The notes beneath the pieces are model-generated. The model made no database searches. It worked only from the letters and a program-made list of their open reading frames with translations, and had not been told where the DNA came from. Below, one piece after another: positions 1 to 38,402 of a stretch of DNA of 38,402 nucleotides. Made by a program: the position numbers and the translations under genes. Source of the DNA: a virus. The stretch spans positions 1 to 38,402 of the IMG/VR virus record IMGVR_UViG_3300032898_000011. One strand, written 5' to 3'. Position 1 is the first letter of the stretch. Every line of letters starts with the position of its first letter.

Positions 1-29
1 ACCCCTCCCCTCCCTTCCCCAGACGCAAC

Positions 30-70
30 AAGGCCCTGTCGGTGCGCGGCTCCGCTCCGATCAGGGCCTT
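30..70. terminator. strong hairpin closing the left early operon
   Basis: The arms AAGGCCCTG-TCGG (30-42) and CCGA-T-CAGGGCCTT (57-70) pair with one bulged base, and the loop can form a further short GC stem. The hairpin lies 34 bases past the stop of the last minus-strand gene of the left block. The following U-tract is poor, so it may be a weak or two-way terminator. Confidence 0.6.
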
Positions 71-103
71 CTGCTAAATAATGCGCAGTGTTCCGCGCTT
101 TAC

Positions 104-406
104 CTACTGAATCGCCAGGGCGCTCTTGCCTACCATCGCCCGCACTTCGTCGGCCTCCTCCGGCTTCGGATCGTTGACCTTCACCATCGCCTGCACGATC
201 GGGTTGTCGGGATCGACCGCGATGTCGATTTTGGCCGTCACGCTCACGCTGCCGAGCGTCCGCTGATCCTGCCCGCTGCGCAGTCCCCGGATCACCGTCC
301 CTCCGTTCCGCACGTCCATCACCCGGCCGAAGATCCTCGGCGCATTCAGGTGCAGCTCCACGTAGTCGCCTACCTCGACCTCGTTACCCAGCGTATCCTT
401 CGCCAT
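104..406 (-). CDS. hypothetical phage protein, SH3-like beta-barrel candidate
   Basis: 100 residues. The N-terminal half (EVGDYVELH at about 11-19, then FGRVMDV and GGTVIRGLRS) looks like a small SH3-type or KOW-type beta-barrel. The C-terminal third is acidic and probably helical. A GAGGAAAA ribosome site lies a few bases before the ATG. It is the last gene of the left minus-strand operon and is followed by a strong hairpin. I do not recognise a function; nucleic-acid or protein binding is possible from the fold guess only. Confidence 0.75.
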   Translation of the reverse strand: MAKDTLGNEVEVGDYVELHLNAPRIFGRVMDVRNGGTVIRGLRSGQDQRTLGSVSVTAKIDIAVDPDNPIVQAMVKVNDPKPEEADEVRAMVGKSALAIQ

Positions 407-559
407 TGCTTCGCTTTTCCTCTCTCTCGCCGGCCTCGCGCCGGGTTTGGGGGGTCAGACCCCGTTCAAAACATGGCCCGTCCTGCCACGGAAACGGCCC
501 AAATTTCAATCGCTGCGCCTCGGGTGCAGGGTAGCCTACCCCCAGCGCCCAAAACGGCT
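407..559. other. spacer between the initiator gene and the last gene of the left operon
   Basis: No convincing gene. It holds two short inverted repeats: GGGGTCAGACCCC near 455-467, which resembles the half-sites of the origin dyads with a shorter centre, and GGGTAGCCTACCC at 529-541. They could be RNA structures or binding sites; no promoter is evident. Confidence 0.35.
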
Positions 560-1714
560 CTAAACGGCTTCCGCGAGCCGTCCGAGTTCCGCCTCCAGCT
601 TCGTCACGCGCTCCGGCCCAAGCATCTCGGCGAAGTACCTCAGCTGGCTTTTCTCCATGGAATTTAACTGTAAGCCACTGTTCTGACGCGATTTAAGAGC
701 CATCCACTTGCTTTCAAAGAAGCGCCGGCTCGACTCGATTTCCTCCTCGGACGGAGGCGTGCCGGAGGGCTGCATCCCCACGCTGGCAGCGCCTGCCGAG
801 CTCTCTTTCACCGTCCAGCGCTTGGTGTCGTGCCACAGCCCCTGACCAAAAAATTTATCCGGTCCCACGGTGAAAACCAGCCTGCCAGCCGCGTTCAGCG
901 CCATGTACGCCTGGTACTGCGCCACCATCGCTGCCACGATCGCCTCGGCCGGCTGGCTGCGCAGTGCTCGCTCCGCCTGCCGCTCGATCGCCCGCTCGGT
1001 CGGCCTGTCGTCGATCCCCAGCTGCTCGCAAACCTCGATTCGCAAACGGACCTTCGCCGGCATCTCGGGAGAGGCGCCCGCGGGGGGATTTTTGGGAACA
1101 GTCCCCCCTGCGCCGCCAGGCGCGAGGGGTGGTTTTAAGTACTTGTTTGTTTTTGTATGTGCTTTTACCTGGGTCTGCAGACCCAGGGTGCTATGGGCGT
1201 CCAGACCCAGGGTGCTATGGGCGTCCAGACCCAGGGTGCTATGGGTCTCCAGACCCAGGGTGCTATGGGCGTCCAGACCCAGGGTGCTATGGGTCTCCAG
1301 ACCCATAGTCAACTGGTTACCCTCTGCGGCGCACTCGTTTACTCTTTTGATAATGGTGGGAATCTTCCGGCTGCGCAGCGTTTCGATGCAGCCGGGCAGG
1401 TCCATCTCCAGATTCAGGGAGTACAGATATTGCCGCCCGCGTGGCGTCCGCGTCTGCTCCCTCCGCAGGATGCCGACCTCCAGCAGGTACAGCAGCCGCC
1501 GCCGCGTCCAGCGCACATCGACCCCCGTACCTGCGGCAAATTCCGCATAGCTGAGCCGGCAGGATGGTCGGCGCCATCCGAAGGTCTGCCGGGCGAGGTA
1601 GAACATGATCTTGCTGTCGGTTCCTTCGAGAACCGGCATCAGTTCATCGAACAGGCAATCCGGGGTCTGGGTGCTGTTGGGAATCCACGGATTGGACCCT
1701 GTTTTCGTTTCCAT
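560..1714 (-). CDS. replication initiator, lambda O-like
   Basis: 384 residues, longer than lambda O (about 300). Residues 8-100 match the phage replication protein O N-terminal winged-helix family: NPWIPN, then a helix ending in YLARQTFGWRR, LSYAEFAAGTGVD and LLYLLEVGILRRE. Residues about 137-182 are five or six copies of an 8-residue repeat (LGLDAHST or LGLETHST). These are encoded by 24-bp DNA repeats that look like origin iterons. A long linker and a helical C-terminus (about 325-384) follow; in lambda O the C-terminal part contacts the helicase loader P. Start ATG is preceded by AGGAGAGATCA. No P or DnaC-type loader is recognisable nearby. The role is inferred: binding the iterons in its own gene and opening the AT-rich tract. 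Confidence 0.85.
   Translation of the reverse strand: METKTGSNPWIPNSTQTPDCLFDELMPVLEGTDSKIMFYLARQTFGWRRPSCRLSYAEFAAGTGVDVRWTRRRLLYLLEVGILRREQTRTPRGRQYLYSLNLEMDLPGCIETLRSRKIPTIIKRVNECAAEGNQLTMGLETHSTLGLDAHSTLGLETHSTLGLDAHSTLGLDAHSTLGLQTQVKAHTKTNKYLKPPLAPGGAGGTVPKNPPAGASPEMPAKVRLRIEVCEQLGIDDRPTERAIERQAERALRSQPAEAIVAAMVAQYQAYMALNAAGRLVFTVGPDKFFGQGLWHDTKRWTVKESSAGAASVGMQPSGTPPSEEEIESSRRFFESKWMALKSRQNSGLQLNSMEKSQLRYFAEMLGPERVTKLEAELGRLAEAV
1132..1167. other. AT-rich tract beside the iterons, candidate unwinding element
   Basis: About 36 bases of T/A-rich DNA inside a GC-rich gene, directly next to the dyad array on the 3' side of the initiator gene. Lambda has the same order: iterons, then AT-rich region. 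It codes for lysine- and threonine-rich residues of the initiator linker. Confidence 0.55.
1168..1305. repeat. iteron array inside the initiator gene, candidate replication origin
   Basis: Five tandem 24-bp units start at 1179, 1203, 1227, 1251 and 1275, with a sixth partial at 1299. Each junction forms a dyad of the type TGGGTCTnnAGACCCA: 1168-1187 (a perfect 20-bp palindrome), 1194-1209, 1218-1233, 1242-1257, 1266-1281 and 1290-1305. Half of the left arms carry CGTCC in place of TCTCC. Lambda's origin is likewise a set of dyad-symmetric iterons within gene O, so origin function is the natural reading, though untested. Confidence 0.75.
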
Positions 1715-1732
1715 TGATCTCTCCTGGGGGAG

Positions 1733-2083
1733 TTAGGCGACTGCCTCTTGGAGGAGCAGGCGCGGGTAGGGACCCGCGCCCAGGTTGAACGTGTAAAGGG
1801 TGCCGTTCCGGCAAAGCGCACCCTCGCCGACCAGCCGCGCGACGGCCTTGCGCACCGCTCCGCGGGTCAGGCCCGTACTCGCGCCGATCGCGCGGAACGT
1901 CAGAGCGACAGCCACGGGATCGAGCTCGCGGCCGGCCGAGGCGCTGAACACCTTATCCGCCACGGCCAGCAGCACCTTGGCGTCTTTCCCCGGGCAATAG
2001 GGCGACACCGCATAATCCAGCACGACATTGGGCAGAAAAACGGAATTACTCCGATCCAGCTCCGAGGGGTGCGGGAATCTCAT
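1733..2083 (-). CDS. winged-helix DNA-binding protein
   Basis: 116 residues from the ATG at 2083, which has an excellent AAAGGAGG seven bases upstream; a longer reading to 2182 lacks such a site. The protein has a helical stretch (KDAKVLLAVADKVF), then AIGASTGLTRGAVRKAVARL as a helix-turn-helix, then a short beta-wing ending YTFNLG. This is the layout of a small winged-helix regulator or a replication accessory protein. It sits directly upstream of the O-like initiator and likely shares its transcript. A transcription-regulator role is inferred from the fold and place. Confidence 0.75.
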   Translation of the reverse strand: MRFPHPSELDRSNSVFLPNVVLDYAVSPYCPGKDAKVLLAVADKVFSASAGRELDPVAVALTFRAIGASTGLTRGAVRKAVARLVGEGALCRNGTLYTFNLGAGPYPRLLLQEAVA

Positions 2084-2102
2084 AGGCAAGCCTCCTTTCG
2101 GG

Positions 2103-2297
2103 TCAGGCCGCATCGGCCGTGAGTTTCGCGCGCGCAGCTTCCAGTGCCGCGCGCAGGATGAAGTTGTGCATGGAGCGGCCATCAGCCAGAGCGGCGCGCG
2201 CCAGGGTGTTTCGTTCTTCGGGAAGCATGCGCAGGTTCGTATGCAGAACTTTGCGCGGTCTCTTCTTTCGGGAGGGGTGAGTCTTGGAGGTATTCAT
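2103..2297 (-). CDS. ribbon-helix-helix (CopG/Arc-like) DNA-binding protein
   Basis: 64 residues from the ATG at 2297 (other ATGs at 2312 and 2339 are possible; none has a strong ribosome site). A basic N-terminal arm (SRKKRPRK) precedes a beta-strand (LHTNLRML) and two helices (PEERNTLARAALADG, SMHNFILRAALEAARAKL), the pattern of a ribbon-helix-helix dimer. As the first gene of the minus-strand block, facing the plus-strand block across about 75 bases, it is well placed to be an early repressor or autoregulator. That role is inference. Confidence 0.7.
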   Translation of the reverse strand: MNTSKTHPSRKKRPRKVLHTNLRMLPEERNTLARAALADGRSMHNFILRAALEAARAKLTADAA

Positions 2298-2372
2298 AGC
2301 GTCACTGTACATCCACAATGAGGCGACGTAAGATGACACGAACCAAGACTGCCAGGGAGGACGGCAAACGAA
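2298..2372. promoter_or_regulatory. divergent intergenic region between the two early blocks
   Basis: The 75 bases separate minus-strand regulators from plus-strand early genes, so both promoters should lie here or just inside the flanking genes. I cannot point to clean -35/-10 pairs. Just inside the plus-strand gene, CTATCAAC occurs twice, 15 bases apart (2379 and 2394), and could be an operator half-site pair. Confidence 0.35.
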
Positions 2373-2618
2373 ATGACTCTATCAACTGAAGAGCTATCAA
2401 CAATGGCCCGAACGGGGAAGAGAAAGAAATGCGAATGTGCGAAGGGAGGCCGCCGCCCTGACTCCTGCTGCCAGACCTGCAGGGGGACCGGATATGTACA
2501 GGCGTGCGCAGCCTGCGCAGGGACCGGGTTTGACCCGAAGCGTCAGCAGGCCTGCGTGCCCTGCATCGGCCACGGCGTCGTGGCGTACCGGGGGAGTGAG
2601 GGCGCGCGGATCGCATGA
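2373..2618 (+). CDS. small zinc protein with DnaJ-type CxxCxGxG motifs
   Basis: 81 residues (or 71 from the ATG at 2403). It has a cysteine-rich core: CCQTCRGTG, CAACAGTG and CVPCIGHG, which are repeats of the DnaJ zinc-finger signature, plus an upstream CEC. There is no J-domain. AGGGAGG lies 12 bases before the first ATG. The last codons overlap the next gene's ATG. Such stand-alone DnaJ-type zinc fingers occur widely in phages with unknown roles. Confidence 0.75.
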   Translation: MTLSTEELSTMARTGKRKKCECAKGGRRPDSCCQTCRGTGYVQACAACAGTGFDPKRQQACVPCIGHGVVAYRGSEGARIA

Positions 2619-3013
2619 ACGAAGTTAGCTTTGTCGTCCCGCTCCAACCGCCGAGCGTCAACCACTATAAGAAATTTGACCCTCGTCCGTCGAAGCGCTG
2701 CCCCAAAGGCCGGTGGTATGTCACCAGCGAAGCGCAGGCCTTTCTCGATGCCGTCTGTACCTTCGCGCGCGGCGACCAGCTGCGTCCGCTCAAGCGCAGC
2801 GAGCGGCTCAAACTCTCCTATCGCGTCTATCTCGGCAAAGATCAGTCGGGCGATGTCGATAACTTCGCCAAGTGCATCCAGGACGGACTTACCCGCGCCG
2901 GCGTCATCAAAAGCGACGCGGCCATTGTCGATCTGTACGCCTCGAAGCGCAGGGACTGGAACAATCCCCGCACTGAAATTCACGTCTCAATCATCACCCT
3001 GGAGGATCTGTGA
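2615..3013 (+). CDS. rusA: RusA-like Holliday junction resolvase
   Basis: 132 residues, the usual size for RusA (about 120). Family signatures visible: PPSVNHYKK near the N-terminus, and GDVDNFAKCIQDGL followed by AGVIKSDAAIVDL, which carries the catalytic aspartates of the family. The enzyme cuts four-way DNA junctions as a dimer and in phages resolves recombination or replication intermediates before packaging. It starts in an ATGA overlap with the gene before and ends overlapping the GTG of the next, so it is translationally coupled. Confidence 0.9.
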   Translation: MNEVSFVVPLQPPSVNHYKKFDPRPSKRCPKGRWYVTSEAQAFLDAVCTFARGDQLRPLKRSERLKLSYRVYLGKDQSGDVDNFAKCIQDGLTRAGVIKSDAAIVDLYASKRRDWNNPRTEIHVSIITLEDL

Positions 3014-3420
3014 GCCTGCCCCTGTTCTGTAACGTCTGCCGTGGCGAAATCCCCGAGGCCCGCCGCAACCGCAAAGCCACAACCTGCTCGACCGAGTGCC
3101 ACCGCAAGCTGCGCCTCGCGCGCCGGCGCGAGCTCATCGAGAAGAGATGCCCCGCCTGTGGTATCCCGAGTAACCCGGTCGAGCGCCGACTCTTCAAACA
3201 ATGGCGCGATTCAACGGGTGAATCTCGCCGGCGCGGGAAACCGAAGCGCATCGAGTGGGCGAAGCGGCTGGCGGCGATGAATCTCGAGTGGCCGGAGGGA
3301 GCCGAAGCCGTGCTCATCTTCGACGCCAGTACTTTGCATCAGGCGACAGTGACACGCGAGCAGTTCGACAAGGTGCGCGCCGCCGCGATCGCCAAGCAAA
3401 CCGCAGCGGAGGCAGCATGA
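3010..3420 (+). CDS. zinc-ribbon protein of unknown function
   Basis: 136 residues from a GTG preceded by GGAGGATCT. Two cysteine pairs in the N-terminal part (CNVC with CSTEC at about 8-32, then CPAC) suggest zinc binding, and the middle is very basic (RRRGKPKR). This looks nucleic-acid binding. The family resembles small zinc-finger proteins next to rusA in other phages, but I cannot name it. Confidence 0.7.
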   Translation: MSLPLFCNVCRGEIPEARRNRKATTCSTECHRKLRLARRRELIEKRCPACGIPSNPVERRLFKQWRDSTGESRRRGKPKRIEWAKRLAAMNLEWPEGAEAVLIFDASTLHQATVTREQFDKVRAAAIAKQTAAEAA

Positions 3421-3602
3421 AAGAAGAACAGCCAGTGATCAGCGTCCTTTTCAGAAAGGCCGAAATAATGCCAGATGGCAGTATTGGAGCGGTCTATCTG
3501 GGCGAATTTGCCGGCGACCGGTCAAAGGATCTCCGACTTACGCTCGCGCAGGCCCGCACCTTGGGCGAGCAGCTACGAACCCTTCCCCCGGAGGCCGCAT
3601 GA
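3417..3602 (+). CDS. small hypothetical protein
   Basis: 61 residues, starting in an ATGA overlap with the gene before and ending in an ATGA overlap with the next. The start is chosen for that overlap; the same frame stays open further upstream inside the previous gene. Beta-strand-rich N-terminal half (VISVLFRKAEI, IGAVYLGEF), helical end. No recognised domain. Confidence 0.7.
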   Translation: MKEEQPVISVLFRKAEIMPDGSIGAVYLGEFAGDRSKDLRLTLAQARTLGEQLRTLPPEAA

Positions 3603-3838
3603 AAATCACGCTGAGCAACACCGAGCGAATCGCCGAGCTCATCCCCGCGACACCGGGCGGCGCCGTGCTCGCCCGCGTCTGGGAAGGAACCACGGACAAA
3701 GGCGTCTACGTCCAGGTGCTGATCGCACGCGTGGCCGCGCCCATCGACGCAGACTTGTCCGAGTTTGAGCGGGATCTGCAGGAGCAGGCTGCACCCTGCA
3801 CGCAGCCGCAGGTTTTCCCGTTGAGGATGGTCATATGA
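3599..3838 (+). CDS. small hypothetical protein
   Basis: 79 residues, ATGA-coupled on both sides. Predicted alternating strands (GGAVLARVWEG, VYVQVLIARV) with an acidic helix near the C-terminus. No recognised family. Confidence 0.7.
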   Translation: MKITLSNTERIAELIPATPGGAVLARVWEGTTDKGVYVQVLIARVAAPIDADLSEFERDLQEQAAPCTQPQVFPLRMVI

Positions 3839-4218
3839 CATCGTTGATGGCAGCGACCGAGGACTATCGCCTGCGCTGGCTGGTGCGCGAGTTCGAACGG
3901 GTTCAGGAGAAGCGCAACACACAGGCGTACATGACGCTCTCGATGGACGAATACGCGGCTCTGCTGATGGAGAACATCAGCCTGCACCAGCGCCTGACCC
4001 GCGTCGAGACGATGCTGGGAGATGCCGCGATGAACTGCTCGATGCTGCACCCGCAGCCGATACTGTTCAACGCCGCGAATCAGCCGCCGATCGGGCAGAC
4101 CGCTGACAGGTCAATTACCTGTCCGAAGTGCGGGCGCACCAGCTACAACGCGCAGGACATCACGCAGCGCTATTGCGGGAACTGCCACCAGTACCACGAT
4201 GAGATGGAGCGCTCATGA
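3835..4218 (+). CDS. coiled-coil protein with C-terminal zinc ribbon
   Basis: 127 residues. The N-terminal part is helical (ending with LLMENISLHQRLTRVETML, likely a coiled coil). The C-terminus is a compact zinc ribbon: CPKCGRTSYNAQDITQRYC followed by GNCHQYH. The CPxCG...YCxxCHxxH pattern is common in small phage proteins. ATGA overlaps on both sides place it in the same translationally coupled operon. Function unknown. Confidence 0.75.
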   Translation: MTSLMAATEDYRLRWLVREFERVQEKRNTQAYMTLSMDEYAALLMENISLHQRLTRVETMLGDAAMNCSMLHPQPILFNAANQPPIGQTADRSITCPKCGRTSYNAQDITQRYCGNCHQYHDEMERS

Positions 4219-4457
4219 GCGAAGCAAACGAAGAAACCATCACCATCACCCTTACCCGCGACGAGTTCGACCTGTTCATGCTGCTGATGGGAGAGGCGAC
4301 GGGCTCAGCGATGCGACAGGGCAACGGGGCTCGAGTATGCAGCTACCTCGGGCTGGCCAACAGCGTGAACAAGGACAATCCCCGCTGGATTCCCTACCAA
4401 ATACCGGACGAGAAAAATCAGGCGCCGATCGCGCGCGGATCGGGCGCGAAACACTGA
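4215..4457 (+). CDS. small acidic hypothetical protein
   Basis: 80 residues, last gene of the coupled early plus-strand block. The first third is acidic with a threonine-rich strand (EETITITLTRDEF) followed by a hydrophobic helix (LFMLLMGEATG). No known domain. A hairpin follows 10 bases after the stop. Confidence 0.7.
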   Translation: MSEANEETITITLTRDEFDLFMLLMGEATGSAMRQGNGARVCSYLGLANSVNKDNPRWIPYQIPDEKNQAPIARGSGAKH

Positions 4458-4682
4458 TCCTGCATCTGGCCGATGGAGCTCGCACCCCATCGGCCTGACC
4501 CCCCGGGATCACGGATGCGTGTCGGTTGTGTACATCTCCCACCATCAAAGCACAGTCGTTGCTACCCCTTACGGGGAATATCAAAAGCCCGCCCTCCCTG
4601 CTTACCCTCGAAGCGTATCTCCCCAACACCTGAGCAGAGGCCTCCCCCAACCGGCGCCTGTGCGCAAAGGAAAAGGACTCAA
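4458..4682 (+). promoter_or_regulatory. spacer between early and structural genes, with hairpin
   Basis: 225 bases without a convincing gene. The stem GGCCGATGG (4468-4476) pairs perfectly with CCATCGGCC (4487-4495); there is no T-run after it. A smaller CCCC-TTAC-GGGG stem lies near 4565-4576. This is where a promoter for the structural genes is expected, but I see no convincing -35/-10 pair. Confidence 0.45.
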
Positions 4683-5210
4683 ATGCCTACTGAACTCATA
4701 CCTGTCATCAGCGCAGGTATTCCCTCCAAGGTAAGCGCCAACGTCGCGACCGCCCAGGTTTTCCCGAACCCCAACAATGCACTCGTCGCAGCTGTTCTCA
4801 ACGTCCCCGGATCGGGACGCCTCGAGCAACGCGCCTTCTCGATCCGCGCAGCTGGCTACATCACCACAGCCGGCGCCTACAATGCGACCCTCTCTCTGAT
4901 GAGCGGATCTTCGCTGACCCCGGGCAGCAACACCGCCATCGCCACCACTGCCGCGACCGCCGTAGGTACGACCACGGTTCCCTATCGGCTCGATGCCGAC
5001 CTCGTTTTCGACTCCGTTTCCGGCAAGCTGTTCGGAAATTTCAAATCGCAGATCGGCGCGACCTTTGCCGCGATCGCGGCCCTCACCGCAGGACTGACCG
5101 GACTGAACGGTTTGACCGAGCCCGTCTTCCAGCTGGTGTTCGCGATCACCTTCTCGACGGCCAACGCCGGCAACGTCGCGAGCCTCGGCAATTTCTCGCT
5201 GATTAACTGA
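4683..5210 (+). CDS. hypothetical beta-rich protein, possible virion component
   Basis: 175 residues from the ATG at 4683, with AAAGGAAAAGGA just upstream. The composition is rich in A, T, S, G and N with alternating strands (AAVLNVPGSG, RAFSIRAAGYITTAG, YNATLSLMSG) and a C-terminal LVFAITFSTANAGN. This looks like a jelly-roll or beta-sandwich virion protein such as a decoration protein. It lies upstream of the terminase rather than beside the capsid gene, so a role is uncertain. Confidence 0.65.
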   Translation: MPTELIPVISAGIPSKVSANVATAQVFPNPNNALVAAVLNVPGSGRLEQRAFSIRAAGYITTAGAYNATLSLMSGSSLTPGSNTAIATTAATAVGTTTVPYRLDADLVFDSVSGKLFGNFKSQIGATFAAIAALTAGLTGLNGLTEPVFQLVFAITFSTANAGNVASLGNFSLIN

Positions 5211-5224
5211 CATACCCCGCGAGA

Positions 5225-5270
5225 GGGGCGCCGTCCGGGTCCCTGTGACTACCGGAAGCAACGGCGCCCC
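5225..5270 (+). terminator. long intergenic hairpin
   Basis: Perfect 10-bp arms GGGGCGCCGT (5225-5234) and ACGGCGCCCC (5261-5270), with a CCGG/CCGG inner stem. It sits 15 bases after a stop codon. No good T-run follows, so it may be an attenuator or RNA-processing site rather than a full terminator. Confidence 0.5.
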
Positions 5271-5305
5271 GAGTTCCTTTCGCGAGAACCCGGAGCCCTC
5301 CCCCC

Positions 5306-5593
5306 ATGAAGAAAGCAGCAGACGCAGCACGCCATGCGCTCGGCGAGAAGCCGAAGGCCGCGCGCAAAGGCAAAGGCCGCATCACCCACACCCACATCGA
5401 GCACACCGTCAACGGCGGTCATGTGGTGCGCCACGAATACGCGAACCAGGGCGAGCAGCCGTCACCCGATCAGGCCGCGGCGGCCGGTCCCTATGCGCTG
5501 GCCAACATGCAGCAGCTGCACGATCACCTGGACCAGCAGGTAGGGGGAAGCGATGGCGGAGAAGAAGAAGCCGCACCCGCACCGGCGCAGTAG
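5306..5593 (+). CDS. small hypothetical protein upstream of terminase
   Basis: 95 residues: a basic lysine/arginine-rich start, a histidine-rich strand pair (ITHTHIEHTVNGGHVVRHEY) and an acidic, alanine-rich tail. The leader before the ATG is a C-tract (CCCTCCCCCC) with no Shine-Dalgarno sequence, the same leader type as the capsid gene. Small proteins with this histidine pattern occur in related podoviruses. The position is that of a small terminase subunit, but no helix-turn-helix is evident. Confidence 0.7.
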   Translation: MKKAADAARHALGEKPKAARKGKGRITHTHIEHTVNGGHVVRHEYANQGEQPSPDQAAAAGPYALANMQQLHDHLDQQVGGSDGGEEEAAPAPAQ

Positions 5594-5825
5594 CGATCCG
5601 GACAGAACCGAGATCGACACTGGCGGCGAAGACGAAAGCTATCCGTCCGGACTGCACAAGGCCCTCACGCACCTGAAGCGCGGAGCGCTGCATCATGCGC
5701 TCGGCGTGCCGGTCGGCCAGAAGATTCCGGCCGAGAAGCTGCGCAAGGCCAAGACCTCCAAGAACGCGCACATCCGCCACATGGCCGCGTTCGCCCACGT
5801 TCTCGAAGGCTTCGACAAAAAGTGA
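5553..5825 (+). CDS. small basic phage protein upstream of terminase
   Basis: 90 residues, overlapping the previous gene by 41 bases; GGGGGAAGCG precedes the ATG. The C-terminal half (LKRGALHHALGVPVGQKIPA, then LRKAKTSKNAHIRHMAAFA, ending LEGF) matches a short conserved motif (KGALHxxLGVPxGxKIP) that I recognise from many tailed phages, where it has no settled function. The stop overlaps the GTG of the terminase gene. Confidence 0.75.
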   Translation: MAEKKKPHPHRRSSDPDRTEIDTGGEDESYPSGLHKALTHLKRGALHHALGVPVGQKIPAEKLRKAKTSKNAHIRHMAAFAHVLEGFDKK

Positions 5826-7489
5826 CCACCGAGGAAATCCAGCAGATCGACATAGCGAAGGTGCTCAAAGATGACGCCTACCGCGAGGAGCTCGCCGGCA
5901 TCTGCCAGCGCGATCTGCTGACCCTCGGCCGCGTCCTCGGATACGACAAGCTGATTGACGAGGTACACGAGCCGGTCGCGCTGCTGGCCGTGCTCAAAGA
6001 CCCGGCGAAGTCGATCGAGGATCAGTCGCCGGTGAAGGAGCGCATCCACCTCGACCCGCGCGGCTGCTACAAGTCCACGCTGTCGATCATCGATTGCATC
6101 CAGTGGATCATCTGCTTCCCCGACGTGCGGATCTGCATCCTCACCGCGACCAAGCCCCTCGCCCAGGCCATCGTGGGGGAAATCTCCGGCCACTTCGTGC
6201 GCTCGATGACGGGCGAGCCCACGCTGTTTCAGGCCATCTTTCCGAAGTTCACCATCTCCCCGCGCGACGATCGCACCGGCCTGTTCACCGCACCCAACCG
6301 CAAGCGCAAATGGCGCGAAGCGACGGTTATGGCTTTCTCGATCGAGACCAGCATCTCCGGCTGGCACTTCGATGTGCTCTGCGTCGATGACGTGGTGGAC
6401 ACCCAGAACTCGAAGACCGACGCCTCGATCGCGGCGGTAAAAAGTAACTACTTCGTGAACTTAAAGACCCTGATGCCGTGGGGATTCAAACTCACCAAGG
6501 CCACGAGATATAACCCCTTCGACCTCACCGGCCAGCTGCTCAAAAAAGCGAAGCCGGGCCGTACTCAGACGCTGGTGCGCGGCGCGCTCCGGCTCAACAG
6601 CGGCAAGCGCCTCGAGCCCGGGGACTTCCCCGCCGAGAGCGAGGTTACGCTGCTGTTCCCGCAGCTGCTCAGCTACGAATTTCTGAAAGAGCAGTTCGAA
6701 CTCGACTACGGCTCCTTTATGTCGCAGTACATGAACGATGCCAGCGGCGGCAATCTGGTCATCTTCTCCGAGTCCGACATGCTCAACGCCTGCCTGCTCG
6801 CCGAGCAGCTGCCCCTCGCCGGCATGGTGCGCGTTGCGTGGCGTCTCGAGTACGCGGCCAACCCCGCGATGAAATTCTCCGGAGGCGCGGCCGGCGTCAT
6901 GCACAACGGCCGCATGCACATCATGGAGCACAGGCGCGGCCAGTTCCTGCCCTCGAAGCTGGCGCGCGAAATCGTGCTGATGTGCAAGCGCCACGGCACC
7001 CACACCGTACACATTGAAGCCACCCCGGGCGCGATTCACTACGAGCCGGAAATTCGCAACCAGGGCGTCCTGCTCGGCTGGCACGTCAATGTCAGCTGGA
7101 TTGACTACGAAGAGGACGAAGGCCGGCGCAAGATCCGCCTGAAGGCTCTGCAGCCGATGATCGAGGCGCGGCGCCTGCTCTTCAACGCAGAGAGCCCGCA
7201 GATCATGCAGCTGCGCGAGCAGTTCGAATCCTTCGGGATGATTGACGAGAACGAAATTGTCGATGCGGTGGCGCGCGTCGCCGAGGCTCTGCCCAAAACC
7301 ATCCTGGCCTCCGAAGACAACGAGCAGTTCGCGCATGAGTGGGAAAGCCTGCGCCAGAAGCAAATGCACGATGTTCTGTATGGCGAGCAGGGAATCTCCG
7401 TCCTCGAAATCGACGAAGCCGACAAGGTTCCTCCGCCGCCCACGAACAGCTACGGACTCCACGAAATGTTAGGCGGGCTTGACGGATGA
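5822..7489 (+). CDS. terL: terminase large subunit
   Basis: 555 residues, GTG start overlapping the previous stop. ATPase half: Walker A-like DPRGCYKST (78-86), and Walker B FDVLCVDDVVD (about 183-193). A coupling segment (LTKATRYNPFD) follows near 224-234. The nuclease half is RNase H-like: a strand WRLEYAANP in place of the usual DPA motif, HIEATPGA as the second acidic strand, and NEIVDAVAR supplying the last acid. It cuts and pumps DNA into the prohead through the portal encoded next, with a 4-base overlap. The first catalytic acid of the nuclease looks altered (E or D displaced). Confidence 0.92.
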   Translation: MTTEEIQQIDIAKVLKDDAYREELAGICQRDLLTLGRVLGYDKLIDEVHEPVALLAVLKDPAKSIEDQSPVKERIHLDPRGCYKSTLSIIDCIQWIICFPDVRICILTATKPLAQAIVGEISGHFVRSMTGEPTLFQAIFPKFTISPRDDRTGLFTAPNRKRKWREATVMAFSIETSISGWHFDVLCVDDVVDTQNSKTDASIAAVKSNYFVNLKTLMPWGFKLTKATRYNPFDLTGQLLKKAKPGRTQTLVRGALRLNSGKRLEPGDFPAESEVTLLFPQLLSYEFLKEQFELDYGSFMSQYMNDASGGNLVIFSESDMLNACLLAEQLPLAGMVRVAWRLEYAANPAMKFSGGAAGVMHNGRMHIMEHRRGQFLPSKLAREIVLMCKRHGTHTVHIEATPGAIHYEPEIRNQGVLLGWHVNVSWIDYEEDEGRRKIRLKALQPMIEARRLLFNAESPQIMQLREQFESFGMIDENEIVDAVARVAEALPKTILASEDNEQFAHEWESLRQKQMHDVLYGEQGISVLEIDEADKVPPPPTNSYGLHEMLGGLDG

Positions 7490-9573
7490 AACGCGACGGC
7501 GCACTGGTCGATGACAGCGCACCTTACGGGCAGATACGCGAGCATGAGATCGAGACGCGCGGCCCCGAGCAGGCGCCCGTCTTTCAGGACAAGGCCGCGC
7601 TGCGTCTGGTCTGGAACGACTATCGCAAGGCCGAGCAGTGGATCGAGGATAAAAGCTGGGCGCTGAACTGGCGCGAGAATGACATCCTCTACCAGTCGCC
7701 GCGCACCATCGAGAGCTGGGGCTCGGGCGCGACCAAGGCCAACGTGCGGCGCTTCACCGTCGCCAAGCACGTCAACACTCTGGTGCCGACCATGATGTCG
7801 GGAGTCTTCTACGACTCGCCGCCGTTTCAGGCCCGACCCTACCCCGGAACCACCGAAGCCACCCAGCGCGCGCGCATGGCCCTCTATGGCGCGCTGCTCA
7901 ACGAAATCGACTTCGAGGGAACCTGCGAGGAAGGCGTCGAGTGTCAGACCCTGAACGGCACCGCAGTCTTCAAATACGGCTGGGCGACCACAACCGAAAT
8001 ACGCAAGACGCGCGTGCGCCGCGAAGCTGCGCAGCACATCGAGCTCCCCCTCCAGAGCACTCCGCTGCACGTCCCCACCCGCGAGAGCGACGACTTTGTC
8101 GTCAAACGCGAACGGGTGAAAAAGAACCGGCCATTCTTCGAGTTCAAGCGGCTCGGTACCGTCTTCCCGGCCCCTGGCTGGCGCAACGCCAACCAGATCC
8201 ATAAAGCCAAGTACATCGTTGAAAAGCAGTATCTGACGTTCGAAGACATCAACAAGCTGCGCAAGCAGGACGACTATCACATCCCGAGCGAGGAGGAGCT
8301 CAAGGGCTTTTTCTTCCCGGTTACGCCGACGACCACCACCGAAAGCGACATCGCCCAGACTCAGGTCGCGAACTCGGTAGTGCATCACGCCGAGCGCGAA
8401 GACCAGACCGACACCGAGGATCCTCTCGGTGCGCCGATCGCCTTCATCGAGCGCTGGGACAAGTGGAACGTCATGGCGATGCTCGAAGTCAAAGGCCGGA
8501 AGCTGCTCATCCGGAACTCCGAGCACCTGTTTGGCCATCCGCCCTATCTGTCCTGCAACTGGTGGAACATCCAGAACGCCGGCTGGGGCCTCGGGATCGG
8601 ATGTCTGGTTGGCACCGAGCAGCGCCTCGAAACCGGCACCGTGAACGCGGCCGTCAACGTCCTTTCGATGGCCGTCAATCAGACTTACCTGCGCAACCGC
8701 GGCGCCAACGTGCCGACGCAGCAGATACGCCAGCGCCTGGGCGGAATCATCGACGTAGACGGCGATGTTGACAAGGCCTTTCGCATCCTCGAGACGCCCC
8801 AGGTCCCGGCCGAGACCTGGGCGGTTCTCCAGAACGCGCGCGACGCCGGCGAGAGCGTCTCCGGAGCCGATCAGGCTTTCGTGCAGGGGCAGCTGGGCGG
8901 ACGCGGATCGAGCGCGGCGCGCACCGCCACCGGCGCCGGCAACATCGCGGCGGCCTCGGCCACGCGCATCCAGGGCCCGCTGGGTAAGTTCGTGAAGTAC
9001 GTCCTGAAGCCATTCATCTATGCGCTGGATGAAATGGTCAACGAGTTTATGCCGCCCAGCGAGATCCGCGAGATCCTCGCCGACGAGCTCGGCCATGACT
9101 TCGAGCTCGACATGGATAACTTCCTCAACGCCAGGCTGAAGTACGAAGTACTGGCCGGCGCGCGGCTGCAGGCGAAGAAGGCGATGGCGCAGCAGCTGCC
9201 AATGATGATTCAGCTGCTCGACAACCCGCACCTGGTCCAGCAGCTGGCGCAAACCGGCTGGGTGGTCGATGTCAAAGAGTTTTACGAGATGCTGCTCGAG
9301 GTTTCGGAGTGGAAGAACGCGCGCCAGCTGGTGCGCCCGATGACCGACGAGGAGCGCCAGTTCTACCAGCAGCAGTCGAGCGGCCCTGCCGCCCAGGCGC
9401 AGGCGAAGGTCGCCGCGGTCCAGGCCAAGGGCGAAGTCGATTCGAAGCTGCAGGACCAGGGCGCGACGCAGAACCTGGCGTCTCGAATCTTCGAAACCGT
9501 GCTCGATCGCGCGGGCGGGATGGCTGACCGCAACATGGCCGAGAAAGCCATCAGCGCGGGGATGACGCAGTGA
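7486..9573 (+). CDS. portal protein
   Basis: 695 residues, starting in an overlap with the terminase stop. The size and placement suit a podovirus portal (P22 725, T7 536 residues). Visible pieces are a helical N-terminal wing, a tryptophan-rich EHLFGHPPYLSCNWWNIQNA segment, a long helix region around 500-600 (ATRIQGPLGKFVKYVLKPFI) and a glutamine/alanine-rich C-terminal barrel-like helix. It forms the dodecameric ring through which DNA enters and leaves. Confidence 0.88.
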   Translation: MKRDGALVDDSAPYGQIREHEIETRGPEQAPVFQDKAALRLVWNDYRKAEQWIEDKSWALNWRENDILYQSPRTIESWGSGATKANVRRFTVAKHVNTLVPTMMSGVFYDSPPFQARPYPGTTEATQRARMALYGALLNEIDFEGTCEEGVECQTLNGTAVFKYGWATTTEIRKTRVRREAAQHIELPLQSTPLHVPTRESDDFVVKRERVKKNRPFFEFKRLGTVFPAPGWRNANQIHKAKYIVEKQYLTFEDINKLRKQDDYHIPSEEELKGFFFPVTPTTTTESDIAQTQVANSVVHHAEREDQTDTEDPLGAPIAFIERWDKWNVMAMLEVKGRKLLIRNSEHLFGHPPYLSCNWWNIQNAGWGLGIGCLVGTEQRLETGTVNAAVNVLSMAVNQTYLRNRGANVPTQQIRQRLGGIIDVDGDVDKAFRILETPQVPAETWAVLQNARDAGESVSGADQAFVQGQLGGRGSSAARTATGAGNIAAASATRIQGPLGKFVKYVLKPFIYALDEMVNEFMPPSEIREILADELGHDFELDMDNFLNARLKYEVLAGARLQAKKAMAQQLPMMIQLLDNPHLVQQLAQTGWVVDVKEFYEMLLEVSEWKNARQLVRPMTDEERQFYQQQSSGPAAQAQAKVAAVQAKGEVDSKLQDQGATQNLASRIFETVLDRAGGMADRNMAEKAISAGMTQ

Positions 9574-9866
9574 AGCGCGCGCCGGTCTCGAATATCTTCA
9601 CGCGCGCGAAGCGGCTCAAGTGGCTGCTCTATGGCCCCAGCTTCGCCGGCGTCGATTGCGTGCTCTGGTACGACCGCATCGAGCCCTCCTGGAGCTCGCA
9701 CGCGGGCTGGACCTGCGTCATCTGCGGAGCTATTGCTCACACGAAAGAGCAAGTGACGCACCGCCGTGCGGCGTGCCAAAAAGAACTAGACACGCTTTTA
9801 CTTTTCGCGCAGTACTTGCACGGCGTCGGCATACTGCCCAGCGCCGAACCGGAGCAGATGACCTAG
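9570..9866 (+). CDS. small hypothetical protein with Cys/His cluster
   Basis: 98 residues, GTG start overlapping the portal stop. Aromatic N-terminal half, and a CVIC...H...H...C cluster near 50-70 that could bind zinc. Ends right before the next ATG. Its conserved slot between portal and scaffold suggests a minor head or packaging role, but nothing in the sequence proves it. Confidence 0.7.
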   Translation: MKRAPVSNIFTRAKRLKWLLYGPSFAGVDCVLWYDRIEPSWSSHAGWTCVICGAIAHTKEQVTHRRAACQKELDTLLLFAQYLHGVGILPSAEPEQMT

Positions 9867-10229
9867 ATGCAGATCCGCAACGAGAGAACGGGAGCCATCG
9901 GCCGCAAGCTCACGCAGGCGCAGCGCGTTGATCTTCTGCAGCTGGTGCGCGGCCCGGGCTACGCGGTCCTGCTCGACCTGATGGAGTCGGCCTGCGGGAT
10001 CGCCGAGAGCCGGCTGGTCAATGCCGACGAGGACCACTCCCGCAAGGTGCTCGCCCTGCACAAAGTCGCGAAAGCGCACTGGACGTTTTTTATCAACCTG
10101 CAGCAGCTCATTAACCGCGAGGTGGAGCAGCTGACCGGGCCGGAGGTGCCGATCGACCGCGAGGCACAGGAAATCGAGTCGATCCTCAATCCGCTGGTTC
10201 CCGGACCCGATGAACTGGAGGACGCATGA
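9867..10229 (+). CDS. hypothetical helical protein between portal and scaffold
   Basis: 120 residues, predicted almost wholly helical (LTQAQRVDLLQLVRG, AGIAESRL-type helices, HWTFFINLQQLINREVEQL) with an acidic, proline-rich C-terminus. It overlaps the next gene by four bases. No recognised family. Confidence 0.7.
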   Translation: MQIRNERTGAIGRKLTQAQRVDLLQLVRGPGYAVLLDLMESACGIAESRLVNADEDHSRKVLALHKVAKAHWTFFINLQQLINREVEQLTGPEVPIDREAQEIESILNPLVPGPDELEDA

Positions 10230-11041
10230 AACGCTTTTGGCAGAATGAAGACCCCGCCGCCGGCGAACTGGTGCTGGTCGTTGATCCGGAGGATGGCTCG
10301 CAGCCGCAGCACTTCCGGGGCGCCAGCAAAGACGAGATTTTCGAGAAGCTGGCCGATGCTCAGGTCCATCTCTCGGCGACTCTCAACCAGCAGAAGAAAA
10401 TCATTTCCGGCCTGCGCAAGCCCGACAAGGCGGCCGCGACCGCACCCGTCGCCAAGCCGCGCGTGCTGAGTGCCGATGAGCGTTTTCAGATCGCCCAGGA
10501 CATCACCGATCCGGCGAAGGCGCCCGATGCGATCGCAAAAGTGGTCGAGGCCCAGATCGGCATTGCGCCGGGAAAGCTGGCCGAAAAGCTCAACCGGGAG
10601 GCTGTTGACGAGGATGCCGAAGCAGCCGTGAATGAGGCGCGGATCTTCCGCGAATCGACTCCCGAGTACTACAACTCCGATGCCAACAATCGGAAGTTGC
10701 TCAACTTTCTGAAGCGCGAGGACCTGCCGATTACCCGCAATAACCTCGCGTATGCCTTCGAGCAGCTGCGCGCTGACGGATTGTTAGCAGAACGGCCCGC
10801 TCCTCCACCTTCAACCACGCCGGCAGCGCCCCCGGGGGATTCCCGAGTGAGCTACCGCGAGCGCGGCGAAACCCGGTCAACCGGCTTCCGCGAGGGGGAT
10901 TCCAGCGCGGCACCCGGACAACGGCGATCGACGCCTAAGTACACCCGAGCCCAGATCGAAGCGATGTCAACCAGAGACTACCAGGACAAGTTAGAGAACG
11001 AACCTGGCTTTCGTGAACTGGTCGACAAAATGACGGCCTGA
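10226..11041 (+). CDS. scaffold-like protein
   Basis: 271 residues. It lies directly before the major capsid gene, is charged and mostly helical (about 38-65 and 85-190), has a disordered proline/serine-rich linker (about 190-235), and ends in a small helical C-terminus (YTRAQIEAMSTRDYQDKL). These are the usual traits of podovirus scaffolds, whose C-terminal helix binds the inside of the capsid. Assignment rests on position and composition; there is no sequence signature for the family. Confidence 0.65.
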   Translation: MKRFWQNEDPAAGELVLVVDPEDGSQPQHFRGASKDEIFEKLADAQVHLSATLNQQKKIISGLRKPDKAAATAPVAKPRVLSADERFQIAQDITDPAKAPDAIAKVVEAQIGIAPGKLAEKLNREAVDEDAEAAVNEARIFRESTPEYYNSDANNRKLLNFLKREDLPITRNNLAYAFEQLRADGLLAERPAPPPSTTPAAPPGDSRVSYRERGETRSTGFREGDSSAAPGQRRSTPKYTRAQIEAMSTRDYQDKLENEPGFRELVDKMTA

Positions 11042-11080
11042 GCATCGGGACCAAAAATTCAACAAAGCGAGCCCTCCCCC

Positions 11081-12256
11081 ATGAACCGCCAATTTCGCGC
11101 GGCCGAGGAATCCCCTCTAGTCGCGTTCATCGCAACCCGTGTGATCGCGCCCATCGTCTGGTTTCTGCTGACGATCGGAAGCGCCTTCGCGTTCTACCTG
11201 AAACTGCAGGCGCATGCCCAGGTCCTGGCCGCGCAGCTGAATGACGGCGTCTCGCCGGCATCCATGCGCACGTCGAACCTGCCGCAGTCGCAGGTGATCC
11301 ACTACGACAAAAACTTCATCAAGAACCTCAAGGCGAATACGATTTTCCCCCGCCTGTGCGAGCGCCGCGAGCTCCCTCTCAACTCCGGTAACACTCTCGA
11401 GCTGTTCATGTACCAGACGCTGGGCGCGAACACCGTCCAGGCTCCCGAGGGCACGGTCGGCGCGGGCATCACCGTCTCGGTGTCGCAGAACTCCTCGCAG
11501 ATCGGGCAGTATGCCGACTACGTGAACCTGTCCGATATGGCGCGCGCAACCGCCATCGACCCCACCCTCGAAAACATCCAGAAGGAACTGGCGTATCGCC
11601 TGGGCCTCTCGATGTCCATCATCACCCGCAACACCATCGACGGCGCGGGCACCATCGACAGCTCGGTCTACGCCAACACCAAGACCAGCGCGAACTCCCC
11701 GTTCACCCGCAGCGATGTGACGACCAACATCCAGTCGATGGCCGGCCGCAACATCCAGACCTTCGACCGCGGCAAGTACGCGGGTGCGATCCACCCGTTC
11801 ATCGTGGGAGACACGGTGAACGATTCGACCAACAATTCGCTGGTGGACGTGCTGAAGCACACCATCGAGGGCCAGATGCGCCTCGAGGAACTGCCGGCAC
11901 CTGACGGCGACGAAGTGCAGGTCATGGACTGGGGCGGGGCGACCTTCTACCAGACCACCCTGGTCACCCAGACCCCGAACTTCCTGAGCTCCGGGAAAAC
12001 CGCTCTGCGCACCTACCTGGTCGGCGAAGACGGCGTAATCGCCATCTCGCTCGGCAAAAAGGAAGGAACGCAGATCGGCGACGGCGACTGGAGGAACCTG
12101 CAGCTGTGGATGCGCAAGCTCGACGAGCCCAGCGGGTTCGATCCGAGCCGCATGATTGGCGGATTCACTTCGTACAACACGAAGTACACCGTCACGCTGG
12201 TGCCCGATACCACCATGCGCCTCCGCTACGTTGACAGCGTCTCCAACGTCGCTTAA
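11081..12256 (+). CDS. major capsid protein, N4-gp56 type, with N-terminal hydrophobic helix
   Basis: 391 residues. From about residue 75 it follows the N4-gp56 capsid family: FIKNLKANTIFPRLCERREL, NSGNTLELFMYQTL, IGQYADYVNLSDMARATAID, and later a WRNLQLWMRK/PSRMIGGFTSY C-terminal part, an HK97-fold shell protein. Odd: residues 13-40 (LVAFIATRVIAPIVWFLL and on) are one long hydrophobic segment that looks like a transmembrane helix, unusual for a capsid subunit. The next in-frame ATG (residue 62) has no ribosome site, but neither does the first, whose leader is a C-tract. Cleavage of the N-terminus during maturation is possible. Confidence 0.9.
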   Translation: MNRQFRAAEESPLVAFIATRVIAPIVWFLLTIGSAFAFYLKLQAHAQVLAAQLNDGVSPASMRTSNLPQSQVIHYDKNFIKNLKANTIFPRLCERRELPLNSGNTLELFMYQTLGANTVQAPEGTVGAGITVSVSQNSSQIGQYADYVNLSDMARATAIDPTLENIQKELAYRLGLSMSIITRNTIDGAGTIDSSVYANTKTSANSPFTRSDVTTNIQSMAGRNIQTFDRGKYAGAIHPFIVGDTVNDSTNNSLVDVLKHTIEGQMRLEELPAPDGDEVQVMDWGGATFYQTTLVTQTPNFLSSGKTALRTYLVGEDGVIAISLGKKEGTQIGDGDWRNLQLWMRKLDEPSGFDPSRMIGGFTSYNTKYTVTLVPDTTMRLRYVDSVSNVA

Positions 12257-12263
12257 CCCGCGC

Positions 12264-12300
12264 GGGACCGGCCTCGCCCACATCGGGCGGCGTCGGTCCC
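12264..12300 (+). terminator. nested hairpin after the capsid gene
   Basis: Outer arms GGGACCG (12264-12270) and CGGTCCC (12294-12300), inner arms CGCCC and GGGCG. Only a weak T-rich stretch follows (CGCCTTGCTTCT). A partial terminator or transcript-end stabiliser directly after the capsid gene would favour high capsid expression. Confidence 0.5.
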
Positions 12301-12346
12301 TCGCCTTGCTTCTGAAGTAATCCCCGAGGAAACGAGTCGATCCCCA

Positions 12347-12922
12347 ATGGCACACGACGAAAAGAAAATCAGCAGGGAAGAGCAGGAAGTGATCGCGCTC
12401 GAAGCGCGCCGCATTGAAGCCGAGTCGCGCCTCGCACAGCTGAAGCTGCAGATGGCCGAGCTCGAGCTCGAGGACCTCACCGCGCGCGTCGAAGAGAGAC
12501 GCGAGAAGAAAGCCGCACTCGAAGCCCGCGCAGCTGCTGCGCAGCGCTCCCTCGAGCAGGCCAACGCCGACATCATCGCGAGCCAGAAAGTGTGTCGGCA
12601 CAAGAAGGGCGGCCGTAACAAGGCCGGCCTCGTCAACGGCTCCGATAACTACTACTCGGTGAACAAACACACCTACTCCCACGGCGAGACAGTCGTGTTC
12701 TGCACGCGCTGCACGCAGGAGTGGAGGATGCCGAAGCAGCCTAACCCCGAGCTCAAAAAGCAGGACCCCGCCGCGTGGAAGCTGGCCGTCGCCGAATTCA
12801 AAAAGCAGCTGGCCGAGTATCGCGAGGCTCTCAACTGGCCGACCGACAACGAGCCCAGCGGCACGGCACTGTTCACCTTCGGGAAGATGGATCCCGCCAC
12901 CGCGGCCGAGCTCGCGCTCTAA
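12347..12922 (+). CDS. coiled-coil protein with zinc-binding middle
   Basis: 191 residues. Residues 8-80 form a long charged coiled coil (heptads through RLAQLKLQMAELELEDL and EERREKKAALEARAA). The middle has C-R-H-K-K and, after about 35 residues, CTRC, a possible split zinc site. The C-terminal part is proline and lysine rich. It follows the capsid gene and a hairpin, so it is probably a virion or assembly protein. No named family. Confidence 0.7.
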   Translation: MAHDEKKISREEQEVIALEARRIEAESRLAQLKLQMAELELEDLTARVEERREKKAALEARAAAAQRSLEQANADIIASQKVCRHKKGGRNKAGLVNGSDNYYSVNKHTYSHGETVVFCTRCTQEWRMPKQPNPELKKQDPAAWKLAVAEFKKQLAEYREALNWPTDNEPSGTALFTFGKMDPATAAELAL

Positions 12923-12963
12923 GTGTTTGCAGTCCAATCCCAGAACTGGAGGAAACACACACA

Positions 12964-13251
12964 ATGCAGGACCAGGTGGTAAATGAAACAGCCGAAGTTA
13001 CAAAAGCGGATCCAGCGCAGATCGCCGGCGAATCGGCCGCGAATGTAGCTGCCAGTCCGGAGCCTTCGGCCGAGCAGAAGGCAATCCCCGCAGCAGCGCC
13101 CGCGCCCGAAACCGTCAACGCGGAAGACCGGAAGCCGCGCGAGCCGATCCCGCAGTGGGTGAAGGACGAAATCCTCGAGCCCGTCAACAAGCGGCTCGAC
13201 AACATCGTGAAGCGGCTCGCCGCCCACGGCATTCACACCGAGGAGTTCTAA
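12964..13251 (+). CDS. small hypothetical protein after capsid gene
   Basis: 95 residues from the ATG at 12964, preceded by GGAGGAAA. The first 60 residues are disordered (A, P, E rich). The end is a conserved-looking helix (IPQWVKDEILEPVNKRLDNI). Ends seven bases before the next gene. Possibly a virion-associated linker; not recognised. Confidence 0.7.
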   Translation: MQDQVVNETAEVTKADPAQIAGESAANVAASPEPSAEQKAIPAAAPAPETVNAEDRKPREPIPQWVKDEILEPVNKRLDNIVKRLAAHGIHTEEF

Positions 13252-13257
13252 ACCGAG

Positions 13258-14268
13258 ATGGGCGGCAGCACGGTCACAATTCAGAACATCATCGACAACT
13301 GCCGCTCACTCGGCGATATCGCTCCCGTCTTTCCGATCGGAGGGCAGGTCAACACGACTGCTCTCGCGATCGCGAACTCCGTTTTGCGCGACCTGCTCTC
13401 GCAGGCCTTCAACTGGAAGTGGAATCGCGCGAAGGTCCAGCCGTTTTGCGTGACCCAGCTGCAGCAGGACTATGCGCTTGTGGGTGTGAGCAATATCGGC
13501 TGGCTCGAGCACGGCGTCGCGCAGCAGATCAATTCGACGGCGACACCGAAGCCCATCATCTGGCTCGAAGTGGTGCGCGATCTTGAGCTCACCTCGTACC
13601 AGTTTGGAAGACCCCGGCAAATCTCCTGGCTGCCAAACAACCAGCTGCAGCTGGGAGGATGGCCCGGCGCCCAGCAGACCTACACATGGCCGATCGGAAC
13701 CGGCGTTGTCTCGACGCCGGCGAACCCGCCAACCAGCTGGATCGACACGAACGGCAATGTGCTGACGCTCGCCGGCGCCCCCCAGGCCAACTATGGAACG
13801 ACCGGAAGCGAGGCAGTCGCCGCGCCCCTCAACTCGGCCGCAGGGGCGACCCTGGCCGATGGCTCGGTGACGTGGATCGTCTGCGATCCGAACGGGCAGG
13901 GCCTGCGCGTCTCGCCTCTGCCGGCGACCAACGATGTCGTCTGGATGATGTATGTCATCGCCCAGGCGAAGCTGGTCAAATTCACCAAAGTTACCCAGCT
14001 GATTAACCCGATCCCCGACGACTTTTCGAACTACTTCGAGGACGGGTTTATCGCCTATTCCTATCAGCGCTCGGAAGACGCGAAGATCCGCGCGCAGTTT
14101 CAGGGCAGGCACGACGCCTGGATGGCTTCACTGATGCAGGCCGCGCGCTCGGCCGACCGCGAGCGCGATGCTGCCGGCTTCGTCCCCACCGACACCGTTA
14201 TGCACGGCTACGGCGCCCAGGTCTGGGACTTCGGCCCCGCGTGGCCCTTTCCTCCTGTACTCGCTTAA
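13258..14268 (+). CDS. head-tail adaptor or tail tube-like protein, first copy
   Basis: 336 residues. The N-terminal helical part (ALAIANSVLRDLLSQAFNWK) and the later YFEDGFIAYSYQRSEDAKIR helix resemble the helical adaptor proteins of podoviruses (T7 gp11 or P22 gp4 type), which dock under the portal. An insertion of about residues 140-215 contains a strand motif (LADGSVTWIVCD) like those repeated in the nozzle-like protein downstream. The following gene looks like a second, shorter copy. Confidence 0.65.
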   Translation: MGGSTVTIQNIIDNCRSLGDIAPVFPIGGQVNTTALAIANSVLRDLLSQAFNWKWNRAKVQPFCVTQLQQDYALVGVSNIGWLEHGVAQQINSTATPKPIIWLEVVRDLELTSYQFGRPRQISWLPNNQLQLGGWPGAQQTYTWPIGTGVVSTPANPPTSWIDTNGNVLTLAGAPQANYGTTGSEAVAAPLNSAAGATLADGSVTWIVCDPNGQGLRVSPLPATNDVVWMMYVIAQAKLVKFTKVTQLINPIPDDFSNYFEDGFIAYSYQRSEDAKIRAQFQGRHDAWMASLMQAARSADRERDAAGFVPTDTVMHGYGAQVWDFGPAWPFPPVLA

Positions 14269-14274
14269 AACCCA

Positions 14275-14994
14275 ATGGCCTCGACTCTCAACATTCGCAG
14301 CACCATCGGCTGGTGTGGCTCCTTCGTGAACTTCATGCCGCTGCTCAGCGGCGGCCAGGATCCCGCACTGACTACGGCCAATATCGTCCTCGAAACCATC
14401 CTCGGCGCCCCTTTCGTGTGGCCGTGGAATCGCAACACCACGTCGATCACCCTGGTTCCTGCAGCGGGCGAGACGCCGGCCACGCAGGACTATGCCGAAG
14501 TGGTCGAGACCTTCGGTTTTCTCGAAGGCGCTTCGCTCACCGATCCGGACGCAAACACCTATCCGGTCGAGATTCGAAGATTTCTCACCAAAAGCGGCGA
14601 GACCAGCCGGCCCCTGCACGTCGCCGCGCAGTATGACGATCAGCAGGGCACGATCACTTTCCGCACCTCGACGCTGCCCGATCTGGCCTATACGCTCACC
14701 CTCGACTGGCAGGCCAAGGCGCCGCTGCTGCAGTCGGTCGGCTCGGCGTGGTCGGTCCCCGACGAGCTCGGCTATATGTTCAATTGGGGCTTTCTGGCGA
14801 TCGCGTCGATGCTCACCAAAGACGCGCGCTGGCAGATTTTCAACACCAAGTTCATCGCCCACGTTCTCGGCGCGCAGGCCGGCCTCGATGAGATGCAGAA
14901 GCAGTTGTTTCTCGGCAACTGGACCGGCGCCATGCAGGCCGCCGAGCGCGCACAGCAGCAGGCGCAGCAGGGCATCCAGGCGAGGGCTCAGTAG
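14275..14994 (+). CDS. head-tail adaptor-like protein, second copy
   Basis: 239 residues. The N-terminal segment (LTTANIVLETILGAPFVWPW, then NR) lines up by eye with TTALAIANSVLRDLLSQAFNWKWNR of the gene before, and both end in a helical glutamine/alanine-rich stretch. This suggests a tandem duplication with divergence. The insertion seen in the first copy is missing. Likely part of the adaptor ring or tube. Ends directly at the next ATG. Confidence 0.6.
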   Translation: MASTLNIRSTIGWCGSFVNFMPLLSGGQDPALTTANIVLETILGAPFVWPWNRNTTSITLVPAAGETPATQDYAEVVETFGFLEGASLTDPDANTYPVEIRRFLTKSGETSRPLHVAAQYDDQQGTITFRTSTLPDLAYTLTLDWQAKAPLLQSVGSAWSVPDELGYMFNWGFLAIASMLTKDARWQIFNTKFIAHVLGAQAGLDEMQKQLFLGNWTGAMQAAERAQQQAQQGIQARAQ

Positions 14995-17982
14995 ATGCCG
15001 AGCTCTCCCTTTGAAGCCGCAGGCGCACAGAAGCAGCCGAGCGAATACGCGCCGCTGTTAACGAACCGGTTTCCTACCGGGCTCTGGACGCAGCGCAACC
15101 GGCTGCGCGACGCGGCGACGCCCTACCTGTATGAGAAGTTCTATTCGGCCACGCGCTTTGATTCGCTGATCGGCGGCTCGAATTTCGAGTGTTCCTCGAA
15201 GCTGACCCTGATGCGCCGGCCCGGGCACTCGGTCTATAACTCGCAGACCTTCCCCGCGATCCGCCGTTACTACGATTTCAAAACCGTCGAGGGCGGCGTG
15301 CCGCGCATCCGCGTCATGGCCGACTGTGACAACTACGTTTACGACGCCACCGGTCCCAACACCAAAACCCTGATCTACACCAAAAGCGCCGGCGCCGGCC
15401 GTACCAGCTTTCGCGGGCTCGGCAACACGCTCTACATGGTGAACGGAGTGGACGCCTGGAAATGGACCATCCCCGCACAGGTATGGAGCGCGGCGACCTC
15501 CTTCACGCAGGGGCAGTTTGTTCTGGATCCGAACAACAATCTGCAGCTGGCCATCGGCGCGCAGACCATGACCGTCGATTACGCCCAGATCAGCAACGGG
15601 CTGCTCTATCTTTTCTTCGATCCGAGCACGCCGATGACCGACATCCCGATCGGGGCTGGCGTCACGTTCTCCGGACTCACCGGCCCCTTTGCCGTCTTCA
15701 ATGGCATCACGGCGCCGATCGTCAGCACTCCTAACAGTCTGCAGGCCACATTCGGGACCGGCCTCGGTGACGTGGCTTATCAGGCCTGCAGCGGCTCGGT
15801 CACCACCGGAACCGGGATCAGCGGCAATGCAGCGCCCGCGTGGAGTTCCACGCTGGGAGGGATCACCTACGACGGAACGCTGCAGTGGGTTTGCCGCGGT
15901 TCCAGCGTACAGAAAATGGGAATCGCGGCGCCGCTCTCCGCTCCCGGCGTCACCCAGGTTGCCGCTCCCAGCCTCTACCCGACCTGGGCGCCCAACACCT
16001 GGTATGCGCCTCTGCTGGTCATCATCGATTCGAACGGCAACATCCAGCAGCTGACCACCCCGGGAACGCTCGGCGGCGCCGCGCCCGCATGGAACGCGAC
16101 CATCGGGGGCACGACTACCGACAACACCGCCGTCTGGACCAACATGGGTTCGGCCACGCGCGCGGTCAGCACGAATTACGCGGCCGGCGCGATTATCGCG
16201 GTCAGCTGGACGTACTACATCACCATCACCGTGCCGGTCGGCACCGGAGGGCAGACGCGGCAGGAGCAGGTTCCGGTTAACCAGAGCGCATTTTTCAAAT
16301 GCGTCACGGCCGGCGAATCTTCCGCGCAGGCGACCGCCGTCATCCAGTGGACCAACGGCCTCGGCACCCAGGTCTCTGACGGCTCGGTGGTATGGCAGAA
16401 CATCGGCGGCCAGGCCACCTGGGCCAGCTACGGCGCCGGCGCGGTTCTGTCCGACGCGACCACCATTCTCGATTCGAACGGCAACACCCAGGCCATCCAG
16501 AACCCCGGCAAAAGCGGAGCGACGGCGCCCACCTGGGCGACCGCGCAGGGCTCGCTCACCACGGACGGCAGCGCAACCTGGTCCAACACCGGCAGCTTCT
16601 CCTCGGCCAACACCGAGCCGTGGATCTACGCCTACAGCTTCGGCAACGACATCAGCGCGGGCGTCTCGACGGCCAGCGCGCAGAGCGTTCCCATCACTCC
16701 GGCGCTCGGCAACCAGGTGGTGCTGCAGGGGACCGGCTCTCCCGATACGCAATGCACCACCATCTGGATCTGGCGCACCGACCAGGGCGGATCGGTGCTG
16801 CTGCTGCTCGATCAGATTCCGAACCCCGGCAACAAGGCATGGATCTACACCGACACCACTCCGGACAGCGGGCTCGATGCGCTGATTACCGCGCCGATCG
16901 CCAACACCAACAATCCCCCGCCGCTGGGCCTGACCAACCTCGCCTATCACGCCGGCCGCCTGTGGGGCTCGGTCAACTCGACCGCGTATTACTGCACCGG
17001 CCCGGATGTGACCACCGGCAACGGCTTCGAGTCCTGGGCCCCCGCGAATAACTTCACGCTCTCCGACAACATCGTGCGCTACTGGCCGACCACGGTCGGC
17101 CTCGTGGTCATGACGACTTCGGGCTCCGAGCTCATCCCCGGGCTGGGCGATGAGGCTTCGCCTTTCCAGTCCCCGCAGGACTTCCTTGCCGGCATCGGCC
17201 TGGCCAGCTGGGACCTGTTCTGCGTGCAGGGCTCGACCGCGTACGCCATGATGCCGAACGGCCAGGTGGTGTCATTTGGTACCACGACAGGAATCGAGGA
17301 AGTGGGCTTCCCGATCGGCGACCAGTTCACAAGCCTGTACATGCAGAACAACGTCGCCTCCGGTTACATGACCTGGCATCAGGGATCGACCTCGGATATG
17401 GGCCTGTTTGTCGCCGATGGCGCTGTCGGCTGGTTCAAGATGCTCATCACCCCGGCTCCGGAGTCGGGGTATACGTGGTGCACGCGCGGCGAAGTGGTGG
17501 GCGGCGCCGGCGCCGTGGCTTCGCTCGAAACCACCCCCGGCGTGCGGCAGCTGCTGGTCGGCCCAACCATCTCCGGCCCCATCCTTTTCCGCGACCCCAC
17601 GGTCTGGGAAGACGCGGGATCGCCCTACACATGCACGGCTGAAATCGGCTCGATCATGCTGGCCGAGCAGGGGCAGATCGCCGAGGTGGTCTTCGTCGCC
17701 GTTGACTCCTCTTTGCTGGGCTCTCACCCGACCGTGGGAGTGTTGCTCGGGGAAATCAGTGGTGAATTTGAAGTACTTACCAAACGCACCCAGGACCCGC
17801 CTCCCCCAATGCCTAAAGCGGACACGCTGTACAACGACCGTTTCTATCTGCGCGGCAATCAGCAGCCCGTACTCTGCCGCCACATGCAGCTGTCGATCGG
17901 CTTCCCCGCCGAAGGCTACGGGAACGAGGTACTCACCTACGCGATCAACGGCGCTGTGCGCAGCGAAAGGGTAGCGGCCTGA
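14995..17982 (+). CDS. tail nozzle-like protein with beta-repeat insertions
   Basis: 995 residues. The start (about 30-110) with YATRFDSLIGG-type and LTLMRRPGHSVYNS segments, and a C-terminal half with AYHAGRLWGSVNSTAYYC and YMTWHQGSTSDMGLFV, resemble podovirus tail tubular protein B or nozzle (T7 gp12 type, 794 residues). The middle (about 275-545) has four copies of a short beta motif, AP-x-W...G...T.DG...W...G, ending near residues 302, 382, 470 and 540. Such repeats look like bound-sugar or structural beta modules inserted into the nozzle. The stop overlaps the next ATG. Confidence 0.75.
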   Translation: MPSSPFEAAGAQKQPSEYAPLLTNRFPTGLWTQRNRLRDAATPYLYEKFYSATRFDSLIGGSNFECSSKLTLMRRPGHSVYNSQTFPAIRRYYDFKTVEGGVPRIRVMADCDNYVYDATGPNTKTLIYTKSAGAGRTSFRGLGNTLYMVNGVDAWKWTIPAQVWSAATSFTQGQFVLDPNNNLQLAIGAQTMTVDYAQISNGLLYLFFDPSTPMTDIPIGAGVTFSGLTGPFAVFNGITAPIVSTPNSLQATFGTGLGDVAYQACSGSVTTGTGISGNAAPAWSSTLGGITYDGTLQWVCRGSSVQKMGIAAPLSAPGVTQVAAPSLYPTWAPNTWYAPLLVIIDSNGNIQQLTTPGTLGGAAPAWNATIGGTTTDNTAVWTNMGSATRAVSTNYAAGAIIAVSWTYYITITVPVGTGGQTRQEQVPVNQSAFFKCVTAGESSAQATAVIQWTNGLGTQVSDGSVVWQNIGGQATWASYGAGAVLSDATTILDSNGNTQAIQNPGKSGATAPTWATAQGSLTTDGSATWSNTGSFSSANTEPWIYAYSFGNDISAGVSTASAQSVPITPALGNQVVLQGTGSPDTQCTTIWIWRTDQGGSVLLLLDQIPNPGNKAWIYTDTTPDSGLDALITAPIANTNNPPPLGLTNLAYHAGRLWGSVNSTAYYCTGPDVTTGNGFESWAPANNFTLSDNIVRYWPTTVGLVVMTTSGSELIPGLGDEASPFQSPQDFLAGIGLASWDLFCVQGSTAYAMMPNGQVVSFGTTTGIEEVGFPIGDQFTSLYMQNNVASGYMTWHQGSTSDMGLFVADGAVGWFKMLITPAPESGYTWCTRGEVVGGAGAVASLETTPGVRQLLVGPTISGPILFRDPTVWEDAGSPYTCTAEIGSIMLAEQGQIAEVVFVAVDSSLLGSHPTVGVLLGEISGEFEVLTKRTQDPPPPMPKADTLYNDRFYLRGNQQPVLCRHMQLSIGFPAEGYGNEVLTYAINGAVRSERVAA

Positions 17983-18218
17983 TGCCCCGCATCGCACAGT
18001 CCGGTCTCACTCGCGATCGCGCGAAGCTGTACGGGGATCCGCAGCCGCGCTCCGGCCCGGTGCTCGCAACCCCGCACCCGCCTGCCCCGGTGAGCCCGTC
18101 GCCGCTGCTGCTCTGCCCCACCCCGAGCCCGATGGCGAGCCCCGAGTCTGCGCTCGCGCAGTTCTACTCCCGTTCGACGCTGCCCAAGCAGCGCGTTATG
18201 CCGGTGGTGACGGGATGA
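17982..18218 (+). CDS. small proline-rich protein
   Basis: 78 residues, with TGATG overlap at the start and ATGA overlap at the end. The middle is a run rich in P, S and A (PHPPAPVSPSPLLLCPTPSP); the ends are basic. It could be a virion linker. The proof of reality is only the tight coupling on both sides. Confidence 0.6.
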   Translation: MPRIAQSGLTRDRAKLYGDPQPRSGPVLATPHPPAPVSPSPLLLCPTPSPMASPESALAQFYSRSTLPKQRVMPVVTG

Positions 18219-18688
18219 GCACCTTCAGGTTTGGACCGTACACGCTGCGCCCCGCGACCGCCGAAGATGAGCAGCTGCTCGCTGGCTGGATCGCAGCCGA
18301 CGACGATCACCGCGACCGGCTGACGCCTTCTTTCTGGACCGAGAAGCACAAGGGCCTCGACACGATGATGCTCGAGGACGGCCAGGGCCACATCTTCGCG
18401 CTGCGCATCGAGCGGCTCGCCCGCCTGCATATCCAGTTCGCTCCGGCCACCACCGAAGCGGATCGGGAGCGGCTGCGCGACGCGCTCACCGAGGGTTGCG
18501 AATGGCTCGCCCATTCGCTCGCCGCGGTCGGTATCCGCGAGCTCGTCTTCGAGAGCCGCGTGGCCCGCCTCGTGGCCTTCAGCCTGCGCCGGCTCGGCTT
18601 CCGCAGGTCCCCTGATGAGCTCGTGAGGACAATCCTGCCAGCGGGAGGCAATGAGCCCCGTCAGAAAAAAGCGCGCAGTGCGCATTGA
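18215..18688 (+). CDS. GNAT-like acyltransferase-fold protein
   Basis: 157 residues. The opening TLRPATAEDEQLLAGWIAAD is the classical start of a GNAT fold, followed by strands IFALRIERLARLHIQF and a C-terminal LVFESRVARLVAFSLRRLGF that matches the GNAT end motif. The acetyl-CoA loop (Q/RxxGxG/A) is not clear, so catalysis is doubtful. GNAT-fold proteins recur in this slot, between nozzle and ejection proteins, in many podoviruses. The last codons carry one copy of the GCGCAGTGCGC motif. Confidence 0.75.
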   Translation: MSTFRFGPYTLRPATAEDEQLLAGWIAADDDHRDRLTPSFWTEKHKGLDTMMLEDGQGHIFALRIERLARLHIQFAPATTEADRERLRDALTEGCEWLAHSLAAVGIRELVFESRVARLVAFSLRRLGFRRSPDELVRTILPAGGNEPRQKKARSAH

Positions 18689-18716
18689 TTTACGTGGAAA
18701 GGGATCCTGATCGCCT

Positions 18717-19358
18717 ATGTGTGGGCCGACCGCAGCACAAACCAATCTCCAGTCCGAGCAGGCCGATTTCTATCAGGAAATGACCCAGGAGTACTCGACC
18801 GTCTTCGGCGAGGACCAGGGTGTTCTCAGTGAGCTCACCAAGACGTTCGAGCCCATCCTTGCGGCAGGCCCCAGCCAGGAAGGCTTTTCGGCGGCCGAGA
18901 AAAACAACCTCGATTCAGAAGCCATCCAGGGAACCGCCACCAACTACGCGGCGGCCGAGAAAGCACTGCGCGAAGATCAGGCCGCCGAGGGCGGCGGCAA
19001 TACCTTCAGCGTCGCCGGCCAGGATACCGAGCAGCGCGGCGAGCTCGCATCGCAGGCCGCCAATCAGGAGTCGAGCGAAGAGGAGCAGATCACCCAGGCC
19101 GACTATGCCCAGGGCCAGCAGAACTTCGACACCGCGGCCTCGGCTCTGACCGGCGTTGCTTCCGAGCTCAACCCGGCAGGCTTCGCCGGCGCGACCACCG
19201 GCGCGGGATCGGCGGCGGGCACCACGGCCGACCAGATCGCCCAGGAGCAGGATTCCGAGTGGACCCCGGTTCTCTCCGCACTCGGCGGCGTCGCCGGCGC
19301 GGCGGCCGGCAACCTCAACTTCGGCTCCGGGGGATGGAGCTACGGGAGCAACAACTAA
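18717..19358 (+). CDS. internal virion (DNA ejection) protein, gp14-like
   Basis: 213 residues beginning MCGP, a start commonly seen in small podovirus internal virion proteins (T7 gp14 position). The body is alanine, glutamine and glutamate rich and helical (about 15-140). The C-terminal 60 residues are glycine/alanine-rich with a weakly hydrophobic stretch (LSALGGVAGAAAGNLNFG). Proteins of this kind enter the cell envelope to form the ejection channel. The assignment rests on position and composition. Confidence 0.65.
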   Translation: MCGPTAAQTNLQSEQADFYQEMTQEYSTVFGEDQGVLSELTKTFEPILAAGPSQEGFSAAEKNNLDSEAIQGTATNYAAAEKALREDQAAEGGGNTFSVAGQDTEQRGELASQAANQESSEEEQITQADYAQGQQNFDTAASALTGVASELNPAGFAGATTGAGSAAGTTADQIAQEQDSEWTPVLSALGGVAGAAAGNLNFGSGGWSYGSNN

Positions 19359-19359
19359 A

Positions 19360-21324
19360 GTGGACCCCTCACAGCAGAACACGACGCCTCCGGATGCCGG
19401 AGACACAGGCGCGACGGAAGCGTACAACGCACCCGCAGTCGGCGCCCAGGATGCGGGCTCGACAGCGTCTCCTGCAGCGGCCGGGACGGGATCACCCGCG
19501 CCCGCTGATCCTCGCGCTGCGCAGCCCGCGCCGCAGGCCGGGGGAACCTCCAGTTCCCCGGCCGCCCCGGCACACAGGGATATCGGCGATCGGATGCTGG
19601 ACGGCATCCTGACGGCGCTCGGCGGATCGACGGTTACGCACTACAAGCGCAACCCGGATGGCTCGATGGACGTCACCAAAACCCCGGCCTCGAGCGAGGA
19701 CAAATGGCGCTCGATCATCGCCGGAGGGCTCGCAGGCCTCGCGGGCGGTATGTCGCAGGCAGGCACCGGCCCCGGGCAGCTGCAGCGCGCGATGGGCGCG
19801 AGCGTAACGGCCGGCATGGCCCAGACCAAACAGCACGAACAGCAGATGTACGACCGCGCGAATACCGACTTCGAGACGCAGCAGAAGCAGAAGGTCCGGA
19901 TGGCACAGACCGCGCTGATGACGCAGCAGCTTTCCGAGAGTGCCTTCACGCTCGGCCGCGCGAAGATCAACGCGAAGTTTGACGACGCCACGCGCGAGAA
20001 CGCGCTGGTCGAGGCAATCAAGACCGGAGGGCAGGGATCGCAGGACCTCGGGACCGTCGAGATGCCCGAGGGCGGCGATTACTTTCAGGGGCTGAAGCAG
20101 CTGGCGGCCAGCAACCCGGGCCTGCTCAAGCAGCAGGCGCAGGGAAATGTGATCGGCATCCCCCACGTGAACGATCAGGGGCAGATCGACGGGATGCACT
20201 ACGCGCTGGTAACGCCGCAGTGGAAAGACGCGAAGATCGCCCAGGATATGCCGCTGTACACCATCCAGGCGCCGACAAAGCCAGGCCAGCAGCCGACCAT
20301 CGCCGTCCGTCAGGTGCCGAAAGGGACGATGACCAACGGGGAGTGGTCCCTCGCCATGCAGGCGCAGGAAGCGAAGATGCTCGAGCTGTACAAAACGGAT
20401 CTGGAGGCATCGACCAAGCCGAGCGAAATCCGCAAAAACGACGCGGAGGCAACTGAAGCCAACGCACGCGCCGGAGAGGCGACCTCCGAAGGCCACTACT
20501 ACGACGCGCAGGCCGGCGCTCCGATCCCGGGTACCAGCGGAGGCAGCGGCCCCAGCGGGCAGATGACTCCGATGGAACATGACGGCATGATGCTGACCGA
20601 GGGCTATCTCGACCCCTCGCAGCTGTCGAAGCGCACCGGGACCTACAACGCCCAGCTGCGCGCGGCCGACGACTACTCGATGCGGGTTTACGGGCAGCAC
20701 TTCAACGCGGCGCAGGCGCAGATCGATTACACCTATGCGCATCAGAAGGGCACCCAGGACACGCTGAACTACCTGAACTCGCTGACCGGACCGGACGGCA
20801 AAAGCGGCAACCTCGGCGAACTGGTGCGGCTGTCGAACTCGATTCCGCGCGGGCAGTTTCCTCCCGTCAACGATGTAACGCAGTGGGCCAAGCTGATGAC
20901 CGGCAACCCGCAGATTGCCGCCTATTACGGGGCGATCACTGAAGTCTCCGACCAGGTGGCGAAGATCATGCAGGGCGGCGGCGCGGGCGGGACTTCAGAC
21001 GCCAAGATGAAACAGGCCAATGACCTGTTTAACAAAGGCTTCAACGCGCAGCAGATCGGCGCCGTCGCCGGCGAGCTGCAGCCCCTGCTCTCCAACCGCA
21101 AAACCCAGCTGATCGGACGCAACCGTTACCTGCTCCGGCAGTTCGCGCCAGCTGCCGCGAATCCCGCGCAAAACCCAGGCGGATCGGGTGCGAATGGGAA
21201 CGCGCAGCCGCAACCGCAAACCCATGTGTTCTCGAAATCGGCGTGGCTGCGCTCGAATCCAAACGGCGACATTAACGCGGCCGTCCAGCAGGCGCAGGCC
21301 CAGAACTACCAGGTGGTGAACTGA
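19360..21324 (+). CDS. ejection protein, middle-size internal virion protein
   Basis: 654 residues from the GTG at 19360, one base after the previous stop; the frame is open further upstream, but inside the previous gene. The first 65 residues are disordered (P, A, G, T). Then comes a hydrophobic glycine-rich segment (IIAGGLAGLAGGMSQAG) and long glutamine-rich helices (about 130-180). Position between a gp14-like and a larger protein fits the second ejection protein. No enzymatic domain is evident. It overlaps the next gene by one base. Confidence 0.65.
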   Translation: MDPSQQNTTPPDAGDTGATEAYNAPAVGAQDAGSTASPAAAGTGSPAPADPRAAQPAPQAGGTSSSPAAPAHRDIGDRMLDGILTALGGSTVTHYKRNPDGSMDVTKTPASSEDKWRSIIAGGLAGLAGGMSQAGTGPGQLQRAMGASVTAGMAQTKQHEQQMYDRANTDFETQQKQKVRMAQTALMTQQLSESAFTLGRAKINAKFDDATRENALVEAIKTGGQGSQDLGTVEMPEGGDYFQGLKQLAASNPGLLKQQAQGNVIGIPHVNDQGQIDGMHYALVTPQWKDAKIAQDMPLYTIQAPTKPGQQPTIAVRQVPKGTMTNGEWSLAMQAQEAKMLELYKTDLEASTKPSEIRKNDAEATEANARAGEATSEGHYYDAQAGAPIPGTSGGSGPSGQMTPMEHDGMMLTEGYLDPSQLSKRTGTYNAQLRAADDYSMRVYGQHFNAAQAQIDYTYAHQKGTQDTLNYLNSLTGPDGKSGNLGELVRLSNSIPRGQFPPVNDVTQWAKLMTGNPQIAAYYGAITEVSDQVAKIMQGGGAGGTSDAKMKQANDLFNKGFNAQQIGAVAGELQPLLSNRKTQLIGRNRYLLRQFAPAAANPAQNPGGSGANGNAQPQPQTHVFSKSAWLRSNPNGDINAAVQQAQAQNYQVVN

Positions 21325-23354
21325 TGGGCGGCGCGGCTCAGACGATCGACCTTTCGAGTGGCCTGGTGCCGGCCCCGCCCCCGCCAGCTGCCCCGGGCTC
21401 GAGCCCCGCGCAGCCGATCGACCTTTCGAGTGGCCTGGTGCCGGCGAGCAATCCGGCCAGCACCCCGCCGCCGAACGCGCCCAGCAACTGGCAGACTTCG
21501 GTCAAAGCCGGCGAGGATCTGCTGCAGCGCGGGCAGGATCAGGACACAGGATTTTTGAAAGCAGCCGGCGACACGGCCTATCACATCGGCAAGCTGATCG
21601 TGCCCGACTCCGCAGCGCACGCGATGGGGCTGAAGACGCCGACCGCCGATCAGGAGCATGCGACCTTCGCGCCTGGCAATGCGAGCCAGCAGACGGGCGC
21701 GATGATTGAGAACATCGCCGAGTTCATGATGGGCGACGAAGCGCTGAAAGGCCTCGGCCTCGCCGACAAGATGAAGGCGATCGCGCCGGCGCTCAAGGCG
21801 CTTGAGAAATTTCCCGCGCTGCAGGCCGCGATCATGACCGGACTGCGCCAGGGCACCGTGGGCGCGGCCCAGGCTTTCGCGCATGGCGCCGACCCCGGGA
21901 CCGCACTCGCCGAAGGCGCAGCCATCGGCGCGACGGGCGGCGCAATGGACGCGGCCGGAACCAAAGTCGTTAACGCCGTGCGCAGGGTCGCACCGGACAC
22001 GGTACAGATCGCCGGCGAAGAGATCCCGCGTCTGGCCAGTCAGCGGCCGAATCCCCCGCGCGCAGCGACCGAGGCGGCAAAGATCGGCGACGAGCCGGAG
22101 CTCGCCCGCACCCAGCAGGAGGGCGCGCAGCGCGTCGTCACCAACACCGCGCAGCAGGCCGCCGAGGATGCGCTGAACCGCGTTAACCAGGCGCGGCAAC
22201 CCGTCACCGAGCAGACCGTGATCGCGCGCCGCGGCGCCGGCGCTCCGGCAGTCGAGGGCTCGGACTCGATTCCCGAAGGCCTGCGCCAGGAGGCAGCGCG
22301 TCGCGATGCGGGATCGACCGCGGCGACCGTCCCCGAGCGCATGATGCCGCGCAACCCGATTGTCAGTAAAGTCGGCTCGGAAGCGGGTAATATCCCTCCG
22401 AGCGTGCTCGAGGAGAAACCGCAGACTCCGCGCACCGTCCAGGTGGAGAACGAAAAGGCCCCGAACTTTGAGCCGGTCGACGCGAAGGCCTCGGCCGCGA
22501 ATGTGCGCAGCTTTGGCGACGCGGCCGACGCGATCGAAAAGCCGGCGCAGCAGGTCTATCAGAAGCTCGACCAGTTATCGAAGGGCGAATTTACCGCGCT
22601 CCGCGAGCAGCGTTCGCGCGCGCTCGAAGTTATGAAACAACCCGCTTCGCTCGACGCCTGGGATCAGGCGAATGCGAAACTGAATGAAGCCGAGGCGGGA
22701 ATCGACAACCTCTTCGATGAGCACAAAGACGCGGTCAACCGCGCGGACTGGCTAAGTGCTAACTCGGCCTGGAAAGATGCGAAGGTTCTCGACAAGGTGC
22801 ACGCGGCCGTCGAGGGCAGCTTTAACAACGTCCCCCAGGATGTAGCCCAGCGTACCGGGATTAATCGCAATCTGCGCGGGGATGCGCTGCGCAACAAACT
22901 CGGCAAGCTGCTCGCGCAGAACGACGCCGATGTGCGCCGCGTGATCGGCACGCAGGGAATCGACAATTTGTACAAATTGGCAGATCTGACCAAAAAGCCC
23001 GAGACGGCTGCGCAGACCCGCAGCGTGCTCTATGAAGTCGGCCGCTATATGCACCACGTGGGCGGGCGCGGCGCTTTCGCCGGCGCAGCTGTGGGAGCGC
23101 TCGGCGGCCATCCGATCGAGGGCGGCATCATCGGCGCCGGCGCCGAGGGCGTCGTGAACAAAGTGCTGAACATGGCGGCGACGAATCCGCGCGTGGGCAA
23201 GATGATCGTTGACGCGGTCAACGTGGGGGCGAGCCCGAAGGTCTACGCGCCCCTGATCGCGGCGGAAATTCGAAAGAACTCCGACGCCACCATGCAGGCG
23301 ATCGACACCGGCAAAAACAAAGTAACCAGCAAGCTCTCTGGAGGGAGCGAGTAA
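21324..23354 (+). CDS. large ejection protein with duplicated N-terminal peptide
   Basis: 676 residues. Near the N-terminus IDLSSGLVPA occurs twice, separated by a proline/serine linker, from a 31-bp direct DNA repeat. The middle has helices and a glycine/alanine run (AEGAAIGATGGAMDAAG). The C-terminal quarter has another glycine-rich, weakly hydrophobic stretch (GGRGAFAGAAVGALGG). This resembles internal virion proteins that insert into the membrane during DNA ejection. No lytic transglycosylase motif is visible, unlike T7 gp16. It overlaps the next ATG by one base. Confidence 0.65.
   Translation: MGGAAQTIDLSSGLVPAPPPPAAPGSSPAQPIDLSSGLVPASNPASTPPPNAPSNWQTSVKAGEDLLQRGQDQDTGFLKAAGDTAYHIGKLIVPDSAAHAMGLKTPTADQEHATFAPGNASQQTGAMIENIAEFMMGDEALKGLGLADKMKAIAPALKALEKFPALQAAIMTGLRQGTVGAAQAFAHGADPGTALAEGAAIGATGGAMDAAGTKVVNAVRRVAPDTVQIAGEEIPRLASQRPNPPRAATEAAKIGDEPELARTQQEGAQRVVTNTAQQAAEDALNRVNQARQPVTEQTVIARRGAGAPAVEGSDSIPEGLRQEAARRDAGSTAATVPERMMPRNPIVSKVGSEAGNIPPSVLEEKPQTPRTVQVENEKAPNFEPVDAKASAANVRSFGDAADAIEKPAQQVYQKLDQLSKGEFTALREQRSRALEVMKQPASLDAWDQANAKLNEAEAGIDNLFDEHKDAVNRADWLSANSAWKDAKVLDKVHAAVEGSFNNVPQDVAQRTGINRNLRGDALRNKLGKLLAQNDADVRRVIGTQGIDNLYKLADLTKKPETAAQTRSVLYEVGRYMHHVGGRGAFAGAAVGALGGHPIEGGIIGAGAEGVVNKVLNMAATNPRVGKMIVDAVNVGASPKVYAPLIAAEIRKNSDATMQAIDTGKNKVTSKLSGGSE
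21343..21445. repeat. 31-bp direct repeat in ejection gene
   Basis: The identical 31 bases at 21343-21373 and 21415-21445 start CGATCGACCTTTCGAGTGGC. The 72-base distance is a multiple of three, so the peptide is duplicated in frame. Nearly no third-position changes, so the duplication is recent or the DNA itself is constrained. Confidence 0.8.
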
Positions 23355-24121
23355 TGGCGAACGTCATCATCCCGATCGAGCACCAGTCGGCGCCGAAAGA
23401 TGTCAAGGTCACATCGGCCGACATTCACGCGGCCGAAGAGTGGCGCCGGCAGCATCGCCGCGCACCCTCCGACCTTGCCAGCTGGGAGAAGTACGACACC
23501 GAAATGGATCTGCCTGCAGACAATCCGCTGCTGCAGGCCGAGCTCCGGCAGCTCGAGCAGCGCGATCGCGTCGAGCGCAGGTCGGGCGACGCCATGATCG
23601 AGGAGCTCCTCCGCCAGCACGAAGAGAGCGAGATGGTTTCGAAGGGCCAGCGCTGGGAAGGACAACAGCGCTGGCAGGGCCGAGAGAACGAAGAGATGCG
23701 GCTGGTCAACATCCTGCATCCCTACTCGTTTTTGCGGAAGCTGCAGCGCGCGGGCATCGACGCGCGTCCGGAAGAAAGCAAGTATGCGCGGCTCTGGCTC
23801 AACAGCTGGTCGAAGCTCGGCCGCATTGGAGTTAACGCGTGGATCTATAAGCACGGTCGAATGGTTGCCGAGACGGTGACCAGCCTGCAGTACCCCTATT
23901 CGCCCGAGTTTTCGATCATGCGCTTTAACCAGTACAACGTGCCCACCAACGAGAGATATCGCGGTTGGCGGACCACGCTGCTGGCGCTCATCACTGCCGA
24001 CGTTCTCACCGAGGGCGAAGCCGACAGGGCTTTCGGTCCCTGTCTCGGGATCGCCGGCGAATTCTACCGACAACAGCTTTTCAACCATCGGCGATTCACG
24101 CTGGGACTGGACCGCTTCTGA
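23354..24121 (+). CDS. hypothetical virion-region protein
   Basis: 255 residues. The N-terminal 120 residues are charged and helical (EEWRRQHRRAPSDL, RQLEQRDRVERRSG). The C-terminal half is aromatic and arginine-rich (SWSKLGRIGVNAWIYKHGRM, QYPYSPEFSIMRFNQYNVP). It follows the ejection genes and is coupled by one-base overlaps on both sides. Not recognised. Confidence 0.7.
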   Translation: MANVIIPIEHQSAPKDVKVTSADIHAAEEWRRQHRRAPSDLASWEKYDTEMDLPADNPLLQAELRQLEQRDRVERRSGDAMIEELLRQHEESEMVSKGQRWEGQQRWQGRENEEMRLVNILHPYSFLRKLQRAGIDARPEESKYARLWLNSWSKLGRIGVNAWIYKHGRMVAETVTSLQYPYSPEFSIMRFNQYNVPTNERYRGWRTTLLALITADVLTEGEADRAFGPCLGIAGEFYRQQLFNHRRFTLGLDRF

Positions 24122-24354
24122 TGATCGACCAAATCGTGAAAGGAACCGCGGTAGAGACTTTGGCCGCAACGCTCGATTCCTTCCTCACCGGCCAAAGTAA
24201 ACCGCCTCGCTATCTCGTCGTAATGTGGGCCGACGAAGACGAGCAGGTATGCACGGCGCGCACCTCCGGGACCGACCCTCTCGCACAGGTGGGCATTCTC
24301 TCAACTACCGAGCAGCTGCTCGGGCAGGAAATCAGAAGGAGCTCGCGATGCTGA
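24121..24354 (+). CDS. small hypothetical protein
   Basis: 77 residues from the ATG in a TGATG overlap at 24121; the same frame is open earlier, but within the previous gene. Hydrophobic strand YLVVMWAD in the middle. Overlaps the next start by seven bases. Function unknown. Confidence 0.65.
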   Translation: MIDQIVKGTAVETLAATLDSFLTGQSKPPRYLVVMWADEDEQVCTARTSGTDPLAQVGILSTTEQLLGQEIRRSSRC

Positions 24355-24533
24355 GAGCCGAACAAAAGCCGACCGAGCCGCGCGCGAAGCAGATCGAGCG
24401 CTGCCAGAACCTGTATAACGCCAGCGCCGCATCCCTCACTCATTTCACCGACACGCCTTCGCTCGACAAGTACATCGGCGAAGCGCTCGACGCGGCCGAG
24501 AGCAGACTGCGCAGGGGCACCAGGCTGCGATGA
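24348..24533 (+). CDS. small helical protein
   Basis: 61 residues from the ATG at 24348 with AAGGAG eight bases upstream. Basic helical start, acidic helix (YIGEALDAAESRLRRG) at the end. ATGA overlap with the hydrolase-like gene that follows. Confidence 0.65.
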   Translation: MLRAEQKPTEPRAKQIERCQNLYNASAASLTHFTDTPSLDKYIGEALDAAESRLRRGTRLR

Positions 24534-24943
24534 CTCCCGCGAACTACATTCGCGCCCAGCTCGCCGAGCACTGCTTCATGGAGGCCGGTCACATGGGCGG
24601 CCTGAAGCCGATGCTGGCGATCGCGTTCATCGTGCGCAACCGTGTGCGCGCAGGATGGTACGGCGGCGACTGGATGCAGACGATCGAGAACCACTGGCAG
24701 GCATCGAGCCGCGAGCCTTACGAGAGGCCGCGGCCGAGCCTGCGCTCTCCCGACTTTCAGCAGCTTCTTTCCCGTATCGACGACATTCATACCGGGATGG
24801 AACCTGACGAGATGACTGCCGAAGGGCTGTATTACTGCGAGCTCCACTTAGTCGACCGCGTATGGTTTCGCGACAACATTCTGCGCAAGGGCGAAGAGCA
24901 CCCGCGCATTGCCAACGTGGGGCAGATGGTGATTTCGGCCTGA
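24530..24943 (+). CDS. cell wall hydrolase candidate, SleB-like
   Basis: 137 residues. The core CFMEAGHMGGLKPMLAIAFI followed by VRNRVRAGWYGGDW resembles the SleB-type hydrolase pattern, in which a glutamate precedes a GxxAVAxVxxNRV helix. The family cleaves peptidoglycan glycan strands. No signal peptide, and its place in the ejection/tail block rather than with the lysis genes, fit a virion-associated enzyme for entry. The match is by eye and distant. Confidence 0.5.
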   Translation: MTPANYIRAQLAEHCFMEAGHMGGLKPMLAIAFIVRNRVRAGWYGGDWMQTIENHWQASSREPYERPRPSLRSPDFQQLLSRIDDIHTGMEPDEMTAEGLYYCELHLVDRVWFRDNILRKGEEHPRIANVGQMVISA

Positions 24944-24956
24944 GAAAGAAACGACC

Positions 24957-25574
24957 ATGCAGACCCCCAACATCATCGTTTACGGAAACCTCTATGACCT
25001 CTCGGGGGTGACCGTCGCAGACTGCACCGTCGAGATCCTGCTCGCCGGCTTCGGCTCCCAGCTGCCCCGCGTCGCCGGCACTGCCATGCTCGCGCGCGTC
25101 GCGCCTCCTGCAACTACCGAAAGCGGAGTCTTCACCACGACGCTGTGGGGCAACGATGTCATCACGCCGGCCAACACGTTCTACGTCATCACGATTTTCG
25201 ACCCCGACGGCAACGTGATCCAGACCGGCAACTACCAGTTCACCGGCTCGGGCAGCTTCGACCTCAGCCTGCAGACGCCTTTCGATCCGGTCGCGCCGAT
25301 CCCGCCGATCCCGGTTCCCCCGGGCGACTATTTCGAATACGGCGAAGTGCCGAGCGGCGCGATCGACGGCACAAACGCCACCTTCACGCTTTCAAAGACG
25401 CCGGCGCCTGCGGCGTCCCATCGGCTTTACAAGAACGGCATACGCCTGATCCAGGGCGTGGCCTACTCGATTACCGGAGACACGATCACTTATGCGTCGG
25501 GCTTCCTCCCCCAGCCTGCTACTTCTGACTATCCTGCTGACACTCACATCTGCGATTACCAGTACGCCGTCTGA
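24957..25574 (+). CDS. small tail fiber-like or adaptor protein
   Basis: 205 residues, two beta domains. Residues 1-105 look Ig-like (IIVYGNLYDLSGVTVADCTV ... FYVITIFDPDGNVIQTGNYQ). After a proline hinge (PIPPIPVPPGD), residues about 120-205 are a second module (GTNATFTLSKTPAPAASHRL, YKNGIRLIQGVAYSITGDTI) of a type found at the base of phage fibers. The last 83 bases overlap the tailspike gene in another frame. A role attaching the tailspike is inferred from the order. Confidence 0.65.
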   Translation: MQTPNIIVYGNLYDLSGVTVADCTVEILLAGFGSQLPRVAGTAMLARVAPPATTESGVFTTTLWGNDVITPANTFYVITIFDPDGNVIQTGNYQFTGSGSFDLSLQTPFDPVAPIPPIPVPPGDYFEYGEVPSGAIDGTNATFTLSKTPAPAASHRLYKNGIRLIQGVAYSITGDTITYASGFLPQPATSDYPADTHICDYQYAV

Positions 25575-28572
25575 GGCGCACGCGCAGCAGATCAATCCGC
25601 ACCGCGATGTGAAATGGCCCAACAGCTGCAGCCTCGCGTCTTCGGTCTTCAATCCGCAGGCCGGAACCTGCGGCGGTCCGATCGACGCGACGCGCCAGGG
25701 GCGCGAGTTCAACATCATCGCCTACGGCGCGAAGCCGTGCCCGTTTGATTCGACCACTGCGATTCAGAACGCCATCAACGCGGCGGCCGGCGCGCCCGTC
25801 ATTCTCCCCGGCCCCGACCCGCTCTATCCCTCCATCTCCACAGGGAAGTGGTGTATCGCCGCGCCGCTGACCTCCTATGCGATTTCGACCACAGGCGCCT
25901 ATGTCGCAGGCCTGCGTCTCGAGGGCTCGGGCCACGGCGGAACACAGCTGCTCATGCTGTCCGGATGGACGCTCAATCCCACGGCCACCTTCCAGGGCTA
26001 CACGGTTTATCCCGCGCCCGCGATGGTGGATATCCAGGGGACGCCTACACCGTTAGTCGCCGGCGCCGGCTTCAAGCAGGGCGGCGACATCAGCAACATC
26101 GAATTTTCGACCTATGGCTGCGAGTCCCTCCCCGCGACGGGAGAACCTGCCTGCAGCCCGGTCACGGCGCCGAACTGGATCACCGGGAGCTATGACGGAG
26201 TAAGCGCCATCTCCATCGAGGGCATCTGGAACCTGATCATTCACGACGATACTTTCGAGTGGATGAGCGGGAGCAATGTCATTGCTCCGAACCGCCTCGA
26301 CATCAGCGCGGACGGCGACAACGACCAATCCTTCGGGACGCACATCGAGGCGAACCGGATGCTCTACGGCGCCGGCTGGGGCGTGAAGCTCGGGCAGAAC
26401 GTCTCTTACACGAAGATCGACAACGCCAACCTGATCGAGAACAATGCGCTCGGCGGCATTTATATAACTTCGCTCGATAACTGGGTGGAAGGGAATTCGA
26501 TCGATTCCAACGGCTGCGCCCAGTACTACCTCAGCGGCTCGGCCGGTTCGCCTGTTAGCTGCTCATCGAACCCGATCGGACCGGGGATCTATATCGGCCG
26601 CGACTTCGGCTCCGCGGCGCCTGGTCCCTACAACGATTCAATCATCAAGAACGAGCTCGACTCCAACGCGCAGGCCGCGATCTATATCGACAGCGTGAAC
26701 AACCTCACGGCCTGGAATAACCAGGGCTTCTTTCACGCCACCAGCTACCACTACAACAACACGTTCCCGGGACCGACGCAGGAACCCCCCAAGCAGATGT
26801 GGATGCTGGGCGGCGACGCTGCCACCAACGTAACCATCATCAATGATCTGCTTCGCTCCGATTACTACACGACTTCGGGGATCCCCGCGACTTCGCCGGC
26901 GCAGGGACCGAACGCGCTGCTCGATCCGGAAGTGACCGCGATCAACCTCGCTTACCCCAACACCTCGAAGCTGACGGCGATGGCGAACAGTTTTATGTCG
27001 TCATCCAACGCCGGCAACCTCACCGCCTACGCGCAGGGCGCGGGCGCTATCTGGGGTGCGCCGGTGATCAGCAGCAATTCGGTAAGCTCCTGGCCACTGG
27101 TCGCGCAGGGCGTCGGTTACTCGACGGCTCCGACGCTCTACGTCGTGGGCGGCGATTCGGCGTTTCAGAAGCCGACGCTGCTCACGCTGACCGAGAGCAA
27201 CGGCGCCCTCGCGACCTGCACCGTCGTACAGGGCGGCGGTCCGTACAACCGGATGCCGATGACCCTGGTGCAGGACAGCGAAGGAGGCAGCGGGTCGGGC
27301 GGCGCCATCACGCTTACTCTGTCGGGCTCCCCCGGGACTTACACGGTGCCGAGCGGCGGCTGCACCATTGCGAGCGCGGGCTCGGGCTATAGTCGCCCGA
27401 TCGCGGGTGTCGCTCCGGTCGGAAGCGACCAGCCACAGGTGACGGCGACGGCGACCATCGGCGCCCACCGCATTAAGATGAGCACCGGCGGTAACTACGG
27501 CACGTACACACCCGGGGCGCTGGCTCCCACCGGCTATTCGGTGGCGCTGAGCGATCCGACCGGTACCGGCTTCAACGGTGCTCCTGTCTTCGCGCCGGTG
27601 AACCTGAACCCCATCGGACAGTCGCCGAATCTCGTTTGGGAAATCGTTGCCGTAAAAATTCTGATGGGGCAGCACGGCTATAACTTCCAGAGCCTGGGCT
27701 CGGCCACGGTGAGCTTCACGCCGGCGCCGACCTGCAGCGGCTGCTCGGCCGCGACCGCGTCTGTAATCGCCGGCTACATGCTGGCGCCGAATCTCACCGT
27801 GACTCATGCCGGAACGATCGACGCCGGCACGACTCCGTGGATCGTTGCGACGAACACGGCTTACCCCAGCGTCAACACGAACGGCAATTCGATTAACGAT
27901 GGTGGGGTGGTGGTGACCTCCCCTACCGCGGCGCTGCCTCCGACCAATTCACTCACGCTGGACACTTCGCACAAGGACATCACTTTTGTTCGTACGGCGG
28001 GCAATACCCTCAGCATGTACTGCGGACCGCTGAACGCCAACGGCCTCCCCACCCAGCCCTGCTATCTGAACATCTTCAAATCGAACGACGGGACGAACAG
28101 CCAGTACCTGCAGTTCGATATGCAGCCCAGCCTGATCCAGATCCTGAGCTCGGGCGCGGGCAGCCCGGGCGCGGCCGGCCTGGAGATCGGCACAACCAAT
28201 TCGAACTCGTTCGAGGTAATCGTGAACAACTCCGCGCAGTGGATCGCGAACAGCCTCGGGGCGTGGACGCCGGGATCATCGAGCAACACTGCGACCCTCG
28301 GCGACACCGCGCATCCGGTGAACGGCGGCGCGATCTTCGGCCCCAGCGCCCCGCTGGCTTTCTATAACGGCGCGTCGATCGACGCGGGCGTATCGCGCGG
28401 CGGCGTCGATCAGGTGAACGTCGGCAACGGGACGGCCGGCGATGCCTCGGGCAAGATCGACGCCACCACCTACATCACGCCCAGCGGCAACGGCTTCACC
28501 GGGACCAAGACGGCCGGCAGCTGCGTGCTGACGTTCTCCGGTGGAATCGTCATCAGCGTTTCAGGCTGCTAA
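25492..28572 (+). CDS. tailspike with right-handed beta-helix and N-terminal signal peptide
   Basis: 1026 residues. The N-terminus is a clear Sec-type signal: MRRASSP, a leucine-rich core (residues 9-22) and AHA before Q32. Next comes EFNIIAYGAKPCPFDSTTAI (about 72-91), the usual start of phage pectate-lyase-like beta-helices, then many short rungs (NLIIHDDTF, NVSYTKIDNANLIENNALGG, NSIDSN, NNLTAWNN). The C-terminal 200 residues are a glycine-rich beta region. It probably binds or cleaves surface polysaccharide. The overlap of 83 bases with the gene before, and the secretion signal on a virion protein, are both unusual; no later start avoids the signal without cutting into the fold. Confidence 0.8.
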   Translation: MRRASSPSLLLLTILLTLTSAITSTPSEAHAQQINPHRDVKWPNSCSLASSVFNPQAGTCGGPIDATRQGREFNIIAYGAKPCPFDSTTAIQNAINAAAGAPVILPGPDPLYPSISTGKWCIAAPLTSYAISTTGAYVAGLRLEGSGHGGTQLLMLSGWTLNPTATFQGYTVYPAPAMVDIQGTPTPLVAGAGFKQGGDISNIEFSTYGCESLPATGEPACSPVTAPNWITGSYDGVSAISIEGIWNLIIHDDTFEWMSGSNVIAPNRLDISADGDNDQSFGTHIEANRMLYGAGWGVKLGQNVSYTKIDNANLIENNALGGIYITSLDNWVEGNSIDSNGCAQYYLSGSAGSPVSCSSNPIGPGIYIGRDFGSAAPGPYNDSIIKNELDSNAQAAIYIDSVNNLTAWNNQGFFHATSYHYNNTFPGPTQEPPKQMWMLGGDAATNVTIINDLLRSDYYTTSGIPATSPAQGPNALLDPEVTAINLAYPNTSKLTAMANSFMSSSNAGNLTAYAQGAGAIWGAPVISSNSVSSWPLVAQGVGYSTAPTLYVVGGDSAFQKPTLLTLTESNGALATCTVVQGGGPYNRMPMTLVQDSEGGSGSGGAITLTLSGSPGTYTVPSGGCTIASAGSGYSRPIAGVAPVGSDQPQVTATATIGAHRIKMSTGGNYGTYTPGALAPTGYSVALSDPTGTGFNGAPVFAPVNLNPIGQSPNLVWEIVAVKILMGQHGYNFQSLGSATVSFTPAPTCSGCSAATASVIAGYMLAPNLTVTHAGTIDAGTTPWIVATNTAYPSVNTNGNSINDGGVVVTSPTAALPPTNSLTLDTSHKDITFVRTAGNTLSMYCGPLNANGLPTQPCYLNIFKSNDGTNSQYLQFDMQPSLIQILSSGAGSPGAAGLEIGTTNSNSFEVIVNNSAQWIANSLGAWTPGSSSNTATLGDTAHPVNGGAIFGPSAPLAFYNGASIDAGVSRGGVDQVNVGNGTAGDASGKIDATTYITPSGNGFTGTKTAGSCVLTFSGGIVISVSGC

Positions 28573-28599
28573 CTCAAAAGGAAAGGAAAAACAAATTCG

Positions 28600-29562
28600 A
28601 TGAAGTACCTCGCAAAAGTTCTGATCGGCGCCCTCCTCGCCGTCGCCGGCATCCTGCCTGCGGCGGCACAGGCGCCCCCCAGCTGGAGCCCGATGAATGG
28701 AACTCCCACCTATAACTTCGGCCTGCAGGCTCCCGGCACTTTCGCCGCATGCCTGCCGATCCCGACCGTCGCGACCACGCTGAACGCGCGGCTGACCGAC
28801 GCCGGCATAACTGCGACTTATACCTTCGGGATCTACACCAGCGCATCGTGCACGGGGTCCTATACGCTCTGCGGATCGACGGTGACGGTGAGCTCCGGAG
28901 GATCGGCGACTGCAACCTGCTCACTCGCAACCGCGGGCGCCGCGTACATGGAAGTGCAGGCGACGGGCGGCTCCGGACACGCTAACGGTGTGGTTACGGC
29001 GCTGAGCTCCATCGCGAGCTTCAATGCGTGGCTGCTCGGGGGGTACCCTGTAAATTTTCAATCGCCCGCTGCCGGCCAGGTTCCATGCTTCGGCGGCGGG
29101 CAGATCGTGAACTGCTCGCCGGCATGGACGCAGAGATTCGGATTCTCCTATGGACCGATACCGACCCCTGCGGCGGCCGGAACTTACTGGATGGGCGCAG
29201 ACGGCGCATCGAGTGTGCCGGTTTCCGGGGCATCGCCGGCGGCGGCGTGGCCGGCCGTGGCGCCGGCCGCCTGTACGCTGCGCGCGGTTAAGTACTACAC
29301 GCTGCGCTCCGGCACTGCGGACACCGGAACGAACAACGTAACGCTGACGGTCTACGATGTCACCACCAGCACGAACTTCACTGACACGCAGGCAACGGTG
29401 GCGTTCAACGGCTCCGCTGATCCGACCATTGCGCCGCTGACCGGCCTTTCCTCCGATGCGATCGCGCAGAGCGATCAGCTCGAGGTAAAGCTGGCCATGC
29501 CCTCGAGCTGGACCACGCAGCCCACCAACGTCTATTTCGCAGCGCAGACATTCTGTTACTGA
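28600..29562 (+). CDS. exported or virion fiber-like protein with signal peptide
   Basis: 320 residues. MKYLAKVLIGALLAVAGILP followed by AAAQA is a textbook Sec signal (cleavage likely after residue 25). The mature part is beta-rich with two modules: about 30-120 (ATYTFGIYTSASCTGSYTLC and so on) and about 185-320 (NNVTLTVYDVTTSTNF, ending TNVYFAAQTFCY). It resembles C-terminal fiber or receptor modules. AAAAGGAAAGGA lies upstream of the ATG. It is the last gene before the structural terminator. Confidence 0.7.
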   Translation: MKYLAKVLIGALLAVAGILPAAAQAPPSWSPMNGTPTYNFGLQAPGTFAACLPIPTVATTLNARLTDAGITATYTFGIYTSASCTGSYTLCGSTVTVSSGGSATATCSLATAGAAYMEVQATGGSGHANGVVTALSSIASFNAWLLGGYPVNFQSPAAGQVPCFGGGQIVNCSPAWTQRFGFSYGPIPTPAAAGTYWMGADGASSVPVSGASPAAAWPAVAPAACTLRAVKYYTLRSGTADTGTNNVTLTVYDVTTSTNFTDTQATVAFNGSADPTIAPLTGLSSDAIAQSDQLEVKLAMPSSWTTQPTNVYFAAQTFCY

Positions 29563-29598
29563 AGTTTGGTTTTATCGTCGGGTGCCCTTGACGATTTC

Positions 29599-29632
29599 GG
29601 GACCGCCACGTTCGGGCGGTCCCTTTTCTTTT
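29599..29632 (+). terminator. rho-independent terminator of the structural operon
   Basis: GGGACCGCC (29599-29607), a 7-base loop, GGCGGTCCC (29615-29623), then TTTTCTTTT. A textbook terminator, 37 bases after the last structural gene. Confidence 0.92.
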
Positions 29633-29712
29633 GTGTGCATATCCGCTGCAACATTCGCAGCATTTACCCGCGCGCGCGTACTTAGTACCTTTCGCGCAGG
29701 ACACTCCCCCCG
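29633..29712 (+). promoter_or_regulatory. leader of the lysis genes
   Basis: 80 bases between the terminator and the first lysis gene. Contains the inverted repeat GTACT-T-AGTAC at about 29679-29689 and a C-tract directly before the ATG. A promoter for the lysis set should lie here, but none is clear. Confidence 0.35.
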
Positions 29713-29994
29713 ATGCCCCACTTAGAGAAAGAACTGCAGGAACCCGAGAGCACGAAGCTGCTCCGGGAAATCGCAGTCAACACACACACACTTTGCGTCA
29801 AGATGCTGGGCTCATCCGATCCGGACGAAGAGAGCCCGACCGGGCGCCTCCCTCTGGTTGAGGCGAAAGCGGAATCGGCACATCGGCGGATCGACAACGC
29901 CAATAAAAAGATCGATGACCTCAAGGTGCGCATGGCGTACTACAGCGGCGCCGCGGCCGTCGTCGTCGTGCTGATTCGGGTGGTCTTCAAATGA
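29713..29994 (+). CDS. XhlA-like membrane protein, lysis accessory or holin candidate
   Basis: 93 residues. The N-terminal two thirds are charged and helical with a short coiled coil (EAKAESAHRRIDNANKKIDD); the C-terminus is one transmembrane helix (YYSGAAAVVVVLIRVVF). This is the layout of the haemolysin XhlA group found with phage lysis genes. Its leader is C-rich (CTCCCCCCG) without a Shine-Dalgarno. ATGA overlap with the endolysin gene supports a lysis role. Confidence 0.65.
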   Translation: MPHLEKELQEPESTKLLREIAVNTHTLCVKMLGSSDPDEESPTGRLPLVEAKAESAHRRIDNANKKIDDLKVRMAYYSGAAAVVVVLIRVVFK

Positions 29995-30410
29995 ACAAGC
30001 TAACTTTTCTCGAAGCGGTCGCGCGCGAAGAAGGCTTCGGCGTTCAGGGCTCGCGGCCGACGCGCAACAACAACCCCGGCGACCTCGAGTTCGGTCCGGA
30101 GGCAGAACGCTTCGGCGCGCTGCGCGGGGATCCGCGCTTTGCCGTGTTTCCGGACGTGGCCACCGGATACCGCGCGCTGCGCAGCTGGTTCCTCGTGCCG
30201 GCGAAGTTCAACGAGCACGGCGACCTCGTCGCCGGCTATCACGGCGCGAAGATTTCGCAGGTCATCGCGCGCTTCGCGCCGGCCACCGAGAACAACGTGC
30301 GCCGCTACATCGCGACGGTGTGCGCGTTCGCCGAGCTGGATCCCGCCGAGCTCCTGACCGAAGAGATCCTCGCGCTGCCGATCGTGGCCGGCGAAGAGGT
30401 ACACGCGTGA
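29991..30410 (+). CDS. endolysin, lysozyme-like fold
   Basis: 139 residues. Motifs RNNNPGDLEFG and FAVFPDVATGYRAL, then ISQVIARFAPATENNVRRYI, belong to a well known phage family of lysozyme-like muramidases (NNPGN...FAVF...G..A......YAP..EN). The catalytic glutamate is expected near EEGFG. The enzyme cleaves peptidoglycan. There is no signal peptide, so release depends on a holin. It is coupled to genes on both sides. Confidence 0.8.
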   Translation: MNKLTFLEAVAREEGFGVQGSRPTRNNNPGDLEFGPEAERFGALRGDPRFAVFPDVATGYRALRSWFLVPAKFNEHGDLVAGYHGAKISQVIARFAPATENNVRRYIATVCAFAELDPAELLTEEILALPIVAGEEVHA

Positions 30411-30655
30411 CCGTCACTCGCCCGCAGAATTTCTCGCCGGCCGAGCTCGCGCTCATGCTGGGCGCCGCGCTTGCGATCGGCGCCTGCCTGGTGCCCGTCG
30501 ACGCGGGAACCCGCAATCAGGTTTTTCAGATCGCCGGCAACCTCGTTACCGGCGCGTTCGCGCTGCTCTATGCAGGGCATAACCCGGCCCTCCCCCCGCC
30601 GCGAACGAACGCCCCCGCGGAGGTTCCTCAGACCGCCGCGGGGGAGCACCCATAG
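30407..30655 (+). CDS. holin candidate
   Basis: 82 residues from a GTG overlapping the endolysin stop. Two hydrophobic segments (ELALMLGAALAIGACLVPV and VFQIAGNLVTGAFALLYAG), a short polar turn between them, and a proline-rich polar tail: a small two-helix membrane protein next to the endolysin, as expected for a class II holin. Confidence 0.65.
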   Translation: MTVTRPQNFSPAELALMLGAALAIGACLVPVDAGTRNQVFQIAGNLVTGAFALLYAGHNPALPPPRTNAPAEVPQTAAGEHP

Positions 30656-30693
30656 CAGTACTCACCCATTTCACTCAGGAGAAAAACTCCCCT

Positions 30694-31326
30694 ATGGCAA
30701 CCGCAACATTGCCCGTAAGCACGACCGCCACCACCACCGCCACCAAAGCGCACAAAAGCTTTTTGCAGAAGATCGAAGGCGCCCCGCACACCTTCGCCAG
30801 CTGGTTCACCAAGGAATGGAAAAAGCTGTATGCAGCGCAGCCGAAGATCGAACAGGTAGCGGATGCCGTTCTGAAGTATGCCGGCCCCGCCCTGCAGATC
30901 GCAGCGACGGCCGTCGCCGGAGCTCCGGGGGGCGCGGCGGTCTCCGCAGTGCTCGCCGATGCGCAGACATCGATCGCGGCCGTCTCCGGCCTGGTCGCGG
31001 ACTTCGGCGCTACGCCCACTGCCGCCTCAGTCATCAGCGGCGTACAGGCCAACCTGCAGCAGCTGCTCGCTGCCGAGAAGATCACCAATCCGCAGAGCCA
31101 GGCAGCGGTCGAGAAAGTTGTTACCGAGCTCGAAGCACTCGGCAGCGCGATCAGCGCGGCCGTCTCCGCCGCGCAGGCCTCGGCGAGCACGCCTGCGTCG
31201 ACCAGCTCGGCCTCGAGCGTGGCGCCGGTCGTTGATATCTCGGTCGATCAGATCCCCGGTACCGCCGTCGAAAGCGGCGAACTGGTGGAGAAGGCCTCGG
31301 CCGTGCAGGTCCTCACCCAGCAGTAA
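30694..31326 (+). CDS. alanine-rich hypothetical protein in the lysis region
   Basis: 210 residues. A threonine/alanine-rich N-terminus, a basic amphipathic part (FLQKIEGAPHTFASWFTKEWKK), then long alanine-rich weakly hydrophobic helices (about 60-170) and a serine-rich, disordered linker. AGGAG is upstream of the ATG. It resembles helical membrane-active proteins but has no clean transmembrane segment. The lysis position is the only guide. Confidence 0.6.
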   Translation: MATATLPVSTTATTTATKAHKSFLQKIEGAPHTFASWFTKEWKKLYAAQPKIEQVADAVLKYAGPALQIAATAVAGAPGGAAVSAVLADAQTSIAAVSGLVADFGATPTAASVISGVQANLQQLLAAEKITNPQSQAAVEKVVTELEALGSAISAAVSAAQASASTPASTSSASSVAPVVDISVDQIPGTAVESGELVEKASAVQVLTQQ

Positions 31327-31344
31327 GCACAACCAAACCCGGGG

Positions 31345-31376
31345 GGCGCGTCAAACCAGGCGCGCCTCTGCCTTTT
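31345..31376 (+). terminator. terminator-like hairpin in lysis region
   Basis: GGCGCG (31345-31350) and CGCGCC (31361-31366) with a 10-base loop, followed by TCTGCCTTTT. Possible weak rho-independent terminator between the alanine-rich gene and the papain-like gene. Confidence 0.5.
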
Positions 31377-31389
31377 CGGAGGAAAGCGA

Positions 31390-31875
31390 ATGAAGTACTT
31401 CTATCTGCTGCGATTCATCAACGGCGCCGGCTTCGTCTCTGCGGCGATTGATTGGGCGACTAACTCGCTGTGGGATCACACCGAAGGCGCCTTCATGGTC
31501 GAGAGCAATTTCGTCACCGGCTGGATCGGCGCGCACGACAAAGGCGGCGTCGAGGAGCGACCGCTCGACTACTGCAGGCCCACGCGCGAACGGCGCTACC
31601 GGCTGGAACTGACGGCCGAGCAATACACGAAGATGCGGGCTTTCGCGAAAGCGAAGATCGGGACGCCGTACAACTTCGCCGACATCCTCGGCCTGCTGGT
31701 GCATGAGCGCCACATCGAGAGTGCGCACCGCGAAATCTGCAGCCAGTTCCAGATCGACCTGTGCGACGCGGGCGGGATCTGGCTGCTGAACGTCGAACCC
31801 GAATACAACTACCTCATCACGCCGGAGACGCTGCACCTGTCGCCGGTCCTGCGCGGTCGCGGCGCTGCGGTATAG
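31390..31875 (+). CDS. permuted papain-like hydrolase, NlpC/P60 (YiiX) type
   Basis: 161 residues. The order is that of the permuted NlpC/P60 superfamily: a helix (GFVSAAIDWATNSLWDH) with the conserved histidine in DHTEGAF, strands FMVESNFVTGWIG, a GTPYNFADILG segment as in the canonical family's GTPY/KW motif, and ICSQFQIDLC supplying the cysteine. Such proteins cleave or remodel peptides or lipid-linked groups. GGAGGAAAGCG precedes the ATG. Being the last gene of the lysis block, it may assist lysis or act in the virion. Confidence 0.65.
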   Translation: MKYFYLLRFINGAGFVSAAIDWATNSLWDHTEGAFMVESNFVTGWIGAHDKGGVEERPLDYCRPTRERRYRLELTAEQYTKMRAFAKAKIGTPYNFADILGLLVHERHIESAHREICSQFQIDLCDAGGIWLLNVEPEYNYLITPETLHLSPVLRGRGAAV

Positions 31876-31882
31876 TTAGGCC

Positions 31883-32167
31883 GTGGATCGCTCCACAACC
31901 GCACATTGCTCAAAACCCCGGTCCCGCTTCGAGCGCGATCGGGGCATTTCTTTTTCGAGGCAGGGATGCGCGCGCGCCGAGACGGTCGGTTGCGAATTCT
32001 GCACGCGCCGGCACACCGGGCGGATTCGAGCCCAGGACCGAAAAGATACCTACAGATGCTGCGCGCTCTGCTATTGGGCGCTGGTGCGGTGGACCGCTGA
32101 CGGTTCACCCTGGCGCTATGACGGCCGATGCAATGGCGCTAGAACTGCCAGCGTCGCGGGGACGTGA
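31883..32167 (+). CDS. possible small cysteine-rich protein, doubtful start
   Basis: A GTG-started frame of 94 residues. The last 60 look protein-like: GCEFCTRRHTGRIRAQDRKD, then TYRCCALCYWALVRW, suggesting a zinc site. Against it: the first part crosses a terminator hairpin at 31916-31955, no ribosome site is visible, and its end overlaps the convergent minus-strand gene by 29 bases. It may be a remnant or start further in with a rare codon. Confidence 0.3.
   Translation: MDRSTTAHCSKPRSRFERDRGISFSRQGCARAETVGCEFCTRRHTGRIRAQDRKDTYRCCALCYWALVRWTADGSPWRYDGRCNGARTASVAGT
31916..31955 (+). terminator. terminator after the papain-like gene
   Basis: CCCCG (31916-31920) pairs with CGGGG (31940-31944), with an inner CGCT-TCG-AGCG stem, followed by CATTTCTTTTT. 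It closes the plus-strand transcript where it meets the convergent minus-strand operon. Confidence 0.75.
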
Positions 32168-32327
32168 GCAGATCGAGCACGGCCTGGTTGGCCATCTGCA
32201 GCGCGATCCGCTCGACACTGTCGTCCGGGCGCTGGTAGTCGGTGCAGCTGCACTCCTCGGGAGTGCGAGCCCACTTGGGGATATTCGTCGCCTGCACCTT
32301 TCCGCAGTTACCGCAGATCGTTTTCAT
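32139..32327 (-). CDS. small zinc-ribbon-like protein
   Basis: 62 residues. CGNC near the N-terminus and CSC after about 20 residues could bind zinc; the C-terminal half is helical. ATGA overlap with the gene upstream. Last gene of the right-hand minus operon. Confidence 0.7.
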   Translation of the reverse strand: MKTICGNCGKVQATNIPKWARTPEECSCTDYQRPDDSVERIALQMANQAVLDLLTSPRRWQF

Positions 32328-32521
32328 CTCTCGTGCCTCAGCGGGAAGTTGATGTTGAGCGTCACCTCGACGGTGGCGCCGAGTCTCTCGAGCTCCGCGG
32401 CGGTGTTGTAGATCCGCGTGGTCACATCCTGCAGCTGGTCGACCTGGGCGTGGCTGAGCCCGAGCTCGAGCAGCTGCGCGCGCGTGAGGCGCGGATCAAG
32501 ACGTGTACGGCAGCGGGGCAT
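32324..32521 (-). CDS. small helical protein
   Basis: 65 residues, mostly one or two helices (TRAQLLELGLSHAQVDQLQD) then a strand (ATVEVTLNINF). It overlaps the capsid-mimic gene by 26 bases. Not recognised. Confidence 0.65.
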   Translation of the reverse strand: MPRCRTRLDPRLTRAQLLELGLSHAQVDQLQDVTTRIYNTAAELERLGATVEVTLNINFPLRHER

Positions 32522-32936
32522 AGGTGAATAACCCGATCTTATCGTCGGCGGCTTCGGGCAGCGAACGCTCGCGGCAGAGTTCGAACATCGGCGTGTTCTC
32601 CTTCAGATCCGCGATGAACTGCGGCGCAAAACGGAGTTCGCGATCGCGAGGGCAGTCGTGATGGAAGGAGTAATGGAGGTTGTATTCGATCGCCCGGTCG
32701 ATCGCGCTCTCGACTGCGAACTCAGAAAAATCGAGGTAGTCGGCGTATTGGCCGATCACCGCATTTTTGCCGGCCAAGTAAGTGTGGTACTCCCCGGGGA
32801 TCGCCGGCAGGATCTTGTTCGCAACTACGGCGCCGGCTGCAGCTGCGCCCAGAAACAAAAACTTCCTGCGCGTGAGCAGGGTGCGCGCGCGGTCCTCTTC
32901 TTCTTCGGGTGAACGGCGACGGAAAAGATTTACCAA
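32496..32936 (-). CDS. Tat-signal protein with permuted capsid-like segments
   Basis: 146 residues from a TTG with GGAGG seven bases upstream, overlapping the previous stop by seven bases. Residues 22-46 are a Tat-type signal (TRRKFLFLG, then an alanine-rich core). Residues 59-90 (IGQYADYLDFSEFAVESAID) align ungapped with capsid residues 139-170, 13 of 32 identical. Residues 103-142 (FIADLKENTPMFELC, LFTY) align ungapped with capsid residues 75-114, 15 of 40 identical. In the capsid protein the two blocks come in the opposite order. So it looks like a membrane-bound or exported, circularly permuted piece of the phage's own major capsid protein. Function unknown: capsid regulation, decoy or exclusion are guesses. 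Confidence 0.75.
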   Translation of the reverse strand: MVNLFRRRSPEEEEDRARTLLTRRKFLFLGAAAAGAVVANKILPAIPGEYHTYLAGKNAVIGQYADYLDFSEFAVESAIDRAIEYNLHYSFHHDCPRDRELRFAPQFIADLKENTPMFELCRERSLPEAADDKIGLFTYAPLPYTS

Positions 32937-33247
32937 GGGAAACCCTCCGGAAACAGGTTAGCGGGCGGGTGCCTGAGTATCTCAGAAACGCGCTGGATCG
33001 CGCGCTCGGCGCGCTCCGGAGTCTCGAAGGAAATTTCGAGCCTTCCCTCGGCATTGGTGAGAATCCACATCGCGATTTTCCGACACATATCCTCGAAGCG
33101 GTATTCGTGGCGCGGGCGCCAGGTGAGTACCTCAAACGGCACAGGAGGCGCGTGGGGCGCCTCCTGTGGTTTGGGTGAGGGGTTGGGTCCCCCGGAGGGG
33201 TGCGGGCTCGTCCTGCGGCCTCCAGGCGTCGGCGCGGGGCATTTCAT
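32930..33247 (-). CDS. small hypothetical protein, proline-rich start
   Basis: 105 residues from the ATG at 33247, which shares ATGA with the stop of the tiny membrane protein upstream; a longer open frame exists but would run through two other genes. The first 40 residues are proline-rich. The rest is a compact alpha/beta unit (MCRKIAMWILTNAEGRLEIS, AERAIQRVSEILRH). Not recognised. Confidence 0.7.
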   Translation of the reverse strand: MKCPAPTPGGRRTSPHPSGGPNPSPKPQEAPHAPPVPFEVLTWRPRHEYRFEDMCRKIAMWILTNAEGRLEISFETPERAERAIQRVSEILRHPPANLFPEGFPW

Positions 33248-33339
33248 CCCGGTATGTTCCACCCGATAATCATCAGGCATCCCAGGGCGCCCAGCAGCAG
33301 TGCGATCAGGCACAGTTCCAAAATGGAAAGTTGTTTCAT
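33244..33339 (-). CDS. tiny membrane protein
   Basis: 31 residues: MKQLSILELCLIALLLGALG followed by CLMIIGWNIPG, essentially one transmembrane helix. Its ATG directly follows the TGA of the upstream gene, AAAGAGGG is the ribosome site, and its own TGA overlaps the next ATG. Too short for routine gene calling, but the coupling on both sides supports it. Confidence 0.7.
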   Translation of the reverse strand: MKQLSILELCLIALLLGALGCLMIIGWNIPG

Positions 33340-33546
33340 TCAGCCCTCTTTCCTGCGGATCGCCGAGGCGGGGACCACGGCGGTTTTCCCATCTTCGAAT
33401 TCGATGTGGATCCACATCTGCGCCGGGCGGACGGTGCCCAGCTTCCGGCAGCGCTTGCCGTGGCGATCGCGCTCCCGGTGGACGAAGACGTAGGGGAAAC
33501 TCCGGGAAGTTTCCTTCAGACTTTCGCGAGTTTCTTTCAGACTCAT
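33340..33546 (-). CDS. small basic hypothetical protein
   Basis: 68 residues. A charged N-terminal helix (SLKETRESLKETSRS contains a duplicated SLKET), then strands (MWIHIEFEDGKTAVVPAS). ATGA overlap with the upstream gene. The C-terminal half resembles a small beta-barrel. Confidence 0.7.
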   Translation of the reverse strand: MSLKETRESLKETSRSFPYVFVHRERDRHGKRCRKLGTVRPAQMWIHIEFEDGKTAVVPASAIRRKEG

Positions 33547-33722
33547 GCGCGCTTACCTGACGCGTCGGCCAGGGCCCGGCGCCCTGTTGACCCGGCAACG
33601 TCCCGGGAGGCTCCCAGCATAAAAGTGCGCAGTGCGCGTTTTTTAATCCTGCGAGGCTTCGCGGGGCGGGTTGGGTAGGCTTCCAGCACTTCGAGGGTGC
33701 GCTCGAATACGGTTCGCTCCAT
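33543..33722 (-). CDS. small very basic protein
   Basis: 59 residues from the ATG at 33722, with AAGAGAG upstream; a TTG at 33752 would add ten residues. Basic middle (AKPRRIKKRALR) suggests nucleic-acid binding. This basic stretch is encoded by one copy of the TGCGCAGTGCGC palindrome. Confidence 0.6.
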   Translation of the reverse strand: MERTVFERTLEVLEAYPTRPAKPRRIKKRALRTFMLGASRDVAGSTGRRALADASGKRA

Positions 33723-33769
33723 TTGGATTTCGCTCTCTTTCTTTCTGCTCAAAAAAGTGGGGAGAATGA

Positions 33770-33795
33770 CCCCGCGCTCTCTCCGGATCGCGGGG
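33770..33795 (-). terminator. hairpin between small early genes
   Basis: CCCCGCG (33770-33776) and CGCGGGG (33789-33795) form a 7-bp stem. Read on the minus strand it is followed by a C/T-rich stretch ending in six T. It lies just after the stop of the gene at 33804-34031 and could partly terminate the operon. Confidence 0.5.
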
Positions 33796-33803
33796 CCGTG
33801 GGA

Positions 33804-34031
33804 TCAGGCTGCTCTCTTCTGTTTCGCCCAGCGCTTCAGCTGCGCCTGGCGGATGCGCTCACGCGCTTCCTGGCTCATGTGGCGCCTGCGCCTGGGAGCA
33901 GCTGCGGGCGCGGCGCCGCCTTTCACCAGCTGCGGTCTGCGGGGTGCGGCTTCGCCGGCGAGGATCTCGCGGACGTTGCGCAGGCGGGTGAGCTCCTCGT
34001 CAATTTCGGCGATCATGGTTTCACGGTTCAT
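33804..34031 (-). CDS. small basic DNA-binding-like protein
   Basis: 75 residues from the ATG at 34031 with AAGGAG upstream. An N-terminal coiled-coil helix (MIAEIDEELTRLRNVREIL), a linker, and a basic tail RRRRHMSQEARERIRQAQLK followed by RWAKQKR. That tail (MS.EAR.RI..AQ..RWAK) is common in small soil-bacterium and phage proteins and resembles a NUMOD3-type DNA-binding helix. Confidence 0.7.
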   Translation of the reverse strand: MNRETMIAEIDEELTRLRNVREILAGEAAPRRPQLVKGGAAPAAAPRRRRHMSQEARERIRQAQLKRWAKQKRAA

Positions 34032-34188
34032 TCGTTCTCCTTGGTAGTGACATACTGCGGTGGGTCGGGCACACATCGAACGTGTCGCCCAGGCGCTGGA
34101 TACCGTTTCCAATATCCACGTTGTGCGCGCCGAGAGTGGTCGCGCACCGGTTACACATTCCGGCATCACAGGTGAGTTCTTCACCCAT
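34021..34188 (-). CDS. small cysteine-rich protein
   Basis: 55 residues from the ATG at 34188, with GGAAAG eight bases upstream; a longer start at 34230 has no ribosome site. CDAGMCNRC and later CPTH form a likely zinc site. It overlaps the gene before by eight bases and the next one by eleven. Confidence 0.6.
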   Translation of the reverse strand: MGEELTCDAGMCNRCATTLGAHNVDIGNGIQRLGDTFDVCPTHRSMSLPRRTNEP

Positions 34189-34333
34189 GAGGTTCTTTCC
34201 AACCGGAAAATCGCATAACTTTTTCGACATAGCCGCAGCGGCAGAAACGGCAAAGCTGTTTCCGGCCGCCGCGCTGCCCTGCGTTGACGTGTACCGTGGT
34301 GCCGTCCCTGAGTCTGTACCACTCGCAGGGCAT
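34181..34333 (-). CDS. small cysteine-rich protein
   Basis: 50 residues: MPCEWYRLRDGTTVHVNAGQ, then CRFCRCGY. A possible zinc or nucleic-acid binding miniprotein. Its ATG is one base past the upstream stop (TGAGATG), and the coding frame has no competing longer frame. Too short for routine detection. Confidence 0.6.
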   Translation of the reverse strand: MPCEWYRLRDGTTVHVNAGQRGGRKQLCRFCRCGYVEKVMRFSGWKEPHG

Positions 34334-34334
34334 C

Positions 34335-34535
34335 TCAGGCGACGGCCTCGCCGATCGGCTCGATCGACTGCCAGTGAATCTCGAAGGCGTCGCCGCACAG
34401 CTGCCAGTCGTGATCGGCCGCGGCCCGCGCCTGGGCGAGTGCCTCGACGCGCGCGCTGTCGCCGTCCTCGGCCTCGATGGTGAACTCGATTTCAGCTGGG
34501 ATATTTGCGGAAAGACAAACCTTAAAGGCCTGCAT
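34335..34535 (-). CDS. small hypothetical protein
   Basis: 66 residues. A beta strand pair (IPAEIEFTIEAED), a helix (ARVEALAQARAAADHD) and a final strand. AAGGAGG lies upstream of the ATG. Acidic. Overlaps the gene before by 14 bases. Confidence 0.7.
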   Translation of the reverse strand: MQAFKVCLSANIPAEIEFTIEAEDGDSARVEALAQARAAADHDWQLCGDAFEIHWQSIEPIGEAVA

Positions 34536-34716
34536 CGGCGGGTTCCTCCTTCGGCGCCGTGGTGTAGCGCGGGTGAGTGTAGCGGTTGAGCGCGTGCGCG
34601 ATGCGCTGCGCCATGCTGCCCGAGGTAGCCAGGGCGATGCGGTTGCTGCCCTGCATCACCCGGTGGCCTATGGCAACGAACTTAGGCGACGGTTTTGCTG
34701 GCTGACCCGCATTCAT
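34522..34716 (-). CDS. small basic hypothetical protein
   Basis: 64 residues from the ATG overlapping the stop of the ATPase gene. Helix SMAQRIAHALNRY with basic surroundings and a threonine/proline-rich tail. Not recognised. Confidence 0.65.
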   Translation of the reverse strand: MNAGQPAKPSPKFVAIGHRVMQGSNRIALATSGSMAQRIAHALNRYTHPRYTTAPKEEPADAGL

Positions 34717-36047
34717 CCGGCGACCCTTTCGCGCGGCTTCCGCGCAGCTTTGGCGTGACCTTCGCGCGGCTGACCATCGACCGATGCGACCTCGCCCTCT
34801 TCCATGACGATGCCGACCTTGCCGTCCGTCTCGACGCGCTCGATCCACACTTGGTAGTCGTGTTCCTCGGCCATCTTCGCGAGCAGCCGCATCGACTTCG
34901 AATCGAGCAGCGAACCGTCCTGGATGCGGATGATGCGCAGCTTCGGATTCGCGGCCATCGCAATCGAGACAGACACGCGCAGCTGCTCGGCGCTCGAAGC
35001 CTGGTCAAGCGGCAGGCCTTTGTAGAGCACCACACCCTTACCGAATCCGAGCTCGGGCAGGGGCATCTCGGCCTCGGCGATCGCGCGGTTCTTCGCGGTC
35101 TCGCGCTCGGTCATTTTGGCGGTGAGTGCCTCGACGGCGAGCGTCTTCTCGGCGAGCTCGGCCTCGATGGCCCTGCGGCGTTCGCGGTCCTCGATCGCGC
35201 GGTTCGTCCCCTCCGCTCCCTGGATGGCTGCAGCCAGCGCGGAAGTATCGACGGCGTCGGGAATGGTCATCGCCTCGGCCTTGTCATGCAGCTGCAGCGC
35301 GGCCTGGTCGGCCTCTGCCGCCTGCCCGCGCAGGGCGCTGAGCCGTTCTTCGAGCGCGGCGATTTCGCGCGTGATAGCTGCCGCGGTCTGCGCCTGACTG
35401 ACTGAGCGGGAGCGCAGCTGCGATTGCTCGCCGATCAGCGTCTGCCGATCCGCGTTCCGCTTGCCGGCTTCGTCCAGCTGCTGCAGGAGCTCGTGCGTGT
35501 CAATGCGTGTCGCCGGCAATCCCTCGGGGACGGTGATCGCGGCGGCCCGGGCTTTGAGCGCGTCGATATCGCGGCCCAGGATGCGCCGCTCGTTGTAGTC
35601 GGTGTCGTTAGCCTTATCGAGCGCATCGACATCGACGGCCACCTTGACCAGTCCGCGCAGCGTCTCCAGCTGCTGCGCGGGCTTCTCGCGCGTGAACGCA
35701 AGCGGATCGAAGGTAAGCGCACCCAGCAGTTCGTTCAGCATCTTCTGCGGGCTCGGGAACTTCGCGCCGTTGGCGCCGGTGACGTACAGCTGTGTCGAGT
35801 TCGGCCATATCTTGCGCGTCACGCGAATGTCGCCCAGGTCGAGGTAGATCGTTGCGGAGTCCTCGCCCTCGCGGATCGGCTGCTTCGGGAAGTTATCCGT
35901 GCCGCCCAGCGCGTACCAGATGGAATCGAGAACGGAAGTCTTCCCGCTGCCGTTCGGACCTTTCAGCTGGATCACATTCCCCTCGGGGTTGATCTGAACC
36001 ACCTTCAGCTTCTTAACGTGCTCTGCGCGTAATTCGAGAATCTTCAT
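34713..36047 (-). CDS. SMC/RecF-like ATPase
   Basis: 444 residues. Walker A GPNGSGKTS (30-38) in a typical RecF/SMC N-terminal lobe (LKGPNGSGKTSVLDSIWYAL), then a coiled-coil-rich middle (about 190-320). The C-terminal lobe has LDQASSAEQLRVSVSIAMA (signature-like) and LRIIRIQDGSLLDSKSM where a Walker B (usually LDEP) is expected. The D/E of that motif is replaced by QD, so activity may be altered. Phages carry such ATPases beside recombination or clamp-loader genes (gp46-like roles). No nuclease partner of the gp47 type is visible nearby. GAAAGGA precedes the ATG. Confidence 0.8.
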   Translation of the reverse strand: MKILELRAEHVKKLKVVQINPEGNVIQLKGPNGSGKTSVLDSIWYALGGTDNFPKQPIREGEDSATIYLDLGDIRVTRKIWPNSTQLYVTGANGAKFPSPQKMLNELLGALTFDPLAFTREKPAQQLETLRGLVKVAVDVDALDKANDTDYNERRILGRDIDALKARAAAITVPEGLPATRIDTHELLQQLDEAGKRNADRQTLIGEQSQLRSRSVSQAQTAAAITREIAALEERLSALRGQAAEADQAALQLHDKAEAMTIPDAVDTSALAAAIQGAEGTNRAIEDRERRRAIEAELAEKTLAVEALTAKMTERETAKNRAIAEAEMPLPELGFGKGVVLYKGLPLDQASSAEQLRVSVSIAMAANPKLRIIRIQDGSLLDSKSMRLLAKMAEEHDYQVWIERVETDGKVGIVMEEGEVASVDGQPREGHAKAARKPRERVAG

Positions 36048-36064
36048 CGGGTTCCTTTCGTGGT

Positions 36065-36232
36065 TTATGCAGCGTTGGCCTTTACCGCTTCGACAAAGCG
36101 CAGGAATGCAACGAGGACCTGGCCGTCGAGATAGACAGAACTTGTCTTGCGGATTCCGTTGTGCGCGTAGAGCTCGATCTGGTAGCCGTCGAATGAGGCA
36201 TACAGACCATCGCCCAGATAAACAGGCTCCAT
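36065..36232 (-). CDS. small conserved phage protein
   Basis: 55 residues from the ATG at 36232 with AAAGG seven bases upstream (another ATG two codons earlier is too close to that site). EPVYLGDGLYASFDGYQIEL is a motif I know from short uncharacterised phage and plasmid proteins (VYLGDGVYA.FDGY.I.L). Function unknown. It lies between the ATPase and two other small genes. Confidence 0.75.
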   Translation of the reverse strand: MEPVYLGDGLYASFDGYQIELYAHNGIRKTSSVYLDGQVLVAFLRFVEAVKANAA

Positions 36233-36247
36233 GCTCATACCTTTCGT

Positions 36248-36472
36248 TTACGAGGCGAGCTGGTGCGCGCCGTGGCGAATAACCGCCGCGACGTGCTCGA
36301 CTGTTAGCGGGTGAAAGTCGCTAAGTTCCAGCGTCGGCAGGAGGATCCATCCATCGGGCAGATAATCCTCCACGCTCCGGACATCCCACTGGCGGCCATG
36401 ATCGACAACCTCAGACATGAAGCGCCTCGCGGCGTTCCGGGCGCGGCGAACGCTCAAAGTGGAAGGACTCAT
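36248..36472 (-). CDS. small hypothetical protein
   Basis: 74 residues. Basic N-terminal helix, then PDGWILLPTLELSDFHPLTV and a helix VEHVAAVIRHGAHQL. GAGG is seven bases before the ATG, which directly follows the upstream stop. Not recognised. Confidence 0.65.
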   Translation of the reverse strand: MSPSTLSVRRARNAARRFMSEVVDHGRQWDVRSVEDYLPDGWILLPTLELSDFHPLTVEHVAAVIRHGAHQLAS

Positions 36473-36769
36473 TTAGTTCCTCTCTTTCGGTGCGAACTCT
36501 TCGACGTGTTCCTGCGCCAGATGCAGCCGCTGGAATCCGCGACCGTTGCGCGGGTTCACGACGCGGCGACCATCGGGCGTGAGGATGTAATAGGGGAAGT
36601 TAGCGGTGGGGTGCCTGCAGTGGTGTATCTGCCACCCGCTGGCCTGGTGTATCCAGTAGGTGTGAATTTTGAACGGGGAAGAACCAACGCGTATCCATTC
36701 GGGCGGGGGTGCCTCGACGCGTTGGAGCTCAATCAGGTTGATTTGCTGGGGACGGGCGGGATGTTTCAC
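36473..36769 (-). CDS. small hypothetical protein behind leader cassette
   Basis: 98 residues from a GTG with AAAGGA seven bases upstream; this spacing matches the other cassette genes, so I prefer it to the ATG at 36820. Aromatic and histidine-rich (KIHTYWIHQASGWQIHHCRH) with strands around YYILTPDGRRVVNP. The hairpin of the repeated leader lies 21 bases before the start codon. Confidence 0.65.
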   Translation of the reverse strand: MKHPARPQQINLIELQRVEAPPPEWIRVGSSPFKIHTYWIHQASGWQIHHCRHPTANFPYYILTPDGRRVVNPRNGRGFQRLHLAQEHVEEFAPKERN

Positions 36770-36789
36770 GAGCCATTCCTTTCGTGGTG

Positions 36790-36803
36790 CGGGCGAACCC
36801 GCT
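36790..36803 (-). promoter_or_regulatory. leader hairpin, cassette copy 1
   Basis: GCGGG-TTCG-CCCGC on the minus strand, followed by ACCACGAAAGGA, the ribosome site of the gene starting at 36769. The UUCG tetraloop makes it a very stable small RNA hairpin just before the translation start. Confidence 0.7.
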
Positions 36804-36865
36804 GCCAGTGTTGGATGCAACTATAGGGGCGAAGTTATAGCTTCGTCAATAAGTCAAAGGTCCGC

Positions 36866-36905
36866 GCGCGAATCAGCTGCAACTCGCGCGCGGATCGGTT
36901 GCTAG
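36866..36905. repeat. paired 18-bp repeats, pair 1
   Basis: GCGCGAATCAGCTGCAAC at 36866-36883 and GCGCGGATCGGTTGCTAG at 36888-36905, 22 bases apart start to start. Between them CCGCGCGCGA and TCGCGCGCGG also form a perfect 10-bp inverted repeat. The pair overlaps the TAG of the clamp-motif peptide gene. Confidence 0.65.
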
Positions 36906-36991
36906 AACAGGGACAGCTGGGTAGGTTGCGGGAACAAAGCAGCCTGCGGGCGGTTCTCGCGCGTGAGCTCGGCGCGGTCTTCGTCGTCAAT
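36902..36991 (-). CDS. 29-residue peptide with sliding-clamp binding motif, ATT start
   Basis: The frame reads (M)DDEDRAELTRENRPQAA, then LFPQPTQLSLF and stop. QLSLF at the very end is the consensus beta-clamp binding pentapeptide. No ATG, GTG or TTG is in frame; ATT at 36991 is nine bases after AAAGGA, the same spacing range as the other cassette genes. The clamp-loader-like gene lies upstream in the same operon. A peptide that docks on the host clamp is the inference. The non-standard start is the weak point. Confidence 0.5.
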   Translation of the reverse strand: MDDEDRAELTRENRPQAALFPQPTQLSLF

Positions 36992-37014
36992 GAGTCGGAA
37001 TCCTTTCGAGTGGT

Positions 37015-37028
37015 GCGGGCGAACCCGC
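37015..37028 (-). promoter_or_regulatory. leader hairpin, cassette copy 2
   Basis: Same GCGGG-TTCG-CCCGC hairpin followed by ACCACTCGAAAGGA, ahead of the clamp-motif peptide. Preceded on the minus strand by CACCACTTTTATC. Confidence 0.7.
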
Positions 37029-37040
37029 GATAAAAGTGGT

Positions 37041-37080
37041 GCGCGAATCAGCTGCGATTCGCGCGCGGATCAGGTGCTAG
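37041..37080. repeat. paired 18-bp repeats, pair 2
   Basis: GCGCGAATCAGCTGCGAT at 37041-37058 and GCGCGGATCAGGTGCTAG at 37063-37080, again 22 bases apart. GCGCGAATC and GATTCGCGC give a perfect inverted repeat around AGCTGC. The pair overlaps the TAG of the small membrane protein gene. Confidence 0.7.
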
Positions 37081-37199
37081 TGGTGCGGGTTTTCTAGCAG
37101 ATACATGGCGAGAACGATCAGCGCGGCGGCCAAGACAAAGGCAGCTTGCGTAACAATCACTCGCACAATTCGCAGGGCGGAGAGGATGCGCGCGGCCAT
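37077..37199 (-). CDS. small membrane protein
   Basis: 40 residues: a basic start (MAARILSALRIVR) and a hydrophobic helix (AAFVLAAALIVLAMYLL), ending ENPHH. Its ATG shares one base with the upstream stop (TGATG). One transmembrane helix with a positive inside end. Role unknown. Confidence 0.65.
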   Translation of the reverse strand: MAARILSALRIVRVIVTQAAFVLAAALIVLAMYLLENPHH

Positions 37200-37447
37200 C
37201 AGATGCGCTCCAGTCTGGCCGCAAATTCGGCATCTTCGCGCAGCTGGTTCGCGCGGTGCGCTTCAATCGCGCGCGCCATCGCAACGGACTGGATGGAATC
37301 CGATGCGCTGCAGGTATACGCAGGCGACCAGCGAATAAACCAGAGCCCGTCAGAAGCAAGCCAGGCATCAGCAGCAAACCCGAATTGCTGGCGAGACCAG
37401 CGCAGCAACTCAGCTTCTGTAAGTGGGGTAACTGAGAGGATAGTCAC
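37199..37447 (-). CDS. small hypothetical protein behind leader cassette
   Basis: 82 residues from a GTG with AAAGGG seven bases upstream. Tryptophan-rich middle (LASDGLWFIRWSPAY) and a helical, arginine-rich C-terminus. The repeated leader hairpin precedes it. Not recognised. Confidence 0.65.
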   Translation of the reverse strand: MTILSVTPLTEAELLRWSRQQFGFAADAWLASDGLWFIRWSPAYTCSASDSIQSVAMARAIEAHRANQLREDAEFAARLERI

Positions 37448-37468
37448 GTCGAATCCCTTTCGAGTGGT

Positions 37469-37482
37469 GCGGGCGAACCCGC
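37469..37482 (-). promoter_or_regulatory. leader hairpin, cassette copy 3
   Basis: GCGGG-TTCG-CCCGC followed by ACCACTCGAAAGGG, ahead of the gene starting at 37447. Preceded by CACCACTTTTCA on the minus strand. Confidence 0.7.
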
Positions 37483-37493
37483 TGAAAAGTGGT

Positions 37494-37533
37494 GCGCGGA
37501 TCAGGTGCGAAACCCGCGCGGATCAGGTGCGAA
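37494..37533. repeat. paired 18-bp repeats, pair 3
   Basis: Two identical copies of GCGCGGATCAGGTGCGAA, at 37494-37511 and 37516-37533, 22 bases apart. The pair begins right after the TGA of the clamp-loader-like gene. Confidence 0.8.
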
Positions 37534-37534
37534 T

Positions 37535-38212
37535 TCAGATGCAGAGCAGTTCCGTTTCCAGCTTCATCAAGGCCTCGCGAACATTGTTATTCGCTTCTTT
37601 GACGATGCGCGCGAAGTTAGGCGCAGGCGCGTCGCCAGCTTCCGCGCGCCATACGTTCTCTAACAGCGCGATTGCGTCTTTGCTCATGCCGTAGGAACTA
37701 AACTCGATGGTGCGCAGCCGCGAAAGGAAACGCGGTTCCAGGCGGTCTGTCGCGTTAGCAGTGAGGATGAAAATGGTATCGGGCGGAAACGCGGTCGAGT
37801 CCAATTTCGACAGTAAAGCCAGCTGCGCGGCTGCGCTCATCTGATCTGCTTCGTCTATCAGGATCAGGTGCGCTTTCAGGCCTGCGCGCGGTACATAGTG
37901 GCAGGTTTCGATGGTGCGCTTTACCGTCTCCAAGTTGCACTCCTGGGACGGGATATGGTGCAACTCAGCGGGCATCATATCGGCCAGCGCAAGCGCCATC
38001 GTCGTTTTTCCCGTTCCCGGGGGACCAATGAACAGCCAGGCGCTGGGAAAGGGTTTCGCGGCCAGTTTGGAGAGAATCTTGCGCGGTTTTTCAAGGCCTG
38101 CGAATCCATCCAGAGTGACCGGACGGTATTTTTCAGTGAGGGATTGCGGAAAGGCTAGAAAGTTCTGTGCGGGTGAGAAAGCATCGGCAAACAAAGCGCT
38201 GGAAGCGGCCAT
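37535..38212 (-). CDS. clamp-loader-like AAA+ ATPase (RFC/DnaX type)
   Basis: 225 residues. LTEKYRPVTLDGFAGLEKPR opens the protein as in RFC small subunits and DnaX (KYRP...G). Walker A GPPGTGKTT (63-71), Walker B LILIDEAD, sensor 1 IFILTANA and FLSRLRTIEF where the SRC arginine finger motif lies (here SRL). It is shorter than RFC or DnaX subunits (about 320 or more) and lacks a collar domain. It may load a phage or host sliding clamp or act as a T4 gp44-like subunit. No clamp or polymerase gene is in the window. AAAGGA lies nine bases before the ATG. Confidence 0.85.
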   Translation of the reverse strand: MAASSALFADAFSPAQNFLAFPQSLTEKYRPVTLDGFAGLEKPRKILSKLAAKPFPSAWLFIGPPGTGKTTMALALADMMPAELHHIPSQECNLETVKRTIETCHYVPRAGLKAHLILIDEADQMSAAAQLALLSKLDSTAFPPDTIFILTANATDRLEPRFLSRLRTIEFSSYGMSKDAIALLENVWRAEAGDAPAPNFARIVKEANNNVREALMKLETELLCI

Positions 38213-38232
38213 TTCTGAAGTTCCTTTCAGGT

Positions 38233-38246
38233 GCGGGCGAACCCGC
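38233..38246 (-). promoter_or_regulatory. leader hairpin, cassette copy 4
   Basis: GCGGG-TTCG-CCCGC followed by ACCTGAAAGGA, ahead of the AAA+ ATPase gene. It falls inside the predicted 5' leader. Confidence 0.7.
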
Positions 38247-38277
38247 TAGCGATTCGGTGAAACGTGGTGCGAGTCCT

Positions 38278-38307
38278 GTTATCGCCGAAGTGTCCCCCGC
38301 GTGTCAA
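38278..38307 (-). promoter_or_regulatory. sigma-70-like promoter of the right early operon
   Basis: On the minus strand a perfect TTGACA (38307-38302) is followed after 18 bases by GATAAC (38283-38278), four of six bases matching the -10 box. A run of seven T lies just upstream of the -35 and could act as an UP element. Transcription would start near 38271, leaving a leader of about 60 bases that contains hairpin copy 4. Confidence 0.6.
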
Positions 38308-38315
38308 CAAAAAAA

Positions 38316-38328
38316 TGCGCAGTGCGCA
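38316..38328. promoter_or_regulatory. palindrome TGCGCAGTGCGCA, operator candidate
   Basis: A 13-base near-perfect palindrome made of two TGCGCA units, eight bases upstream of the -35 box. Related copies occur at 33626-33637 and 18673-18684 and a partial one at 82-90, the first two followed by T-rich DNA with TTTAATCC. Confidence 0.5.
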
Positions 38329-38342
38329 TGATTTAATCCCAA

Positions 38343-38382
38343 TCCGCACCTGATCCGCGCATGATTCGCACCTGATCCGCGC
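38343..38382. repeat. paired 18-bp repeats, pair 4, inverted
   Basis: TCCGCACCTGATCCGCGC (38343-38360) and TTCGCACCTGATCCGCGC (38365-38382), the reverse complement of the motif in pairs 1-3 and again 22 bases apart. It lies upstream of the promoter. The last 20 bases of the window hold nothing else recognisable. Confidence 0.75.
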
Positions 38383-38402
38383 GTTACGCCAGCGTTCGAA
38401 GC

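Follow-up and report, generated by a model that had tools for sequence, protein, structure and literature searches.

Capsid protein segments in swapped order behind a Tat-like leader in a soil phage, with capsid slices on other carriers in related phages

The window analysed here is the whole of an IMG/VR virus record from a soil phage (38,402 bases). On its minus strand, within the early-strand region, positions 32496-32936 hold an ORF of 146 aa (hereafter the slice ORF), in which a Tat-like leader is followed by two blocks homologous to the major capsid protein (MCP), placed in swapped order. Its GC content per codon position (0.62/0.42/0.72) is coding-like, and a ribosome-binding site, GGAGGG (32943-32948, minus strand), lies 6 nt ahead of the TTG start. 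Coordinates, strand, start codon and early location had all been given in a first-pass annotation and were confirmed. At the N-terminus, a twin-arginine motif precedes a hydrophobic segment (TRRKFLFLGAAAAGAVVANKI), with a Tat-like signal at aa 21-43 (LTRRKFLFLGAAAAGAVVANKIL; 32808-32876, minus strand) and a predicted helix at aa 23-42; RRxFL is kept in the family, and RRxF of this leader is retained in seven relatives. The leader had been described as a strong Tat-type motif. While the motif and the hydrophobic stretch are present, both Tat profiles scored below their cut-offs (TIGR01409, 14.5 vs 16.7 bits; PF10518, 11.1 vs 22.7 bits); the TIGR01409 cut-off is passed by the relatives G002, G045, G047, and G058. 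The slice ORF thus shares RRxFL and a hydrophobic segment near the N-terminus with Tat signal proteins, but differs from them in scoring below both cut-offs and in a mature part made of capsid slices instead of an enzyme or cofactor protein. No anti-phage defence family was matched among PADLOC profiles, and no match was obtained by tblastn against phage and plasmid collections, by a peptide-pattern search with the slice ORF alone, or in a first contig scan of the genome collection; these searches yielded no close homologue of the slice ORF. Its predicted fold is of low confidence (pLDDT 52, pTM 0.20; alignment of seven sequences).

The MCP gene of the window lies at 11081-12256 on the plus strand and belongs to the N4-gp56 type, the source family of the two blocks. 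Its product matches PHROG 1357 (2e-15) and, below the cut-off (53 vs 60 bits), TIGR04387. A structural model built with 39 relatives (pLDDT 74) matches solved capsids, those of phage N4 and of Shigella phage Moo19, at E about 1e-12 (Foldseek to the N4 capsid 9e99, E about 2e-12), and on this model the HK97 fold of the MCP is secure. The portal protein of the window is of the SU10 type (Pfam, 5e-18).

Comparing the slice ORF with the window MCP by BLASTP aligned aa 61-84 with MCP residues 141-164 (13/24 identical, E 4e-6) and aa 94-142 with MCP residues 66-114 (16/49 identical, E 3e-7), close to the 28 identities in 72 positions of the first-pass annotation and in agreement with its two capsid-derived blocks in swapped order. 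Block 1 (IGQYADYLDFSEFAVESAIDRAIE) is encoded at 32685-32756 on the minus strand, and its MCP counterpart at 11501-11572 on the plus strand; the segment encoding MCP residues 66-114 spans 11276-11422 on the plus strand. Part of the second alignment has another source. Where the two blocks join, a 40-bp patch (32624-32663, minus strand; aa 92-105) is 95% identical to 13350-13389 on the plus strand, within a tail gene at 13258-14268, and is read in the slice ORF from the opposite strand and in another frame. True block-2 homology therefore begins near aa 105, so that block 2 comprises aa 105-142 (32511-32624, minus strand), homologous to MCP residues ~77-114. The patch also implies that material from a structural gene entered the slice gene comparatively recently. 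Patch and tail-gene counterpart form an inverted repeat whose copies are spaced by almost exactly half the record (19.2 of 38.4 kb).

Several controls support the capsid homology of both blocks. The block-MCP alignments scored 67 and 73, as compared to a shuffled mean of ~24 (sd 3.7; maxima 48 and 51 in 2000 shuffles), that is, 11-13 standard deviations above that mean, and among all window ORFs the MCP was the best partner of each block. Profiles gave a split result: Pfam, PHROGs, and NCBIfam returned no capsid match for the slice ORF or for the blocks alone, whereas a lineage-specific MCP profile matched the ORF with E = 2.1e-12, with no shuffled ORF at E < 0.05 in the families completed; block-1 and block-2 profiles gave E values of 5e-9 and 7e-6, respectively. 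In the predicted MCP structure, block 2 takes in the end of the N-arm together with the up-strand of the E-loop (105-111); block 1 takes in the strand that follows the E-loop (142-151) and the beginning of the spine helix (162-187). The slice ORF is therefore related to the N4-gp56 MCP family (TIGR04387/PHROG 1357) through its N-arm/E-loop and E-loop/spine-helix segments, but is far from a complete capsid protein: at 146 aa it covers just ~20% of the MCP model, lacks the A-domain, the full HK97 fold and the native segment order, carries a Tat-like leader, and is matched by no public capsid profile.

Searching the records of MCP relatives, in which numerous contigs are only fragmentary, revealed small Tat-leader ORFs with an MCP slice in seven related phages. 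Block 1 follows the leader in G045 (L119:3792-4094; 100 aa, extending into the spine helix) and in G004 (L120:6764-6985; 73 aa, overlapping the portal end by 4 nt), while G047 carries block 2 (L121:3190-3844; 104 aa), together with an overlapping upstream ORF with ATIGQWADY. G002 holds the spine helix only (L011:934-1467), G061 an MCP slice (L158:7711-8322), and G058 a C-terminal MCP slice followed by IGQYADY (L215:4041-4328). In G069, the ORF lies downstream of the portal and has block 1 and then block 2, as in the window (L242:6956-7204). This recurrence, possibly joined by a fusion in L235 (see below), supports the swapped order as a real architecture. An assembly chimera was rejected, as the architecture recurs in contigs of different metagenomes. 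Across 50 related records, TIGR01409 scored above its cut-off four times, each time in a slice protein (4/4). The stricter idea that every Tat ORF carries a slice was rejected, because G065 and G069 each have a slice-less Tat-leader ORF (MQLSRRSFIASLAGALAVPRLALPAP...; L258, G065:C1 about 4456-4548, and L260, G069:C1 66-149); the link between Tat leader and capsid slice is strong but not absolute. Only one relative is in culture, Tunturi_3, which has an MCP at 46% identity and an Acidobacteriota strain as its host.

Capsid slices also occur on other carriers. The block-1 heptad IGQYADY, searched in any codon usage, is present in only 38 contigs of all IMG/VR. Outside MCPs it was found in 60-80-aa DTGxW proteins (G038, G051, G052, G056, and G062), in G053 and in G057, with chance-like matches in L172/L177, L178, and L191, and 8/13 of the non-MCP contigs checked also contained the family MCP or pieces of it. 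As the family searches used block 1 with its heptad, this IGQYADY-rich picture is biased. A candidate assignment of the C-terminal part of the DTGxW proteins to another MCP region was rejected (hhalign probability 0.2%). In G057, a set of zinc-ribbon-like ORFs (L220 3075-6812, minus strand) includes several fused to different MCP slices, and the zinc-ribbon domain had no match outside G057 across IMG/VR. Taken together, the G057 slices tile much of the MCP. A second contig scan yielded one MCP in a MAG labelled Bacteroidetes and one fusion in an Acidobacteria MAG, L235, where an ORF at 885-1475, named deoxyribosyltransferase-like by sequence look only and located on a contig binned in that MAG, ends in TATIGQYADYINFSTLA followed by a tail with weak likeness to block 2. 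Its block 1 is clear (86 vs shuffled 31), while block 2 taken by itself lacks significance (39 vs shuffled 29, maximum 41).

Two further kinds of MCP-related gene were observed among the relatives. Compact MCP paralogues of 160-200 aa lie near the MCP (L065 12962-13462, L081 11336-11881, L024 7301-7786, and L057 7609-8208); they apparently keep N- and C-terminal capsid parts with most of the middle gone, and are possible minor capsid proteins. MCP genes broken into several frames were seen in L218 (10971-13217; G055) and L219 (8409-10931; G053), with the G055 gene interrupted at IGEYA/DY by an insert containing a LAGLIDADG-like ORF. Rfam searches of seven loci, including the split MCPs, returned only tRNAs; no family of group I introns reached the gathering score.

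In-frame DNA homology between slice and own MCP gene was detected in G045 (70%/105 bp), G047 (76%/58 bp), and G056 (81%/37 bp), indicating that the grafts descend from MCP genes. At the protein level, the first-pass annotation had taken the window protein for a mimic of the phage's own capsid, and this part was not upheld. The window MCP ranks 65/76 for block 1, with 64/75 other MCPs matching that block better, and 5/76 for block 2; over eleven slices, own-MCP ranks were 65, 5, 2, 69, 7, 13, 34, 32, 75, 5, and 76 of 76. Own MCP was the best match for none of the eleven, and the slices carried by relatives likewise failed to track the capsid of their own phage. In several phages, the small protein has IGQYADY while the MCP of the same phage has MGQWADY, MGNYADY, IGNYADY or IGEYADY; in the window, MCP and slice both have the exact heptad. 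The codons of the heptad differ while the peptide is retained.

Based on these features, the slice ORF looks like a member of an undescribed phage accessory group in which N4-gp56 capsid slices are grafted onto unrelated carriers. The reading that we favour, at a probability of roughly 0.35, is that such proteins may interfere with capsid assembly of co-infecting relatives. It is our first choice because elements of subunit contact are found on various carriers and the own MCP is not the best match. In the predicted MCP structure, the slices fall mostly on the N-arm, the E-loop strands, and the first part of the spine helix, which are subunit-contact elements in HK97-fold capsids. The slice ORF would be held in or across the inner membrane via its Tat-like leader, and its N-arm, E-loop strands and spine-helix start could bind newly made capsid subunits; the main effect would be that capsid assembly of co-infecting related phages is poisoned or its subunits sequestered, amounting to superinfection exclusion at the assembly step. 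In favour of such interference, carriers vary (Tat leader, zinc ribbon, deoxyribosyltransferase-like, DTGxW) while the capsid slice recurs, and the genes of the window, G047, G057, and L235 lie in replication or early-type regions. Against it, the genes of G004, G069, and G045 lie within the late structural cluster, a less expected location for an exclusion gene, and Tat export would take the folded protein out of the cytoplasm, the site of capsid assembly, unless the leader just anchors. As the window MCP and its slice share IGQYADY, the phage would also need timing or differences in the flanks to escape self-poisoning. Poor tracking of the own MCP could reflect the plain old age of a graft.

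Satellite proteins that interfere with capsids and the Gag-derived restriction factor Fv1 block assembly or uncoating of another virus. Interference by the slice ORF would resemble them in that a capsid-binding or capsid-derived protein acts on another virus; in contrast to the slice ORF, they are not built from reordered pieces of an MCP mounted on a Tat leader or a zinc ribbon. A broader reading, to which we give even odds, is that this lineage keeps a modular arsenal of capsid slices that would act in trans on the assembly of rivals or on capsid-sensing immunity, made of MCP interface segments that are often permuted, do not match the own capsid best, and are mounted on membrane leaders, zinc ribbons, and enzymes. 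Capsid proteins are normally seen as purely structural. If true, this would point to capsid interfaces being used in trans, either as weapons against other phages or as a shield from capsid-sensing immunity; the slices would then be natural peptide inhibitors of HK97-fold assembly.

The shield function would make the slices decoys, a reading that we hold possible yet less probable than interference. Early capsid slices would occupy host sensors that are otherwise triggered later by the MCP, so that defence stays off. Bacterial sensors that bind MCP are established, as CapRel-SJ46 is activated through binding of the MCP Gp57 (PMC9712102), and a TIR system is reported as a capsid sensor (PMC11312562). 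CapRel-SJ46 parallels a slice decoy in that a separate protein recognises part of the capsid in trans, but there a host protein binds the intact MCP, whereas here a phage carries isolated slices on carriers. One capsid core on different carriers would suit an epitope decoy, as would the non-late position of slice genes in several phages. However, no epitope is common to all slices, given that G002 has only the spine helix and the Tat protein of G047 only N-arm and E-loop; many slice phages have an altered heptad in their own MCP (MGQWADY, MGNYADY, IGEYADY) and would need no IGQYADY decoy; and a Tat leader fits poorly with a sensor in the cytoplasm.

A membrane role in head assembly, in which an anchored slice would co-assemble with the leader-bearing MCP of the same phage so that head formation begins at the inner membrane, appears unlikely to us, although it draws on a distinct feature of these capsids. 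The window MCP starts with a hydrophobic leader (aa 1-55; 11081-11245, plus strand), one long predicted helix at aa 12-52, and such leaders, ~40-70 extra N-terminal residues including a hydrophobic segment, occur on the window MCP and on those of over 15 relatives (G001, G004, G005, G006, G045, G049, G056, G058, G061, G062, and L236-L245). Records whose MCP has the hydrophobic leader include L005, L013, L015, L078, L088, and L236-L245. About 65 other MCPs begin at the normal N-terminus and have no leader. The leader is well conserved across L237-L244, with the motif MRxxSVAAxRGRAFFxKYxVPxIEFICAFGGQFFxYTGNVGRVHA in one subgroup, and its sequence suggests membrane contact of capsid subunits, raising the separate question of a head assembly associated with the membrane. 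Tat-slice genes were more common in leader-MCP phages than in others (6/16 vs 2/33, counting records of 20 kb or longer; Fisher p 0.01, kinship ignored); because leaders cluster on the MCP tree, this association is no independent evidence. A slice gene adjoining the portal in G004 and G069 would also fit membrane-anchored assembly. This reading is opposed by the slices' failure to track their own MCP, by carriers that have no membrane segment, and by G001, G064, and G068, which share the same leader and in whose ~40 kb records no Tat-slice gene was found. In literature searches on Tat together with capsids, on capsid decoys, and on MCPs with membrane leaders, we found nothing describing such proteins.

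Equally improbable in our estimate is a by-product of illegitimate recombination, which would copy MCP pieces into small, fast-evolving genes with a function unrelated to the capsid. The out-of-frame tail-gene patch is such copying within the slice gene itself, and the varying gene position, the interrupted MCP genes of relatives (in G055 by the LAGLIDADG-like insert) and the two slice-less Tat ORFs point the same way. Random copying, however, should embed slices of terminase, portal, and tail proteins too, and these were hardly seen: with one filter applied to six proteins, embedded slices numbered 12 for the MCP, 0 for terminase, 3 for portal, 1 for scaffold, and 3 and 2 for tail proteins, the non-MCP cases being mostly split genes or fragments or shared domains. 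Across these six genes, slicing is specific for the MCP. The recurring order of block 1 then block 2, and the heptad peptide retained despite differing codons, likewise argue against a by-product.

Two other sets of repeats were noted in the window. A 24-bp tandem repeat (1146-1329) inside a replication-O-like gene (560-1714, minus strand) encodes an eight-residue protein repeat, LGLETHST/LGLDAHST. Between early genes, the region 36784-38382 contains repeated motifs of 21-47 bp (GTGGTGCGGGCGAACCCGC; GCGCGGATCAGGTGC) in direct and inverted orientation, which are possibly operators or an origin.
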